From Symbiodinium sp. CCMP2592 (taxonomy: Eukaryota; Sar; Dinophyceae; Suessiales; Symbiodiniaceae): a stretch of DNA of 64,000 bases. The stretch spans positions 242,169 through 306,168 of the forward strand of contig CAJNDT010002024.1 of the NCBI GenBank assembly GCA_905221615.1, given 5' to 3'. Each line of letters starts with the position of its first letter. The stretch's first letter is position 1. A program made the position numbers and the translations under genes. Positions 1-64,000 of the stretch are shown here, piece by piece. A model generated the notes under the pieces. That model searched no databases. It was not told the DNA's origin and saw nothing but the letters and a program-made list of their open reading frames with translations.

Positions 1-163
1 GCGGTCGAGGATCCCGATTGGGAGTTGCAGACCTGCACGCTAGACGGCAGGCTCAGAAACTTCGCTAGGACTTCACCCAGGGTTGCAAGCTTCATCCGTT
101 TGTTGAGGGATTGCTTTTTTCACTGGTGCGTTACAGCCACACAACCGCCGCTGAAGCAAGCAT
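1..163 (+). CDS. Partial exon running in from the left edge, unknown protein
   Basis: Frame 1 is open from base 1 to a TAA at 178. The product reads like real protein (acidic start AVEDPDWELQ, then a basic and hydrophobic stretch). A GTAAGC donor follows at 164, before the stop. I do not recognise the product. The 5' end lies outside the window. Seen: open frame and donor. Inferred: exon of a + strand gene. Confidence 0.45.
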
Positions 164-349
164 GTAAGCAACCCTGCTAAGGCTGAATGGTTGATATGAC
201 GCAGAAGTCGTAGTCATGATTCATGATGGTGGCCATAGCGGCATTGATCCACTAACGCTCTAGCAGGAATGCATCACGACATCTCTAACCCGAAGCCGTA
301 TAGTCCCAGAATATCCGCTTCTCCGGGACACGGAGACTTCAAGCTGCAG

Positions 350-405
350 GCCCTAGACCCTAAACTTTACGGTTTAGGGGTTTAGGGTTAGGGTTTAGCC
401 GCAAA
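350..405 (+). repeat. Telomere-like TTTAGGG array, degenerate
   Basis: Inverted CCCTAAA and TTTAGGG units lie close together. This type of repeat recurs through the window and seems to be intron or intergenic filler, not a chromosome end. Confidence 0.8.
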
Positions 406-683
406 CTTTAAACTCCTACGCGTTTCAGTTCAGCCCTCAGAGCACTATTCATGTAGACTTCGTCTGGAACCGTGAGTTTAGGGTTTAGGCTGGAGTATAG
501 AGGTCCGAGTATGACATCATACTGTACCCCAGCACACTGTTCTGCTTATTCCTGGAGGCTCATGCCCTACGTGTACACCTTTTCAAGGATACCTAGCTTC
601 TGGTTAGGATCTGTTATATACAAAAGTAGGTACCCGAAAAAAAGGGGTAGGGTCTGAGCCTCCAGGTAAGGCCTCTTGTTAGA

Positions 684-770
684 ACTGGATCCCCTCCAAG
701 AGGACTGCAGGAATGGCCTTGGGTGAGCATCTGGAGGTCCAGTGGGTACTGCCCAGGATGGATCGGGTTT
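684..770 (+). CDS. Possible exon, unknown protein
   Basis: An open stretch beginning NWIPSKRTAGMALGEHLEVQ follows a TTAG acceptor. Two GT sites could serve as donor. It is short, and other frames are partly open. No function is suggested. Confidence 0.25.
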
Positions 771-779
771 CGTGTTTAC

Positions 780-895
780 GATGTAAGATTTAGGGGTTTA
801 GCGGTTCGGGGATTTCGGGCTTGGAGTCTGGGGTTTAGGGGTTTAAGGGTTTACGGCTCGGGGTTTGGGATTTTCAGGTGTAGGGTTTAGGGCTT
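780..895 (+). repeat. Degenerate TTTAGGG array
   Basis: Repeated TTTAGG(G) units are broken by point changes. They lie between two open stretches, as expected of intron filler. Confidence 0.75.
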
Positions 896-992
896 ATGAC
901 TTTTGGGATGCGGAGCTAGAAGGGCGCAGATTACACAGATAGAAACAGAAACATTAAACAGTGCAATCAAGCAAGCAAACAAACCAATGCAA

Positions 993-1004
993 CAGATACA
1001 CACA

Positions 1005-1040
<36 letters not shown>
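993..1040 (+). repeat. (AC)n microsatellite
   Basis: A run of AC dinucleotides. The apparent open frames on both strands across it are low-complexity artefacts. Confidence 0.95.
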
Positions 1041-1042
<2 letters not shown>

Positions 1043-1459
1043 GTACACTAAAATCATCTGGAATCTACACCTCCAGCCAAGAATCCGACCCACAAAACCT
1101 TAGACTCAAAAGACTAGCTGTAAAACGTCCCTCGCTTTAATTATGGGCGTCGGCTCCCCCTTCTGTCAAGCAGCGAGCTCCCATCGAGGAGCCGGTATAC
1201 GTCTGTTGCATGTCTGTCGTGTTCATGGTTTAGGGTTCCTATGTTTTCACGGGCTCTCGAAGGCAGTCTTTTTTGCAGGTCGTCATGCTCTATACAAGCC
1301 TATGAAAACCTATCAATCGCTGGTTGGTTTAGCTAGCTAGCAAGGGTACAGTACTAAGCCCTTTTGAGCTGTTTACAAATCTTATGGCCTTATAGCCATG
1401 CTTTATACAAGCAAGCCACTGCAATTTTTCCTTTATGTTCTGGGACCGTCCCTTTGAGG

Positions 1460-1607
1460 TTTGTGGTTTAGGGTTTGGGGTTAGCTAGGTTTAGGGTTTA
1501 CCCATTACCCATAGGCTCCGTAGTAGTTCGTTTTTGGGATTACCTTCTAGGGGGTTTAGGGTTTAGGGTCACAGGTACCCCTAAACCCTAAACCCTAAAC
1601 CCTAGTC
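1460..1607 (+). repeat. Head-to-head TTTAGGG / CCCTAAA pair
   Basis: TTTAGGG units to about 1569 are followed within 20 bases by CCCTAAA units (1580-1604), making a fold-back. Similar inverted pairs lie at 7665-7755, 24290-24362 and 51751-51790. Confidence 0.8.
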
Positions 1608-1611
1608 ACAG

Positions 1612-1706
1612 GTAGCCGTGGCGAGTTTGCTTCGGTACTGCCCTGACTTCACTAGCAACGTGCCGCGGCAGATGGGTTCGGACCGGAGAACTAAGAGCTT
1701 AGAAGG
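1612..1706 (+). CDS. Exon candidate, unknown protein
   Basis: After the acceptor TCACAG at 1606-1611 the frame is open to about 1717 and starts VAVASLLRYCPDFTSNVPRQ. A GTTTAG donor at 1707 is the first unit of the adjoining TTTAGGG array. The stretch sits exactly between two telomere-like arrays, which supports the exon/filler reading. Unrecognised product. Confidence 0.45.
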
Positions 1707-1860
1707 GTTTAGGCTTTAGGGGTTTAGGGTTTAGGTTTAGGGTTTTAGGGGTTTAGGGGTTTGGGGTTATTGGGTTACGGTTTAGGGTTTAGGGTTTTAG
1801 GGGTTTAGGGGTTTGGGGTTAAGGGGTTAAGGGTTTAGGGGTCTAGGGTTTCGGCTTACA
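1688..1860 (+). repeat. Long degenerate TTTAGGG array
   Basis: About 20 imperfect TTTAGGG or TTTAGGGG units, one of the longest runs in the window. Unit length and spacing vary, unlike an active telomere. Confidence 0.85.
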
Positions 1861-1980
1861 AGTTGTTTTTGTGTTTCATAGGGTCTGTTCGTAGGTTTTT
1901 TTTCGTCATGATTTTGCAGGGTTGCACAGGGATTTATTATAGGGTTTGATGGTCCAGCGGTCAAGGCTTGCAAGGTGCAG

Positions 1981-2085
1981 GCTTATGGCGAAACCAGCAG
2001 CCAAAGGAGTTGGACATTGGAGGTTGAGGCCATGCCGTTAGAGTATACCTATCGTCTACACTGTCGTCGTTCTTTTGGTTTTTTA
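1981..2085 (+). CDS. Exon candidate, unknown protein
   Basis: It follows the acceptor GTGCAG (1975-1980) and is open to TAG at 2086. The reading starts AYGETSSQRSWTLEVEAMPL. A GTTGAG donor candidate lies at 2023. Unrecognised. Confidence 0.4.
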
Positions 2086-2521
2086 TAGCCAGGGTTCTAT
2101 AAGGTAACCTTAAAAAGCAACTACAGCAGAGACTATAGGTATGTAGGGTTGTATAGGTTTTCGGGGTTGAGTGGCTTTGGGGCTTAAGACTTGCAGGCCT
2201 CACTCTGAAGCCAACTGGATTCACGAAGACCCCGGCAGCTTCTGGTAGGGACGCTTCACAGCCTTGCCAACCCACTATGACCGACAAGTCCTGCGTTCAC
2301 AAGACCCTAAAGACCCTAAAAACCTCGAAGAGCCTAAAGACGTCAAGCGCTAAAGACCCTGTAAAGACCCTCAAACACCTTACAAAGATCCTACGGACCT
2401 CAAATAGCCCTACAAGCCCACCGCCCTGCATACCCAAAGGGACCAAGCATCATAATAGTTGGTAATTATTTGGGCCCCAAAAGTTTATACTATACCATTA
2501 CTTGGACCCTTTGGCTTGCAG

Positions 2522-2596
2522 CCCCCATCGATTTTTCGGGCCGAGGTCCACTTCCACGTTGGCTTCGAGATGTGGTATCAGCCGTTCTCCGAGTTG
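2522..2596 (+). CDS. Exon candidate, 25 codons, unknown protein
   Basis: A good acceptor (GGCTTGCAG, ending 2521) and a GTAGGC donor at 2597 bound exactly 25 codons with no stop. The reading includes IFRAEVHFHVGFEMWYQPF. Aromatic-rich and globular-looking; no family recognised. Confidence 0.45.
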
Positions 2597-3021
2597 GTAG
2601 GCTCGGGGCCGGGATTCTTAAGTGTTTTAGGGATCTGGTTTTATTTGAACACAATAATGCAACTCCGAGGGGTTCTTCAGTTTTCTTAGGGATCTGGTTC
2701 AATTAAACTCCGAGGGTTTATGTAAAGATAAAATCGCTTTCATGATGGTCTTAAGGGCGCTTGAGGCTCAGGCTGTAGGCCAGAGGGTTGTGCTTATGGG
2801 GTTTTGGGCTGCTTTCCGGCTTAAATATAGGGTTTGCCTAGAGTTTGGCCGCAATAAGTTTAATATGAAACCGAAACCCAAAGGCCTAAACAGCGGTGTA
2901 AGTGTAGGTTCTTGACTTAAGGTGTAGCGGCCGTCGCTAGCATATCCTGGTTCTGGTTTATCCGCAAAGCCGAAACCCTCATCATTGGTCGCTTTGGACT
3001 TTTGGACGTGCGGGCTGGGAG

Positions 3022-3195
3022 TTGTATGATCTAAAAGAGCACATCGCCACTTCGACAACGGCCTCCGTAAGGTTTGTTGCTGTGGCTCGAAGGTTCGGGG
3101 TGATCGAGTTCTTCGAGATTGTGGATTTCGCCACGGCGTCTACCTGGCTTCACCTTCCGAAAGCAGAGCTAAACCGGAACTTTGATCATTCTCAG
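3022..3195 (+). CDS. Exon candidate, 58 codons, unknown protein
   Basis: Bounded by an AG at 3020-3021 and a CAG|GTTC donor at 3196. It is in phase 0 at both ends. The reading (LYDLKEHIATSTTASVRFVA at the start, then FEIVDFATASTWLHLPKAEL) has normal globular composition. No family recognised. Confidence 0.5.
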
Positions 3196-3411
3196 GTTCT
3201 TCAGATATTACAGATATGTTTCGACCCGTTCTGCTAGGGTGCCCTTCGTGAGAAACTCCTGGTAAGGTGTCTTAACCCTGGCCTTTTAGCCGCCAGGGGC
3301 TTGGAGTTAAGGAATACAAATCTTAAGCTTACCACCATTAGGGTTCAGGCATTACGAATGTTCAGGATTTCGATGTTATTTCTTCTGCGGTTTTGGGAAT
3401 CAGGATGTCGT

Positions 3412-3502
3412 AAGTGGGCTCGAGGAGATGTAGAAGTACAAGCTTATTGCGACCTCACCTGCTGCAGTTCGGGGGAGTTCGGGGGCGCCTGCGCAAACCC
3501 AG
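3412..3502 (+). CDS. Exon candidate, unknown protein
   Basis: An open stretch including GDVEVQAYCDLTCCSSGEFG, Cys-rich, ends near a CAG|TAAACC boundary. Short, with no clear acceptor. Confidence 0.3.
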
Positions 3503-3711
3503 TAAACCTACCCCCAAAGTCCCATGTTGTAATTTAGGAATCTACGTAAATTAGAGTAGGGTCCCTAATCCTTTATTAAGGGATTTTGGAAGGTCTGGGA
3601 AGCGCAGCCTGCATCTTCTCAGATGCACCCACCCGCTTCTTCTTCTTCCGTGACTTTCTGCAAGTTTTCGCATACTGTGAATGAGTTGAGTGTTGTCTGT
3701 ATGAATATGTT

Positions 3712-3800
3712 CGTACATGTGTGTATTTATGTCTGTGTGTGTGTGTGTGTGTCTGCGCTTGTGTGCGTGTTCGTAGGTATGCGTGTACGTGTGTACAAAC
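3712..3800 (+). repeat. (GT)n-rich microsatellite
   Basis: GT runs mixed with TGTA. The minus-strand frame across it (Thr/His-rich) is an artefact of the repeat. Confidence 0.85.
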
Positions 3801-4373
3801 TCGGGACAGTTCTGAATCCCAACGTTTTGTTCCGTCAGGATGGTACTTGAGCTCCGTGGGTTTCGACGACGCCACTTGTCAGCATGGGAGTGGAGTTTGA
3901 GCTTCATATGTGGGGTTACAGGGCAGTTCAACCTTGAGCCCCCACTCGGCCTAATGCCCTTTGCTTGTAAACCGTGAGGTATACCCCGCCAAACCTTACA
4001 ATCCTCAACTATCGGATGTAGGGTTTGGTTGCTACAGACCCTCCTCGCAGCAATGCCATCGGAACGTTGGTTCAGGATTTTCTAGAACCACTCGCTCCCG
4101 TCAGGGTGCTAGGTTTCCGTCAACCAACGACCACGTTCCGGAACCGGTCAGCGTCATCCCCATAACATCCAGCACACACCTCGGGACACCTAAACCCCTC
4201 AATCCTAAACTAGCTGAAATCAGATGACCGGACACGGGTCGCGCAGAATTGTTGGGCCACCGGTTCGTAACCGGCGGCCAACTTGAATGCCTAAGCTAAC
4301 CTGCAATAGTAGACGACTAAACCCTTATAAGCCCTACAACACGAAAGCTTAAACCTCGACACTGAACCCGACA

Positions 4374-4462
4374 CCTAGAGGCTCCATGGTAGTTCCTTTT
4401 TGGGCTCATAGTTAGAATCCTATAAGGGGATCCCAAAAAGGAACTACTATGGAGCCTCTGGG
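4374..4462. mobile_element. Hairpin MITE family A, copy 1
   Basis: Inverted arms carrying AGGCTCCATGGTAGTTCC and its complement, with TTTTTGGG/CCCAAAAA inside, around a short AT loop. The right arm ends CTCTGGG followed by TA. Nine copies of this family are in the window. Confidence 0.9.
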
Positions 4463-4534
4463 TACTTATGAACTCCCGAAACCTTACAGGCCCTCCACGC
4501 TAATTCCCACGCCGAAGCGTTACGATGAGGTTCC

Positions 4535-4645
4535 ATTTCGGGTTTAGGGTTTAGGGATTTAGGGTTTAGGGTTTAGGGTTTAGGGGTTTAGGGTTTAGGG
4601 TTTAGGGTTTAAGGATTTAGGGTGTAGAGTTTAGGGTTCCCAAAC
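4535..4645 (+). repeat. TTTAGGG array
   Basis: Near-perfect tandem TTTAGGG units, degenerating towards the right. Confidence 0.9.
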
Positions 4646-5006
4646 ACCTTGGAAAACCACGGGCGCAGGTTCAATTTAAGTCGCTCTAGGGGTTTGGGTT
4701 GGGTTTTGGGCTGATAGGTCTGGGTTGCTGGCTCATGAGGCAGGGCTTGATTGATAGACACCGAACCCCAAGCCTAAAGGCCTAAAACAGAAGCTGTGTC
4801 GAACCGCAAGAGTGGTAGGGCTTGTTCTGTAGAGTCGAACTTCTTGGGTGCCTGCTCTGACTCGGTTTGAAACGAGCTATCCATTTCCGGCAGAAGAAGA
4901 AGCGGACAGAAAACAATGCTAAACTCAACCATGAACGCCCAAACCCTAAACGATAAGCTTTAACAGGCCTGCGGCCCACAACTCCTGAACTGCGCCTGAT
5001 TCTCAG

Positions 5007-5126
5007 GTCAAAATCCTCGAGGCTACGGAGAATGCCATAGTGGGCTTCGACAGCTACAGTGTCCCGCGAGACGCAGCATTCCTGGCATCTCGGATGGCAA
5101 TTTGCAAGCATGGTCGCTTTTTCAGG
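5007..5126 (+). CDS. Exon candidate, 40 codons, unknown protein
   Basis: The acceptor ATTCTCAG ends at 5006 and a GTCAGC donor lies at 5127. There are forty codons in phase 0, beginning VKILEATENAIVGFDSYSVP and ending in a basic RMAICKHGRFFR segment. One of the most protein-like stretches in the window. The 118-codon minus-strand frame over it looks like a shadow. No family recognised. Confidence 0.55.
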
Positions 5127-5469
5127 GTCAGCAGACACCAGAATTCCTAAAGCCTAAACTCTACACCTCAAATCCTTAAACTCCAAACCCTGCTCTAAGT
5201 TTGTAGGTTTAACTCGATGATCGGTTGGCCTGAGAGAAAGAGGAGGTTAGGGAAGTAGGGCATGCATGTTGTAACACAAACAAACGATCGCGACAGATAC
5301 AACAGGTGGCAGTCATGCTAAACCAAAAAGCTACTGGTAAGGATACTATACGGATCCGAACAGAGTACTTCAGACTTACAAGTCTGCCTCAACGGGACTG
5401 AACCTGTCAGGGTTCTAGAGGGGTTTTACGGTAACGCGTACGAACTTTAAAAGTCGTGAGTCTGAACCA

Positions 5470-5549
5470 TACAGTGCCTCCGACGGCCGCAGCTCGCCCT
5501 CGCATGTTTTTCGATAACAACTACATGTATTGGCTTCCCTTAAACCCGT
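5470..5549 (+). CDS. Possible exon, unknown protein
   Basis: After CATACAG (5469-5475) an open stretch contains RPRMFFDNNYMYWLPLNP. A second frame is also open here, so the call is weak. Confidence 0.25.
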
Positions 5550-6190
5550 GAGCCAGCTGCGAGCGTGCAGGGCAGGCTTTCGGGCTTCACATAGGACCCT
5601 GATAGAACTCAGATCCTGTATAGTAGCCTTGCACAACTGTTACGAGAAGAGCCCCTATAGAACCTGTTATCGGAGAAGGCCCGACGAACCCAAACGTTCA
5701 GGGTTAAGGTTTCTGCTCATGTGGTGAGTCTCGTCGTTGGCTGACTTGGAGAGAGCGCTTTGTATCAAGATTCTAAGCCCGAAACCCTGAAATCTAGACC
5801 CTCCACCTGCAGGTGGCAAAGCAAGTTGGTACGTCCTTGGGGTTCGCGCACGCAAGGCTCCTGGGTGGTTGGTTCTGTGTCTTTGAGCCCTGGGGGTGTT
5901 ATGACCCTGCCATTGCTTGAAGATCAGGCTTGAGGTTAGGGTTAAGGTTCATATCGGGAGTTTGGGGTTCAAACTGCAAATTAAAAGCCCCTTGCTCAGT
6001 AACCTGAACAGACCAGGGATTCAGCCCCTAAACCCTAAACCTTCCGGATGTTTCGGTTCTTGAGGGCCACCGCAATCCAGAAAGCGCCAACTAGTTGCCA
6101 GGACTTCGCCGATTGGCAGTAGCTGTTCCCAACACCCACATCGAAAGTTGATATCATGGGGAAGCTATAATACCAACCAATTTCTTGCAG

Positions 6191-6383
6191 CCACGAATAT
6201 TGAGCTTGAAACTTCAGCGCAGCATCCCTCAACCATATTAGCACAAATTCTATGCCTCCAAGCAGCCTTGACTAAACGTGCAAGCAGAATCCAATTGGCA
6301 AGACAAGCTTGCACTACTTCCAAACCACTGAAATCTAGATGCCTACACCCGAATACCTGCACCCGACGTAACCGTAAACCCTA
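6191..6383 (+). CDS. Exon candidate, unknown protein
   Basis: A strong acceptor (CAATTTCTTGCAG, ending 6190) opens a frame that includes ATNIELETSAQHPSTILAQI and a basic tail. Open to a stop in the following CCCTAAA filler. Unrecognised. Confidence 0.45.
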
Positions 6384-6867
6384 AACCCTAACCCGAAACC
6401 CTAAACCCTTCTAAGCCCTGGTCCGGCACTAGTCGCGATTCTCTGAGACATGCCCTACCCAGAAGGGGTGAACCTAAATGCTTTATAGGTCCGAATCCCA
6501 CTACACCCAAAATTGCAAAGTCCAATGCTCTCAAGCCTGAAGCTCTCCACAGATCCTACTCAAAACCGATAATCCGAGTCAGATGCAAACCTGCATACAG
6601 CTTTTTATCCCTGAAAGTTTACATAATCCTTATTGAAGCCCTTTCCAAGCTTGTTCAGGGATCGGCAAGTCTACTTTTGTCGTTGGGTTCCTTTTACATA
6701 AATATGACTAACCCAAAAAAAGTCTGTGCTTTTGCCCAGTGGGCTACAGGACAGCCCAGTTTCTGAACAGTCTATGTAAAGCCCTGCAAGTCCCGTAACA
6801 CCATAGAGCCCTAGAGCACTAAACCTTAGACCTGAATACACATTCCCTCAAACCCTTGTAAGACACC

Positions 6868-6969
6868 CGAAGGGTCCATGTGCCCAAACAGTGTATACCG
6901 CGACCCTAAAGTAGTCGCCAACTAGGTGCTTTGGGCCAAAGGTATACACTATTTGGATACATAGACCCT
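6868..6969. mobile_element. Hairpin MITE family I, copy 1
   Basis: Arms GTCCATGTGCCCAAACAGTG and its approximate complement (CACTATTTGGATACATAGAC) flank an inner TATAC / GTATAC pair. Other copies lie at 47497-47602 and 57800-57905. Confidence 0.75.
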
Positions 6970-7365
6970 TAAACCCTAAACTCTATAGATCCCTTATAGA
7001 ACCCTTATAGTTCCCTTCAAAGAACCCCTTAAAGGAACCGATTTTGGGCACAGGGACCGTTAAAAGCCGGCCCGTGCGACTCCTTCTGAATCCTGGAACG
7101 CTAGGCTTCCAGGTTTAGGGGGATTAGGGTTCAGGGTTTAGGGGATTAGGGTTCAGGGTTTAGGGTTTAGGGTTTAGGGTTTATAGGGTCTAGCGGAACA
7201 AACTCGTCACAGCGTGTTATCATACGCGTGTGGCGCCACACGAAGGCTTATGTAGAAGCCTAGGGCCCCGAACCTTGAAGCCCAACATCTACTGCCACTC
7301 TCTTCCGCTCCAGGGATTGTGTGGTTTATAGGGTTTAAGGTTCAAGGTTCGGGATTTAGGGTTTC

Positions 7366-7478
7366 CTGTCTGGTTCTTAGTAGGGAATGGGGGAATGGAT
7401 TATGGAGGCAATAACTGGGGATTATATAGGGACCACTATAGGATCCATTCCCCCATTCCCTACAAAGCACCAGACAGT
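7366..7478. mobile_element. Hairpin MITE family H, copy 1
   Basis: Arms CTGTCTGG..CTTAGTAGGGAATGG and complement around a short AT loop. The same core (TAGGGAATGGNGGAATGG) bounds copies at 41344 and 56892, where the loop is replaced by trinucleotide repeats. Confidence 0.8.
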
Positions 7479-8130
7479 TTTGTTGGTTTTGAGCTCCGCT
7501 CTTCAGAGCTAAACCCTAAACCCTAGAGTTCCTTTCTTCAGAGCGAGAAGCCGCAGGCTGGATTCCACGAGCGAGCAACTTGCTGGCACCTGGAACCTCG
7601 CATAGCTCTGGCTTTCTGCCCATAGGCTCCATAGTAGTTGCTTTTGTGGTTCATCTTTAGGACCTAAGGTTTAGGGTTTAGGGTCTAGGCTGGGTTTAGG
7701 GACTAATTCCGGAGTTTTCCCTAACCCTAAACCCTAAACCTAAACCCTAAATCCTAAACCGTGATAGTTTTCACCCTTGGGCCCTCGAAGTTTGAGGGCT
7801 GAGGCTCGAGTGCTCTGGGCTCCGTACTTACCGTAGGCTTTCCGAGTCCGGGGCTACACTGTCAGGTCAAGTGCCCGGGAATCCTGGTGGGAAGGAAAGT
7901 TAGGGTTTAGTTCAGGAGTTTAGGATTTAGGCTTAGTTTGCCCAACTTTTAAACCTGTACCCTAGCCCTATTCTACGCCCTAAACCGGTTCGCCTTTTCA
8001 CTTTGAACCAGAGGTGGTATAGTTGTTCAAGAAGCCGGTCGGCTTAGACAGGCCAGGAGCTCGGCTCACCCTGTCCAGGATCTCCTGATACCCCATGCAC
8101 CGACGCCCTAAGTCCTCGAGCTCCTAAAAG

Positions 8131-8159
8131 CACAAATCCGAACAAACTTGTGAAGACAG
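8131..8159 (+). CDS. Exon upstream of family D intron (gene 8.1-8.35 kb)
   Basis: Acceptor CTAAAAG ends at 8130; nine codons (HKSEQTCED) plus two bases follow, then the donor CAG|GTGGGG at 8160. It joins in frame to the exon at 8265, giving a charged, probably coiled-coil or disordered protein of unknown role. Confidence 0.5.
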
Positions 8160-8164
8160 GTGGG

Positions 8165-8261
8165 GGGTTGTCAAAATTATGTTCCTTTTTTGGGTGCCCT
8201 AAACATTAGGTGTCGTATTATAATAAGGACCCCAAAAGGGACCCTAGTATTCACAACCATC
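8165..8261. mobile_element. Hairpin MITE family D, copy 1, acting as an intron
   Basis: Arms GGTTGTCAAAATTATG and complement. Flanked by the 8-bp direct repeat CAGGTGGG at 8157-8164 and 8262-8269. The repeat carries AG|GT, so splicing at 8160 (GT) and 8264 (AG) removes one repeat copy plus the element and leaves the exon as before insertion. Confidence 0.85.
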
Positions 8262-8264
8262 CAG

Positions 8265-8353
8265 GTGGGTGGCAATTCGCTCTTCGCTGGAAAACCTGGA
8301 GATCAAGCAGAGCCTGTCGGACCGGCAGCAGGGGGAACAGAAAGATCGGAACG
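8265..8353 (+). CDS. Exon between D and C elements, charged helical protein
   Basis: Continues the frame from 8159 (AG+G) and reads WVAIRSSLENLEIKQSLSDR followed by QQGEQKDRN. It is open up to a GTTGAT donor at 8354, which is the start of family C copy 1. Highly charged and likely helical. The exon is framed on both sides by transposable elements. No family recognised. Confidence 0.55.
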
Positions 8354-8451
8354 GTTGATGATATAAATCCTGCATTACCCATAATGGGGATGCCATAATT
8401 GTCATAGTTTAGGGTCCTTATGAGGTAATGCAGGGTTTATATCATCAACCG
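8352..8451. mobile_element. Hairpin MITE family C, copy 1
   Basis: Arms CGGTTGATGATATAAATCC and complement, with GCATTACC/GGTAATGC inside. The left arm holds a GTTGAT donor and an AATTAATAG acceptor lies 9 bp past the right arm, so an intron 8354-8460 is plausible. Confidence 0.9.
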
Positions 8452-8767
8452 AATTAATAGGCATGTATATCTCGCTTTGTGCCTATGTGTCTATATCTTA
8501 GATGTTAGAATCGCGGCGTTTTGGGTGCAGCCGAATCGCGCGATTTGGATGGGTATGTATAAAGCGTATAAAGTAGGAGTTGCCGATGTGATCTTGAACG
8601 TAACTGTTGAGACCTCAAAAAACCTGGTAGCTTCTTGAAATGACCGATGTGCTTGAACGAACCGATGAGGATTGACGTGGGTATTTCAACTTCAGATCCA
8701 TTGGAGCTGAGATTGAAATTTCTTTCAAACCCCAATGATTTTTGACGAAACCCAGAAAATCATTTAG

Positions 8768-9005
8768 CCACGGCTGGAGTGGAGCTGGACTACGACATCT
8801 TCTCCCGGAGGTCCGGCCCTCAGTCTCTGGCAGAGACAGACTTCGCAAGACTTTGTTTCGACAGATGCTGGGAACATCATGAAGTGATTCTCATTACGCT
8901 TCGCCCGATAAACTTGACACGTTTCATGTTTCATGGTAGCTGTTGGCAAGCTTCTGCGGGTCGCAGAGTGGAAGTGATGCATTGTCGGTCTCAACATGCT
9001 TTTGT
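8768..9005 (+). CDS. Exon candidate, about 78 codons, unknown protein
   Basis: The acceptor CATTTAG ends at 8767. The reading starts with ATAGVELDYDIFSRRSGPQ, continues through WEHHEVILITLRPINLTRFM, and has normal composition. It stays open into the GC-rich tandem repeat at 9006, where the true end is unclear. A 204-codon frame on the other strand is Pro/Arg-rich repeat and looks like a shadow. Unrecognised. Confidence 0.5.
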
Positions 9006-9352
9006 CGCTGCGGAGGGGCCCGCGACGCGCGGGAGTCCATGCTTCGAAGGTTTGGGGCCTGAAAGGTGAGAAAAGCGGACTCCCACGCGTGGGGGGCCCG
9101 CGACGCGGGGGAGTCCACGATCGGGGAGTTTGGGGCCTGAAAGGTGCGAAAAGGACTCCCACGCGTGGAGGGGCCCGCGGCGCGCGGGAGCCACGATTCG
9201 TTTTTGGGAGTTTGGGCCTTGAAACGTGCGAAAAGCGGACTCCCACGCGTGCTGCTGCGGAGGGCCCCTCCAGCAGGCGGGCCCCGCCGCGTGCGGGAGT
9301 CCAAAATTCGGGAGTAATTTGGGGCTTGAAAACGTGCGAAAAGCGGACTTGC
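9006..9352 (+). repeat. GC-rich tandem repeat, four units of about 80-95 bp
   Basis: Each unit has GGGGCCCGCG.CGCGGGAGTC, then a TTTGGGGCCTGAAAGGTG block, then CGGACTCCCACGCG. Units start near 9006, 9092, 9170 and 9285. Base composition is far more GC-rich than the surroundings. Confidence 0.85.
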
Positions 9353-9396
9353 CGGCTAAACCCAGAAGCCCTGAGCATCCCTTACTGTGCCTGCAG

Positions 9397-9510
9397 GTGG
9401 CACCTCCACGAAAGCAACAGGGTCGCAGCGCTGCTGCTGCGGACAAGGCATCTTCCAAAACTCCACCCCAGAAGCTTTACACCTTTAGGGACTTGAGAAG
9501 GCTTCACACC
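9397..9510 (+). CDS. Exon candidate, Lys/Ala-rich, unknown protein
   Basis: A strong acceptor (TACTGTGCCTGCAG, ending 9396) precedes VAPPRKQQGRSAAAADKASS and a KLYTFRDLRRL segment, open to 9639. The 3' end of the upstream intron (CAGAAGCCCTGAGC..CTTACTGTGCCTGCA) recurs at about 9551-9598, so a second exon may start near 9599. Confidence 0.45.
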
Positions 9511-9727
9511 GCAAGCCTAAAACCCTGTTGCCAAGGTTTTTTGTATAGTTCTATACCAGAAGCCCTGAGCCCTAAACAACCTGGCTTACTGTGCCTGCAT
9601 GAGGCAAGATCAAAGCACGACCATCGGGACAGAGAAGTTTAGTGATTTTTGCGGTGCTGGAAAAAAGCATTCAAACTCCAGCAACCCCACGCCCAACCGG
9701 GCAGGTCTACGACCACTTCTATGTCTT

Positions 9728-10135
9728 CGATGGCTTAGGGTGCAAGGGGGACAGGACCCAAATCCTCAAAAACGGGCAGGACCCAAACCCCTGACGACGA
9801 CGCGAAAAGAGGACGGGACCCTCATCCTCTGCGGGGCAGGACCCGACCCCAATGGCGACTAAGAGACTGCAATTGGGAAGGACAAGACCCAAATCCTTCT
9901 AAGGGGCAGGACCCAAACCCCTGACGACGACGTGAGAAGAGGACAGGACCCTCATCCTTTGCGGGGCAGGACCCGACCCCAATGGCGACGAAGAGACTGC
10001 AGTTGGGAAGGACAGGACCCAAATCCTTCTAAGGGGCAGGACCCAAACCCCGGACGACAAGTTTAAAAGACAGACGCGAATCCTCTGAAATCTTCCTGAG
10101 GGGGCAGGACCCAAACCCCCGACGACGATGTGTAT
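9728..10135 (+). repeat. 130-bp tandem repeat, about three units
   Basis: The motif GGGCAGGACCCAAACCCC recurs at 9774, 9904 and 10034 (period 130) and again at about 10102. Each unit also holds a diverged internal copy (AGGACAGGACCCAAATCC). Minus-strand open frames here are repeat artefacts. Confidence 0.9.
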
Positions 10136-10148
10136 TATAAGGGGACAG

Positions 10149-10232
10149 GCTTATTGGTGTCTGAGGCTTTTCCAAAACCGCCTTGAACTTAAACTTCTCA
10201 AGCAGTGGCAACTTCGTAGGGCGCAACCAGGC
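10149..10232 (+). CDS. Exon candidate, 28 codons, unknown protein
   Basis: The acceptor GGGGACAG ends at 10148. The reading AYWCLRLFQNRLELKLLKQW is followed by QLRRAQPG and a TGA. An amphipathic-helix-like stretch. Could be a last exon or continue via an unseen donor. Confidence 0.4.
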
Positions 10233-10623
10233 TGAATGAGTTTTCCAAAGCTTGCAAAAATCATCGAACCGATTTCTCGTCCAAAGCAGCATAAGCAGCG
10301 ATTTGGCACTGAAAATCCAAATCGCGCGTTTGGCGTTCCCGACCGTTGGAAAAGAACGAATAAGAAGCGATTTGCACTTGCGATTCCCGAATCGCAGCGC
10401 TTTGATTTGGCGATTTAATCTACTAAGGTCTATATCTACCACACCTATTTCTATGTTTATGTTTATACTTGTGGTGATTCTCATATCTGATTGTTTATCT
10501 TCATGTATATGAATCTGTAGTTGCATTCGTATCTACATCAGCATACATATACACATGAGTCTTATGCATGTATATGTGCATATGTATATATATATACACT
10601 ATATTGTCCCAGCCCTGCTCTAA

Positions 10624-10935
10624 CTATATTAGGAGCTCGGTCTCAATACCTCCCGGCTCCTTCGCCCATGATTTTACCCCGGGATGTTCTGGAAGATGTA
10701 ACGGCCATGATGCACGGCGGGGATGCACCTGCGGTGTAGGGTTGATATAATGAAAACTGGCGGGGTGGCAATCATCAATCATCCGGTGGACCTAATAAAG
10801 ACCCCTTATATGCAACTGCCGCGCTGCCATCAAGCTGCCATGACAACTTCATCAGTACTTCTCGCGAAGCTGTCAACTTATCTGTTCTGCCCATGGCCAG
10901 GATGTCCCTTGGTCCGGGCTTCCACTTATCCCTAA
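10624..10935 (+). CDS. Exon candidates in two overlapping frames, unknown protein
   Basis: Two open stretches overlap: one to 10738 ending DVLEDVTAMMHGGDAPAV, and one from 10723 to 10935 (CRVDIMKTGGVAIINHPVDL..., later a hydrophobic Cys-containing segment). A frameshift or a small intron near 10735 would connect them. I cannot choose. Confidence 0.4.
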
Positions 10936-11036
10936 GTTATCCTAGTGTTTCGGTAACTCAAGTCGACAAAATTTCTGACCCTGGCGCTTCAGCATGCGGT
11001 TCTTTCGGGCGAATTTTGCATGTTATTGACTTCCTA

Positions 11037-11100
11037 AAGGGCACCTTTCAGGGATCCATAGGGTTCGTTTAAAGAGCTCCTTTAAGGGCTTTGTAAAGTG
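11037..11100 (+). repeat. CCTTTAAGG module (family Z), reverse orientation
   Basis: Tandem GGGATCYATAGGGTTCGTTTAA / CTCCTTTAAGG-like units of about 22 bp, also found at 6969, 13460, 15829, 19880, 20829, 28109, 32316, 49426, 59992 and 60265. Confidence 0.7.
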
Positions 11101-11133
11101 TTACCATAAGGGGTTGGGGTGTAGGGAGCTTGA

Positions 11134-11265
11134 TGTGGGGCCGCTACTTTGGTACAGGACTTAGCAAAAAATGCCTGGGATAATGGCGTCAGACTGGTGG
11201 ATTTGGCGGGAAACCCGCAAGTGCACCAAAACCTGCGGTTTAGAGTTGACAAAGAAACGAAGTGT
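11134..11265 (+). CDS. Exon candidate, 44 codons, unknown protein
   Basis: Open between stops, including TLVQDLAKNAWDNGVRLVDL and AGNPQVHQNLRFRVDKE. Composition is convincingly globular. A second frame is also open but less protein-like. Exact splice sites unclear. Confidence 0.4.
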
Positions 11266-11334
11266 TAGCTATCACCCAGTGCCAGTCTATTAAGACCTCT
11301 ATGCATTATAGACTCCTTTTGGACACTCTTCTAG

Positions 11335-11434
11335 AAGCATTTTCTTCGGCAGGAGCTGCCCTTGTGTGAGAAGGACAGCCACCTGCTGTTCATAAACAGC
11401 GCCACTGGACTGTCAATCACAGCTGCCGTCAACG
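11335..11434 (+). CDS. Exon candidate, unknown protein
   Basis: The acceptor CTTCTAG ends at 11334 and a donor G|GTTTAGAG lies at 11435. The reading is HFLRQELPLCEKDSHLLFIN followed by SATGLSITAAVNG. The donor is the start of a TTTAGGG-like array, one of several exons whose 3' end abuts such repeats. Confidence 0.5.
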
Positions 11435-11606
11435 GTTTAGAGTTTGGGGTTTTAGGTTAGGGTTTTTAGGGTTCGCGGAATTGCAGGGGTTTAGAGTCCT
11501 AGTTGTGCGGAGCGTCAGCACCATGGCGAGCTGAAGATGCGCGACCGTTCGTCCATGGCAAGACAAACAAATCTACCGTTACGGGAACTTGTGAGGATGT
11601 AGCTGA

Positions 11607-11815
11607 GTAATAACAGTATTCCGTTCCGCAAGAGAAACGTAACAGCGCCATCGACACCAACATCAGCAGCTGCCATAGCACCGCAGCTCCAACGCCACCG
11701 CAGTGACCATGCGAACCAAACAAAACAGCAACGAAAACACCAACGCCAGAAGCAGCAGCAACAACACGGCAAGAGTGCACCACTTGCCAGAATAAGAAGG
11801 AAGAGCGACGACTGA
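11607..11815 (+). CDS. Possible exon, Gln/His-rich low complexity
   Basis: An open stretch rich in Q, K, H and T (for example QLQRHRSDHANQTKQQRKHQ). Derived from trinucleotide-like DNA, so coding status is doubtful. Confidence 0.25.
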
Positions 11816-11974
11816 CCTAACCAGGACGGAACACACTGTCACCAGTCGTGGTGGTCATTTTCATCGTCATGATCAATGATGACTATCACCGGGAAGTAAT
11901 GAGTAGATGTCAATCCAGGGAAAAGATCTTCATCGCTGGCATGGTCGTAGTCTGTAACATAGAACGGGGCAGTA

Positions 11975-12040
11975 CGAGTAGCAGTAGCAGTAGCCGTAGG
12001 AGTAGCAGTAGCAGTAGCAGTAGCAGCTTGCAGTAGGAGG
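11975..12040 (+). repeat. (AGTAGC)n simple repeat
   Basis: AGTAGC/AGCAGT hexamers. Ser runs on + and Ala/Thr runs on - are artefacts. Confidence 0.85.
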
Positions 12041-12189
12041 AGCACCAGCAAGAGTAGGAGTCGGAGAACAGTAGGTGCTGGACTTCGGACTTCGGTTGTA
12101 CTGGATCAGCAGCAGTGCTTCACTATAATAGAGGTGGCAGTTTAGCTGTGCGGGGCATTTTGAACATCACCTTGATAATTCATTTTCAG

Positions 12190-12382
12190 TGGGCGCACCA
12201 CTGTCATTATGCCGCTAGGCCGAGCATCAATCTTGGAACTGGGGGACAGGGCTTCCCTGAAGGTCGATGCGTCACGCGATGCCTCGCGGGCTGATAACCT
12301 GCGCCATGCCCTGTCCCAGTGCCGAAAAGATGCGGCGACTGGGGACGCGCTGTGCCTTGATTCATTTCGGGGGGTGTCGCCG
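12190..12382 (+). CDS. Exon candidate, 64 codons, unknown protein
   Basis: The acceptor CATTTTCAG ends at 12189. The frame is open to TGA at 12383 and contains GRASILELGDRASLKVDASR and DNLRHALSQCRKDAATGD. Hydrophilic and likely helical. A downstream open region at 12420 may be the next exon. Confidence 0.5.
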
Positions 12383-12419
12383 TGACTGTTTCTGAACATC
12401 GCCTCAACATCTTGAAAGC

Positions 12420-12705
12420 ATGTACGATGGCTGTTCTAGATTCATCAGCATCCGCAAGAACAACGCAGCATTGTTGCAAAACGTTCCCGAAGACCTTCCG
12501 GAAGATCTTAGACGCATGTTGTGCGAGACAGTGGTTTGCTTTCCAACGGACTTTGGCAGCACAATCGGAAGTTCCAATAAAGCGACATCAGCCCGGAATG
12601 CTTGCAAGAGTACCGGGAGGAGCTGCAAAGCCCAGCAAGAGCAAGGAGTAAGCGGGAACTCTGCGCCCGACAATACGGAAGTTTCCGAAAATAGGGGACC
12701 CGAAA
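12420..12705 (+). CDS. Exon candidate, two frames possible, unknown protein
   Basis: The frame from 12420 reads NNAALLQNVPEDLPEDLRRM and then a Ser/Lys-rich tail. A frame 12382-12650 is also open and ends KPSKSKE. The first looks more protein-like. It runs into family F copy 1 at 12677. Confidence 0.4.
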
Positions 12706-12771
12706 TATAGTACCCTAAATAGTCGGATCCTTATTATAAGGACCCCATAATAAGGTACCCCTCCCAAATCG
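12677..12771. mobile_element. Hairpin MITE family F, copy 1, right arm damaged
   Basis: The left arm GGAAGTTTCCGAAAATAGGG is intact. The inner TAGTACCCTAAATAGTCGGATCC region matches other copies, but the right terminal TTTCGGAAACTCC is missing. Confidence 0.75.
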
Positions 12772-12966
12772 ACAGCTGAACTGCAGCGGCAAGCTTGTAG
12801 CAATCGTATGGGGGTGATGCTACAGGGGTCATGCTCTCTGGGCAGCGCTCTGCCTCGTGGATCCAGCTTCCTCGCCGTGAATCGATCCTGGTCAAACTGT
12901 CGACGCCATAGCCATAGTCCGAGCCCCACTCTAAATCTTCGAGTCCCTGTGGGTTGAGAGCTTTAG

Positions 12967-13155
12967 GCTGAGAGAGTCTGGACTGTCGCACGGCATGTCA
13001 GGAAATTCGCGCATCTGCAAATCTGGCAGAATTACTTGGTCCCATCCACATCGCAACGAGCAGCTGAAGGGGGCGTCCCCTTCCGCAAGCACGATGCGCC
13101 TCTCGGATCGCTTACTCTGCTGGATGTTGTGCATCTGGTGCTCGAGTTTCGGTTT
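12967..13155 (+). CDS. Exon candidate, 63 codons, unknown protein
   Basis: The acceptor CTTTAG ends at 12966, matching the TTTAG of the telomere-like repeats. The reading includes VARHVRKFAHLQIWQNYLVP and PLGSLTLLDVVHLVLEFRF. Among the best coding-like stretches. The 67-codon frame on the other strand appears to be a shadow. No family recognised. Confidence 0.55.
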
Positions 13156-13216
13156 TAAGGTTTAAGTATCAACGACATGATCTTCTGTTGGTCGGGAGTA
13201 TCAGAGTATATAATAG

Positions 13217-13611
13217 CTTTTGTTGAAATCGAGGAGGGTGGAAGATGTGTACGAAGCTCTTGGCTACTGGCGGCTTGTGTTTCGAATGTTACTGCTGGTG
13301 CTGCCTCGGCTAGTCTCACTCTGCAGTGTTGCTTTCCTTACTTCTAGGACTGTCACCCTTACTGCCGTGACTGGAGAGTTTGTATGGATAAATGGTCATT
13401 GCAACTGGCCGTTCGTATGCTCCGTATATGCATCTCCCTCCAACACTCAAGCCGACAAGCCCTATAGTACCCTTATAAAGATCCCTTATAGGAGCCCTTG
13501 TAGTTCCTTTAAAGCCCAAAGCCCCTACTTACTCGCTGCAAACAGGTACGCGAAGAGAGGGCGAGAATGCTATCCGATCGATCGTGGCACGGAAGCCAGG
13601 CTACGAAGCTA
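13217..13611 (+). CDS. Exon candidate with a membrane segment, unknown protein
   Basis: After ATAATAG (ends 13216) the frame is open for 131 codons: EDVYEALGYWRLVFRMLLLV begins a hydrophobic segment continuing to about LVSLCSVAFL, followed by a polar region. The latter third crosses a CCTTATAAAGATCCC module (13460-13510), so the exon probably ends near 13450. Confidence 0.45.
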
Positions 13612-14034
13612 GACCAATTGCAGCGTTCTACGTACCTACAGTAGTTCACAGTATGCATCGTAGTTCCTTTTTCTTGGTTAGATTTACCCAACTGTATGGC
13701 TAGGAGGAGTCATTAAGTTATCCCGACACAGAAATACGACGAAACATGAAGGCAATGGCACTCCCAGATCCACAGCCATGACATGGAGGGTTTGAGTTTT
13801 TCGTGCAGAGTCAAAGCATCTTCTCCGAAAGGACCTGAATAGTTCGAACCGGACTTGCCGGTCTGCTGTACGAAACACATCTTACTCATAGCCACTATAC
13901 GCTACTTACATCTTGCCGCGGTTATCGGTGTCTGAATAGTTGGTTCAGTTTCCGGGTGTGTAGCTTCGTCACACTTTGCAAACGAAAACACTGAAGCTTC
14001 GGGCCGTCAAAGTCAGATCTTCGCCAGCGATACT

Positions 14035-14170
14035 TTCACACTCGCCCTCATTATCATCACCATCATCATCGTCGTAATGACCATGATCATCACAGACATC
14101 ATCACTATCTTCATCATCATCATCATCAGCGTGTTCACGACCACCACCAACACCACCATTACCACCACCA
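14035..14170 (+). repeat. (ATC)n / (CAC)n trinucleotide tract
   Basis: Imperfect ATC and ACC triplets. His- or Ile-rich frames on + and Met/Val-rich on - are low-complexity. Related (GAT)n tracts occur at 18500-18585, 25500-25830, 43900-44060 and 59365-59580. Confidence 0.85.
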
Positions 14171-14379
14171 GTACAAAGTTGTTGCTTACGCCTGGTGATA
14201 TTCCTCTTGAAGGCACTTAGTTGCGTCCTGCAGCAGATGTCTGTCAGAGGTCAAGTGCTTCGGAATGGATTGGATTGTTCCGCATAGCGTATACATGATC
14301 ACGGATACTTAAACGCTAAGCCCCAAAACTGACCTGACTCGAACGAGAACCTGACAAATTGATCCTCCCGTGGCTGCAG

Positions 14380-14497
14380 GTTTAAGGAACTTCTGGAGCA
14401 AGCCAACGATGAAAGCAAAGCGCTGGCACTGCGCGCAGCACGTGCCTACCTGGATGTGTGCCGCGATGCATTCAATGACAGAGTTTGCACCGGCTCA
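14380..14497 (+). CDS. Exon candidate, 39 codons, unknown protein
   Basis: The acceptor GTGGCTGCAG ends at 14379. FKELLEQANDESKALALRAA is followed by RAYLDVCRDAFNDRVCTGS, a very convincing helical coding sequence. The stop is at 14513; a GTTCCA donor may lie at 14498. Function unknown. Confidence 0.55.
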
Positions 14498-14799
14498 GTT
14501 CCACACAGCCATTAGAATGGTAGGGTTCGAGCCTACGAAAATATGAGCACGTTCTAAGCATCTGTGTGACTGCATCATCACCTGAGCTCTAAAATCAGTT
14601 CCTCGAATGGTCCATGTACCATGTTTAGAGCCAGCACTATGTATGGTGTCAAGAGTCTCAGGTATCTAAGACTCGTGATTTGGACTCTCCGACTTTCAGG
14701 GTACGGTAAACGCTAAACCCAGCCGGAGCTCGGATGGGATTTCTTTTGGTTGCGGACTACGTATCATCGTGGTTTGGATGCAGTGCCCTGAAACCTACC

Positions 14800-14894
14800 T
14801 AATAGTCATCACTGTACTTCCTTTTTCTGGGTTACTTTATAGAATCCTAACTATAAAAATGGTTAAGCCAAAAAAGGAACTGCAATGGAGACTC
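14800..14894. mobile_element. Hairpin MITE family B, copy 1
   Basis: The right arm GGAACTGCAATGGAGACT pairs with a diverged left arm (ACTGTACTTCC). The inner AACCCAAAAAGG/CCTTTTTCTGGGTT matches family A. The 70 bp after it reappear inverted at about 15415-15495. Confidence 0.75.
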
Positions 14895-15088
14895 AGGTCT
14901 TGTTTGTAGCAGTACACTCTTGTTTTGGTGTCTCCGTATCACAGCTGAAAATCGCGATATCTGGGACCTCTCCGATCCCCAGTACCCAACCTTTAAGCTT
15001 TTTGGCTTCTTATAGTTTAGTAGGAACCGGAAAGTCTAACCTTTCATTTTTGTGTCTTAATGCGGAAGTTAAAGCCTTGTCGGCGCCC
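14895..15088 (+). CDS. Exon candidate with hydrophobic segments, abutting a B element
   Basis: Begins directly after the B arm at GAGACTCAG. Open for 64 codons (VLFVAVHSCFGVSVSQLKIA..., then LSFLASYSLVGTGKSNLSFL). The first 50 bp are an inverted duplicate of 15430-15480, so part may be element-derived. Confidence 0.35.
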
Positions 15089-15164
15089 TAAACCCTAAAC
15101 CCTAAGCTCGACGGATCTCAATCCCTACCGCAAACAGCATCGGGCCTCTTCCTGCCATGCTATA

Positions 15165-15268
15165 CAGGGAATTCCAGAAAGTTGGAATATGGTTTCAGGG
15201 TAGGATACCCTATAATTTACCATAAAGGGTTTAGGATAATCCTATTCCAACTTTCTGGCTTTTACTTT
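15165..15268. mobile_element. Hairpin MITE family J, copy 1
   Basis: Arms CCAGAAAGTTGGAATATGG and complement around an AT-rich centre with GGGTAGGATACCC. The second copy, at 17104, is almost identical. Confidence 0.85.
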
Positions 15269-15475
15269 ACTGCTTCGATATGGTTGGAGCCTTAAACCTA
15301 GTAGTAGAGCAGGCAACCTTTAACCTTCTTTGGGTAGTATAGTCCCTATATAAGCCCCAACATAACCAAAAAGGTTAATCTTTAGTTCCCCATGATACCC
15401 GACAAGTAGGTTGAAAGTCCTGATACGGAGACACCGGAACAAGAGTGTACCGCTACAAACAAGATCCACCCTGAG

Positions 15476-15564
15476 TCTCATAGTAGTTCCTTTTTGTGGC
15501 TCAACCATTTCTTACAGTAAGGATGCTAGAGGGTAACCCACAAATGGAACTACAAAGGAGACCA
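15476..15564. mobile_element. Hairpin MITE family B, copy 2
   Basis: Arms with AGTAGTTCCTTTTTG and GGAACTACAAAGGAGACC, ending CCA then TA and G. The TAG so formed is a plausible acceptor for the exon at 15568. Confidence 0.8.
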
Positions 15565-15567
15565 TAG

Positions 15568-15645
15568 CTGACCACTTCAAGATGTTTCGAGCCTGCAAGA
15601 TCCTGAAGGCCTTTTCTGATCCCGACTCCCTTTCAGGCTCATGTG
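15568..15645 (+). CDS. Exon directly after a B element, unknown protein
   Basis: Starts after CCATAG, the junction of B copy 2 with its TA plus G. The reading ADHFKMFRACKILKAFSDPD is followed by SLSGSC and a GTTACC donor at 15646. Convincing small exon; protein unknown. Confidence 0.5.
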
Positions 15646-15731
15646 GTTACCTTTGAATCCTAAACCCTGAAACTCTTAGCCCCAAAAAGCCCTGTACCTT
15701 CAACCTTAAGCCTTAAAGTCGCCAGCTGCTC

Positions 15732-15914
15732 CGGTTGATGATATAAATCCTGCATTACCTTAAGGACCCTAAACTGGGAATTATGGTCTATTCCTTATTA
15801 TGTTATAATGCAGGATTTATATCAAGCCTAAACCCTATAGATCCCTTAAAGGAGCCCCTTAAAGGTACCCTTATAGAGCCCTTTAAAGGAACCCAGGATT
15901 TATATCATCAATCG
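15732..15914. mobile_element. Hairpin MITE family C, copy 2, with nested module Z
   Basis: Arms GGTTGATGATATAAATCC and complement. The right half is duplicated: AGGATTTATATC occurs before and after a 70-bp insert of CCTAAACCC plus three CCTTAAAGG units (about 15826-15893). Copy 6 has the same insert in the same place. Confidence 0.85.
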
Positions 15915-15919
15915 TCAAG

Positions 15920-15997
15920 ATCTTGAGTCTGAGGTGTTTCTTTCATCCCTTTGACGATGCGAACAGCCGAAGCTCGGATCTTCTTCAGAGCACCTTA
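15920..15997 (+). CDS. Exon candidate after a C element, unknown protein
   Basis: After ATCGTCAAG (C right arm plus a few bases) the reading is ILSLRCFFHPFDDANSRSSD followed by LLQSTLRLS. Open further but low-complexity beyond 16010. Confidence 0.4.
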
Positions 15998-16270
15998 AGG
16001 CTTAGCCTCTGCCCACCCCCCCACCCCTCCCCACCCCCCAAAAGAACAAAGATAGTTTTTTTCTATTATCGGACTTCTTAACGGACATAGCAGGAAGAAG
16101 TAGGAAGGAACTCCAGACATGGCGTGTTGACGCCAGTTGGCATGAAGTAGGGTCTACACTAAACCCTACTTCATCTGTTTCTTCAGGTTTCTTGTGGTCA
16201 TACAACATATCTTTGTCTTGCCAGAGATTCCGTAACCCCTGCACCGTTAACCGTATCGGAGGTTTTTCAG

Positions 16271-16388
16271 GGCGGAAAGTTCAGCAGTCTTACTCGTTTT
16301 GCTAGACCGTAAGAATTCTCGGGTCGCACACCAGAAAACACCTAATTTCGACCATTCTATTTTCTGCAAACTTCTTTCAGAATGCACA
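16271..16388 (+). CDS. Exon candidate, 39 codons, unknown protein
   Basis: The acceptor GGTTTTTCAG ends at 16270. The reading AESSAVLLVLLDRKNSRVAH, then QKTPNFDHSIFCKLLSECT, runs to a TAA at 16389. Possible terminal exon. The minus-strand frame here looks like a shadow. Confidence 0.5.
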
Positions 16389-16747
16389 TAATGTGATGCT
16401 ATTGTCACGGATCTGATGTTATCGCTTGCCCTCTGCGATTGATTACGACCGCCTGTGTTCATTCCCCTGCCACTGCCTCTGTTGATGATGTTGCCTTGTA
16501 GTTACTGCTGCTGCTACTGTAGTCCCTGTGAGTATGATTCTGGCTAGTTGTTGTGGCTATGAATGTAAAGGCTGCAACCCATGTGATGCTTGTGTGTTTA
16601 GATAGCCCGGTTTTTCAGCGTATCCACGGCTTAACATGTGACCGAACCCCAAACCCGAAACGCAGACCAGGAGGTATTCAAAACAGTGTTGAATAAGCTC
16701 ACAGTAGGTTTGGGCAAGCCGAGGATTTGGTGAAGTTCCGGGTTTAG

Positions 16748-16793
16748 GATTGGCATGACATCCTGAAGCATGAGAGCAAGGAATGGCGCGGCT
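16748..16793 (+). CDS. Small exon candidate, unknown protein
   Basis: After the acceptor GGTTTAG the reading DWHDILKHESKEWRG is open to a GCTAGT boundary. The acceptor is again a TTTAG of a telomere-like unit. Confidence 0.3.
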
Positions 16794-17103
16794 AGTGTTT
16801 GACTTCATCCTTGCGCGCGAGGGGGTCGTGCTCCAGACGGCTCCTTGGTCACAAATTCCTGTGTAGCTGAGGATGCAAGCTCTAGTAACCCTAAACCCTA
16901 AACCCCTAAGCCCTACTGCAGTCGGAAAAGGGCCCGCAAAAAAAAAAAAAAAGAAAACCTAAGCCCAAGACCCTATTTCTCTTGCTTCGGGGATCCAGAG
17001 CTCAATAAGAATTCAATTGAAGTGAATAGCCTTCGTTGGTCCAGGCAGCTATATCACGTTTCAGTGTTTACTTGAATCGTTTCTCTATCAGCCTTCGAAA
17101 CCC

Positions 17104-17212
17104 CCTACAGGGAACTCCAGAAAGTTGGAATATGGTTTCAGTGTAGGATACCCTATAATTTACCATAGAAGGGTTAGGATAACCATATTCCAACTTTCTG
17201 GCTTTTACTGTA
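17104..17212. mobile_element. Hairpin MITE family J, copy 2
   Basis: Same arms and centre as copy 1 (CCAGAAAGTTGGAATATGG), differing by only a few bases. Confidence 0.85.
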
Positions 17213-17343
17213 AAGCCTAAACCCCAAACCTTCAGCCCTGCATCCTCAGCCCTTACAGTTAAAGTTAAACTCTAAATCCCGAGCTGGGCTCAGGGTAGCA
17301 GGTTTAGGATTGGAGGGGTTTAGGGTTAAGTGTAGAACGTAGG

Positions 17344-17636
17344 GTGGAGAGTCTGAGACTTGGAGTCTGCCTGAACCCTCAGTGTTCAGTGTGTGCAGTG
17401 CTTAGAGTAGTCACTCCGAGTCATCCTCAGCAGAATGTTATGGGGAAGCCGCAACAAGAATCGCATTGGAGAGTCCACATAAAGCTACATAGGTCATCAT
17501 CAGATCCCAGAGTCGTTGTTTGCCAAGGGTGGTGATAGAAGCGCCTTCTTTTCGATATTCCTAGTATGGTGCCCTCCAGAGCAAGGGTTGCAAGTTTCCG
17601 AGATATGAAATCATCCGAAACCTTCAACCTACCCCA
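17344..17636 (+). CDS. Exon region before a K element, unknown protein
   Basis: One frame from 17344 is open for about 63 codons (ESLRLGVCLNPQCSVCAVLR..., later HWRVHIKLHRSSSDPRVVV). A second open stretch, 17564-17636, reads either VASFRDMKSSETFNLPQ or ALQSKGCKFPRYEIIRNLQ, depending on frame. It ends at a GTAAAA donor formed by the start of element K copy 1. Exon limits inside this block are uncertain. Confidence 0.4.
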
Positions 17637-17758
17637 GGGTAAAAGGAGGGACCCTTAATAAGGACCCCTAGGTATATACCCTTAATATAGCTATAATATA
17701 CCCATGAAATAGCCCATTATAGGGTAGGGGTCCCCATTAAGGGTCCCTCCTTTTCCCC
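17637..17758. mobile_element. Hairpin MITE family K, copy 1
   Basis: Arms AAAAGGAGGGACCCTTAAT and complement, with an inner GGTATATACCCTTAATATAG region. The first bases GGTAAAAGG give a good donor. A relative lies at 60138-60240. Confidence 0.85.
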
Positions 17759-17794
17759 CTTGAACCTACCCAAAACCCGAAACCGGAAACCCTA

Positions 17795-17914
17795 CTTGGA
17801 GGATCATGGGACTTAGTAAGTAGGTTATAATTGGGGCTATAAGTCCCCTAAGTGGGGTTATCCTAATTATAAGCTACTTATAACCTTACTTACTAAGTCC
17901 CATGAGCCTGGAAG
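17795..17914. mobile_element. Hairpin MITE family E, copy 1, intron-like
   Basis: TA-flanked. Arms CTTGGAGGATCATGGGACTT and complement, with the loop built from TTATAAGTAG repeats. The terminal AAG at 17912-17914 acts as acceptor for the next exon. Confidence 0.9.
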
Positions 17915-17996
17915 TACCCATCCTGATGGCACGGGGCCACTGGCGGAGGTGGATCCGGTCTTCCTTTTCGGAAAGTCTGCAAAGGACTGCTTCAAG
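17915..17996 (+). CDS. Exon bounded by an E element and a GTTTAGGG array
   Basis: Reading THPDGTGPLAEVDPVFLFGK, then SAKDCFK, ends at a consensus AAG|GTTTAG donor at 17997. Its left boundary is the terminal AAG of family E copy 1. Strong example of an exon whose acceptor comes from a transposable element and whose donor comes from a telomere-like repeat. Function unknown. Confidence 0.6.
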
Positions 17997-18321
17997 GTTT
18001 AGGGATATTTAGGCCTACTACTGTTGGACGGCTCTGAGGTTCAGAAGCCTTAAACCCTAAACTTTATAAGCTTCAGTGAAAGGCCAAACCTGGAACGAGC
18101 CTTTCGCCCTAAACCCTCAACCCCATAAACCCTGCAAGCCCCAGAAGCCCTACCTGTAAACCAAGCGAGCCGTAGAAACCAAACAAATCCTATAATACAC
18201 CCTGAGCCGTCGACTCCCCGATCAATAGGTTTTGGAAAGCTTTGCAGTTTGGGGTTCGCGATTTATGGTCTAGTAGGTTCGGGCCTATTAGGGTTTAGGA
18301 ATAAGGGTTTAGCGTTAAGAT

Positions 18322-18678
18322 AGGAAAGCTGGGGCAGGCTTCTTGTGCGTATTGCGAGTGTCGGCATATGTGAGGTTCGGTGGGGTTCCGGGTTCTGGGG
18401 CGTAATAGGTGTGCTTTTGTTTTACATGTACGGCGTTACGGCAGCATTCATCATTATCATCATGCTTATTACTCGACTAGGATGCTTCACTGGATCGGGT
18501 GGTGGTAGTGACGACGATGATGACGGTGATGTTGACGACGATGATGATATCGACGATGATGATGATGACGATGATGACCAGCGTCGTACCATTAGCAGCA
18601 TGATGTGGGAAGTCTGGTTTCCCAAGTGCTGCAATGACCAACTCGACCTCTTCATTGAGACTACACCACAAGTCCAGG
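18322..18678 (+). CDS. Large exon candidate: membrane segment plus Asp-rich run
   Basis: Open from after GATAG (18317-18321) for 119 codons to a consensus CAG|GTAGCC donor at 18679. In order: a short N part; a hydrophobic stretch of about 30 residues (GVIGVLLFYMYGVTAAFIII...); a 25-residue Asp run from (GAT/GAC)n; then RTISSMMWEVWFPKCCNDQL and an acidic end. Could be a membrane protein with an acidic, cation-binding loop. The frame continues past the run with normal composition, which favours real coding. No family recognised. Confidence 0.5.
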
Positions 18679-18879
18679 TAGCCTTCCCTGGTATACCCAT
18701 GTACGCCCTAATGTACATGTAGCCTAAAGCCTACCTTTCCATGAAATTCTTGAGACCATCCACAATGAAGTAGGATGTCGGGCTACATGACGGATGAAGT
18801 TAAGTCACTCAGCCCATGTACATCCAATAAGCCCTAAACCCTACACCCTAAAGCTCGAGCTTTACTTTAAGAGCCCAAA

Positions 18880-18925
18880 ACCTTAAAACCCTAAACCCCT
18901 AAACCCTAAACCCTAAACCCTACGT
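18880..18925 (-). repeat. CCCTAAA array
   Basis: Tandem CCCTAAA units immediately upstream of the exon at 18935. Confidence 0.9.
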
Positions 18926-18934
18926 ACGTGGCAG

Positions 18935-18987
18935 CTTATTGAGGATGGCGTTGGCGCAGAGAAGTTGGTCGAAGTCGTGTGCGCCCG
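18935..18987 (+). CDS. Small exon between telomere-like repeats
   Basis: The acceptor GTGGCAG ends at 18934 and a donor G|GTAGGGTTTGG lies at 18988. The reading LIEDGVGAEKLVEVVCAR has no stop and a typical helical pattern. Confidence 0.45.
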
Positions 18988-19074
18988 GTAGGGTTTGGGC
19001 TTTGCACTTCAAGGTTGTTTCCAATTTTGTCCGTGGGCAGCAATTATGTTTAACGGTTCAGCAATTTACGGTTA

Positions 19075-19163
19075 CCTAGAGGCTCCATAGTAGTTCCTTT
19101 TTGGGTTCATATTCAGACTTCTATAAGGGGATCCCAAAAAGGAACTACTATGGAGCCTCTGGG
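19075..19163. mobile_element. Hairpin MITE family A, copy 2
   Basis: Near-perfect arms CCTAGAGGCTCCATAGTAGT and complement. The left TA is at 19073; the right flank has lost the TA. Confidence 0.9.
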
Positions 19164-19177
19164 TGGTTTCAAAAGCA

Positions 19178-19300
19178 GAGCGTTACGAATGAGGCTTGGC
19201 AGCTTAGGCCTCTTCAGACTCAGCGTTCCATGCTTGAAGCGAGAGCTTGCAATTTGCAAAGAGACGGAGCTCTTGAAAGGGATCCTTGTTTAGTCATGGG
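19178..19300 (+). CDS. Exon candidate between A and W elements
   Basis: Open stretch QSVTNEAWQLRPLQTQRSML, then EARACNLQRDGALERDPCLV, helical and Gln/Leu-rich. Element A lies 15 bp upstream and element W begins at the 3' end. Confidence 0.45.
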
Positions 19301-19301
19301 G

Positions 19302-19395
19302 ACTTTTTGGGGGGAAGGGGGGTAGGGGACTGCACTTCCTTAGTTTATATCCCCTCCCCTACCTTCCTAAGGGTCCTTATGATTTAGAAGCAGCC
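19302..19395. mobile_element. Hairpin element W
   Basis: Arms GGGGGGAAGGGGGGTAGGGG and complement (CCCCTCCCCTACCTTCC) around CACTTCCTTAGTTTATAT. Single copy here. Confidence 0.65.
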
Positions 19396-19648
19396 CCACT
19401 CTGATTTACACCTCATCAGCAACTGCGTTGAAAAGCTGCTGCATCGGCACCAACGCCAAGCATTGTGACTTTCGCAGCAGCATCCACGAGATCACAGTGG
19501 CATTGCCAGTTGCAACTTCTGCAGCCGTCGTGTTGCTCAAAAGTGCCCTAGGAATATGCAACTCAACAAATCGCAAGAATTAGTTCGAGTGACGGTAGTC
19601 GCCAGAAAGCGAAGCTACTGCCTATTGCCGAAGTTGTACGCGCGCAGG
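19388..19648 (+). CDS. Exon candidates, unknown protein
   Basis: The first frame (to 19582) is open for about 65 codons (SPTLIYTSSATALKSCCIGT..., then HEITVALPVATSAAVVLLKS). A second frame (to the CAG|GTAGCA donor at 19648) contains QKAKLLPIAEVVRAQ. The two could be adjacent exons or a frameshift. Confidence 0.4.
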
Positions 19649-19785
19649 TAGCACTGGCAAATCGCCACTGTTAGCCGTTAGCCGCTGAAGCATCTAGGTT
19701 GGATGCAACATTCACAGCGGAATCTGTGCCAGCAGCTGCGTAGGATCAGCCACGGAGTTGTTGCCATAATGTCGGAAGCTGATTA

Positions 19786-19872
19786 AGAAACCCTGGGCCT
19801 ATAACCCCCCCCAAAATAGTAGGATTCATATAGGAACCTTAATAAAGGCCCAAGGTTTCTTAACAAGGTGCC
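19786..19872. mobile_element. Hairpin MITE family N, copy 1
   Basis: Arms TTAAGAAACCCTGGGCCT and complement, around CCCCAAAATAGTAGG. The second copy is at 39189. Confidence 0.75.
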
Positions 19873-20305
19873 TACATTACTATAGTACCCTTATAGATCC
19901 CTTAAAAATTATAGTAACCCTTATAGACCCCTTGAAGGGAACCCCAAAAAAGAAGAATCGATGATCCACTGCGCCAGGTCCAAGCTGCTGTGCCGAGCTA
20001 GAGACGGCTGGAATGCAGAGCTCAACGATTGGGAGGCACGGTTTAGGGTTTAGGGCTTGGGGTTTAGCCGAACTTATCAACCAGTGCGTTCTTAGTTTCG
20101 GAAACAGGTGCAGCTGGTACAAACCCTCAACCCTAGCCTAAACCCTCCACCCTAAGTCCCAAACTGTGCATGGGCGGCAACAGCATAGTTTTGCCCATGA
20201 GTTTCCGGTGTTCTTTGTGGTTTTGCGTGACCTAGCTCCACAATACTTGTAGCAGTAGACATGGATCCTCCTAGTTTGGCTTCGAAACCTCAGCTGCTAC
20301 TCTTA

Positions 20306-20432
20306 CGATTGATGATATAAATATACATATATATATATATCCTGCACTACATTAAGGACCCTAGTCTATGGGAATTACGGTATATTCCTTATTATGGGTA
20401 ATGCAGTTATGCAGGACTTTTATCATCAACCG
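20306..20432. mobile_element. Hairpin MITE family C, copy 3, with AT microsatellite
   Basis: TA-flanked on both sides. The left arm is split by an (AT)n run at 20320-20340, inserted into its TATAAAT motif. Confidence 0.85.
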
Positions 20433-20511
20433 TAACTAGTAATCCGCAGCCTTACCCAGAAAGCCCCAAGCCCTAGCCGCCGGTTTGGGGCATCCAGCAT
20501 CTACATGTATT

Positions 20512-20607
20512 CTGTCAAAATTATGGTCCTTTTTTTGGTCCTTAGTATAGCACGGCCTAATATTTAGGGTACCCAAATATAGGGGACCCTAATTTTGACA
20601 ACCACCC
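20512..20607. mobile_element. Hairpin MITE family D, copy 2, with 8-bp target duplication
   Basis: Flanked by direct CATGTATT at 20504-20511 and 20608-20615. The left copy gives a GTATTC donor and the right copy is followed by TTTCAG, a plausible acceptor (ATGTATTTCAG). Confidence 0.85.
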
Positions 20608-20828
20608 ATGTATTTCAGATCCGTCCCAAAAACACCGGGCCCTCAGCTCCAGCCCGGTATTCTGTAAAAGGGTTTAGGGTTTAGGGGTTTAGGATTTAGG
20701 GTTGATCAATCGTGGAATACTGCATCATCTCCGCACCTGCGCCTACAGGGTTTGGTCGGGTTTTGTATCAAGAGTTCGCTTGAAGAACGTGGTTTCAAGG
20801 TTCAGGGTGTCGGCTGGCGGGGCCTATG

Positions 20829-20863
20829 CCCTAAACCCTATAAATCCCTTAAAGGAACCCCAG
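20829..20863 (+). repeat. CCTTAAAGG module Z
   Basis: One unit of CCTAAACCCTATAAATCCCT followed by TAAAGGAACCCC. Confidence 0.65.
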
Positions 20864-20996
20864 GTATTCCTTAACTGAGAGATTGCGGAGTCTCTGAATT
20901 CTTAATTAACGAAAGCCTGGGGGGCCTGGTGTGGCGATGCCAGCAGCCCATGCCTGGGCTTTGTGCTCTCCCACAGAGCAGCTCCTAAGTATTTGA

Positions 20997-21092
20997 TACA
21001 GTTGAGACAAATCCTGCATTACCTTTATGACCCTCTGCTATGGGAAGTATATATTCTCTATGATGGGAAATGCAGGGTTTAATCATCAGCCG
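20997..21092. mobile_element. Hairpin MITE family C, copy 4
   Basis: The right arm ends CATCAGCCG followed by TA and G, which makes a TAG acceptor for the exon at 21096. The left junction is GATACAG. Confidence 0.8.
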
Positions 21093-21095
21093 TAG

Positions 21096-21207
21096 GATCA
21101 TAGGGGTCCCAAATGATGTTCAAAAGGGCGACCTGGCAGCACATAAAGCATCATGGTGTCTGATACTAAAGCTCACAGCGCTGAACCCAAAAGCCTCAAC
21201 CCCTTAG
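21096..21207 (+). CDS. Exon directly after a C element
   Basis: Begins after CCGTAG. Reading IIGVPNDVQKGDLAAHKASW, then CLILKLTALNPK, no stop until 21207. The acceptor is the element end plus TA plus G. Confidence 0.45.
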
Positions 21208-21944
21208 CCTAACCCCACACAAGGATCGTCACCCCCCGCTCCCCCTGCCGACTGTGAGTTGAAAAGATGCATCATCCCCTTTCCTCCTCATGAATTAAAA
21301 AGCTTTTCCAGGCGAAGAACCCCTTCCCTGGCTTCCGGGAGCTCAGAGCTTCGTCTATGGTTAAGGGCTTTAGGGTTTAGGGTTTCAAGTTTGTAGTTTG
21401 CGGTTTAGGGTTCGAACGAAGAAGTTTAAGGCTAATTTAGGGTTTGATGTTATGTGGTGGCGTTATAGGGCTTTAGGGTGTACTTGCTGTTGGAGCCTAG
21501 AAGGTTCATACGTTTCTGTAACTCCTGCAGGGTCCAATTGTCCAGGCGCCGAAACCTTAACCCCTAGACCCATACCCCTTCAACCCCATAACCCTGAACC
21601 CCGAAACCCCATAACCAACCCCCCTCCCCCCCAGGCCCCTAAACCGTAAACCCGAGGGGAAGGAGTCTCCGGAATTCGTGACATTCTTCAGCCATTCAGT
21701 CCGATATTCTGCATAGGTCTGCATAGCTCTAGCATAAAACACAGCATTGCAATGCTTTCAGGGTTTAGGGTTGAGCCCTGTAGGGCCCTATTATAGACAG
21801 CTTATCGAACAAGAGACTTGTAATGAAGCTTTTCCACGATATTGTAAACCATCTAGAACCCTTGTAGAACCCGCGTAACTCGTAAAGCCCTAGGTAGATC
21901 CAAGTGGCAGATCTGAAATACACAGTACTGTGTACAACATGTAG

Positions 21945-21974
21945 GGTAAAGATGCCTGGATATTTACGAATACT
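21945..21974 (+). CDS. Exon 1 of the element-split gene (21.9-23.3 kb)
   Basis: Ten codons, GKDAWIFTNT, between the acceptor CATGTAG (ends 21944) and a GTTCTG donor at 21975. Phase 0. The same frame upstream is open apart from that TAG. First of eight exons that join without a stop; protein unknown. Confidence 0.45.
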
Positions 21975-22077
21975 GTTCTGGGTTGTCCTTTGGGATCTTG
22001 TTTAATTAATTTCCTCTACCATTTTGCAGAGAACCATAATAGTAAATAATTCTCAAAGGGCTTAAAGGACAACTCAG
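21975..22077. mobile_element. Hairpin MITE X forming a whole intron
   Basis: The intron GTTCTG...CTCAG of 103 bp is one hairpin: GGGTTGTCCTTTGGGA at the left pairs with CAAAGGGCTTAAAGGACAAC at the right. Confidence 0.75.
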
Positions 22078-22128
22078 TGTTCGTTAGGGTTCCTTTATCA
22101 TGCGTGTCCGACAATACCTATAGGACCT
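22078..22128 (+). CDS. Exon 2 of the element-split gene
   Basis: Seventeen codons, CSLGFLYHACPTIPIGP, phase 0 at both ends. Left acceptor CAACTCAG, right donor CCT|GTAGTC. Both neighbouring introns are transposable elements. Confidence 0.6.
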
Positions 22129-22224
22129 GTAGTCTCCATTGTAGTTCCTTTTTAGGGTTACCTTCTAGGATCCTCAATGTAATATTGGTTACACCAAAAA
22201 AAGGAACTACAATGGAGACTGTAG
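22129..22224. mobile_element. Hairpin MITE family B, copy 3, forming a whole intron
   Basis: 96 bp from GTAGTCTCC to GGAGACTGTAG. The flanking CTGTAG is present at both ends, so the donor GT comes from the left copy and the acceptor AG from the right copy. Confidence 0.85.
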
Positions 22225-22309
22225 GTAGACCCCCAATCCCCACAAAGGCGACGATTGTTACTCCAGCTTGCCCGGTCTGTGTTGAACTCTTCCTCTGAAC
22301 CCTGCAAAG
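22225..22309 (+). CDS. Exon 3 of the element-split gene
   Basis: Continues in phase 0: VDPQSPQRRRLLLQLARSVL, then NSSSEPCK and one base, with an AAAG|GTTACT donor at 22310. Basic and Leu-rich. No stop across the junctions. Confidence 0.6.
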
Positions 22310-22430
22310 GTTACTACATTGGCCTAAATAATTACCTATATACTATTTTGGGCCCTCCTTGTGATAATATTATAGTAGAATGGGCCCCGAAACCCTATTC
22401 TGATTATTGAGGCCCCTACATTAATGGAAG
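22310..22430. mobile_element. Hairpin MITE family G, copy 1, forming an intron
   Basis: GTTACTACATT...CTACATTAATGGAAG. Arms TGGCCTAAATAATTA and complement, inner GGGCCC pairs, and a direct repeat CTACATT at both ends. Confidence 0.8.
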
Positions 22431-22455
22431 CCTGCTCTTATTTCCGCATGCTGAG
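22431..22455 (+). CDS. Exon 4 of the element-split gene
   Basis: 25 nt. With the leading base from exon 3 it reads ACSYFRML and leaves two bases. The donor is a perfect GAG|GTAAGA. Confidence 0.5.
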
Positions 22456-22508
22456 GTAAGACAACGTGGTTCGCATGCATGGGCTATCCTGAGGACGTGC
22501 CACCGTAG

Positions 22509-22580
22509 CTGTGGGGAGTTCGATGCCTCGCGAGTCCGCAGTCCAAAATCGTCCCGCGGCCACCTTGCTTTGCCAGTTAG
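22509..22580 (+). CDS. Exon 5 of the element-split gene
   Basis: After a 53-bp intron without an element (GTAAGA...CACCGTAG) it continues CGEFDASRVRSPKSSRGHLA, then LPV, ending TTAG|GTTACT. Basic, Ser-rich. The phase fits on both sides. Confidence 0.55.
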   Translation: MWGVRCLASPQSKIVPRPPCFAS

Positions 22581-22680
22581 GTTACTATGAGGCCCTTTTC
22601 AGGGTCCCTTAAGGGCCCTTGTAAAGGGTATTGAAAGGGCCGGTGTAACCTTCAATCCTAAACTTCAACTTTCGCCCAAG
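22581..22680. mobile_element. Hairpin element Y forming an intron
   Basis: GTTACTATGAGGCCCTTTTC at the left pairs with GAAAGGGCCGGTGTAACC. Contains a CCCTTAAGGGCCC palindrome. Ends TTTCGCCCAAG. Confidence 0.75.
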
Positions 22681-22714
22681 CCCTTCAAGCAGCGACGACC
22701 CGAGAATTACGTCC
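22681..22714 (+). CDS. Exon 6 of the element-split gene
   Basis: Reads PSSSDDPRITS in the continued frame. The next junction is a GAGTAA (GA-type, known in dinoflagellates) or the overlapping GTAACC. The GA reading keeps phase with exon 7. Confidence 0.4.
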
Positions 22715-22799
22715 GAGTAACCGAAGCTCCGGCAAGTCTCGGATCCCGGAAAATCTGAATAATATGGTTTGGGGCTTAGGGTTCAGAGTTTGGATTTAG

Positions 22800-22907
22800 G
22801 GCCTGATACTGCGCGTTGCTCTGGAGTTGCTGTGGGGTTTCTATAACCTTTGCTGTGTGCCTGTGTGGATTCAGGGTAAGGTTTTAGGCCAGCTTACCGT
22901 CACTAAT
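22800..22907 (+). CDS. Exon 7 of the element-split gene, membrane segment
   Basis: The acceptor GGATTTAG ends at 22799. 36 codons in phase 0: GLILRVALELLWGFYNLCCV, then PVWIQGKVLGQLTVTN, ending AAT|GTAGGG. The first half is hydrophobic enough to span a membrane. Confidence 0.6.
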
Positions 22908-23003
22908 GTAGGGGCCTTAATATTCAATAATTAATTCCCTATACTGTTTTGGGGGTTCCTTGTTATTTTTAGTCTAACTAGTAAGGCCCCTATACAATGC
23001 AAG
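22908..23003. mobile_element. Hairpin MITE family G, copy 2, forming a whole intron
   Basis: 96 bp, GTAGGGGCCTTAATATT...GGCCCCTATACAATGCAAG. TA duplication at 22909 and 22991. The donor is G plus TA plus the element. Confidence 0.85.
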
Positions 23004-23255
23004 GTTGTGTTGGCTCGGGGGTTCAGAGGTAAGCCCATCTCATATCCAGCAATCTGCTCCAGAGCTGCTGTGGAGATTCTTCTACGTCCTGTTCTCGCCC
23101 TCTTCGTGCTGCTCCTTCTATGGAGCACACCCCGCCAAACACAAGCCGCGAGTATCGGGCAAACCCGATGTCAACTCGCAGACTTGCACGAAGCTGTTGT
23201 TTGGGCAGGTTGGAAGGATAGTTACCGGACTTCAATGCCGGTGTTCGAATCGATT
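23004..23255 (+). CDS. Exon 8 of the element-split gene, membrane segment
   Basis: Continues phase 0 for 84 codons: VVLARGFRGKPISYPAICSR, a strong hydrophobic segment (ILLRPVLALFVLLLLW), then a polar region CQLADLHEAVVWAGWKDSYR. A stop is met at 23256; an exon end at GTGTTCG (23241) or splicing before the stop is possible. With exon 7 it suggests a membrane protein with at least two spans. Unrecognised. Confidence 0.6.
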
Positions 23256-23326
23256 TAGAGGTTCAGGCTGGAGCGAGTTAGCAAAGTATGACCGGAGAAT
23301 GCTGCAGTCAAAAACAAAATCCGTCA

Positions 23327-23430
23327 ACCCCAGCAAGCAGGATAAGAACACGAGTCTGGGAATACGACGATGACAACTTGCCATACGCAGAAGGCAGATT
23401 CTCCAAGCCCTCCGTCAGTAGTACAAACTA
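23327..23430 (+). CDS. Possible further exon of the same gene
   Basis: After CAACCCCAG an open stretch reads RIRTRVWEYDDDNLPYAEGR, then FSKPSVSSTNYRQC. Linking phase to the previous exon is not established. Confidence 0.35.
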
Positions 23431-23492
23431 CCGTCAGTGCTAAACCCTTAACCCTAAACATCCGTGGCTGTGAGCTCAAGGCCTGAGAGCAG

Positions 23493-23765
23493 TTGGAAAA
23501 AAGCATGTTGCTGGTTCTGTTTGTTGGGGTAGCCCGGGGCTCGAAGACCCAAAACCAGAACACAGGGTTCAGATTCTCTGCACATGACCACAGCAGTGGT
23601 CGCCACCTTCGTCATCCGCAATGTAGCAGTAGCAATCCCGGAACCCTAAATCCTAAGCAATTCCCAGCAGCAACCAACAGCGTCAGAGGATACAAGTCAG
23701 TACTGGGCCCCTTGTGTCCCAGCCATCCTGCCCTACCTGGACCCCAAAGTGTTTGCCAGATTTAA
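23493..23765 (+). CDS. Possible exon with signal-like start
   Basis: An open stretch begins EKSMLLVLFVGVARGSKTQN, resembling a secretion signal, then is polar. No clear splice sites. Confidence 0.3.
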   Translation: MEKSMLLVLFVGVARGSKTQNQNTGFRFSAHDHSSGRHLRHPQCSSSNPGTLNPKQFPAATNSVRGYKSVLGPLCPSHPALPGPQSVCQI

Positions 23766-23769
23766 GGCA

Positions 23770-24900
23770 TGTTGGGATTTTAGATATACCTGTTGGTACT
23801 AGGTGCAGGCTTCAAGGCGTAGGGTTCAGGGTGCTGTCTCGGATCTCGAACGCAAATGCTGGCATTCATATCAGTGGAATCGAAATTTCGGGTTTAGAGA
23901 TTGGTTCCCCGAGGATAGTGAGGATAGTGGACAAGTAAGTCTTCTCAGGTGCTTTATCACGAGACCGTCGTGACGGACAGGCCCTACACTTGACATGGTA
24001 GCCTAAGGGTCGCATCCGAAGCTACCCCAAACTCTCAAACCACACGCTCGATCCTGAACCCTACCAGACAAAGCCCTCTTTTTAATCCTGAACCGCACAA
24101 AGCTTGGCAGAATTCTAACCATACAGCCCAGTGTTTCTGTGAACCACAAGACCCCTGCCCGAGCATTTCTTAAGCCCTATGTGTTTGTTTGATTTTTCGT
24201 CGTTTTAGGTAGGTATCGGGCTTCAGCCCAACTCAGATCTTTGTCAGGCTGTAGGCCTGCATAGTACCAGCAAAAGCGCCAATCGAGTTTAGGATTTAGT
24301 GTTTAGGGTTTAGGAACCCTAAACCCTAAACCCTAAACCCCTAAACCCTAAACCCTAAACGGGGTGGACTTTGGTAACCTCGAACAATTCACTTCGGACC
24401 CTGGCTGCTGGCACAGGTGCTACATGCGGAATGCGACAGCCATCCCTTCCGAGATGCTGATTGAGGTCTCTTGCGGTTGAGGATTCAGGGTTTAAGGGGG
24501 AGGGGGAGGGGGGTAGTGGGTCTGAAGGTCTTGTTGGAATGGTGTCGCCGGTTGTAATAGTGCTGCATGGACATGATCACTGTCGTTGTTTATGCTGTTT
24601 GTTGAGAGTTTAGCGTCTCATCACTGATCTTAAAGATGAAACTAGGAACAGCAAGAAGCATGTTTGGTGTGAACCATGAACTGGCTCTGCCATGCCATAA
24701 TCATCACGAGTAGCGTGTATGCGGAGCTGTTGCATATATCTTACTACAGCGTGGCAAAATCTGCGTATTCTGGCTCCTCTTTGCCAGGTTGTTGTTCATT
24801 TACCTAAACCTTAAACCCTAAACTTAAACCCTAAACCCTAGCCATAAACCCTAAACCCTAAACCCTAACCCTAAATCCTAAACCGTCCCGAAGCGCTACA
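23770..24900. other. Stretch with TTTAGGG repeats, no clear gene
   Basis: Holds a head-to-head TTTAGGG/CCCTAAA pair (24290-24362) and a CCCTAAA array (24800-24885). No hairpin element and no convincing exon seen. Confidence 0.55.
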
Positions 24901-24920
24901 CCGTCACACCCTCGTTGCAG

Positions 24921-25000
24921 ACAGCAGAGTGGAGCTCCCAAGCACCACTCCGAGAGGTGTCACCGCAGTTCTACCATCCCGACAAGCCACGGGCTCAGCT
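24921..25000 (+). CDS. Exon candidate, unknown protein
   Basis: A strong acceptor (CCCTCGTTGCAG, ending 24920). The reading TAEWSSQAPLREVSPQFYHP, then DKPRAQ, is followed by an open TTAGGG-like region. Confidence 0.4.
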
Positions 25001-25279
25001 GAGGGTTTCGAGCTTTAAAACCTTAGGGTTCAGGCTTGAAGGTTTGAAGGCTTCGGGCTTAGGATTCTGGCAGCACGACTTGTGTGGGATTCTTCTTGTG
25101 GGGTTACATGCCTCTGTCTTACAAAAGACTTCGTGGGCATTCCGCTGTCGCTGGCGCTTGTCATAGAGTGGGCAACTCTTACTGCTTGCAGACCGTGGCC
25201 CGTGAGTGAGATGTTGTGATTAGGAGATGAAGATGGGCGAGTTTGTTCTTTCTAAGACACGAGAGCTGCTCAAGCATGA

Positions 25280-25438
25280 AATCCACGGAAAGAGAACCCT
25301 CCCAGCCAGGTGCAAACTCCACGAGCAGGCGCGGAAAATCCTCCGACGGGTACGGCTGACGCCGAAGAGCCCCCGCCTGAAGCCAAAGAGGCCGGGGCAG
25401 CAGAGGGGTGCAGCTGGTGGATGTGTGGGATGATTGGC
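25280..25438 (+). CDS. Exon candidate, acidic/proline-rich C-terminal part
   Basis: 53 codons open: NPPSQVQTPRAGAENPPTGT, then EEPPPEAKEAGAAEG and a WWMCGMIG end before TAG at 25439. Possible terminal exon. The overlapping basic frame (from 25227) is an alternative. Confidence 0.4.
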
Positions 25439-25499
25439 TAGATCAGTTTCGGGCTCCTTGTTATAATTATTGCACCCATGTTAGTGTTGTCAAGTCGAT

Positions 25500-25830
25500 G
25501 ACGACAAGGAAGATGATTAGGATGGTTACGGCAAGGTTGACGATGTTGATGCTAAGATGGCTAAACCGAAGACGACGATGGCGATGACGGTGTTGTTACT
25601 GTATGTACTGACGATTAATATCTGGATGCCGATGACGGTGCTGCTGCTGATCATGGGCAGGTGATGATGGGGAGGAAGTCCTGATGAGGAGCATGATCAT
25701 GATCACGATGCCGATGGCTAAGATCATGCTCATGACCATGCTGATGATACTGATGGTGATGATGATGACGACGGTCAGACCGATGTAGATGTTCATTGTG
25801 ATGATGTTCATAATGTTGACAGTGATGATC
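25500..25830 (+). repeat. Degenerate (GAT)n tract
   Basis: GATGATGA triplets with many substitutions. Ile/Met/Val-rich frames on the minus strand are artefacts. Confidence 0.8.
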
Positions 25831-26429
25831 AGATTAGAATGAGCATGCAGAACGCTCCGACAAAGATTGATGGTTCTCATGTGTTTAGGTGGCCGTAGTC
25901 GGTAATGGCATGTTCTTGGCAGTTGCTGTATTGTTTTCAACAATTAACATGCTACCTGATACGATATCATATTGTAGTATACACTCTACTATAGTCACTG
26001 CTCCCATGTGATTTAAGACCCGAAGATGATAGAAACTGCCAGGCCAAAGTGATTTGGGCGCTTCAGGCTCGCTGCAAGCTCTTGCCTGCCTTCAGAGTTT
26101 TTGGAGATTTCAGGGTATACGGTATAGTAGTATAGCGCTCCGACTACCTACTAGTATTTGGCGGGTTTGGGCGTCCAACCCGGCAGCTGCTGAGGCTGCT
26201 GCTGAGAAGACGACAACGATATCGACGATAGCTATGCTACTGCGACGGCTGCGGCAACGACATAGTTAGCTTAGGAGGATCCTTCATGCGGGGCCTGTTT
26301 GCGTTTTTAGGGCCTGGGCTACTAAGCCCATCTAAGCCCTTACAAGATCCCTTATGGTTGCCTATAGAAAATCCCACTCTTCGGGACCTAAACTCAAAAC
26401 CCACACCCTTGCCTTAGGTTTTGGACTGT

Positions 26430-26536
26430 TTGGTGCCAGTGCGGTGCAGGTGCGGCCTTCGCCGTCGCTGTTTGAGCACGGAGAGGCTGCACCAGGAGGC
26501 CCTCCGAGGTCGAAGATGAGAGCGAAGCAGACCGAG
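26430..26536 (+). CDS. Exon candidate upstream of a D element
   Basis: Reading GASAVQVRPSPSLFEHGEAA, then a basic RSKMRAKQTEV end at GAG|GTTAGT (26537). Family D copy 3 begins 12 bp later. Confidence 0.45.
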
Positions 26537-26548
26537 GTTAGTACCTAT

Positions 26549-26649
26549 GGGTGGTTGTCAACAATCGGGTCCCTTTTTGGGTCCTTATTATAATACGGCA
26601 CCTATTATTTAGGGTACCCCAAAAGGGGCCATAATTTTGACAACCACCA
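26549..26649. mobile_element. Hairpin MITE family D, copy 3
   Basis: Arms GGGTGGTTGTCA and TGACAACCACC, inner GGGTCCCTTTTTGGGTCC and its complement. Family B copy 4 begins 3 bp later. Confidence 0.9.
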
Positions 26650-26652
26650 GTA

Positions 26653-26744
26653 TAGTCTCCATTGTGGTTTCTTTGTTGGGGTTTGCTTTACATGATCCTA
26701 ACTATAAAACGGCTAAACCAAAAAAGGCAACTACAATGGAAACC
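26653..26744. mobile_element. Hairpin MITE family B, copy 4
   Basis: TA at 26651-26652 and 26745-26746. Arms TAGTCTCCATTGTGG and CTACAATGGAAACCA. Followed by TAG|GTCG. Confidence 0.9.
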
Positions 26745-27189
26745 ATAGGTCGATTTCGGGTCACATATCTGGGTATCCTCATGTTAAAGTGCAGAGATCC
26801 TACTACTTCAGGTCTGTTTCGGGTCCCTGCTGCAACTCCTCGGTTTAGGGTTAAGGGCTGCAAACGGATTTAAGCTTAAGGTCGTCTATACATGGAGAGC
26901 CCAGAATTCAAGCCCGACCCCTAAGCCTTAGCCCTGAACCCTGAAGAGTTTACGGTTCCGGGGCCGTTTTTCGGACAAGTCAATTACTCGTGTGTTTCGC
27001 GGCAAGTGCTACATCTTGGCTGGGAGCAGATCTTCGCATATAGCATCCGGCTGGAGAACCCTTGGACGTGAATCCTAAGTTAAAGCTAAAAGCCCTGATT
27101 AAGTCCTAAAAGACTTTAAGACGTAAATCCCTAGAACTAAGGCCTTGCACCCTGTAAATTGCAAATCCTAAGACCTTAACCTTAAACTA

Positions 27190-27285
27190 TTACTAAGTCA
27201 GGCTATAAGTACCTTAATTGGGGTTGTAAGTATAGATACCTTGTTTATAACCCTATAGTTACTAAGTCCCATGATCCTTGAAGCA
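27190..27285. mobile_element. Hairpin MITE family E, copy 2, ends eroded
   Basis: Inner arms TTACTAAGTC and TACTAAGTCCCATGATCC with the TATAAGTA loop. The left terminal sequence is missing. Confidence 0.7.
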
Positions 27286-27289
27286 AATC

Positions 27290-28360
27290 CTTGCCGCCCT
27301 CCACCCAGAATGTCCAATCTGCCGAGACAGAAGCGAGGCCCACGAAAGAGCTGTCTAGATCGAGTGCACAAGCCTGAACAATTGTTCCTCGGACATCCTT
27401 GCTTGAACTATATTACAATATGTCCCTAAGCCCTTTTCGAACGAAGGCCTTTTTCAATCCCCTCATGTAATCCGACATGGTACTCTGAAAAGGAGTCCTC
27501 GTAAAATCATTAGAAGGCCCCCATGTTAAAACCGTCATCTCCTCCCAGTCTCATCGATTTTTCGGCCTGACTTCGTGATGAGAAAGGCTACGAAAAAAAT
27601 CGAGCGCCGGCCGTTAAGGCTCCTAGGTTTTGTAGGGCTTTGGGTTTGGTGTTTTTGGCAAGTTCAGGCAAGGTTTAGGCTTAGCTTTCAAGATGCCTTT
27701 CATGTGCTGCCAGTGTGACCATATCAAAGACTCAAAGACTTGTGTTTTTTGTCTATGGCTTTCCTTCTTGGCAAGTCTGCGCATCGTGACGGCTGCACGC
27801 CCAACCGCCAGAGACCGCTTGAACAGTGGTCGTTAGAAGGGGCCCCCACCCTGTAATAGGGGTATAATAGGAATATAATGGGGCCCTAATATCCTTATAG
27901 TCACTATTACAGGGTGGGGGCAGCTTCTAAAGTGGTCGGGTTTGGGTTCAGGGGCTTAGCGGGCTCAGTGTCAGCTTGTGCTTCGTGTAGCCATGGTTTA
28001 GGGTTCAGCGTCTGCTTGACTGGCTTGGCCGCATGTCCTCCTTGAACCCTAAACCCCTAAATAAGGAATATTCGTTTTGTTTAAGGGATATTGGAGTTGC
28101 CTTAGACCCTTTTGTAGATGCCCTATAGATCCCTTTAAAGGAACCCTTAAGGATCCCTTTAAAGGAACGTCTAAAAACCCTAAATAAACCTTCATGTTTC
28201 ATTGGGGTCTGGTCTTTCTTGAGAGGGCCTTTCCAGTCTGGTCCGTATGGTCTGCTTGTCTGTCTTTTCAGCGGGAAGGCACGGTTTAAGGTTTAGGGTT
28301 TAGGGTTTAAGGTTTAGGGTTTAGGGTTTAAGGTTTAGGGTTGAGCAGCACAGATCATCA
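27290..28360. other. Repeat-rich stretch, no clear gene
   Basis: Contains element M (27836-27923), CCTTTAAAGG modules (28109-28168) and a TTTAGGG array (28283-28345). No convincing exon. Confidence 0.55.
27836..27923. mobile_element. Hairpin element M
   Basis: Arms CCCCCACCCTGTAATAG and complement around a TATAATAGG loop. Single copy here. Confidence 0.75.
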
Positions 28361-28567
28361 TGGCTCATGATAGTTCCATGCTGGTCTAGCAGCTTCGTAA
28401 GACCACGACAACACGGCTCTGACCCCCGTTATGTGACGTTCTTACAACTAGAGTGCTACACCGAAATCCCTAAGCATTCAATGATTCACCCCAGCCGTGA
28501 CAGGTGTGCGGCTCCACGCAGCGCTGATCAAGCAACACGCTTCAACGCTTCCGAAGTAGACTCTAAC

Positions 28568-28628
28568 ATAAGGGCCTGTAGTATAATGGGTCCAAAAACC
28601 CTATTCTGATTATTTAAGGCCCCTACAT
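28568..28628. mobile_element. Family G right half
   Basis: TAATGGGTCCAAAAACCC..TTTAAGGCCCCTACATT matches the right half of family G. The left arm is absent. Confidence 0.6.
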
Positions 28629-28639
28629 TCGACTCTGAG

Positions 28640-28880
28640 CCACCAGAAGCTCTCGCTTGGCCAGTCTACGAACATCAGGCAGAATTCGTCGGAAGAAGAA
28701 TGGAGGCCACCAACTCAGCGCCCCTCTCCGTGAACCCACAAGACTGCGCAAAGAGCACAGCATCCGTACCAAATCCGCAGCAACCAAGCCCGAGAAGCCC
28801 CATGACCCACGCAGCCAGCCCCCAAGCCTGTGTCTACCCCAACAAAGGTCCTTGTTCCTCTCATATCTCTAGAAAACCCT
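28640..28880 (+). CDS. Possible exon, two frames open, unknown protein
   Basis: Basic frame (SLRTSGRIRRKKNGGHQLSA...) from 28657 and a Pro/Ser-rich frame (MEATNSAPLSVNPQDCAKST...) from 28700 are both open. Cannot choose. Confidence 0.3.
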
Positions 28881-29035
28881 AGACTCCAAGGCTAAGCCCT
28901 ACAACCTGCCCAACCAAAAGCATGGCGCAAGCTGATGAGATGTTCGCTCCAGCCGAGCAGCAGGCAGAACGACGGCAAATTGGGGGTTCACTAATATGGG
29001 GGCATCAATAATTACCTATGTTTAGAGTTTTGGGT

Positions 29036-29135
29036 TGTTTCAAAAGGGGCAATAGGTGGGGGAATCTGCGATAAGCATTCTTGGTTAAGGGGTCCTCAAT
29101 CCTACCTACAACATCCCACCTTTTGAGGCCCTGGT
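29036..29135. mobile_element. Diverged relative of element V
   Basis: The right half CCTACCTACAACATCCCACC, then TTTTGAGGCC, resembles element V at 61668. The left arm is only weakly complementary. Confidence 0.4.
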
Positions 29136-29139
29136 AAGC

Positions 29140-30290
29140 TAGATGCCTGATAATCTGATAATAATTAGACTCTAACGGACCCCAAAGAACAATTCCAATT
29201 GGTAAGGCCTGTATCATTCAGTTTTCAGTGTTGTGGCGTAAGCCGCTGTTGACGGGTCAAGTGTTCGACAGTGTTGGGTTCTTGCTTTGGGCTCAAAGTC
29301 TGTTGAGATGGGTGGGTCTTCGGGCTCGGGGCTAGCTTGCGGGCGTGAGTTCGGGTTTGCTTAGCTTAGGGCTCATGGGTGCATCCGGGTTAGGATGCTG
29401 TACACCGCGCCGGTGGAAGCCAGAATCTGCAATCTGAAACGTTGCAAAAACCACAACCGAACTCTACCCTGAGCTCCCCTGTAAGCTGTAAACAAAAGGC
29501 GAAGAATTCTGTAAGTCGCCAAGTCAGAGGCCATCGATGTGCAGCCCCCCAGCGCGCAGGAGCTCAGGAGGGGCGCTTCAAGCTGCTGCTACGGTTTTTT
29601 GGGATATAACCGGGTTCATATAGCTATAGGTTTACATGGTTTGTAGAGGGCTTATACATGGGTTCATATAGGTTTCATATGGATGTAAGGGTTTTTCGGT
29701 TGAGGGGATCTGAGTAACTTTCAAGTACGGGTTACAACTGCTTAGTCGGGATTCTCGGCATGCGTCGCGTATGGCTGGGCGCTGCAACAAGTACTCGAAG
29801 CCACGTCCGCGCTACTCGTTTATCTCCCCTGGCTGCTACATCAGAGTGTACGTCTTAAGTGTGTAGACCCAGCTTGTTGGCAACTGGATTCGACTCGCTT
29901 TCGTATCCTGCAGAAGAACCAAGCTTTCTGTTTAGGGGTTTTAGACTAGGGTTAAGTATATGACAATATTGTCTCTGACCTCCTTCAAGGTGTAGCCGCT
30001 CTTTACTCTTACAGTACTTGCGCCATACGTACTACTACAGACTTTTTTGATCGGGGAACACGCTACAGAAGGAGAATCGTTTGTGTGTGTGTGTGGCCCG
30101 GCGGGGTGGATCACATCAGTGCACAACCATGGATTATCTAACACATACAATGTGTACATACACATCTACGTTTTCTTCTACATAGAGACATGGAGATAGC
30201 AAGGGCGAGGGAAGTCGGTAGTTCGACTTTTCGCATCTGACCCTGTCGAGTCCCCAGAAAATCTGTGGAAACCGCTAGAATTGTTATTTA
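29140..30290. other. Mostly unassigned stretch
   Basis: One weak exon candidate near 29526-29592 (AIDVQPPSAQELRRGASSCC, ending ACG|GTTTTT). Otherwise no element, array or gene recognised. Confidence 0.4.
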
Positions 30291-30385
30291 GGGTTTAGGG
30301 TTAGGGTTTATAAGGTTTAGGGTTTAGGATTTAGTAATCGGGTTTAGGGTTTCGGGTTTGGGGTTTAGGATTTAGGGTTTAGCGT
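30285..30385 (+). repeat. TTTAGGG array, degenerate
   Basis: About ten imperfect units ending in TTTAG, the likely acceptor of the following exon. Confidence 0.8.
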
Positions 30386-30503
30386 TGTTCTTGTCCAGAA
30401 GGCTCCGAATCTGTCCCGCGAGGCTGATGTTCAAGGCCTTCGGCGATGCCAAGGATCGCTGGAAGATCGATGGTGCCACCATGAAGGCTGCCAACACTTC
30501 CAG
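30383..30503 (+). CDS. Exon candidate, unknown protein
   Basis: From GGTTTAG (ends 30382) to a CAG|GTAGAG... donor at 30504. The reading includes RLMFKAFGDAKDRWKIDGAT and MKAANTS. Convincing composition, unrecognised. Confidence 0.5.
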
Positions 30504-30510
30504 GTAGAGT

Positions 30511-30650
30511 GGGGGTTTTATAATCAATTATCTAATTCATTAAGGATTTGGGTTTAGATTTCATAGATAAGTATCTGATTAATTCGGGATTTGGGTTTAG
30601 ATTTCATACTTAATTATCTGGCTAATTAGGGATTTGGGTTTAGAGGTTTC
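30511..30650 (+). repeat. Tandem repeat of about 60 bp, 2.5 units
   Basis: GGGATTTGGGTTTAGATTTC plus ATA.ATTATCTGATTAATT recur three times. Contains TTTAG motifs. Confidence 0.8.
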
Positions 30651-30738
30651 GAATTGGGAGCATAGGGTTTCCGTTTTGAGGTTTGAAGAGTTGCACTTGC
30701 CTCCGTAGCCTTACAGATGCACGTTTCGGTTCTACCTA

Positions 30739-30831
30739 CCCAGAGGCTCCACAACTAGTAGTTGCTTTTCGGGATTCCCTTATAGGATTCTAAGTATGAA
30801 CCCAAAAAGGAAGTACTATGGAGCCTCGAGG
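30739..30831. mobile_element. Hairpin MITE family A, copy 3
   Basis: Arms CCCAGAGGCTCC (with a small ACTAGT insert) and TACTATGGAGCCTCGAGG, then TAG. Follow-on bases GTCTCCATTGTAG are a family B terminus. Confidence 0.85.
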
Positions 30832-30848
30832 TAGAGTCTCCATTGTAG

Positions 30849-30922
30849 TCCCCAAAAACCTGTCAGCGCGCAAAACACAGCCTGCTCGGAAGGGTGGCCA
30901 GGCCGAATCACGCGCAGTGCTG
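30849..30922 (+). CDS. Exon after A and B element ends
   Basis: Begins after CATTGTAG, which is part of a family B terminus. Reading PKNLSARKTQPARKGGQAES, then RAV, ends CTG|GTAGCC at 30923. Basic and low in hydrophobics. Confidence 0.45.
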
Positions 30923-31399
30923 GTAGCCTTAGGGGGGTCCTTCGGGGTTCCCTTTAAGGGTTCTATGAGGGATTTATCGTGGTTTTGACATAAATGACTA
31001 TGGTTAGAAATAAAGCAACCACATTTATCATTACGTATAACTCCCATCAAGGCATTTAGATACTAAGTCCCCTGATTGTCCAAGCACCCTGAAGCGCGGG
31101 CGAGCAAGAATACAAAAGCTAGCGTTGCGGTGGTGAAGATCGATACGGCGGAAGCGTTGCTTCCTTTTCCGCCACATTTCTTCACGAATTCATTGTTGCT
31201 TCATTGTCACCAGCCCAACATACCACCCTAAACAGTGAATGCTCTAGACATGGAAGCGGCTATTCTCACAAAGCCTGGAATGGAACCCTCATCCGGTTCC
31301 AAATCCTGAACCCGAAACCCTGAACTCCAAACAGGTTTTCAGGGTGTAAGGTTTAGGTTAGAGGGTTTCGGGTTTTCCCGAAACCCTACTGTAGTATAA

Positions 31400-31496
31400 A
31401 CTGAACCCGAGCTTTGCCAAGAAGTCTGCAAGCTTGCTTGCCACCTGCCAGGGCTACTATCTGCACTCGGAAAGCGGCTACCTCTACATCTGGTAG
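31400..31496 (+). CDS. Exon candidate, unknown protein
   Basis: Reading NPSFAKKSASLLATCQGYYL, then HSESGYLYIW, followed by TAG and a GTAGCC boundary. Confidence 0.35.
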
Positions 31497-32006
31497 CCTG
31501 CTTGAAGCCTGTTTAGCAGTTCTTTTTTCTTGGGTTTAGGATTTCGGTTTTGAAGTCCTGTTTGGCTGGGGAGAGCTTTGCACTGAATCTTGGTGTCGGC
31601 ATTCTGGAATTTGCTGTTGAGTATACATATTCACTGTTCGATTTCACCGACTGCAAGACCGGAAGAAGGCACTGCGATATGTATAGAGGCTTACATACGT
31701 GCATGCACATGGTCCTACCAGTATTGTAACCTAGACTTGTACCTCAACATGGACCCAGTATCGCCAGGAAGACCCGGGTTGGTGGATCCTTGATTTGCGG
31801 TTCCCGACTCGCTTTCGTTGGACAGGGCGGTGCTTTTGTGCGGGGATACGGGTTCTTCGGTAGGGTTGAAGACTCAGGCGTTAAGATGTCTTCCTGGTAG
31901 TGATTCCCTCCACGCTTCCAAGCTTTAGGGTTTAAGGCTGTGGGTATAGTGTTCAGGGCCGTAAACCCTAAAGCTTAAACCCTAAACCCTAAAGCCAACC
32001 TGTAGT

Positions 32007-32086
32007 GAAAAGACCTACCTTCTTAGGGCTCCTTCTTATTATGGTGTTTATACAGTTCCTTAAAGACGTGGGTCTTTTCGGCTGCA
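32007..32086. mobile_element. Hairpin element T
   Basis: GAAAAGACCTACCTTCTTAG pairs with CTTAAAGACGTGGGTCTTTTC around a TTATTATGGTGTTTATA loop. Confidence 0.6.
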
Positions 32087-32315
32087 GGTAAACTCTAACT
32101 TCGGCCCGAGGCACCAAGCGACCGGAGTTCTCTATGAGCATCTCCAAACTAGTGGCCAATGCCAGGCCAAAAGCTTCGGGTTGGTGTTAGGAAGTAGGGG
32201 AAGTTTTTAGGGGTTTAGGATTTAGGGTTGGGCTTAGGGTTCTGATTCCACTATAGTCTCCTTAGGTGTTAGGAAGTACTTGCAGGATCAGGGGACTTGG
32301 CAAATAAGGTTATGA

Positions 32316-32391
32316 AAGGAGGTTATGAAAGGGCTCCTTAAAGGGATCTATAGGGGCTCCTTAAAGGGATCTATGGGGTTGAGGGTTCAGG
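32316..32391 (+). repeat. CCTTTAAGG module Z, three tandem units
   Basis: GGGCTCCTTAAAGGGATCTA repeated, then TAGGGTTGAGGG. Lies between an eroded E end (32276) and family E copy 3. Confidence 0.75.
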
Positions 32392-32397
32392 GAAGTA

Positions 32398-32507
32398 CTT
32401 GGAGGATCAGGGGACTTAGCACGTAAGGTTGTAAGTCCCTCAATTGGGGTTATACGTAGCGATAAGTATAGGTACCTTGTTTAGAACCCTACCCATGATC
32501 CTTTAAG
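32398..32507. mobile_element. Hairpin MITE family E, copy 3, on a GTAG target
   Basis: Left junction G-TA at 32395-32397, right junction TA-G at 32508-32510: a GTAG target duplicated at TA, giving GTA...TAG. Confidence 0.85.
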
Positions 32508-32513
32508 TAGTTA

Positions 32514-32603
32514 CCCAGAGTCCCCAAGGTAGTTCGTTTTGGGGATTCATATATAGGATTCTAAATATGAACCCCAAGAAGGAACTACTATGGAGCCTCT
32601 AGG
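32514..32603. mobile_element. Hairpin MITE family A, copy 4
   Basis: Arms CCCAGAGTCCCCAAGGTAGT and CTACTATGGAGCCTCTAGG, TA on both sides, right TA followed by G. Starts 4 bp after the right TA of E copy 3 begins. Confidence 0.85.
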
Positions 32604-32607
32604 TAGG

Positions 32608-32700
32608 TCTCCTGAGGATTTTTTATTTTGTTCATGTAAGACCCAAGAGAACATTAAGAATATTTTTTTATTATGGTTCCAAGGGGGGTATAGGTAGAAA
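32608..32700. mobile_element. Repeat family P, copy 1
   Basis: GTCTCCTGAGGATTTTTTAT ... TTATGGTTCCAAGGGGGGTA. Not an obvious hairpin. Copies at 46738-46811 and 55625-55737 share both ends. Confidence 0.7.
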
Positions 32701-32999
32701 GTTTGAACCATGGGTTTAGTGTTTCGGGGTTTAGAGTCTGGGGTTCTGGGGTTTAGGTTTCGCAGTTAGGGGGCGGAATAGCAGCCAACATCATTCCTTA
32801 GGGTTCCTTATGCTATCAACTATACATGTACCCCCTCCCCAAAAAAGATGCACACCATGTTCGAATCATTAAGGCCCGTATATACCCAAAACTACACTTT
32901 TGCCATGGCACTCACCGGCCCAAATAGAGTGGCAATTATGTTACTTGTCGCTGAGCTGACTGGTGCTGGCGGCATTATGTTTACCGTTGTGCAGATGGT

Positions 33000-33560
33000 T
33001 GAAACCCTAAAGCCCTGAACGTTAAAACCCTAAACCCTAGAGCCTTAAATCCTAAACCTTCAATCTCTGCCGGTAAGCGGCAATGGGACACCCCAGCACA
33101 CACAGAGCAGGCATATGGACAGACTCAAAGAGTCGAAAAACACCCTAAACCCCAACCCCAAATCGCTAAGCCTTACAGCCGCAAACTAAACCCTGATAGG
33201 CTGTTTGGTCGTCAGCTGTCCCGCAGCTAAATGCTGAGATCTGGACAGCGTTGGGCTCAGCAGAAGCAGAGCTCAGAGTTTGGGGCTTGCAGTGCAGCAC
33301 TTCTAGTGACAGTAGCGTGTCTCCAAATCATAGCGGCACAGTCACGAAGGATGGTTCGATACAGGACAACGCAGTAAGAATACTGGCAATACAGTCAAGG
33401 CAATAAAAGAAGATAGGCTCAGGATCGAATCCGTGCTTGCGTGTGTGTCTGCCGCTCGCTGTATTGTCTCCTCAGTTTTGAGCCATCCTAAACCCCTTAA
33501 ACCCTAAAGAACTAAACTCTATTAAACCCTAGACCCGCAAACCCTAAGACTCTAAACCCC
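33000..33560. other. CCCTAAA-rich stretch, no gene seen
   Basis: Scattered CCCTAAA units (33005-33060, 33480-33560) with unassigned sequence between. Confidence 0.5.
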
Positions 33561-33700
33561 TTAAGCCTATGGTTCACTGTTTAGACTATGAGATTCGGCT
33601 TCGCGGTGTTGGACGTGCCGGAATGCTCCTGTATATATACTGTAATATCCTATTAGGTCCTATTACATATATATATATATGTATATGTATATATATATAT

Positions 33701-36260
33701 GCTACCCCCCCCCTCAAAGATCTATGTTTTTTGCTCTTTACTGTGCTTTTACGGCTTAAACAGTAAACCGAGGTTGACCTGAAACAACAAGCCCTTGAAC
33801 CTAGCACCCTGACTTGACACACCCAAAGAACCTTGTAAACCTCCACGCGACAAATAGACGCCTGAAACGTTCGCCAGAAAGCCTCCCCGAAACAAAATAA
33901 GCAACAGTTAGCCCGAAAGCCCCGTGAAACCTATTCTAAAACTGTCAGCCTGTCAGCCCGAAAGCTTCTAAAACAGTTAGCCCGAACGCCTCCTTGAAAC
34001 CTAATCTGAAACAGGTAGCCCCAAAGCCATCTTGAAACCTACACCGCCAAATCACTAGCCTTTAACAGCATCCGTGGGGGCTGTCTGTGCAGCAACTTGG
34101 GCTGCGCGGTTTATGATTGAAGCAAACGATGCTCATGATGCTTTATAGGGGGAACAGCCAACTTACAACCTGACGTCCTGCAGCGGAATCCTTGCATTAC
34201 ATTCACACAGACCACAATGTGATGTTTATGAAAAGTTGAAAGAAAACAACTGAAGCGTTAGATAAAAAGGGTGTTTAATTTAGTTAAACTGTACACACCA
34301 CATGAACGGAAAAATCCATTGACAAGTTACTGCATTAAAGGACAGGGAAAAAGGAGTAACATGACCGTTTGCAATTAGTTAAAGGTAAGGGATACACGCT
34401 TTTATTCTGCTAAAGTTTGTCTTGTTTTGCTTGTTTCCGTTACCTTTAATTCCTATTTGTCTACCTTTCCGAATGCAAGGTTTATAAGCCAAAGAAACTA
34501 AAAAGGTAAGAAACAAAAGGAACCAACAGACAAATGAAGTGAATGAAATGAGAGACTTGCAGGCTTCTGTGTTCTCTGTTTTTGTTCTTTTCCCTTCGAA
34601 CTCGTTCCTGTACGCTTTCATTCAATTGGATTCATTCCGCTCACTTTGTTCCCTCCATTCATTACACTACATTCAGCGACGTGAAGGACGAACGAAGCCC
34701 CAAAAACACAATTTAATGCAGTGAAAGGAACAAAACAGCAAGGACATGTGCGTCGTTTTATGCTTCATTTCACTACGTTTAGTTGCGTCGTGTGGCTTAG
34801 TTACTTTTTCGTTCGCTTTTTTAGGTGTCTTCAGGTGCTTTATTAAATTCCAATACGGAATACCCAATAACACAAACGGAAGAAGAACAAACCAAGACAT
34901 AAAGTGAGTAGTTTGAATGCATTTTACTTAGTAGAAGGAACAGAAGCGAAGTGAAATGAATGCCTGCTTTGATGGAGAACTGAATGTTGATTCCATTCCC
35001 TTTTGTCTGTCGTTCTTTTATTACGCAGAAACCGAAGCAAGAAGAACGACAACAACAAGAGCACACAGGCAAAGGATACAACATCAGAAGGCAGCGGCGG
35101 GTGGGTGTAAGGCGCATGCTTAGGTTGTTGCTTCGTTTGGCTCAATCCAAGTACGCATGCTTTATCTTTACTTGCATAAACGTGCCAAAGAACAACGACC
35201 CACCGCACATTACATTCACTTCATTCTTAATCTCACGGTCACCTCTCCTGTCTTCATGTCACACACTAGAATGAGAAGGTAATAGTGTGAAGCGAACCCA
35301 GAGACGCCGTGAATTAATTTCAATGGAACGCTGTGGAAGCGTGAATTAAGTGAAACAAAGCTTCCGTTCGTTCTTCGTTCTGTGCTGCGTGTTTAAAATC
35401 AACAACAAGGCTCGCTTTGTCATTGTCGTTGTTGCAGTCAACTACATACAAGAGCCAGAACTAACTTCACAGACCTCTGCCACTCGTCTCTCAGCGGCTA
35501 GCGTGGCAAAAAATTCAACTCAATGAAAAGAAACGTAAACAAAGTGCACGGTATCTTCTTCCATAGATTTGGCCTTTTGTGCACGATTTTCCGGTTTCAA
35601 TTTGATTACTTTGAAGCAAAAAGGCATATGCACATGTAGACTGCCGCAGACGTGCACATGCAGACTGTCACAAGAGCCGTGGAGATAACAAAACCAAGAA
35701 AGGCAGAGGACCACATTGAAGTATTGAAACACGTTGAATTTCAAGATTGCGTGGGTCTGCTGGGAGGAATCTTAGATTCAGGGACGGCCATATTGAAATA
35801 TTGAGGCCATATTGAATTTCAATATGGCGGATCCAAGATCCAAGATCCAAGATTGCACGGGACTCCTGGGAGGAATCTTGGATTCAGGGACGGCCATATA
35901 TATATTGAAATATTGAAGCCATATTGAATTTCAATATAGCGGATCCAAGATCCGATCCAAGATTCCTCCCCAAGAGCCCTGGGGAATCTTGGATCTTGGA
36001 TCTTGGATCCGCCATATTGAAACTCAATGTGGCAGGGGGCCATATTGAAATATTTGGCCACATTGGGTTTCAATATGGTCGGTCTTTGCGGTCATGAGGA
36101 GTTGATCTGAGATACGCGAGTGGAGGGAAGGGGGGTGCGAGCAATCATGAGGAGTCGATCGTGAGTGGAAGGACGGTCATGAGGAGATGGTAATGAGTGG
36201 AAAGAACTGAAAACAGCTTAAATACATAGATCTTGGGGGGGGGGGGGGGGGGGGGGGACC
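33701..36260. mobile_element. 2.56-kb element with terminal inverted repeats, tandem copy 1
   Basis: Begins TACCCCCCCCCTCAAAG then ATCTATG and ends with its complement CATAGATCTT plus a G run. Inserted in a (TA)n tract. Inside: a 60-bp-type tandem repeat of GAAACC/AGCCCGAAAGCC (about 33860-34060), a 1.4-kb AT-richer middle with no long frame, and a 3' part (35750-36080) of CAATATGGCGGATCCAAGAT inverted repeats. No transposase seen; likely non-autonomous. Confidence 0.8.
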
Positions 36261-36265
36261 ATATA

Positions 36266-38807
36266 GCTACCCCCCCCCTCAAAGATCTATGTTTTTTGCT
36301 CTTTACTGTGCTTTTACGGCTTAAACAGTAAACCGAGGTTGACCTGAAACAACAAGCCCTTGAACCTAGCACCCTGACTTGACACACCCAAAGAACCTTG
36401 TAAACCTCCACGCGACACATAGACGCCTGAAACGTTCGCCAGAAAGCCTCCCCGAAACAAAATAAGCAACAGTTAGCCCGAAAGCCCCGTGAAACCTATT
36501 CTAAAACTGTCAGCCTGTCAGCCCGAAAGCTTCTAAAACAGTTAGCCCGAACGCCTCCTTGAAACCTAATCTGAAACAGGTAGCCCCAAAGCCATCTTGA
36601 AACCTACACCGCCAAATCACTAGCCTTTAAAAGCATCCGTGGGGGCTGTCTGTGCAGCAACTTGGGCTGCGCGGTTTATGATTGAAGCAAACGATGCTCA
36701 TGATGCTTTATAGGGGGAACAGCCAACTTACAACCTGACGTCCTGCAGCGGAATCCTTGCATTACATTCACACAGACCACAATGTGATGTTTATGAAAAG
36801 TTGAAAGAAAACAACTGAAGCGTTAGATAAAAAGGGTGTTTAATTTAGTTAAACTGTACACACCACATGAACGGAAAAATCCATTGACAAGTTACTGCAT
36901 TAAAGGACAGGGAAAAAGGAGTAACATGACCGTTTGCAATTAGTTAAAGGTAAGGGATACACGCTTTTATTCTGCTAAAGTTTGTCTTGTTTTGCTTGTT
37001 TCCGTTACCTTTAATTCCTATTTGTCTACCTTTCCGAATGCAAGGTTTATAAGCCAAAGAAACTAAAAAGGTAAGAAACAAAAGGAACCAACAGACAAAT
37101 GAAGTGAATGAAATGAGAGACTTGCAGGCTTCTGTGTTCTCTGTTTTTGTTCTTTTCCCTTCGAACTCGTTCCTGTACGCTTTCATTCAATTGGATTCAT
37201 TCCGCTCACTTTGTTCGCTCCATTCATTACACTACATTCAGCGACGTGAAGGACGAACGAAGCCCCAAAAACACAATTTAATGCAGTGAAAGGAACAAAA
37301 CAGCAAAGACATGTGCGTCGTTTTATGCTTCATTTCACTACGTTTAGTTGCGTCGTGTGGCTTAGTTACTTTTTCGTTCGCTTTTTTAGGTGTCTTCAGG
37401 TGCTTTATTAAATTCCAATACGGAATACCCAATAACACAAACGGAAGAAGAACAAACCAAGACATAAAGTGAGTAGTTTGAATGCATTTTACTTAGTAGA
37501 AGGAACAGAAGCGAAGTGAAATGAATGCCTGCTTTGATGGAGAACTGAATGTTGATTCCATTCCCTTTTGTCTGTCGTTCTTTTATTACGCAGAAACCGA
37601 AGCAAGAAGAACGACAACAACAAGAGCACACAGGCAAAGGATACAACATCAGAAGGCAGCGGCGGGTGGGTGTAAGGCGCATGCTTAGGTTGTTGCTTCG
37701 TTTGGCTCAATCCAAGTACGCATGCTTTATCTTTACTTGCATAAACGTGCCAAAGAACAACGACCCACCGCACATTACATTCACTTCATTCCTAATCTCA
37801 CGGTCACCTCTCCTGTCTTCATGTCACACACTAGAATGAGAAGGTAATAGTGTGAAGCGAACCAAGAGACGCCGTGAATTAATTTCAATGGAACGCTGTG
37901 GAAGCGTGAATTAAGTGAAACAAAGCTTCCGTTCGTTCTTCGTTCTGTGCTGCGTGTTTAAAATCAACAACAAGGCTCGCTTTGTCATTGTCGTTGTTGC
38001 AGTCAACTACATACAAGAACCAGAACTAACTTCACAGACCTCTGCCACTCGTTTCTCAGCGGCTAGCGTGGCAAAAAATTCAACTCAATGAAAAGAAACG
38101 TAAACAAAGTGCACGGTATCTTCTTCCATAGATTTGGCCTTTTGTGCACGATTTTCCGGTTTCAATTTGATTACTTTGAAGCAAAAAGGCATATGCACAT
38201 GTAGACTGCCGCAGACGTGCACATGCAGACTGTCACAAGAGCCGTGGAGATAACAAAACCAAGAAAGGCAGAGGACCACATTGAAGTATTGAAACACGTT
38301 GAATTTCAAGATTGCGCGGGTCTGCTGGGAGAAATCTTAGATTCAGGGACGGCCATATTGAAATATTGAGGCCATATTGAATTTCAATATGGCGGATCCA
38401 AGATCCAAGAACCAAGATTGCACGGGACTCCTGGGAGGAATCTTGGATTCAGGGACGGCCATATTGAAATATTGAAGCCATATTGAATTTCAATATAGCG
38501 GATCCAAGATCCGATCCAAGATTCCTCCCCAAGAGCCCTGGGGAATCTTGGATCTTGGATCTTGGATCCGCCATATTGAAACTCAATGTGGCAGGGGGCC
38601 ATATTGAAATATTGGCCACATTGGGTTTCAATATGGTCGGTCTTTGCGGTCATGAGGAGTTGATCTGAGATACGCGAGTGGAGGGAAGGGGGGTGCGAGC
38701 AATCATGAGGAGTCGATCGTGAGTGGAAGGACGGTCATGAGGAGATGGTAATGAGTGGAAAGAACTGAAAACAGCTTAAATACATAGATCTTTGGGGGGG
38801 GGGGGGT
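36266..38807. mobile_element. 2.54-kb element, tandem copy 2
   Basis: Nearly identical to copy 1 at an offset of 2565 bp, with a few substitutions and small indels (for example a shorter TA run near 38460). It lies only 5 bp from copy 1 and ends in a G run plus TACC, followed by the rest of the (AT)n tract. Confidence 0.8.
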
Positions 38808-38808
38808 A

Positions 38809-38809
<1 letters not shown>

Positions 38810-38853
<44 letters not shown>

Positions 38854-38930
38854 ATGTATATATATATATATGTATGTATGCTAATATGTATATATGTATG
38901 TGTATATATATATATATGGCCAGTTTGCGT
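38810..38930 (+). repeat. (AT)n microsatellite flanking the tandem elements
   Basis: A long AT run with GTATGTATG interruptions, matching the shorter AT tract at 33665-33700 on the other side of the pair. Confidence 0.9.
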
Positions 38931-39104
38931 TCTGACTTCTAAGACCTCCACTGTCCTGGCTGCGTCCTGGAAGTTAATGCATGGACGACAAGCAGTAAAG
39001 ACGTCAATAACAACAGCAGAGACAGTTTTTTATGTGTAAGACGAGACTGATACATGTCGGTCGTTTTATTGTGATCGGAATTTGTACATGTCATTGTCTG
39101 TACA

Positions 39105-39188
39105 TATATGCGCAGATGCAGATGGATAGATCGATTGACGAAGAGAGGCGGAGAGAGTCAGATGCAGGCTTGCACATTGTAGGAACGA
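39105..39188 (+). CDS. Exon candidate upstream of an N element
   Basis: Reading QMQMDRSIDEERRRESDAGL, then HIVGTIKKS, running into family N copy 2. Highly charged. Confidence 0.4.
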
Positions 39189-39284
39189 TCAAGAAATCTT
39201 GGCCTTGTAGCCCCAATAGATTAGGGCTCATACACAGAACCCGAATAAAGACCCAGGGTTTCTTAATCAGGTTCCTATGTTAGC
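39189..39284. mobile_element. Hairpin MITE family N, copy 2
   Basis: Arms TCAAGAAATCTTGGCCTTG and complement-like GACCCAGGGTTTCTTAATCA, related to 19786. Confidence 0.7.
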
Positions 39285-39587
39285 CAGGAAACGCAACTCT
39301 TGGTCAGCTTATTCGATTTATGGGCTTGGGCTTGTTAGGCCCATTAAATGGGCCCCATTTGTGTAAGGAGTTGAAGTGTTTAGGATTTAGGCTTAGATAT
39401 GTCTGCAGGTTTTCATTCTAGGGCTGTCTGCTGTTCGGCTTAGAGTGCAAATGTAAGGGCTCATTTCAGGCAGAAGTTTGATCAGTATCAAGGCCATGCT
39501 ACGTCAATTTTACTGACGCGTTGGTGTCGTCAACCGTGCAACGGCATCTGATGCCCTCGTTGCCATTGTCATTTGCCATCATCCTGA

Positions 39588-39806
39588 GCGTCATCACTGC
39601 TGTCAGATATCACGCATGCCGTATGCCCTAACATTGTTATCGGCATGCAGCACCAGCCATGGGAAACATGTACCCGACACGGTACCGAAATCTACAGGCA
39701 CTTCAACCTGCCGTTGTTTCAGCACCCTTGCTATCATGAGCATTTTGACACACACCACCTAGAGTCAAGCAAACATTACTCTCCCTTGCTCTCGCTCTCT
39801 ACCGGG
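39588..39806 (+). CDS. Exon candidate, 73 codons, His/aromatic-rich, unknown protein
   Basis: Open from after a TGA at 39585 to TGA at 39807. SSLLSDITHAVCPNIVIGMQ is followed by EIYRHFNLPLFQHPCYHEHF and DTHHLESS. His/Cys content hints at metal binding but no motif is recognised. Another frame just upstream (39512-39625) also looks coding (hydrophobic). Confidence 0.5.
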
Positions 39807-40405
39807 TGATCCTACATATCTTCATCCTCGTCCGAAATATCCACTCCTCAGGTGCTTCCGCTGCCGCCGACAGATCCGGCGAGCATGCAGGCCCCAGCGC
39901 ATCCCCACGACATCCCTTTAGGGTTTTAGAGTTTAGGGTTTCTTGAGTTCAGCGTTTTAGAGCTTAGGGTTTGTTGGTGGCAGTGAGTGGATAGGGCCAA
40001 GTCTGGGGGGTTTGGGGTTGACCCGAAACCCCGAACACCAGGTCGAGGAAGCTGCCTCCCTCCCCTTTCAGCGCTTTTCTTGGCACAGAAAGTCATTGAA
40101 GGGCTCGACGCTGCAGATTTCTAGGGTTTGTAGGGGTTTGGGGTAGCAGCATACCGAGAAGCTGTGCTTCAGAGCCATCGGCATGTATGTAGCGGAGTCC
40201 CAGCATCAGGACATCCACTTGCCTCGATATGAATCTGGGAGGAGACATTTAAAAGCTCCGTGACATTACCACATCTTAGGAACATACGGCCATGTTCTGC
40301 CACAACCTACTCTTGGTGCGCCACTGTGAAGTCGATCTTCGGCTTATCGAAATCCTACGAAACATGCATCATAGTGGGTTAAAGTAGGGGCTATATGGGT
40401 TACTA

Positions 40406-40504
40406 TGGGGGCCTAGATAATTACCAATGCTGTCTTGGAGGTTCCGTATTGTAATTAATTGTAGTACAATGGGCCCCAAAACCCTATTCTAGTTATCAAG
40501 GCCC
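40406..40504. mobile_element. Hairpin MITE family G, copy 3
   Basis: GGGGGCCTAGATAATTACC ... AACCCTATTCTAGTTATCAA, then GGCCC. The right end plus ATATTGTAG supplies the acceptor for the next exon. Confidence 0.85.
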
Positions 40505-40513
40505 ATATTGTAG

Positions 40514-40634
40514 GTTGCGGACATGGCCCACCTGATCCAGGCGAGCAGCGTGGCAAACGGCGAGCTGCCAAACATCGACGTCTTCGTGAACCTCACCATC
40601 GCGCATGAGGCGTCTGTTCCCGATTCGGCACCAA
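40514..40634 (+). CDS. Exon directly after a G element, unknown protein
   Basis: Starts after CATATTGTAG. VADMAHLIQASSVANGELPN is followed by IDVFVNLTIAHEASVPDSAP and an AA|GTGAGA donor at 40635. One of the most convincing exons. Function unknown. Confidence 0.6.
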
Positions 40635-40767
40635 GTGAGAGACTAGACTCATGAAAGAAGTGCCCACAAGCCTGCAACCGAAGGAGAGGGAGAGAGCACG
40701 CACACGCGAAGTAAGAACTGACGCAGTTGCGTACTGCCTAGCCCAGGACCTGAACATGCTACTACAC

Positions 40768-40839
40768 ATAGGCTCCAAATGGGATTACTTATTAAAGGAT
40801 CCTAGATATGCAAAAAGGAACTACTATGGGGCCTCTGGG
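40768..40839. mobile_element. Family A, copy 5, left arm shortened
   Basis: The right arm AAAAAGGAACTACTATGGGG, then CCTCTGGG and TAG, is intact. The left arm is reduced to AGGCTCC. Confidence 0.75.
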
Positions 40840-41343
40840 TAGTCACCTCCGAATCAACCGGACCGGATGTCCACATGTGCGATCAAGATTTCTGAAAGCT
40901 CAAGTCCTACACCGGACTTTTGCTCTTTGACCTGCTAGGCCGACAAGCAGATCCCAACAGATTTGCTGCAGGCCTTGATCTGTGGGGTTCCACAACAGTC
41001 AGGGGATTTATGGGGATTTGGGTTCAGTCCGGGTTGAGGGTTTAAACGGGAAGTAGGCATTTTTCGGCGATCCGGGTTCGAGTGGGATGGTCTCCTTGTA
41101 TGAGTATTTCATGATCTTGAAGCTAGATTCATCTCCGGCATTTTTCACGCGGCGAGACCATTGTATTAGAAAACCAAGCTACGTTTCTAGTCCTTGATGG
41201 ATGGAATATTACATCTCGCGTCTTGCTTACATGCCCCCTTTGTGTGCCTGCGTTGCACTGACAGGGAGCTGATATCTTCCGGAGGACCTGGAGTTGTTGT
41301 TCCGGGCCGCGGGCATGGACCAGATGGCTGGGCCCTCTTCTTA

Positions 41344-41501
41344 CCTTTGGTTAGTAGGGAATGGAGGAATGGGGTACAATTATAGCTACTATTACTACCA
41401 TATAACTACCATATTACTATCATATTACTACCATATTACTACTATATAACTACCATATAACTACTATTACCTGCATTCTTCCATTCCCTCCTAACCAAAG
41501 G
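41344..41501. mobile_element. Hairpin MITE family H, copy 2, with triplet-repeat loop
   Basis: TA on both sides (41342-41343, 41502-41503). Arms CCTTTGGTTAGTAGGGAATG and complement. The loop is an imperfect (TAC/TAT)n array. Inserted in the copia remnant. Confidence 0.9.
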
Positions 41502-41675
41502 TAGGTCTTGGATTCGGGAGCTTCGCACCCCTTCCTCAATGCAGTCGATGCCACTGAGTTTGGAAAGGCCAAGACGGTTGGTGTTGAGTTAGCAGATGGC
41601 CAGATGGTTGAGCTTAAGCAGACGAGCAAGGGTACGCTGCTCGAAGAAAAGGGAAGCAATCCCTAGGCGCCAATA

Positions 41676-41794
41676 CTTGGAGGGCCAGGGACTTAGTAAG
41701 TCGTTTATAAGTAGGGTTATAATTGGGGTAACTCCATTTAGGGCAGTTATAACTCTACTTATAACCTACTTACTAAGTCCCCTGCCCCTCCAAG
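41676..41794. mobile_element. Hairpin MITE family E, copy 4, in the copia remnant
   Basis: TA at 41674-41675 and 41795-41796. Removing the element and one TA gives GCG CCA ATA GTG CCA, restoring the copia frame exactly. Confidence 0.9.
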
Positions 41795-42520
41795 TAGTGC
41801 CACTTGGTTGCCTTGTTCAGCAGCTTGGGGGCTCGATCCACCGGTCACGGCGCCAGGGACTTCAGGTAGCCCACCCCGTCCATGGCAATCTACAGGTCAA
41901 GATGAAGGGCAGCTTGGAGCTGGATTCTCTTCGACTGATTGCCGAGATCGAGGACAAGAGCCTGGAGCAGTTGCAACAAACTACAATGAGGAGTCTGTGG
42001 GCTTCAGCGTCCTCCTCCCCTCCATTGTCCTGGAATGCAAGCTTAGATGTCTATGAGAACACTGGCGTGACAAGCAACGCATTGGCAGACCCCAACTTCC
42101 CCATCAGTTCGTACTCGCGCAGCTTTGGCCGATGTGGCCACATCCCACTACACAGCGACTTCACGAAGTGTGTGTGGCAGTCCTGTAACCCTAAGCCCTG
42201 GAGCTTAATCTCCCAACCGACAAACCCTTCAGACCTGTCAAAGACTCAGTCTGATCTATTTGATAATACCGGGTTTGGGGTTTTAGGGCATTTTTGCTAG
42301 AGGGGTTTGGGGTGCATGCTTCGGAGATCCAAGGCTGGACTTCGGAGTTCCAAGGGTAAGTTGCGGGATGCACATCTATTTATGATGCTTGCCCAGTTTC
42401 TTGTGCTCGCCGGCTAAGCCTTACACACTAAACCCTATGTCCCGTTATATTATAAGAGTGAGAACCCAAACGCCTTATTCTAATTGCTACAGCCCATAGG
42501 TTGCGGTTCTAACTCTTGAG

Positions 42521-42582
42521 TCTTTCGAGATGGCAAGTCTCAGGCTGCCAGGACCTTCCCTGCGATTGAGAAGATGAGTCTG
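42521..42582 (+). CDS. Small exon candidate, unknown protein
   Basis: After TCTTGAG the reading RDGKSQAARTFPAIEKMSL ends at CTG|GTAATG (42583). Confidence 0.4.
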
Positions 42583-43224
42583 GTAATGATTTTGAAGTAC
42601 AACAGTTTGTTAAAGCAGTCTAGCCCCTAAGCCCTCAACCCAAAGCAAACTTAGGGTTCAGTTTTGAAATAGCGTTTACAGCATTCGGGTTGCAGCTTGC
42701 ATTAAGTCAGGCACGGGAGACGTGCCGGTGGAGGATTTAGGATGTGGGGCTTAAGGCTTCGGCCCTACTGACAGGGCTTTTATTGGCTTGGTGTTTTGGA
42801 TTCAGGTAGGGTTTGGGGCCACTTGACAATGACAGCTGCTCCCACCTGTGGAGAGCTATGCTTACCATTTCTTTCCCGTCTGCTATGTCGTTGTTTCAGC
42901 CCGGAAGCCCTAAACCGCGGACAGCTGGACTCTCGGCGCCAGGCAAAACACACAACGTGTTGATGCCTAGAGGAGACCGACGACAACCCCAACTCCAAAC
43001 TCTAAACACTCACTTCTACACCCAGACAAGAAGCCCTGACGGCCTTGACGATGTTCATCTTTAGGCAGAGCAACGTCTGACTGATCCCATCCCATGGCTG
43101 TGCGCCGCCCCCACTCAACAACACTACAGACTCTGAGGGCTGCCATAAACACCACGACGAATATGATAGCAACGCACGCAGAGAGAGAGAGGGGTATACC
43201 TAAACAAGCAAAGCAGTATAATGT

Positions 43225-43241
43225 GTACATACATACACAAT

Positions 43242-43280
<39 letters not shown>

Positions 43281-43290
43281 CACATGTATA
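43225..43290 (+). repeat. (AC)n(AT)n microsatellite
   Basis: A CA run followed by a TA run. The overlapping frames on both strands are artefacts. Confidence 0.9.
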
Positions 43291-43488
43291 TATGGATTTG
43301 TCTGATACACACATTACAAGAATAAATGTAGATGTGTGAATCTCCCCCCCCCCCCCCTCCCCACCCCCGCCTACCTCAAAGAAGAAAACACACCAAGTCC
43401 TGGGAGTGCCAGGCGGCCGTTGAAGAGTTCACCACCCGGTGGGAGCTCAGACCCCAGGCCCTACGCTCTTGGCTAAAGAGGCTACTAC

Positions 43489-43620
43489 AGGGGCCTAAAT
43501 TTCTACCTATACTATTTGTTTTTGTTTGTTTTGATTATTTTTTTGAGGGGGGGGGGGGGGTCGTTATTGTAGTTTTAGTCTCATGGGCCCCAAAACCCTA
43601 TTCTAATTATTAAGGCCCCC
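43489..43620. mobile_element. Hairpin MITE family G, copy 4, with homopolymer loop
   Basis: GGGGCCTAAATTTCTACCTA ... CTATTCTAATTATTAAGGCC. The loop contains a TTTGTTTG run and a G run of about 15. Confidence 0.85.
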
Positions 43621-43717
43621 ATAATATGCTTTTGGCTAAAGAGGTTAGGGTCGGTTAGAGGGTAGGGGTTTCAGGTTTCGGGTTTAGGGGTTGAGTGTTG
43701 GGGGTTGCCAGGGTGTA

Positions 43718-43802
43718 CTTGGAGGATCAGGGGACTTAGTGACTGAGTAAGTAAAGCTATAAGTACCCTAACCCTGGTTACTAAGTCCCCCGATTCTTTA
43801 AG
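43718..43802. mobile_element. Hairpin MITE family E, copy 5, on a GTAG target
   Basis: G-TA on the left, TA-G on the right (43715-43717, 43803-43805). Shorter loop than the other copies. Confidence 0.85.
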
Positions 43803-43894
43803 TAGGGTCTTTGGGCTCAGGAGTGGACGGCTGCCCTCGTGGTCTCTTTTATGTTGTTCAGGCGATAGTGAAGACTCCAACCGTGGTGCTGCTG

Positions 43895-44060
43895 CTTATG
43901 ACGGTATGATGACGGCGATGATGATGGTGAGGGTGAGGACGATGAAGATGAGGGTGTTGATGATAATACTGCTGATGATGATGTTGATGATGTTGATGGT
44001 GGTGATGGTTGGTGATGGTGATGATGTTGGTTATGTTGTTGATGATGATGTTGATGACTC
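43895..44060 (+). repeat. (GAT)n tract
   Basis: GATGATG triplets. His- and Met-rich frames on either strand are artefacts. Confidence 0.85.
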
Positions 44061-44184
44061 GGCCATTGATTGTTTGTTGATATATGCACAGACACACGAT
44101 TCAGGGTTTGTGGGGTTTGGGGGTGCTAGTCCCGCTTCACCAGCAAGATTCAGGGTTTCAGAGTTTCAGGTGCAAGCTTTGTAG

Positions 44185-44332
44185 CAGGATGTCAGACGAT
44201 CTGCACTTCAATGCGGCGGAACTCACGTTTAAGCTTGCATTTTCGAGTTTCCTTTGCCTTCGACTGTTCCTGCTAGAAAACCCGAACGCAAGTTCCACAG
44301 GGTATCGGCAGTTCCAACAGCATCCTGTTCAG
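44185..44332 (+). CDS. Exon candidate with membrane-like segment
   Basis: After CTTTGTAG: MSDDLHFNAAELTFKLAFSS, then FLCLRLFLLENPNASSTGYR and a Gln-rich end to TAG at 44333. Well formed; function unknown. Confidence 0.5.
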
Positions 44333-44358
44333 TAGATATTATTTACACAGAAAAATAT

Positions 44359-44459
44359 GGGGATTTCCGAAAATAGGGGACCCTAAGATAGTACCCTAAA
44401 TAGTAGGATCCTCATCATAAGGGCCCCATAATAAGGTACCCCTAATTTCGGAAACTCCC
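44359..44459. mobile_element. Hairpin MITE family F, copy 2
   Basis: Arms GGGGATTTCCGAAAATAGGG and TTTCGGAAACTCCC, inner GGATCC/GGGGCCC pairs. Flanks share ATAT. Confidence 0.9.
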
Positions 44460-44521
44460 ATATGGAACCTTGACCCTCAACACAAAACCAACACCGCTTC
44501 AAATGCACAACCCTTGACCTT

Positions 44522-44640
44522 CTTAAAGGATCAAGGGACTAAGTAACTGGGGTTATAAATAAGGCAACTATACCTATGATTACTTGTAGCCCAATTAGGG
44601 GACTTATAGCCTTACTTACTAAGTCCCCTGACCCTCCAAG
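44522..44640. mobile_element. Hairpin MITE family E, copy 6
   Basis: Left CTTAAAGGATCAAGGGACTA, right TTACTAAGTCCCCTGACCCT, then CCAAG. Left TA lost. Confidence 0.85.
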
Positions 44641-44954
44641 TGAGCCTGTGAGAATCTAAGCGGACACAGGCTGCGCGCAGGATCACGAAGCTGCCCCCTG
44701 CAGGCACGGGCATTAGCTTACTTCCCTTGTAATCTAAGCCTTATTCAAGGTATTACGATCGCAATGGTCTCACAGGAGCCTTTGCCGTAGACCCTGAATC
44801 CTAAACCTTGTTCTGATCATGAAGACCCTCACGCGAAGCATCATGAAGCCCTTTGGCAATCGCTTGATCAAGGAATGTGCCAACGGCGGAGGCTTCCTTA
44901 GCATTTGGGTGTATAGGGTCTAGGACACGTGCGTGTATGCATACATCACATTGC

Positions 44955-45066
44955 ATATCTATGTATATATATATATATAGACATATATATATATATATAC
45001 ACAGCTATCTGTATGTGTATATATATACACACACTAGATATGCCTATCTATATATATATATATAGG
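44955..45066 (+). repeat. (AT)n microsatellite tract
   Basis: Several AT runs with CTATC/GTGTG interruptions. Tyr/Ile/His-rich frames are artefacts. Confidence 0.9.
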
Positions 45067-45069
45067 TAT

Positions 45070-45990
45070 ATTGAAATAAGGAATTCTGCAACTGTTTGTT
45101 TCCCAGGTTTCAAGTATGCCTACCCCAACCCCTCCTAGACTCTAAATCCTACACCTTAAACCGTGAATCCCAAACTCACCTCAAACCAAACTGAGTCAAA
45201 CCTGCTAGCCTACGCCGAAGAGTAGAAGGCGTCTTCTGGAAAATCTTTCTGCTTCTGGTGCTTTTGGTGTTCTAGAGTTTAGGGTACTGGGGGATGAAGG
45301 TTTACGGTGCAAGGGTTTGGCGGTTCAGGGTTTGGGATTACACACAGAGTTGCAATCGCATTGAGGGCTGGGCAGATTGAGATTTAAAGTCAGCAGGCAG
45401 CGTTCAGGATTCAGGGAGCAGGGATCTGAACCGCAAGCGTCTCAACCCAAAAGCCTGAAGATGATCCTCAACACTGAGACCGGGGTTCTAAGTTACCGTC
45501 ATGATCATATGCCGTTTTAAGTAATGACAGTCATGAACACCCTCAACCACCGAACCCTTTGCAACCCCAAGCCCCCAAAACCCTAAGCCTTTAACCCCTA
45601 AGCCGCCAAATTCTAAGCCTTGTAGAACCCTTTCCAGCAACCTTAAACCCTGCAAAGTAGCCGGTGGGGAAGGGGTCCTCATTAAAGCAGTTATATAGTA
45701 AGGAACCCCAAAAAACCAATTATACTTTATTACGAACCCCAACATAAGTTATTAATTAAGGCCCCAAGATTACCGACTCTCGCAGCCCCCAGGGCAGTGC
45801 TTTGCTCTTCAGAACTTCCGCGGCGATCCGCGCGGGGAGCTGACCAACTCTGAGGTGCTTTCGAGAGTTTGCTGAGCTCGGTTTAGAGTTTGGGGGGGCC
45901 TCCGTTTACTTTCGGGGTTAGGGTTCCGATTAAAGGTTCTAGAAGGTTTGGGGTTTAGATGCATTTCTATGGCCTATCAGGTGTTGGAAA
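45070..45990. other. CCCTAAA-like stretch, no clear gene
   Basis: Holds a diverged G-like hairpin (about 45665-45770, GGGGTCCTCATTAAAG ... TTAATTAAGGCCCC). Nothing coding recognised. Confidence 0.45.
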
Positions 45991-46014
45991 GTAGTTTTGG
46001 GTTCAATTGAAGAT

Positions 46015-46310
46015 GCTCGCCGCAGTGGTCGTGGTAGCGGCCGCGGTGGTGTTGGTAGTGGTAGCCGCTGTAGTTGTCGTCATACGCCGTCGCGGTCCTA
46101 TAGTCGTAATCGTAGTGCTACTGAGGTGGTGCTGCTGCTGCTGGTGGTGGTGCTAGTCGTCGTCGTCGTCGTCACGGTTGTAGCAGCAGACGCAGCAGTG
46201 GAGGCAGCGATAGCAGTCGCAGTAGCTGTCGCTGCTGCGGTCGCGGTACACGTTGTTGCTGCTTTCGCGGTAGTATTGGTAAAAGTAGCAGTAGCAGCGG
46301 CAGCCGCATC
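46015..46310 (+). repeat. Degenerate GTN/GCN triplet region
   Basis: Triplet-periodic DNA gives Val/Ala runs on + (137-codon frame) and Tyr/Cys or Leu runs on -. Coding is doubtful, although the last part (PKCYELLDAGRPSNHTSRCC) looks normal. Confidence 0.6.
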
Positions 46311-47049
46311 TTGCTGTTGTGGCAGTGTGCTGTTTCTTCAGCCGAAATGCTATGAGCTGCTGGATGCTGGAAGGCCCTCGAATCATACGTCGAGATGCTG
46401 CGACGATTAGAATCACCGCCCTGGGGCAACAGTGCGCCGGGGCGCCAGCATGACTTCATGACTCTCGCGGCCCTTGTACCCATCTAAACCCTATATTCCC
46501 CAAACCGAATTTCACAAAACCCCAGACCGGAACCCTAAACCCTAAACCGAATCTCACAAAACCCCAGACCGGAACCCTAAACCCTAATTCCTAAGCCGAA
46601 TGTCACAAAGACCCAGACCGGCATCATAAGAGGTGCTGGGGAGTTCAGGCACTTCCCGAGTCCAAGCTGGCATTGTTGTGGTTGCAACCATTTCAGGACT
46701 AGCCAGGCTTAATTACCCGGGCAACTGAAGACTATAGTCTCCTTCATTTTTTGTTCATATAAAACCCAAGGAAAAGTTATTTTTATTATGGTTCAAACGG
46801 GGGTGTAGAAGAAGAGTGTCAGTGCTGAAGAAACCCTGGAACTTATTCGGTATTCCGGGCCTGGAACTTTGGTTTTTTGCAGTGCCATGTGATGAGCCGT
46901 TTACTATCGAGCCCCCAGTATAGTATAGTATCAAGTAACGGAGTACCCATGTTGAATCAAACCAATATACTCCGAACCCTAATTATTCTGGATATTCAGG
47001 CACCTGTAGCCTATATAGCATTGTTGGGATCAGGAGGTGTATTGGGCAG

Positions 47050-47148
47050 TTGTGGCGACCCATCGTAGACTGGTTCATGAGACTGTTGAGTGCATCTGGC
47101 TTCGAACATGCAAGATGGGGTTCGATACCGGGCTTTGCTGGAGAGTTT
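47050..47148 (+). CDS. Exon candidate, 33 codons, unknown protein
   Basis: After TTGGGCAG (ends 47049): LWRPIVDWFMRLLSASGFEH, then ARWGSIPGFAGEF, to TGA at 47149. Confidence 0.45.
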
Positions 47149-47229
47149 TGACATCCAGAGGGTATTGGTTTTGTTCGAGCCTTTACATGTCCTTGCATAG
47201 TGGCATTGTGGATGCGTTGCATGCATGTC

Positions 47230-47290
47230 TATATATATATATATACACACATACATACACATCAAGGGCATAGGTACATATATATTGTAA
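47230..47290 (+). repeat. (AT)n(AC)n microsatellite
   Basis: TATATA run then ACACATACAT. Confidence 0.85.
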
Positions 47291-47430
47291 ATGTTAAGAA
47301 TGGATGAGTCTTGGGGAGCGGGAGGCGGGAGGGTGCAGGATTTTCAGCTTGTCCAGCTACCTCAACAGCAGCCCTCAGTTGGAACGTTGCTCAGCTGCCC
47401 TCCAGGGTTCGTATACCTGCAGGGTTCTAT
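47291..47430 (+). CDS. Exon candidate, Gln-rich, unknown protein
   Basis: MDESWGAGGGRVQDFQLVQL then PQQQPSVGTLLSCPP, up to a CCTCCAG|GGTTCG boundary. The frame stays open into element I, where it is unlikely to be coding. Confidence 0.4.
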
Positions 47431-47496
47431 AATAGGGATGCTTTATGGGGTCCTATACAGTTTTCTAGGCGCTTTGGGGTTTAGTTTAGGGTTTAA

Positions 47497-47602
47497 GCGT
47501 CCATATACCCAGACAGTTTATACTTTGGCCTTCATGGAGTTCCTGTGGAGGTACTTTGGGGCCAAAGTGTATTCTATTTGGGTACATCGACCCTTCGGGT
47601 AC
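47497..47602. mobile_element. Hairpin MITE family I, copy 2
   Basis: CGTCCATATACCCAGACAGT ... TATTTGGGTACATCGACCC, inner TATACTTTGGCC / GGGGCCAAAGTGTA pair. Confidence 0.8.
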
Positions 47603-48050
47603 CATCTCGGGCTGAGGTGCACCCTGCGCGTGGAGTCGACTGGAGCCATTATCGGCAGGCCGTGGGCCTAGGTTGTACACACGCGCTTGGGGAGCTGATG
47701 CGTTAGTAATTACCTATACTGTTTTGGGGGTCCTTGTTAATGTGGCGGTCGGTTTAGTACTAGGGTACCCCCCCCCCCCCGCGACCAAAAAGTTGCGGTC
47801 GGTTTAATGTTCTGAGTGGCAGGGAATTGGGAGGTGCCGGGGCTTGGGGGCTGGCTTGGGTGCAGGGTCTGCGGTTCTGCGCGAATGCGCGGTCGGGGGT
47901 CGGGGGGGTCTGGGGATCACCAAATGCTGGAAACCAAGCCCCGATCACTCCAAGATTACTACCAAGACTAAAACCCTTCATTTTGAACACTTTTGCCTCC
48001 CTAACCTACACTCCCACACTCCCACCCACAATCGACCACATATGAAGCTT

Positions 48051-48715
48051 GGTGCGGTACAATAATAGTACAGTAGTACAATAGTAGTACAGTAGAAATA
48101 ATACAGTAGTAGTACAGTAGTAGTACAATAATAGTGCAGTAGTACAATAGTAATACAACAGTAGTACAGTGGTAGTACAATAGTAGTACAGTAGTAGTAC
48201 AAAAATAGTACAGTAGTACAATAGTAGCACAATAGTAGTACAGTAGTAGTACGATAATAGTACCGTAGTACAATAGTAGTACAGTAGTAGTACAGTAGTA
48301 GTATAATAATAGTGCAGTAGTACAATAGTAATACAACAGTAGTACAGTGGTAGTACAATAGTAGTACAGTAGTAGTACAATAATAGTACAGTAGAACAAT
48401 AGTAGCACAATAGTAGTACAGTAGTAGTACAGTAGTAGTACGATTATAGTACCGTAGTACAATAATACTACAGTAGTAGCACAGTAGTAGTACAATAATA
48501 GTGCAGTAGTACAATAGTAATACAACAGTAGTACAGTGGTAGTACAATAGTAGTACAGTAGTAGTACGATAATAGTACAGTAGAACAATAGTAGTACAGT
48601 AATAGTACAGTAGTAGTACAATAGTAGTACTGTAGTACACTAGTAGTACAGTAGTTGTACCACAGTAGTAGTATAGTAATACAGTAATAGTACAGAAATA
48701 GTACCAATAAGCAAA
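48051..48715. repeat. AGTAGTAC minisatellite, about 660 bp
   Basis: Degenerate tandem array of AGTAGTACAATAGTAGTACA-type units with higher-order repeats of about 180 bp. The 257- and 206-codon minus-strand frames (Tyr/Leu/Thr/Val only) come from the repeat. A small outlier array lies at 49020-49062. Confidence 0.9.
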
Positions 48716-48719
48716 GCAT

Positions 48720-49400
48720 AAAGCCAGTGCGCACATTCCCCCAATAAGCAAAGCATAAAGCCAGCGCCTGAAACCCTAAACCCTAAACCTTAACAAACCC
48801 TAAACCCTCACGAATCCTAAACTCCTAAACTTCCTAAACCCTATAACAAACCCTAAACCCGAAGCCTTAAACCCTTCCAAAGGGGGGTCGGTCCAGATTC
48901 GACCCAAAACTTCATTTTTTATACAAACTTTAGTACTGGAGAGGCCTCTTTTGAGCTAGGGTCCAATCCCCGATTCGGCGGTTCACCCTAGCAGCCCCCC
49001 AGCCCCCCCCAATAATCAAGGTATAGTAGAATAGTAGTACAGTAGTAATACAGTAGAGGTCGTGGCTGCCTTAAGATTGACCATCAGCAAACAGCACAGC
49101 CCCGCCCCCAAAAAATCCCCCCAGCCGAAAAAAAACGCATTAATTAGACCGCCCAAATTTTTGGTACCGGTCGGAATTAGCCCCCGCGCCGAGGCATTAA
49201 AGGAGCCCATATTCCTAAACCGACCGGCACATTATAACTAAGTATGGCATACCCCAAAACCCTATTCCAATGATTAAGGCCCCATAGCATAATAATACTT
49301 GGACCACCAGAGTTGCCGAACCTGCTGCGGGTTCCCTAAGGGATCTTCTGGGTCTTTGGACCCAGACTCCTTCAGGTCAGGACTGGAGATTCAAGGCTCC
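48720..49400. other. CCCTAAA filler and diverged hairpins, no gene seen
   Basis: CCCTAAA units at 48770-48870 and a G-like hairpin remnant at about 49130-49290 sharing CGGTCGG motifs with 47745-47810. Confidence 0.45.
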
Positions 49401-49402
49401 GT

Positions 49403-49612
49403 AAAGGATCATGGGACTCAGTAACTTAAAGGGTTCCTTAAAGGTTCCCTAGTGGGTTCTAGAAGGGATCTATAAGGGCTTAGGATTTTACGGATCATGG
49501 GACTCAGTAAGTAGGGTGTTCACTAGGTCACTAGGGTAGCTCAACGTATGTTTGAATACTTGTAGACCTAAGTAAGGTGCTGATAGCCATACTTACTCCG
49601 CTAAGCCGAGAC
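49403..49612. mobile_element. Composite family E region with Z modules inside
   Basis: Two left arms (GGATCATGGGACTCAGTAA at 49407 and 49492) flank CCTTAAAGG modules. A single eroded right arm (CATACTTACTCCGCTAAG) follows. Confidence 0.6.
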
Positions 49613-50234
49613 CAGACATGGCTTCTTCAGCTCGTAGATTGCAGCGAAACAGAGCATCCCAGACCTTCAAAAATATATTATGCAATATTAGGATATCATA
49701 ATAGGATCCCGAATTCCCGAATATGATTTACTGTACAACCCTCAATTACGGTATTTTGGAAGGTTTGGTCTTGGTAGTGCTATTCCTAAGCTTTGCGGCT
49801 TGTGTTCGGAATGTCATGAGGCACCCCAAGCCGAGCTCAAGGCACCTTTCCCACCGATGGATTCCACAGCCCACAGCCCGTACATTCAGAACTAGGGCTT
49901 TAAACTTGCTGGGCTTGTGACCCCATATGTTCAATGTCAGCACATCTCAGCGACGTCCCAACGAACAACACGTAGGCCCGACGCCTGTGCATGCAGCAGT
50001 CAGATCGCCAAAGCACAAACTTGAATCCCAGCAGGCCTTCTGCGAGGTACTGGGATGCCAGAGCTAGGGGTTGTGGGAATCGGTTTGGGTCTAGTGTCCC
50101 GATGCCTGAAACCCTGTGCTGCAATCAGTCTCAGATCCCGTGACTCGCCCCCTACAGCCCCCCACACTTAAGCCCCAAAGCTTAATTCTCCATTTCTGAA
50201 AAATCCTTTAACCCTGATCCTGTTGGATTTCTGA

Positions 50235-50319
50235 GGTGCTGTCCAGACTTGGACGCTCTTTGTCGCGAAGATCCACCGGAGCGGCTAGCCCAGGCCGCAT
50301 TTTACCCAAAGGGTCCCAG
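50235..50319 (+). CDS. Exon before an R element, unknown protein
   Basis: After TTTCTGAG: CCPDLDALCREDPPERLAQA, then AFYPKGPR, ending at a consensus CCCAG|GTATTG donor at 50320. Strong composition; function unknown. Confidence 0.5.
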
Positions 50320-50426
50320 GTATTGCTATGGGGATCACTTCCACGAATCAGAATAGCAACTCTATTATATGTATAGAAACCCTACATTCCACGACATAGG
50401 TACTTTGAACCCTTCGGGTTATATAG
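50320..50426. mobile_element. Repeat family R, copy 1, intron-like
   Basis: GTATTGCTATGGGGATCACT ... ACCCTTCGGGTTATATAG. Begins GT and ends AG. The second copy at 55155-55252 shares the ATAGAAACCCTACATTC core. Confidence 0.7.
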
Positions 50427-50995
50427 GCGCCTTAGTAAGTAAAATTAGGTGCTGGTGGTATAACAGTGGCATCGTCATCGTTTATATAGGGACCAAACGC
50501 GCATATTGTCTGTGACGTATTTATTCCGACCCTGTCAGGGTTTACGGGCTTTTTTCTACGTGTTGTTGGCGCAGGCTTTAGTACCTTTTAGGATTCTAGA
50601 ATCTAGTGGGGTTGTTGTTTGTGCTTCTTGTTTGTGCTTCTTTTGTGGAGTCGGGTTTCAGATTTCAGTGGTTCTCGGTTTGGGCGGCCATTGTGTGTCA
50701 TTGTGGGCCTAAATGAGTAGGCTTACCGGTGCTGTTCGGCTTGGCGGGGACATCATCCCGAAACCCCGCTTTGGCGGTCCGGGAAAAAGAATCTGGTAAA
50801 GCACTAGAATCCTAAACCCTAAACCCTAAACCACTATAAAGGGATTGAAGGTGTAAAGAGCCCGTGCATGGTTCCGTCGCACACGACAGGCGCACTGCAA
50901 GATCCGATCCGAGAAGGACCCTGGCTTTCAGGTCTGTTGCACTTATTTCGGGGAGGGGGGGTGCCTCATTGGAGGTCCTTATGTTAGGGCATGGG

Positions 50996-51112
50996 TTAGG
51001 TACGGCCCCCACTCAGTAATAGTTGAATAATATTCATAATATAGATATAGTAGGACCTTAATAGTAGCCCTATTATAGACTCTTACTGTATGGAGGCCGT
51101 ACCTAAGGCATT
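50996..51112. mobile_element. Hairpin element U
   Basis: Arms TTAGGTACGGCC and GGCCGTACCTAA with outer-inner ACTCAGTAATA/TTACTGTATGG partly paired around an AT loop. Confidence 0.8.
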
Positions 51113-51374
51113 GGGCTTTAGAAGGTTGATAGGGTTTCCGGTTCATGACATTTTGTGTTCGGGGCCTGAGGCGCCAAACCCTTTCTTCTGACACCCAAAC
51201 ATTCGGATGCTTCGTCAGACCATGATCGTATCTCCTGGTATGGAAACCCTACTTTCTATTGTGTAGATGCTTAGGACCCTTTGAGGTGACCCTCATGGTT
51301 TGTGGGACCTGGCAGACCAGGGTATAGGGTTGTTGCTCTGCCTTTGGGCCTCCCGTGCCGGAAGTCCAAAGATA

Positions 51375-51494
51375 CTTAAAGGATCATGGGACTTAGTAAC
51401 TAGGGTTATATGTAAGGTAACTATACTTATAAACACTTATAACCCCAATTAGGGGGCTTATATCCTTACATACTAAGTCCCCTGATCCTCCAAG
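51375..51494. mobile_element. Hairpin MITE family E, copy 8
   Basis: TA at 51373-51374 and 51495-51496, the right TA followed by G. Arms CTTAAAGGATCATGGGACTT and complement. Confidence 0.9.
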
Positions 51495-51599
51495 TAGAGG
51501 AGTATGAGAGCAACTCGAGCGTGGAGCTAAGTAGGCAGGCTATACTGACGAAGCACGCAGTGGAGAGAGAGATAGAGAGAGAGTGACTGTGTGTGTGTA

Positions 51600-51688
51600 C
51601 CTAGAGGCTCCATAGCAGTTCCTTTTTGGGTTCATATTTAGAATCCTATAAGGGAATCCCAAACAGGAACTACTATGGAGCCTCTGGG
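51600..51688. mobile_element. Hairpin MITE family A, copy 6
   Basis: TA on both sides. The left junction GTGTAC gives a GTA donor; the right TAAAG gives a possible acceptor. Confidence 0.9.
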
Positions 51689-51799
51689 TAAAGATCATTC
51701 AGACGGCGTTTCAAGGAGGACCCCCAGAGTTTGTGCAAGAAGTGTTCATTTGGGTTTAGGGTTTAGGGTCCTAAACCCTAAACCCTAAATCCAGATTTC

Positions 51800-51876
51800 A
51801 GGCATTCTCTTGGCGTGGGCAGCGAGGCGCACACCACACCAGACAGTCCAACAGGATGCAGTTTGACATGGCTGAT
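51800..51876 (+). CDS. Exon before a G element intron
   Basis: After AGATTTCAG the chosen frame ends HTRQSNRMQFDMAD at a GAT|GTAGGG donor (51877). It joins in phase 0 with the exon at 51985. All three frames are open, so the choice rests on the downstream join. Confidence 0.4.
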
Positions 51877-51984
51877 GTAGGGGCTTTCATCATTAGAATC
51901 GGGTTTGGGAGGGGGTATCTTTCACTATAAAGATGTGGAACCCCCAAAATAATATTGGTAATGATCATAAGCCCCCTATATCAG
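51877..51984. mobile_element. Hairpin MITE family G, copy 5, forming a whole intron
   Basis: GTAGGGGCTTTCATCATTAG ... GCCCCCTATATCAG, 108 bp, GT-AG at its own junctions. Confidence 0.8.
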
Positions 51985-52204
51985 TCGACTGCACACTTTC
52001 TATTCCGGGCCATGCTCATCACAAACGCCTTCTAGGCATTCTAGGCAGTGAGTCGTGACCTCTTATCGTGCGGGATGCAAATGCACCCAGTTCTGGCTGT
52101 TGCATGCCTTCTTACCTTCTTCTGCTTGCCCTCGACTGGCCCCTTCTTAGCTTCTGCGCCGCGGTCTTTGCCTGCTAAGCCGCGACGCTGGTGTTCTTCT
52201 ATGT
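51985..52204 (+). CDS. Exon region with secretion-signal-like segment
   Basis: STAHFLFRAMLITNAF, then two in-frame TAGs within a duplicated GCATTCTAG, then VSRDLLSCGMQMHPVLAVAC, LLTFFCLPSTGPFLASAPRS and LPAKPRRW. The segment from the second Met is a textbook hydrophobic signal or anchor. Runs into family F copy 3 at 52205. Either splicing skips the TAGs or the N-terminal exon starts at the Met. Confidence 0.5.
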
Positions 52205-52309
52205 GGAAGTTTCCGAAAACAGGGGACCCTAACATAATACCCGCCCCAAACAGTAGGATCCTTCTTACAAGGACCCCAAAATAATGTACCCCTAATTTTC
52301 GGAAACTCC
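52205..52309. mobile_element. Hairpin MITE family F, copy 3, 5-bp target duplication
   Basis: Flanked by TATGT (52200-52204 and 52310-52314). Arms GGAAGTTTCCGAAAACAGGG and complement. Confidence 0.9.
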
Positions 52310-52515
52310 TATGTAGCCCATCTTCTAAGTCCTGAGTCCTACACCGCCATCTGAACCTGGAACAATAACGCCTCATTCCTAAACCTTAAACGCCAAACCC
52401 TGAACCCTAGTATAGGAGTTCTAACTGTACCTGCAGGCGGAAAAGAGCCCACAACAAAAAACAAATTAAAAGACAAAACAACCTGAACCTTAAGTAAGCC
52501 AACTCCTAAGCGCAG

Positions 52516-52590
52516 AAGGATCGCTTCTTCCTCTGCGACATGGAGACGACGGACGAGGCTGTGACCGAGCCCATGCTTGCCCCGAAATCC
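52516..52590 (+). CDS. Exon candidate, acidic, unknown protein
   Basis: After CTAAGCGCAG: KDRFFLCDMETTDEAVTEPM, then LAPKSRP. No clear donor. Confidence 0.4.
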
Positions 52591-52745
52591 CGGCCCCTAA
52601 ACCATGAAGCCGCCTGAAGTTTAGGTCTTTCTGTCTGAGGCTGTAGGGATGCTTAGGGCTTATAAGGGGTTAGGTTGGGGTTTAGTCGAAGTTTAAACGG
52701 TCTCCTGAGTGTTTACACCGTTGAGAAGGGGGTTGAATTTAGATT

Positions 52746-52845
52746 GGAGTTTCCGAAAATGGGGACCCTACCAAGGTACCCTAAATAGTAGGATCCTTAT
52801 TTTAAGGGCCCCAAAGTAAGGTACCCCTGATTTTCGGAAACTCCC
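52746..52845. mobile_element. Hairpin MITE family F, copy 4, 5-bp target duplication
   Basis: Flanked by AGATT (52741-52745 and 52846-52850). Arms GGAGTTTCCGAAAATGGGG and complement. Confidence 0.9.
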
Positions 52846-53193
52846 AGATTGTCCTCGGCTATTCACCGCTGCACCAAGGCACAGCATGCAAGGCGAAGTC
52901 CCCAAGACTCTTAAAAGTTCTGTTCAACCATCTGTCTTTGGGCGATCTATACTACTCTAGTTTAGGGTTTAGGGTTTAGGCTGACCATGTGGGATTGCTA
53001 TTTCCGATTATGTCATCATCTTTTGCCCTTGCCGCCTGTTCGCGCGTCTGCACGAAAGTCTGCAGTCTTTCGAAGCGCTACGTTTGGCCGTGAATCCTCA
53101 TTAGTGCAGGGCACTATAGGTAATCGCTAATACAATTCCTGAGAGTTCCTTGGTATAGGCGCAGGAAACTATTCCCAAAACCACCATTTTGAT

Positions 53194-53222
53194 TACGAAG
53201 GCCGCCCTAGTGCTGGTGTTGG
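53194..53222 (+). CDS. Exon upstream of an A element intron, Gly-rich
   Basis: Reads YEGRPSAGV plus two bases, donor GG|GTACCC at 53223 made of G plus TA plus the start of element A. Joins in frame to 53320. Confidence 0.45.
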
Positions 53223-53225
53223 GTA

Positions 53226-53316
53226 CCCAGAAGCTCCATAGTAGTTCCTTTTTGGGATTACCTTTCAGGATTCTATATATGAAACCCCAAAAAGGAACTA
53301 CTATGGAGCCTCTGGG
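53226..53316. mobile_element. Hairpin MITE family A, copy 7, forming a GTA...TAG intron
   Basis: Left junction G-TA (53223-53225), right junction TA-G (53317-53319). Intron 53223-53319 is exactly the element plus its duplicated TA inside a GTAG target. Confidence 0.9.
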
Positions 53317-53319
53317 TAG

Positions 53320-53380
53320 AGCAGTCGACGGTGCTTGCGGCGAAGTTGGGGACGGAGTGCAGGGCTCCGGCAGGCTAAAG
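53320..53380 (+). CDS. Exon between A and C elements, Gly-rich
   Basis: Continues the Gly-rich reading (AVDGACGEVGDGVQGSGRLK) to a consensus AAG|GTACTC donor at 53381, 9 bp before family C copy 5. Both neighbouring introns contain elements. Confidence 0.55.
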
Positions 53381-53389
53381 GTACTCCTA

Positions 53390-53490
53390 CGGTTGATGAC
53401 ATAAATCCTGCATTACATTAAGGACCCTAAACTATGGGAATTATGGTACATTCCTCATTTTGGGTAATGCAGGGTGTATGTCATCAACCG
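53390..53490. mobile_element. Hairpin MITE family C, copy 5
   Basis: TA at 53388-53389 and 53491-53492. Arms CGGTTGATGACATAAATCCT and complement. Confidence 0.9.
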
Positions 53491-53823
53491 TATGTCGAGC
53501 CACCACGGTCTGGAGTTTACAAATGCAGGGTTTAAGGTTTCGGAGTTCAGGGGTTTAAGATTTTAGGGTTTTGGGTTTAGGCTTTTTGGAGTCCTAAGTA
53601 TAGTAGCTACGTAGAAAGCAGTGTTGCTATGGTACGAGTTACAGTTATCAATAGGAACCCTAATTAGACCAAGCCCTTAAAGCCTCAAACCCGAAACCTC
53701 AAGCCGCAAGAATCAGGTTTTAGTAGGGGCTCAATGCTTTCGGGGCCCCTTTAGAGTGAAGCCCCAATCGGGTAGGGAAATCTTTGCAAAATGCTGATGC
53801 TTCTTTCCCTTTTAGGGCCCCTA

Positions 53824-53926
53824 CTTGGAGGATCATGGGACTTACTAAGTTTACAAACCAGGTAACTAATCGTCATAACGAGCTTAGACTTACTTGCAAC
53901 CCCAACTACGGTGCGGATAACCTTGC
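53824..53926. mobile_element. Hairpin MITE family E, copy 9, right arm lost
   Basis: Left TA-CTTGGAGGATCATGGGACTT. The right end is cut where copy 10 begins. Confidence 0.8.
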
Positions 53927-53928
53927 TA

Positions 53929-54048
53929 CTTAAAGGCTCATGGGACTTAGTAACTAGGGTTATAAACAAGGCAACTGTACATATAATTACTTATAACCCC
54001 AATTATGGGACTGATAACCTTACTTACTAAGTCCCATGATCCTCTAAG
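53929..54048. mobile_element. Hairpin MITE family E, copy 10
   Basis: TA at 53927-53928 and 54049-54050. Arms CTTAAAGGCTCATGGGACTT and complement. Directly adjoins copy 9. Confidence 0.9.
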
Positions 54049-54076
54049 TAAAACCCCTGATCACCCAAGTATTCAG

Positions 54077-54188
54077 GGCACCATGCTGGACGGCTACGCT
54101 GTGAACAGCGACTGGGTCGGCCCTTTGAAAAGCGGGAGCAGCTCTGCAGCACTTTCTATGGCTCTAGGGGTGGCGGGCTTATGGGCTT
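54077..54188 (+). CDS. Exon candidate, 37 codons, unknown protein
   Basis: After AAGTATTCAG (ends 54076): GTMLDGYAVNSDWVGPLKSG, then SSSAALSMALGVAGLWA, into a TTTAGGG array. Small-residue-rich hydrophobic end. Confidence 0.55.
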
Positions 54189-54770
54189 TAGGGTTTAGGG
54201 TGCCTTAATATTATAGGGTCTAGGGGCCTCAGGGGTTTAGGGGCTTGAGATAAAGGGTTTTCAAGGGTTCAGGGTTTAGAGCCTGCGGGTTTAAGGCGTA
54301 GGTGTTGAGGGTTCGGGGTTGAGGAGTTTGTCAGCGTTGAAGTTGCCTACACAGTGGCTTAATTACTGACCTGAAGCCTTATGTAAAGCTCCTAGCGCAC
54401 ATAACTCAGGCATCCGACAACAGGGCTCTCAGTGTGATTCTAAGCTACCAAGGTAGGGATACGTGGTTGCCATAGGGCCTCCATAGGGTCTGCATGTTTT
54501 TTGCACTGGCAACTCGAGAAGAAAGCGCAATTAACAAGGACTCAACAAACTCCGAGCTCGTGGAACAGCCCGAAAGATCATGTTTCAGTGAAGCTTTGCC
54601 CTTGCATACGTTTTAGGTTTTAGGTGTTCGTCATTCTTGGGCTTTGGGGTTCGGAGTCAGGATGAGTTCAATAGGATTGGAAGCTTAGGACTTCGATTCT
54701 TAGATTCTTAGAATGTAAATAGCAGGGCATACTCGCGTTCTTAAGGGAATCTGGTGTGTTCTAGGCCTCT

Positions 54771-54995
54771 TTGAAGGGTTTCTGTACCTTACAATTCAAA
54801 GTAACCGAAAATCCCAGGAGAGCTCTGCAAGCCCTGCAGTTTTCAGCTCATCTCGCCAGTGTGCGCGGATTTGGCGGGCTTAGGATTTCCGTGCTTCAGG
54901 GCTTAAGCACTGTAATTATGGCGTTTAGGGCGGGGGGACTGTGCGATGTTCAGGATGTTTGGGTTTGGGCACTATGCTCCACGAGTCGGAAACCC
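54771..54995 (+). CDS. Possible exon, 75 codons, unknown protein
   Basis: Open stretch TENPRRALQALQFSAHLASV, then RISVLQGLSTVIMAFRAGGL. Splice sites unclear. Confidence 0.35.
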
Positions 54996-55092
54996 TAAAC
55001 CCTATAAACCCTGAACCCCAAACCCTCGAAACCCTAAAGGAAGAAAGCCAGAAGAAGCCCTGGAATCCGCTAACAGCGAGAGAGCCCAAGGC

Positions 55093-55158
55093 TTGATCAC
55101 CTGCGGTCCCCTGAGGCTGCCCCTTTGCGAAGCTGCTTCAATACCCATAGCGTCCTAT
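55093..55158 (+). CDS. Exon candidate before an R element
   Basis: After AGCCCAAG: LITCGPLRLPLCEAASIPIA, then SYAL, reaching a GTTATG boundary of family R copy 2. Confidence 0.4.
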
Positions 55159-55252
55159 GCACTGTTATGGGGAAGACTACCCCAAATCATAATAGCAATT
55201 CCTAATATAGAAACCCTACATTCTACTATCTCGGTACTTTGGACCCTTTGGG
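55159..55252. mobile_element. Repeat family R, copy 2
   Basis: GTTATGGGGAAGACTACCCC ... CGGTACTTTGGACCCTTTGG. Matches 50320. Confidence 0.7.
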
Positions 55253-55273
55253 ATAGGGTTAACGGTTTAGGGT

Positions 55274-55383
55274 ACTACCTTAAACTACCAAGCCCTACTT
55301 TTTTGTAGGTTCTTATTATAAACCCTAATATGGAATTTATAGGGGACCTACAAGAAAGAAGGCTTTGGTAGGTTAAGGTGGGG
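55274..55383. mobile_element. Hairpin element S
   Basis: Arms CCTTAAACTACCAAGCCCTA with TTTTTGTAGGT, and complement (ACCTACAAGAAAG, GGCTTTGGTAGGTTAAGG). Confidence 0.8.
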
Positions 55384-55624
55384 TTTAGGGTTCTGGGTAC
55401 TTGGGTTTAGGGTTTAGGGTTAGGGAAGCAGGCTGATCGAAGGGTTTACTGACTGAGTTTATGTAAGTAAGGCTTTGTTTGGGTACTTTTTGGGGGGTTG
55501 CGGTTTCTGTTACAGGGATCTCCAAACACAGATTTTGGCTCTTACCTTCACAGGTGAGTGGAGGTTTGATCTGAATCTCAAAGTCCGTGACTAGTTGACA
55601 CGTTGTGCAACGAGGACCCCATGA

Positions 55625-55737
55625 CTGTAGTCTCCTTAGGATTTTTTGTTTTTCGGTCATAGACTCATAGAAGCCCAAAGAGAACATTAAGAATACGATT
55701 GTTATTATGGTTCTAAGGGGGGTGTAGATGAAATGGT
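55625..55737. mobile_element. Repeat family P, copy 3
   Basis: GTCTCCTTAGGATTTTTTGT ... GGTTCTAAGGGGGGTGTAG, with the AGAGAACATTAAGAATA core of copy 1. Confidence 0.7.
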
Positions 55738-56562
55738 GGGGTTGGGTTGAACTGCTTAGCTCTTTCAAGGCGGCTTTCTTGCGGGGGCCTTAGGGTTTGG
55801 GGATTCTCATACCAAAACCATAAGGCCATCGAGGCCCCAATGACACCTCTGATCCCCAACCCCAGTAAATTCTGACCCCGTAAAAGGCGTAGACAGCAGA
55901 ACCCCTAAACTAATCCCTAAACCCCGAACCATAAAAACCTGAAGCCCTTAACCACCCTAAGCCATAAACCGCGGATTGGCTGGGCAGGGTTTCGAGATCT
56001 GGAGATCGGGAACAAACAAGCCGTGAACACTGTCAAGGCCCCAAAGAACCCTACAGGGTTTAGGGGTTTAGAGGTATGCGGTTTAGGGTCCAGGGGCCCT
56101 GCCACCCGTGCTAGAGCTTAAGCTTTAAGCTTTTGGCTTAAGGCCGCAAGCTTTAACCTCGAGACACCAACCCTCGCAAGCTTCGAGTAGGATAGCAAAC
56201 ACAACAGGTAGATTGCAGGTTATTATAGGTACATATTGAGTGTGTTGCTATGTAAGTTTAATATAGGGTAGAATGTTGGTGCATAGGTGTGAGATAATTT
56301 TCGAGGTTTAACCGTATAAGGACTGTATGGGACTAGTAATGCTCATACTTTGGGGACCAGTCTAGTACTCGTAGCTGGGCAGGATTAAGATCCAGCTGAG
56401 CGAGATGGCAAAGGCAATGATCGGAACTTCTTGTTGTGAGTCGGGAGAGAGGCCTTTGGATAGACGTATATTTCAGGAGATTGTAGGAATGCTCTAGGTA
56501 TAGTTTAGGTATATCACGCGGAGGTTTCATATGGCTATAATGGCCTGTAGCTGGCTTCATTT

Positions 56563-56790
56563 TTGAAGAGTTGTGCCAGTTTCCGGGTCTCCGATGATGG
56601 CAAGCAGAAGAAACTGATACTGCAACGGCCAGCTTTGGCTCATGCACCACAAAAGCGTGCATCACCTCCGCCCCCACCAACGCGTGAGGATGATAATGAA
56701 CGCGAGCGCGATACACTGCCACAGCCTTCATCATGCAATCCTGCAGTACCAAGGGCAATAAGAGTACCTCAGCATACTTGGCCATCATTG
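56563..56790 (+). CDS. Exon candidate, proline-rich/charged, unknown protein
   Basis: Reading VSDDGKQKKLILQRPALAHA, then a PPPPP run and REDDNERERDTLPQ. Looks like a disordered linker. Confidence 0.45.
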
Positions 56791-56891
56791 TAACTTCCGG
56801 CTGTTGTGACGAACATTATCTTGTCTGCATGGTGTTGCTCCTGCTGATGGTCATTGGCACAATCACGATGATGCTGAACGCGGAAGTACTT

Positions 56892-56920
56892 GCCTTTGGT
56901 TGGTAGGGAATGGAAGAATG

Positions 56921-56966
<46 letters not shown>

Positions 56967-57011
56967 CAGTAGTAGTAGCAGCAGCAGCAGTAGTAGTAGT
57001 AGTAGTAGTAG

Positions 57012-57069
<58 letters not shown>

Positions 57070-57113
57070 AATTGTACCCCATTCCTCCATTCCCTACTAC
57101 AGTATCCCAAGGT
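56892..57113. mobile_element. Hairpin MITE family H, copy 3, with expanded triplet loop
   Basis: Arms CCTTTGGTTGGTAGGGAATG and complement-like CCATTCCCTAC..CCAAGG. The loop is (AGT)n then (GTT)n, about 140 bp. Long poly-Leu/Val/Ser frames here are artefacts. Confidence 0.85.
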
Positions 57114-57181
57114 AAGAGTAGTACTGCTGTGTCACTTTAGGAGCCTAAGGGTCGGATGGCGATACCTTGAATATATGTGCC

Positions 57182-57305
57182 TAGACCCCCGGGGAGGATC
57201 CAAAAAGGTAGATCCCTTAATGGGGGTTCCTATAAAATACCCTTAGTATAAGGTCCCAAATTAGGGGATCTACTTTCTAGATTCTAGATCCTCCCGGGGG
57301 TCTGG
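57182..57305. mobile_element. Hairpin element L
   Basis: Arms AGACCCCCGGGGAGGATC with AAAAAGGTAGATCCCTTAAT and complement (GGGGATCTACTTT.., GATCCTCCCGGGGGTCT). Confidence 0.85.
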
Positions 57306-57471
57306 GTGCTTGATCGAAAGAAGCAGCAGCAATGCACAGAAGAGCCTGACCAGCAAGGAGGAGTTGTGGTCGGTGCCGGTTCATGTGTTCGTCAATGTAG
57401 ATGACGCAAGAAGAAGAGTGAGAGACACAGTCGTGTCAACAGTTCAAGGCAGCATGTCCATCATTGCCATC
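57301..57471 (+). CDS. Exon candidate adjoining element L, unknown protein
   Basis: Open for 57 codons: ERSSSNAQKSLTSKEELWSV, then PVHVFVNVDDARRRVRDTVV and STVQGSMSIIAI, to TAG at 57472. Very convincing composition. No family recognised. Confidence 0.55.
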
Positions 57472-57626
57472 TAGAATCTAGATTCCCCATCAAAGGTTGG
57501 TTAATGTCTCCGAAAAGTTTCGCACACCGGGCCTGCGTAAAGCGGAGTCTTGCATTGAGCTTAACGTCTTTAAAGCGGGAGGTATTTGGACAATGTAAGG
57601 CTTGAGACCCAGACCACGCAAATTAA

Positions 57627-57786
57627 AGCGGTTCTCGCACCATGTTATCTTTCGGGATCTTTGGTGTTGGGGTATTGAACAAGATCAGCCATCTAGATGG
57701 CGGTGCTGTAGTCTTAATGACGCATGGAGCAATGATGATTCTGGAGAACAAAACCCAGCAATTGCCGTCAATATCAAAGCCCCAAG
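57627..57786 (+). CDS. Exon candidate before an I element, unknown protein
   Basis: MLSFGIFGVGVLNKISHLDG, then GAVVLMTHGAMMILENKTQQ and LPSISK, with donor CAAG|GGTAACT. A competing frame (57602 on, Trp/Arg-rich) is open too. This one looks better. Confidence 0.45.
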
Positions 57787-57799
57787 GGTAACTGTCCCT

Positions 57800-57905
57800 A
57801 AGGGTCCATGTGCCCAAATAGTATATACATTGGCCTTAATGTAGTCCCTATATAGGTACATTGGGCCCAAAGTATGTACTATTTGGGTACATGGACCCTT
57901 AGGGT
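57800..57905. mobile_element. Hairpin MITE family I, copy 3
   Basis: AGGGTCCATGTGCCCAAATA and complement, with inner TATACATTGGCC/GGGCCCAAAGTATG. The best preserved copy. Confidence 0.9.
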
Positions 57906-58009
57906 GTAGCAACAGCGGCAACAATGCCACGCGTGAGAGGACACTCCCCTGGATTCTGTTGCCATGCGCGCGCTGAAGCGCTCGGCGGAGGGGGATTCGG
58001 ATGAGGAGC

Positions 58010-58890
58010 GATTGCAGGGGTGTGAGGTCGAGGGTTTTGGAGGGTTAGGGGTTGGGTCTAGGGTCTAGGGTTGATGGATTTCTAGGGTTTTGGGATTTGG
58101 GCTGAGGAGATAAACGATGAACAATGGGCAAGCTCCAGTTCTGAAATGTGGATGCAGTACTGAGGGTAACCTTCCGAAGTTGCTCCGAAAGGGGCGTGTT
58201 CATGGGATAGGGGTGTGGGGGATTAGGATTTACATACGGGTTTACGGATTTAGAGTTGCGACTGGTTGCTCCAGGGCTTAATTATGCCGGCAACAGCACA
58301 CACAGTGTGTGTGTGTGTGTGTGTGTGTGTCAGTGTGTGTGTGTGTGGGGCTAAACGTTTGCATATGCATGTATGTGCGGAAGTGCATGTATGTATATGT
58401 ATATATGTTATCGCTATACAGTTTCTTATATTTACAAACGTCCGGACGGTGTATAAGAACATATGTACACAAGAGACACACATGAATGCATCGGTGTATA
58501 CAAGCATACACAACGAAAGGTCTGCTACAAGCGCCCAGAGCTCCAGAACCGGTCGAAAGCACCCTGAACCTATAATCCCGAGCCCTCAGTCCTAAACCTC
58601 AGCCCCACATGCTAGACTCGTAACTTGGCCATGAGCCCTAAACCCTTAGTTACCCTAAACACTGAAGCCGAGGATGACCCTGAATGGCGGCGGAAGGTGT
58701 TCCAGCGCACGGAAGAGGTTTCGGTAATTCAGATCTCTCGTTTAGGGTTCAGGGATGAGGGTGTGTAGGGTTCAGGGTTGAGGGCTTAGGGTTTGCTTTA
58801 CGGGGCCTTAACCATCAGAGCAGGCTTTTGTGTTTGGAGTGTGCTACCAGATGATATAGGAAATGTGAGGCTAATTATTTCGACATTTTG
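58010..58890. other. TTTAGGG-like filler and (GT)n, no clear gene
   Basis: A (GT)n microsatellite at 58300-58348 and degenerate TTTAGGG at 58025-58095 and 58738-58800. Nothing coding recognised. Confidence 0.5.
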
Positions 58891-58897
58891 ACCTGTA

Positions 58898-59011
58898 CTT
58901 GAAGGCTCATGGGACTTAGTAAGTAAGGTTATAAGTAGCTTATAATTAGGATAACCCCACTTAGGGGACTTATAACTATAACTTACTTACTAAGTCCCAT
59001 GATCCTCTAAG
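58898..59011. mobile_element. Hairpin MITE family E, copy 11, on a GTAG target
   Basis: G-TA left (58895-58897), TA-G right (59012-59014). Intact arms. Confidence 0.9.
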
Positions 59012-59140
59012 TAGATTATCTTTTCGGCCCAGGGTTTAGATCTTGGGGTCGAGGGTCTGGGCCAAGAAACGGTCATCTCTGAGATGCGCGGCTAAAGATT
59101 TGGGGATTTGGGGTGCGAATGCTAAGGTACTTGTGCATAT

Positions 59141-59243
59141 GGGAGTTTCCGAAAATATGGGGGTACCTTATCTTGGGGTCCTTATAATATGGATCCTACT
59201 ATTTAGGGTACCATACTCGGGTCCGCTATTCTCGGAAACTCCC
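59141..59243. mobile_element. Hairpin MITE family F, copy 5
   Basis: Arms GGGAGTTTCCGAAAAT and ATTCTCGGAAACTCCC, reversed inner region relative to other copies. Flanks share ATAT. Confidence 0.9.
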
Positions 59244-59364
59244 ATATGGTTCTGCGAACAGCATGTGATGCAGCAGCGGTCCGAGAAAGGTGGCTTGATT
59301 GTCGACTGCGAAAGGTTGGCCAGTCGGACAGTCTGTCGCCTGAATTGTGGAAGATCACCACCAG

Positions 59365-59580
59365 TGTCAACATCATCATTACGTCAACGCGATCATCATC
59401 ATTATCATCATCATCATCATCTGACAACTGCATGACAACTACCGTTACCTACCTTGCCATCACGAGCGCCGCTACCAACAGCACTATCACATCCGTCGTA
59501 CAATCATGGACCTGATCATCATCACCGCCACCATCATCGTCACAGTCATCATGATCATCATAATCATCATCAACATCACT
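59365..59580 (+). repeat. (ATC)n tract
   Basis: ATCATC triplets with substitutions. Confidence 0.8.
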
Positions 59581-59804
59581 ATCACCTAGTAGCATCGAAA
59601 CCAACACAATAGCATGAATGTAAGTGCCTGAGGAGCCAGCACATTCAGACGGTTGACTGCAGCCTGGTTACTGCGCGTATCACCTCCATGAAAACGCGTG
59701 AAGCCCATCTATCTGTCTTTTTTTCTGTGTACCTATACTACCTACACATCTGTCTGTCTCTTTTTCTGTCTCACTCTATGCCTTCCTACACATTTTTATC
59801 TGTT

Positions 59805-59842
59805 TATCTATCTATCTATCTATGTATCTATCTATCTATGTA
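59805..59842 (+). repeat. (ATCT)n microsatellite
   Basis: CTATCTATCTATCTATGTAT tetranucleotide run. Confidence 0.95.
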
Positions 59843-59886
59843 GCTTAAGCACTTCAGCAGAACGGATCACAACAACTGTGATCATT

Positions 59887-60071
59887 CTGTTGATGATATA
59901 AATCCTGCATTACCCAGAATTTCAGAATAAGGAAGATACTATAATTCCCAAAGTTTACGGTCCTTAAGGTAATGCAGGATTTATAAACCCAAACCCTAAA
60001 ACACTATAGATCTCTTAACGGAACCCTTCTGGATCCCTTTAAAGGAACCCAAGGATTTCTGTCATCAACCG
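59887..60071. mobile_element. Hairpin MITE family C, copy 6, with nested module Z
   Basis: Same architecture as copy 2: AGGATTTATA, then CCAAACCCTAAAACACTATA with CCTTTAAAGG units, then AGGATTTCTGTCATCAACCG. Confidence 0.85.
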
Positions 60072-60137
60072 TACCTTTCGAGGATGCCCAGCTTGCCTGG
60101 GCCAAGCGCCGGGACCAATACAAGGCAGGCCTCGGCT

Positions 60138-60240
60138 TGGTTACCCTAAGTCAAAAGGGGAAAACTACCCTATAATGGGCTATATCATGGGTATATAGTA
60201 GCTATATTAAGGGTAAATACCTAAGGGTCTCCGCCTTAAA
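60138..60240. mobile_element. Hairpin MITE family K, copy 2, diverged
   Basis: ACTACCCTATAATGGGCTAT, then TATAGTAGCTATATTAAGGG, matching the inner part of K copy 1 in reverse. Confidence 0.6.
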
Positions 60241-60320
60241 GACTCTACTACCTGCGAAGAATTGCTTAAAGGGATCGAGGGTTCCTTAAAGGGATCTATA
60301 GGGTTTAGGCTTTATGGTCT

Positions 60321-60424
60321 TCTGAAAGGATCATGGGACTTAGTAACTAGGCTTATAAATAGACTTGGTAATTATAACCCCAATTAGGGTACTTATAACC
60401 TTATTTACTAAGTCCTCCTCCAAG
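60321..60424. mobile_element. Hairpin MITE family E, copy 12
   Basis: TGAAAGGATCATGGGACTTA ... TTATTTACTAAGTCC, TCCTCCAAG, then TA. Confidence 0.8.
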
Positions 60425-60467
60425 TACCCTAAGGCTCCATCTACCCGTATAGTATATGGGTGTTTGC

Positions 60468-60558
60468 CAAAATTTGGGTCCCTTTTTGGGTCCCTATTAT
60501 AATACGGCACCTATTATTTAGGGTACCCAAAAAGGCGCCATAATTTTGACAACTACCC
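60468..60558. mobile_element. Hairpin MITE family D, copy 4
   Basis: GGTGTTTGCCAAAATTTGGG ... CATAATTTTGACAACTACCC. Confidence 0.9.
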
Positions 60559-60628
60559 TAATATACTTAGGCCTTAAAGTACCTACATAGGGACCCCTTT
60601 AAGGCTTAAGTATCTACTGTACTGGTAC

Positions 60629-60814
60629 ATGGAGCCTTTGGGCTACCTGAGCACCGTAGGATATGACAGCTTCTGTTGGCCATATTCGCTGTTGTTGTTC
60701 ATCGTCGTATTGCCTGTGCCGCTGCCTCGCCGTCGTCGAGTCGCTTTTGGCATCAGGGGCACTGTCATGCTCATAATCTGTATTTGCATCGCGTCATTGC
60801 TATTGCTGCATCCC
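60629..60814 (+). CDS. Exon candidate with two hydrophobic segments
   Basis: MEPLGYLSTVGYDSFCWPYS, then LLLFIVVLPVPLPRRRRVAF and VMLIICICIASLLLL, to TGA at 60815. Plausible two-span membrane fragment. An overlapping 136-codon frame is triplet-derived. Confidence 0.4.
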
Positions 60815-61117
60815 TGAACCTGGCTTGTTCGTGCAGCGCCGCTGTGATATTCTATGTATTGTTGGTTTGTACTGTCCGTAGTATTGTTCTTGTTGCTAAT
60901 GATATTGTTATTGTTGTTGTTGGTGGTGGTGGTGTTGGCTGGCTGCTTCTGCTGCTGTTGTTGATGTTCCTGGTGCTGCTCCGGATCCTTTGTTCTGCTA
61001 CTGCTCCTATTGTTGCTGTTGCTGCTATTTGTTGTCGAGTTTTGTTTTTGTTTTTTTTCGCCCGCACGTCTTGTCTTGTTCTTTAATCGTCGAGAGTCTT
61101 GAAATGGGAGCTCTTGA

Positions 61118-61467
61118 TTGAAATTTGTATCACCGGCAAGAACACATATGACACTGGCGTTGTCTGTCTGTCTTGTTCTGGTTGCCGTCGGTACGAAGGT
61201 TGGTGCGACGGTCCTTAGTGCTGAGTTTCTACTGATGCTGACCAGTAGTCACTGGTCTTACCTGGATGTTTCCTACTGGCGGACTTCTCCCCCGTGCCGT
61301 ACCAAGAGCTTATCTTCATTCCTGCTCGTCGTTGTCATCGTCCATACCTTTTGCTACTGGATGCCTAGATCTGGCTCTACCAACAGAGTTGCGTTGGAGA
61401 ACCCTTCACTGCAGGACAAGCATTTGTCTGATAACGAGTCTTCTCTTCATTATGATCATCGAAGTGG
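61118..61467 (+). CDS. Large exon candidate with hydrophobic segments, before a D element
   Basis: Open for about 116 codons: MTLALSVCLVLVAVGTKVGA, then WSYLDVSYWRTSPPCRTKSL, SSFLLVVVIVHTFCYWM and a polar end LQDKHLSDNESSLHYDHRSG. Reaches a GG|GTAATT donor at 61468, inside the left arm of family D copy 5. Possibly a membrane or secreted protein, unrecognised. Confidence 0.5.
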
Positions 61468-61571
61468 GTAATTGTCAAAATTAGGGTCCCTTTTTGGGTC
61501 CTTATTATAATACGGCACCTGACCTAATATTTAAGGTACCCAAAAAGGGACCATCATTTTGACAACCACCC
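61466..61571. mobile_element. Hairpin MITE family D, copy 5
   Basis: GGGTAATTGTCAAAATTAGG ... CATTTTGACAACCACCC. Confidence 0.9.
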
Positions 61572-61667
61572 GAGTATGGTCTTGGGGTTTAGCTCTTGTG
61601 AGCTTTGCGCCTCTTCTTCTTGTTGCTGGCCTTGCGGTGGAGGCTGCGTCCCCCGCACCCACGCTAA

Positions 61668-61778
61668 TCGGGGGCCTCAAAAGGTAGGATGAAGGTAGGC
61701 GGGATATTCCCAAATAAGAGTCCTTATATAAGGGATCCTTAATTCCGCCTACCTTCATCCCACCTTGTGAGGCCTCCG
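61668..61778. mobile_element. Hairpin element V
   Basis: Arms GGGGGCCTCAAAAGGTAGGA with TGAAGGTAGGCGG, and complement. Confidence 0.85.
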
Positions 61779-62315
61779 AGCTAAAAACCATGAACCCCTG
61801 CAGCCTTAGGCCTCAGACCATCGACCGCCACACTGCCCATCAGGGTTTAGGGTTTTGGGTTTCGGGTTCAGGCGTGCGAGACCCCAAAACTTGCAAAACC
61901 TAAATCATCCATGGATGCACAGACCCTACAGTGCCCAGCCCTCAGAAAGCTCTATACTGAACGCTAAAGTATCAGGATCGTGCCGAAGAGCGGCGGCAGC
62001 GACACAGTAACAGTCAAAGCCCCAGGGACTTTGAAAGATCAGGGTTTAGGGACTACGGCTAAGGGATTTCATAGGTTTCGCGATTTGGTTTGGTTCAGGG
62101 TTACAGGGAGTCTGGGACCGGCATCAGGGTTAGTTTGGGGCTTAGGGTTGGTTTTGGGCCTTGGGGTAACCCCAGTCCCAAGGTGCAATTTGAGTACTTG
62201 CAGTTGGGTTTCGGGTAGCAGTGCAGGTGAAACTTGGAGAGTAGTATCACTGGGACCATTTAGATTGTGTACTGCGTTGAGGCCAGCTGGGGGGCCAAGG
62301 CCCTTCCTTCTTATT

Positions 62316-62418
62316 TGGGTGGTTGCCAAAATTATGGCCCCTTTTGGGGTACCCTAAATAATAGGTGCCGTATTAGAATAAGGACCCAAAAGGGGACCCT
62401 AATTTTGACAACCACCCA
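62316..62418. mobile_element. Hairpin MITE family D, copy 6
   Basis: GGGTGGTTGCCAAAATTATG ... AATTTTGACAACCACCC. The inner GGTACCCTAAATAATAGG region is reversed relative to copies 3-5. Confidence 0.9.
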
Positions 62419-62561
62419 TTTGGTTGTTTGTTTCGACCTCGGTGGTGTAAGGTATGAAGATGTTCGGTGCGATGTTCCGGGTTGTCGTTCTGCAATAGAG
62501 GTTTTGTGCTTCGGTGTTCCTTTGTGACACGTAACTGAACGGCACTCCGCACCCTGATTTA

Positions 62562-62651
62562 CCTAGAGGCTCCATAGTAGTTCCTTTTTGGGTTCATATT
62601 TAGAATCCTTTAAGGGAATCCCCAAGAAGGAACTACTATGGAGCCTCTGGG
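62562..62651. mobile_element. Hairpin MITE family A, copy 8
   Basis: TA on both sides. Arms CCTAGAGGCTCCATAGTAGT and complement. Confidence 0.9.
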
Positions 62652-62827
62652 TAACACTGATTTATTGCGCCGGCGTTTGGATGATAATTTTGGGATCTGG
62701 TGGTTGCGACTTCCTCTATACTCATGTTCTCGGATGTTCGGTGGTATATGTTGCTGGTTCCTAAGACGATGTCAGTTACCCAAAACAGTCTATACTTTTC
62801 CCAGTGGGTTAATTAATGAACACTCTA

Positions 62828-62917
62828 CCCAGAGGCTCCATAGTAGTTCCTTTTTGGGTTTCATATATAGAGTCCTATAAGGTAATCCCAAAAAGGAACT
62901 ACTATGGAGCCTCTGGG
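62828..62917. mobile_element. Hairpin MITE family A, copy 9
   Basis: TA on both sides, right TA followed by G (TAG). Arms CCCAGAGGCTCCATAGTAGT and complement, almost perfect. Confidence 0.95.
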
Positions 62918-62920
62918 TAG

Positions 62921-63261
62921 TGTTGTCCTTGATGCGCCAGTCCCACCTTCTGAGGTGGTGCGGCCATCGACACGCTCGTGAACAAGTTCGAAAAGATCGT
63001 GGAGGCCTGAAAAAATCTGGGCATTTTGCGCTCGGGGGTTTAAGGGTCTCAGGCTTTTGCGCGAACACTAAACCCGAGCATTTCATTTCGAGTCCTAAGC
63101 CCCGTTGCAGCGATACTGCGAAGCCCCGCAGAACTTGGAACTCGGGGCTGTCAGACGTCAGCTTCTTCGTGGTCTTTTGCACCAGGACCCAAGAAAACCC
63201 ACTTTCTTCAGGACTCAACAAGGAAATCAGAAGACGGAACCCTACACCCCTACACCCCTAA
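62921..63261 (+). CDS. Exon region after an A element, frame uncertain
   Basis: A 113-codon frame (HLLRWCGHRHAREQVRKDRG...) and a short Pro-rich frame (VVLDAPVPPSEVVRPSTRS) both start after CTGGGTAG. A further stretch, RKPTFFRTQQGNQKTE, is open near 63150-63230. Confidence 0.35.
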
Positions 63262-63345
63262 ACCCCAAACCGCGAAAAGTAATCCTAAAAAGGGGAGGTT
63301 TTCTAGGGTCCAGGCAGGGCCTACCAGCCCGCAGTTCATCCACCC

Positions 63346-63492
63346 TACTGGAGCCTTAATAGTCACCAGCAGTATTATTCCTTATGGTTCTCATGTTCAT
63401 TTATCTAATATTGAGTAAAATTTTATGTACCTGTACATATTTCTTCTATAGTTATGATATAAAGGAGCCTGCAACCCTCTTCTAGTTATGAA
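63346..63492. mobile_element. Diverged family G-like hairpin, copy 7
   Basis: TGGAGCCTTAATAGTCACC ... TTCTAGTTATGAAGGCTCC, with a long AT-rich centre. Confidence 0.65.
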
Positions 63493-63507
63493 GGCTCCTA
63501 TATTAAC

Positions 63508-63645
63508 TTCAGTAGAAGATCGGGCGGGGAGATTTGGGGTGCATAGGCACAGGGTGGCCCTCGTCTTCCCCGCATCCCTCTTGTGGATTTCAGCAGTCTT
63601 AGTAGAAAATATTCGTCATCGACGTCTACTCTCTCTTCCTTCTCA
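63508..63645 (+). CDS. Exon candidate after the G-like hairpin
   Basis: After TTAACTTCAG: EDRAGRFGVHRHRVALVFPA, then SLLWISAVLVENIRHRRLLS. Basic with a short hydrophobic segment. Confidence 0.45.
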
Positions 63646-63714
63646 CGTTTGTGTATACATACATACATAATCATACTTGTATTTATATATATAATTATAT
63701 ATGTATATAGATAT

Positions 63715-63715
63715 C

Positions 63716-63755
<40 letters not shown>

Positions 63756-63790
63756 CTCTCTCTCTCGCTCGTTTTCTTTCTCATTGTCTG
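63715..63790 (+). repeat. (CT)n microsatellite
   Basis: TCTCTC run. Ser/Leu frames are artefacts. Confidence 0.95.
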
Positions 63791-63911
63791 ACTCTAGTCG
63801 TAGTAGAATATCTCCCTGAACCTTGGTCTAATCTTTCAGGGTTTCAACGTCATGTCATCCCTCATGTAGCCTCAGCAACTACTGTTGTCACGATACCATC
63901 GGAAGCCGAGC

Positions 63912-64000
63912 TATTAATATTGATATTAATATTAATATTAATATCAATATTAATATTAATATTAATATCAATATAGTAATATTAACATAATATAATATAA
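63912..64000 (+). repeat. (ATTAAT)n microsatellite at the right edge
   Basis: TATTAATATTAATATTAATA array running to the window end. Confidence 0.95.

Follow-up and report, generated by a model that had tools for sequence, protein, structure and literature searches.

Five short hairpin elements lie close together at positions 21945 to 23255 of the 64,000-nucleotide stretch of Symbiodinium sp. CCMP2592 DNA analyzed here (the window, part of contig C2024 in an assembly of 1.098 Gb and 5383 contigs). A first-pass annotation had read them as introns of one eight-exon gene. Our results indicate that they are very probably a chance cluster of MITE-like TIR transposons in non-coding DNA and that there is no gene with the proposed exons. 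Family X, which has one copy in the cluster, and several unrelated elements appear to form introns in real genes at other loci of this genome. This outcome keeps a false gene off the record and gives concrete introner cases. Whether X reads as a silent insertion or as an exact intron is a matter of the 4 bp that it has duplicated, so the question of how a transposon becomes an intron can be tested within one genome.

Results

Five hairpin elements of the cluster

The near-palindromic elements that the annotation had placed here are present in the sequence, in the order X, B, G, Y, G across 21978-22997 (Table 1). The X copy is bordered by the 4-bp target duplication TGTT (21974-21977 and 22078-22081). 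Family X has at least 40 BLAST matches genome-wide and 297 exact copies of its left-end 22-mer, and a perfect 4-bp target duplication flanks 14 of its 20 best genomic matches; its many similar copies thus have TIRs and a target duplication, the hallmarks of a transposon. Tc1/mariner-type MITEs are about 100 bp long, near-palindromic, and flanked by a TA target duplication, and family B, with at least 40 copies in the genome, resembles them in all three respects. It combines TIRs with a target duplication of constant length, as expected of a MITE, the flanks being TA/TA in 23 of 35 full-length copies (the cluster copy and 34 others, a nonrandom sample, as the loci were chosen for carrying B). 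The cluster copy itself has GA and TA as flanks, a TA-type duplication, and a B copy preceded by G would read GTACCTATAG.... The GT proposed as the donor of B is present in 4 of the 35 copies and AT in 30, and GT..AG was therefore rejected as a property of this element.

Relatives of G are found in the window at 40399-40507, 28579-28629, and 43583-43619. A second copy of Y was not found in about 350 kb of this genome's sequence that was searched. Of the four families that had been claimed, X, B, and G are borne out by further copies, and Y is not in the sequence searched. One G-like element is followed by TAG and then by a coding-like segment, and no other element in the window comes as near to providing a 3' splice site.

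About 86 element intervals were counted in the window, some few of them being tandem or low-complexity stretches, and their density reaches a maximum of five per 1.1 kb. The same maximum recurs near 53.2 kb and at 59.5-60 kb. The idea that such clustering is unique to 21.9-23.3 kb was rejected, as two further 1.1-kb stretches hold five.

Table 1. Positions of the cluster elements, the proposed gene, and the predicted introns of the NIF gene (window coordinates unless a locus is given)
Feature	Position	Strand	Description	Basis or remark
Proposed eight-exon gene	21945..23255	+	Not supported; apparently non-coding	Coding score, Pfam, homologue search
Element X	21978..22077	+	100-bp TIR element, ends CTGGGTTGTCC...GGACAACTCAG	Ends common to 20 relatives
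Element B	22126..22225		100-bp near-palindromic TIR element, CCTGTAG...CTGTAGG	35 full-length copies compared
Element G, copy 1	22317..22421			TA on both sides (22315-22316, 22422-22423)
Element Y	22580..22650		TIR element of ~71 bp, GGTTACTATGAGGCCC...GGGCCGGTGTAACC, ends approximate	Inverted ends read directly
Telomere-like filler	near 22768-22802		Between cluster elements	
Element G, copy 2	22906..22997		Decayed, ends approximate	End pairs with G copy 1
G-like element	40410..40507	+	Just upstream of coding-like segment 40517-40612	
NIF gene	L026:126-1767 (C4556:1265525-1267166)		Six exons, five introns	Exons read by protein
NIF intron 1	L026 222-431		Border repeat GAAGCT	Donor GA, acceptor AG
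NIF intron 2	L026 537-639		Border repeat GTCTCTT	Donor GT, acceptor AG
NIF intron 3	L026 730-870		Border repeat GAGGC	Donor GC, acceptor AG
NIF intron 4	L026 967-1425		Border repeat AGGACTTGACT	Donor GA, acceptor AG
NIF intron 5	L026 1506-1675		Border repeat GAA	Donor GA, acceptor AG

Reading frame and splice sites of the proposed gene

GT and AG dinucleotides are present at all six junctions that had been listed. The claim of an open frame through eight exons stands in part: exons 1 to 5 join in an open frame over 263 nt, exon 8 has no stop up to 23255, and it is intron 6 that breaks the model. With the other proposed exons kept fixed, no GT-AG intron 6 preserves the frame; GC donors allow 2 frame-keeping choices and GA donors 16. 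The introns had also been described as cut inside or next to the element ends. Coincidence with the ends is not observed, as the donors are displaced by -3, +3, -6, +2, and +3 nt and the acceptors by 0, -1, +6, +30, and +6 nt from the ends of the five elements, proposed intron 5 running 30 nt past Y. A G[T/C/A]...AG intron that takes out its element exactly is possible for none of the five, and compared to the uninserted sequence the proposed introns alter the product by +1, +6, -14, -26, and -2 nt, with a change of frame in four of the five (for Y and the second G, these comparisons rest on approximate ends). For X and B, G[T/A]...AG introns one base short of exact are possible, which would result in a frame shift, and with TGTT as the target duplication no exact intron is possible for X. 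The joined flanks of this X copy score 0.6 bits. When the five elements and one target copy were removed, the forward frames of 21801-23400 contained 15, 11, and 12 stops, which is weak evidence, as that sequence still includes introns 4 and 6 together with flanking DNA.

In 25 tiles, read on both strands and including one that overlaps the region, and in shuffled sequences, we allowed at most seven GT-AG introns with lengths of 50-240 nt. All 50 tile-strands and all 40 shuffles could be spliced into an open frame, for which between two and five introns were needed; for the region the number is four. The joined open frame is therefore no more than what chance provides when splice sites are free, and it was rejected as proof of a gene. 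The main result in favor of the proposed gene comes from a test in which introns had to cover the five elements with the proposed offsets, two free introns were added, and the limits were fitted to the proposed model. The region passes this test, as do 11 of 200 shuffles in which the real elements were kept, 2 of 200 in which everything was shuffled, and 6 of 382 other strand-regions of the window, all six being minus-strand stretches that overlap this cluster. The region does equally well on either strand. Raising the number of free introns to three lets 34 of 200 shuffles and 22 of 382 strand-regions pass, and the region fails when one free intron is allowed or when acceptors are held within ±7 nt.

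Coding signal and homology

Codon frequencies of chaperonin exons from the same assembly, amounting to a few kilobases, served as the coding model. Eleven known exons were scored by leaving each out in turn, two stop-containing family hits being excluded; for three long genes of contig C5051, scores were obtained only with the genes kept in the model. Exons 1 to 6a of the proposed gene score -0.55 and exon 8 scores -0.24 bits per codon, and all 11 known exons score between +0.16 and +0.65; since the model was derived from so little sequence, with four of the 11 exons coming from one gene, an atypical gene could score poorly. Among the 153 stop-free runs of at least 80 codons in the window, exon 8 ranks near the 90th percentile. 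Within 21.8-23.4 kb, the best plus-strand coding segment reaches 6.6 bits and a nine-codon minus-strand segment 10.4 bits. In the same scan, a 69-nt CCT exon segment at locus L056 reaches 20.8 bits, the maxima of ten whole-window shuffles are 12.2-18.4 bits, and two coding-like segments of the window (40517-40612 and 41535-41651) reach 31.0 and 21.7 bits, respectively. A coding-like segment of at least 15 bits with normal residue diversity was not found in 21-24 kb, and the GC contents of the three codon positions are nearly flat at the proposed gene.

Pfam gave nothing above the cut-off in the six frames of 17.5-28.5 kb, where a sub-threshold match to DUF4834 (E=0.017) was obtained in a minus frame, and no match on the plus strand of 39-44 kb, which contains both coding-like segments. 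The search for homologues of the joined protein that the annotation had suggested, done without intron 6, yielded 270 word-sharing candidates, none of them at E<=1, and comparison of two window segments with solved structures gave nothing useful. A protein-coding gene at 21945-23255 is not supported, because a coding signal, a homologue, and a GT-AG intron 6 are all absent.

Family X as a probable introner family

Target duplications that start with GT occur in 28 of the 297 X copies, compared to 5.7% expected from the frequency of GT alone (p=0.006). We took 21 of these 28 copies (L077-L097), of which 17 had both ends recognizable and 4 were dropped, and compared them with 18 of the 19 non-GT best X matches. 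The joined 19-nt flanks are more coding in the 17 GT copies than in the 18 non-GT copies (p=0.005), and with 110-nt flanks the GT copies have a higher coding score in sense than in antisense (p=0.022). Among the 20 best X matches, G[T/C/A] and other target duplications (4 versus 16) did not differ significantly (p=0.10).

Protein evidence was obtained at L091 (C2112:1484542-1484866), where removal of GTGA together with X brings ankyrin repeats into one frame. The joined 72-residue protein matches Ank with an E value of 3.5e-15, the halves alone giving 5e-5 and 5e-6, and the best Ank stretch (10-41) spans the junction after residue 36. The two target copies, GTGA and GTCA, differ at one base. 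X appears to interrupt this ankyrin gene exactly, as a predicted intron. Six joined X-flank frames were scanned; the one at L077 (C417) is weakly MFS-like (E=0.031, which is below the cut-off and was not seen with a shorter piece), and the four besides L091 and L077 gave nothing. The results support X as an introner family in this genome, and we infer that such copies are spliced.

A NIF-type phosphatase gene with five predicted introns

Locus L026 (C4556:1265400-1273500) came up while copies of B were being examined and carries a NIF-type phosphatase, with a single-frame match at E=7e-11. Removal of five predicted introns gives a 186-residue protein with an uninterrupted NIF match over profile positions 2-150 of 160 (E=9.8e-31), and all five junctions are in frame. 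Each of the five identified introns is bordered by a direct repeat (3-11 bp), and the one at intron 5 extends to GAAC/GAAT with one mismatch. Inverted ends are clear in introns 1, 3, and 5 and weaker in intron 2. Intron 4 is a composite that contains a nested B as well as a tandem array, and at its outer left end it matches each of the two arms of a TIR element at window positions 7366-7478; the element of intron 3 has an 86% relative at 17636-17763, so that relatives of both occur in the window itself. In the other sequence compared from this genome, introns 2, 3, 4, and 5 have 10, 20, 105, and 12 matches, respectively (those of intron 4 are mostly due to the nested B, among the matches listed), and intron 1 has none. 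A stretch in common (51 bp, 90%) is seen only between introns 2 and 5, which indicates at least four kinds of element. The set looks transposon-made, and a GT-AG rule would miss four of the five introns. The B copy in intron 4 is also the only one of the 35 that was recognized in a real gene, and there it lies within an intron made by a different element. When the available sequence of this genome was scanned generically for exact introns, 49 noisy candidates were obtained, which we do not count as evidence; the 40 that were listed include one of the five NIF introns.

Discussion

The cluster is best read as five short, non-autonomous, MITE-like TIR transposons that would have come together by chance in non-coding, telomere-like DNA, either intergenic or within a long intron, with the transposase presumably supplied from elsewhere. 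Insertion duplicates the target, and the duplications observed here are 4 bp long in X and of the TA type in B and G. An intron would arise only if the element enters coding sequence and its left border receives G[T/C/A] from the duplicated target, with AG present on the right; splicing would then take out the element together with one target copy. Judged from sequence and protein homology, X and unrelated families fit this geometry in real genes elsewhere, and the cluster elements do not fit it: they lie where a coding signal and a homologue are absent, and none of the five is exactly removable. The suggestion that the elements are introners, with several families in one gene, is not supported at the cluster and finds its support in the NIF and ankyrin genes. 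As splicing seems to accept GT, GC, or GA donors from the target duplication, almost any TIR transposon might become an intron in this genome, so that introner status would reflect a relaxed 5' splice-site rule of the host and not special families; we offer this as a tentative idea that is somewhat less probable than not.

It is very improbable that the region is a real, fast-evolving gene with unusual codon use and with introner introns at inexact splice sites. Such a gene would pass the hairpin-constrained test, as the region does and few shuffles (11/200) or other strand-regions (6/382) do, and the rank of exon 8 among the long stop-free runs would agree with it. X seems to form introns elsewhere, and the GA and GC donors that suit the NIF gene would rescue intron 6. 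Published introners may also splice inexactly, with Aureococcus copies adding 12 bp (PMC9860276). However, the coding score is negative, there is no homologue, and the minus strand passes the same test equally; moreover, exact removal fails for all five elements, and the donor GT of B is confined to 4 of 35 copies. The stops in every forward frame after removal of the elements also argue against it, although weakly, because introns 4 and 6 were kept and the stretch was wider than the gene.

A larger gene could also span the cluster within a single long intron, the elements being intronic passengers and not introns themselves, which we regard as rather unlikely. Likely exons in this genome directly adjoin telomere-like filler and elements. 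Examples are the CCT-like exon of L056, the RRM-like one of L030, and the two coding-like segments near 40-42 kb of the window. The CCT-like match is below the Pfam cut-off, and the RRM-like exon was recognized by eye, Pfam giving no match. Against a long intron stands the failure to find a coding-like segment of sufficient score and diversity in 21-24 kb. This possibility is compatible with a chance cluster, as only the label of the surrounding DNA differs. At L056:2220-2297 (C4668), a locus that is partly N, the CCT-like chaperonin exon begins where an element ending in CCTCCAAGCAG stops.

The doubt may be extended to the genes elsewhere: the NIF and ankyrin cases might be accidents of assembly or pseudogenes, and the families might be ordinary MITEs that give rise to introns nowhere. 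In agreement with this, coding-like segments adjoin element ends in 4 of 23 cases compared to 2.8 expected (p=0.30), which is no excess, the G[T/C/A] comparison among the 20 best X matches gave no significant difference, and the L091 target copies differ at one base. It is nevertheless very unlikely in view of the spliced NIF match of 9.8e-31 with five junctions in frame and of the joined ankyrin match, which crosses the junction and is much stronger than those of its halves; the enrichment of GTNN duplications (28/297 versus 5.7% expected from GT frequency alone) and the more coding flanks of the GT copies (p=0.005) also argue against it. We therefore retain the reading of a chance cluster at 21945-23255, with predicted introners elsewhere.

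Introners of dinoflagellates are already known, and the NIF and ankyrin cases add to them. Those of Symbiodinium microadriaticum, as described by Gozashti et al. (2022; PMC9860276), have TIRs and 4-bp TSDs, carry the 3' splice site in the element, and obtain the 5' splice site from the TSD. X in L091 and L077 is similar, with AG inside and the predicted 5' splice site provided by the duplication, whereas the cluster copy, with TGTT as its TSD, permits no exact intron. This likeness to the introners of that species was judged on anatomy. The family mix had been thought possibly new; the concept is in fact already published, as Polarella glacialis is reported to have 15 introner families, each accounting for 100 or more introns (Roy et al. 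2023, as summarized in a review, PMC11453091). In Polarella and its relatives, as seemingly here, many unrelated families create introns in one dinoflagellate genome, a likeness drawn from the review's description. The introner elements of Amoebophrya are described by Farhat et al. (2021; PMC7789003) as hairpins with inverted repeats, 3- to 5-nt direct repeats over the exon/intron borders, and many splice motifs. The predicted hairpin introns with border direct repeats resemble these, but the few cases here all have G[T/C/A]...AG borders and come from a 1.1-Gb genome. Introner content has also been reported for Prorocentrum and Effrenium (PMC10666404, PMC11114475).

Other features of the window and the genome

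Rfam at gathering thresholds and ARAGORN gave no matches in the window, which has a GC content of 0.42-0.53 in 2-kb steps and contains 193 telomere-type heptamers. The window and the element-rich loci L017-L036 have a GC content of about 0.47 and usually many such heptamers; the spliced-leader and chaperonin loci (L009-L016, L053-L055) have a GC content of about 0.53-0.61 and few. Between window positions 33967 and 38581, several repeats are found a second time some 2565 bp further on (33967/36532, 34379/36944, 35742/38307, and 35820/38382), which suggests a large direct duplication. The dinoflagellate spliced-leader 21-mer has 429 exact copies genome-wide and its reversed control 0, in keeping with a dinoflagellate genome. 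Tandem spliced-leader remnants are present around 1501-1521 in L010, L012, and L014 and suggest genes re-inserted from trans-spliced mRNA. On contig C5051, near 128155-129663 and 1023267-1027412, there are three long uninterrupted chaperonin frames, and elsewhere chaperonin genes are intron-rich; these frames may be retrogenes or contamination.
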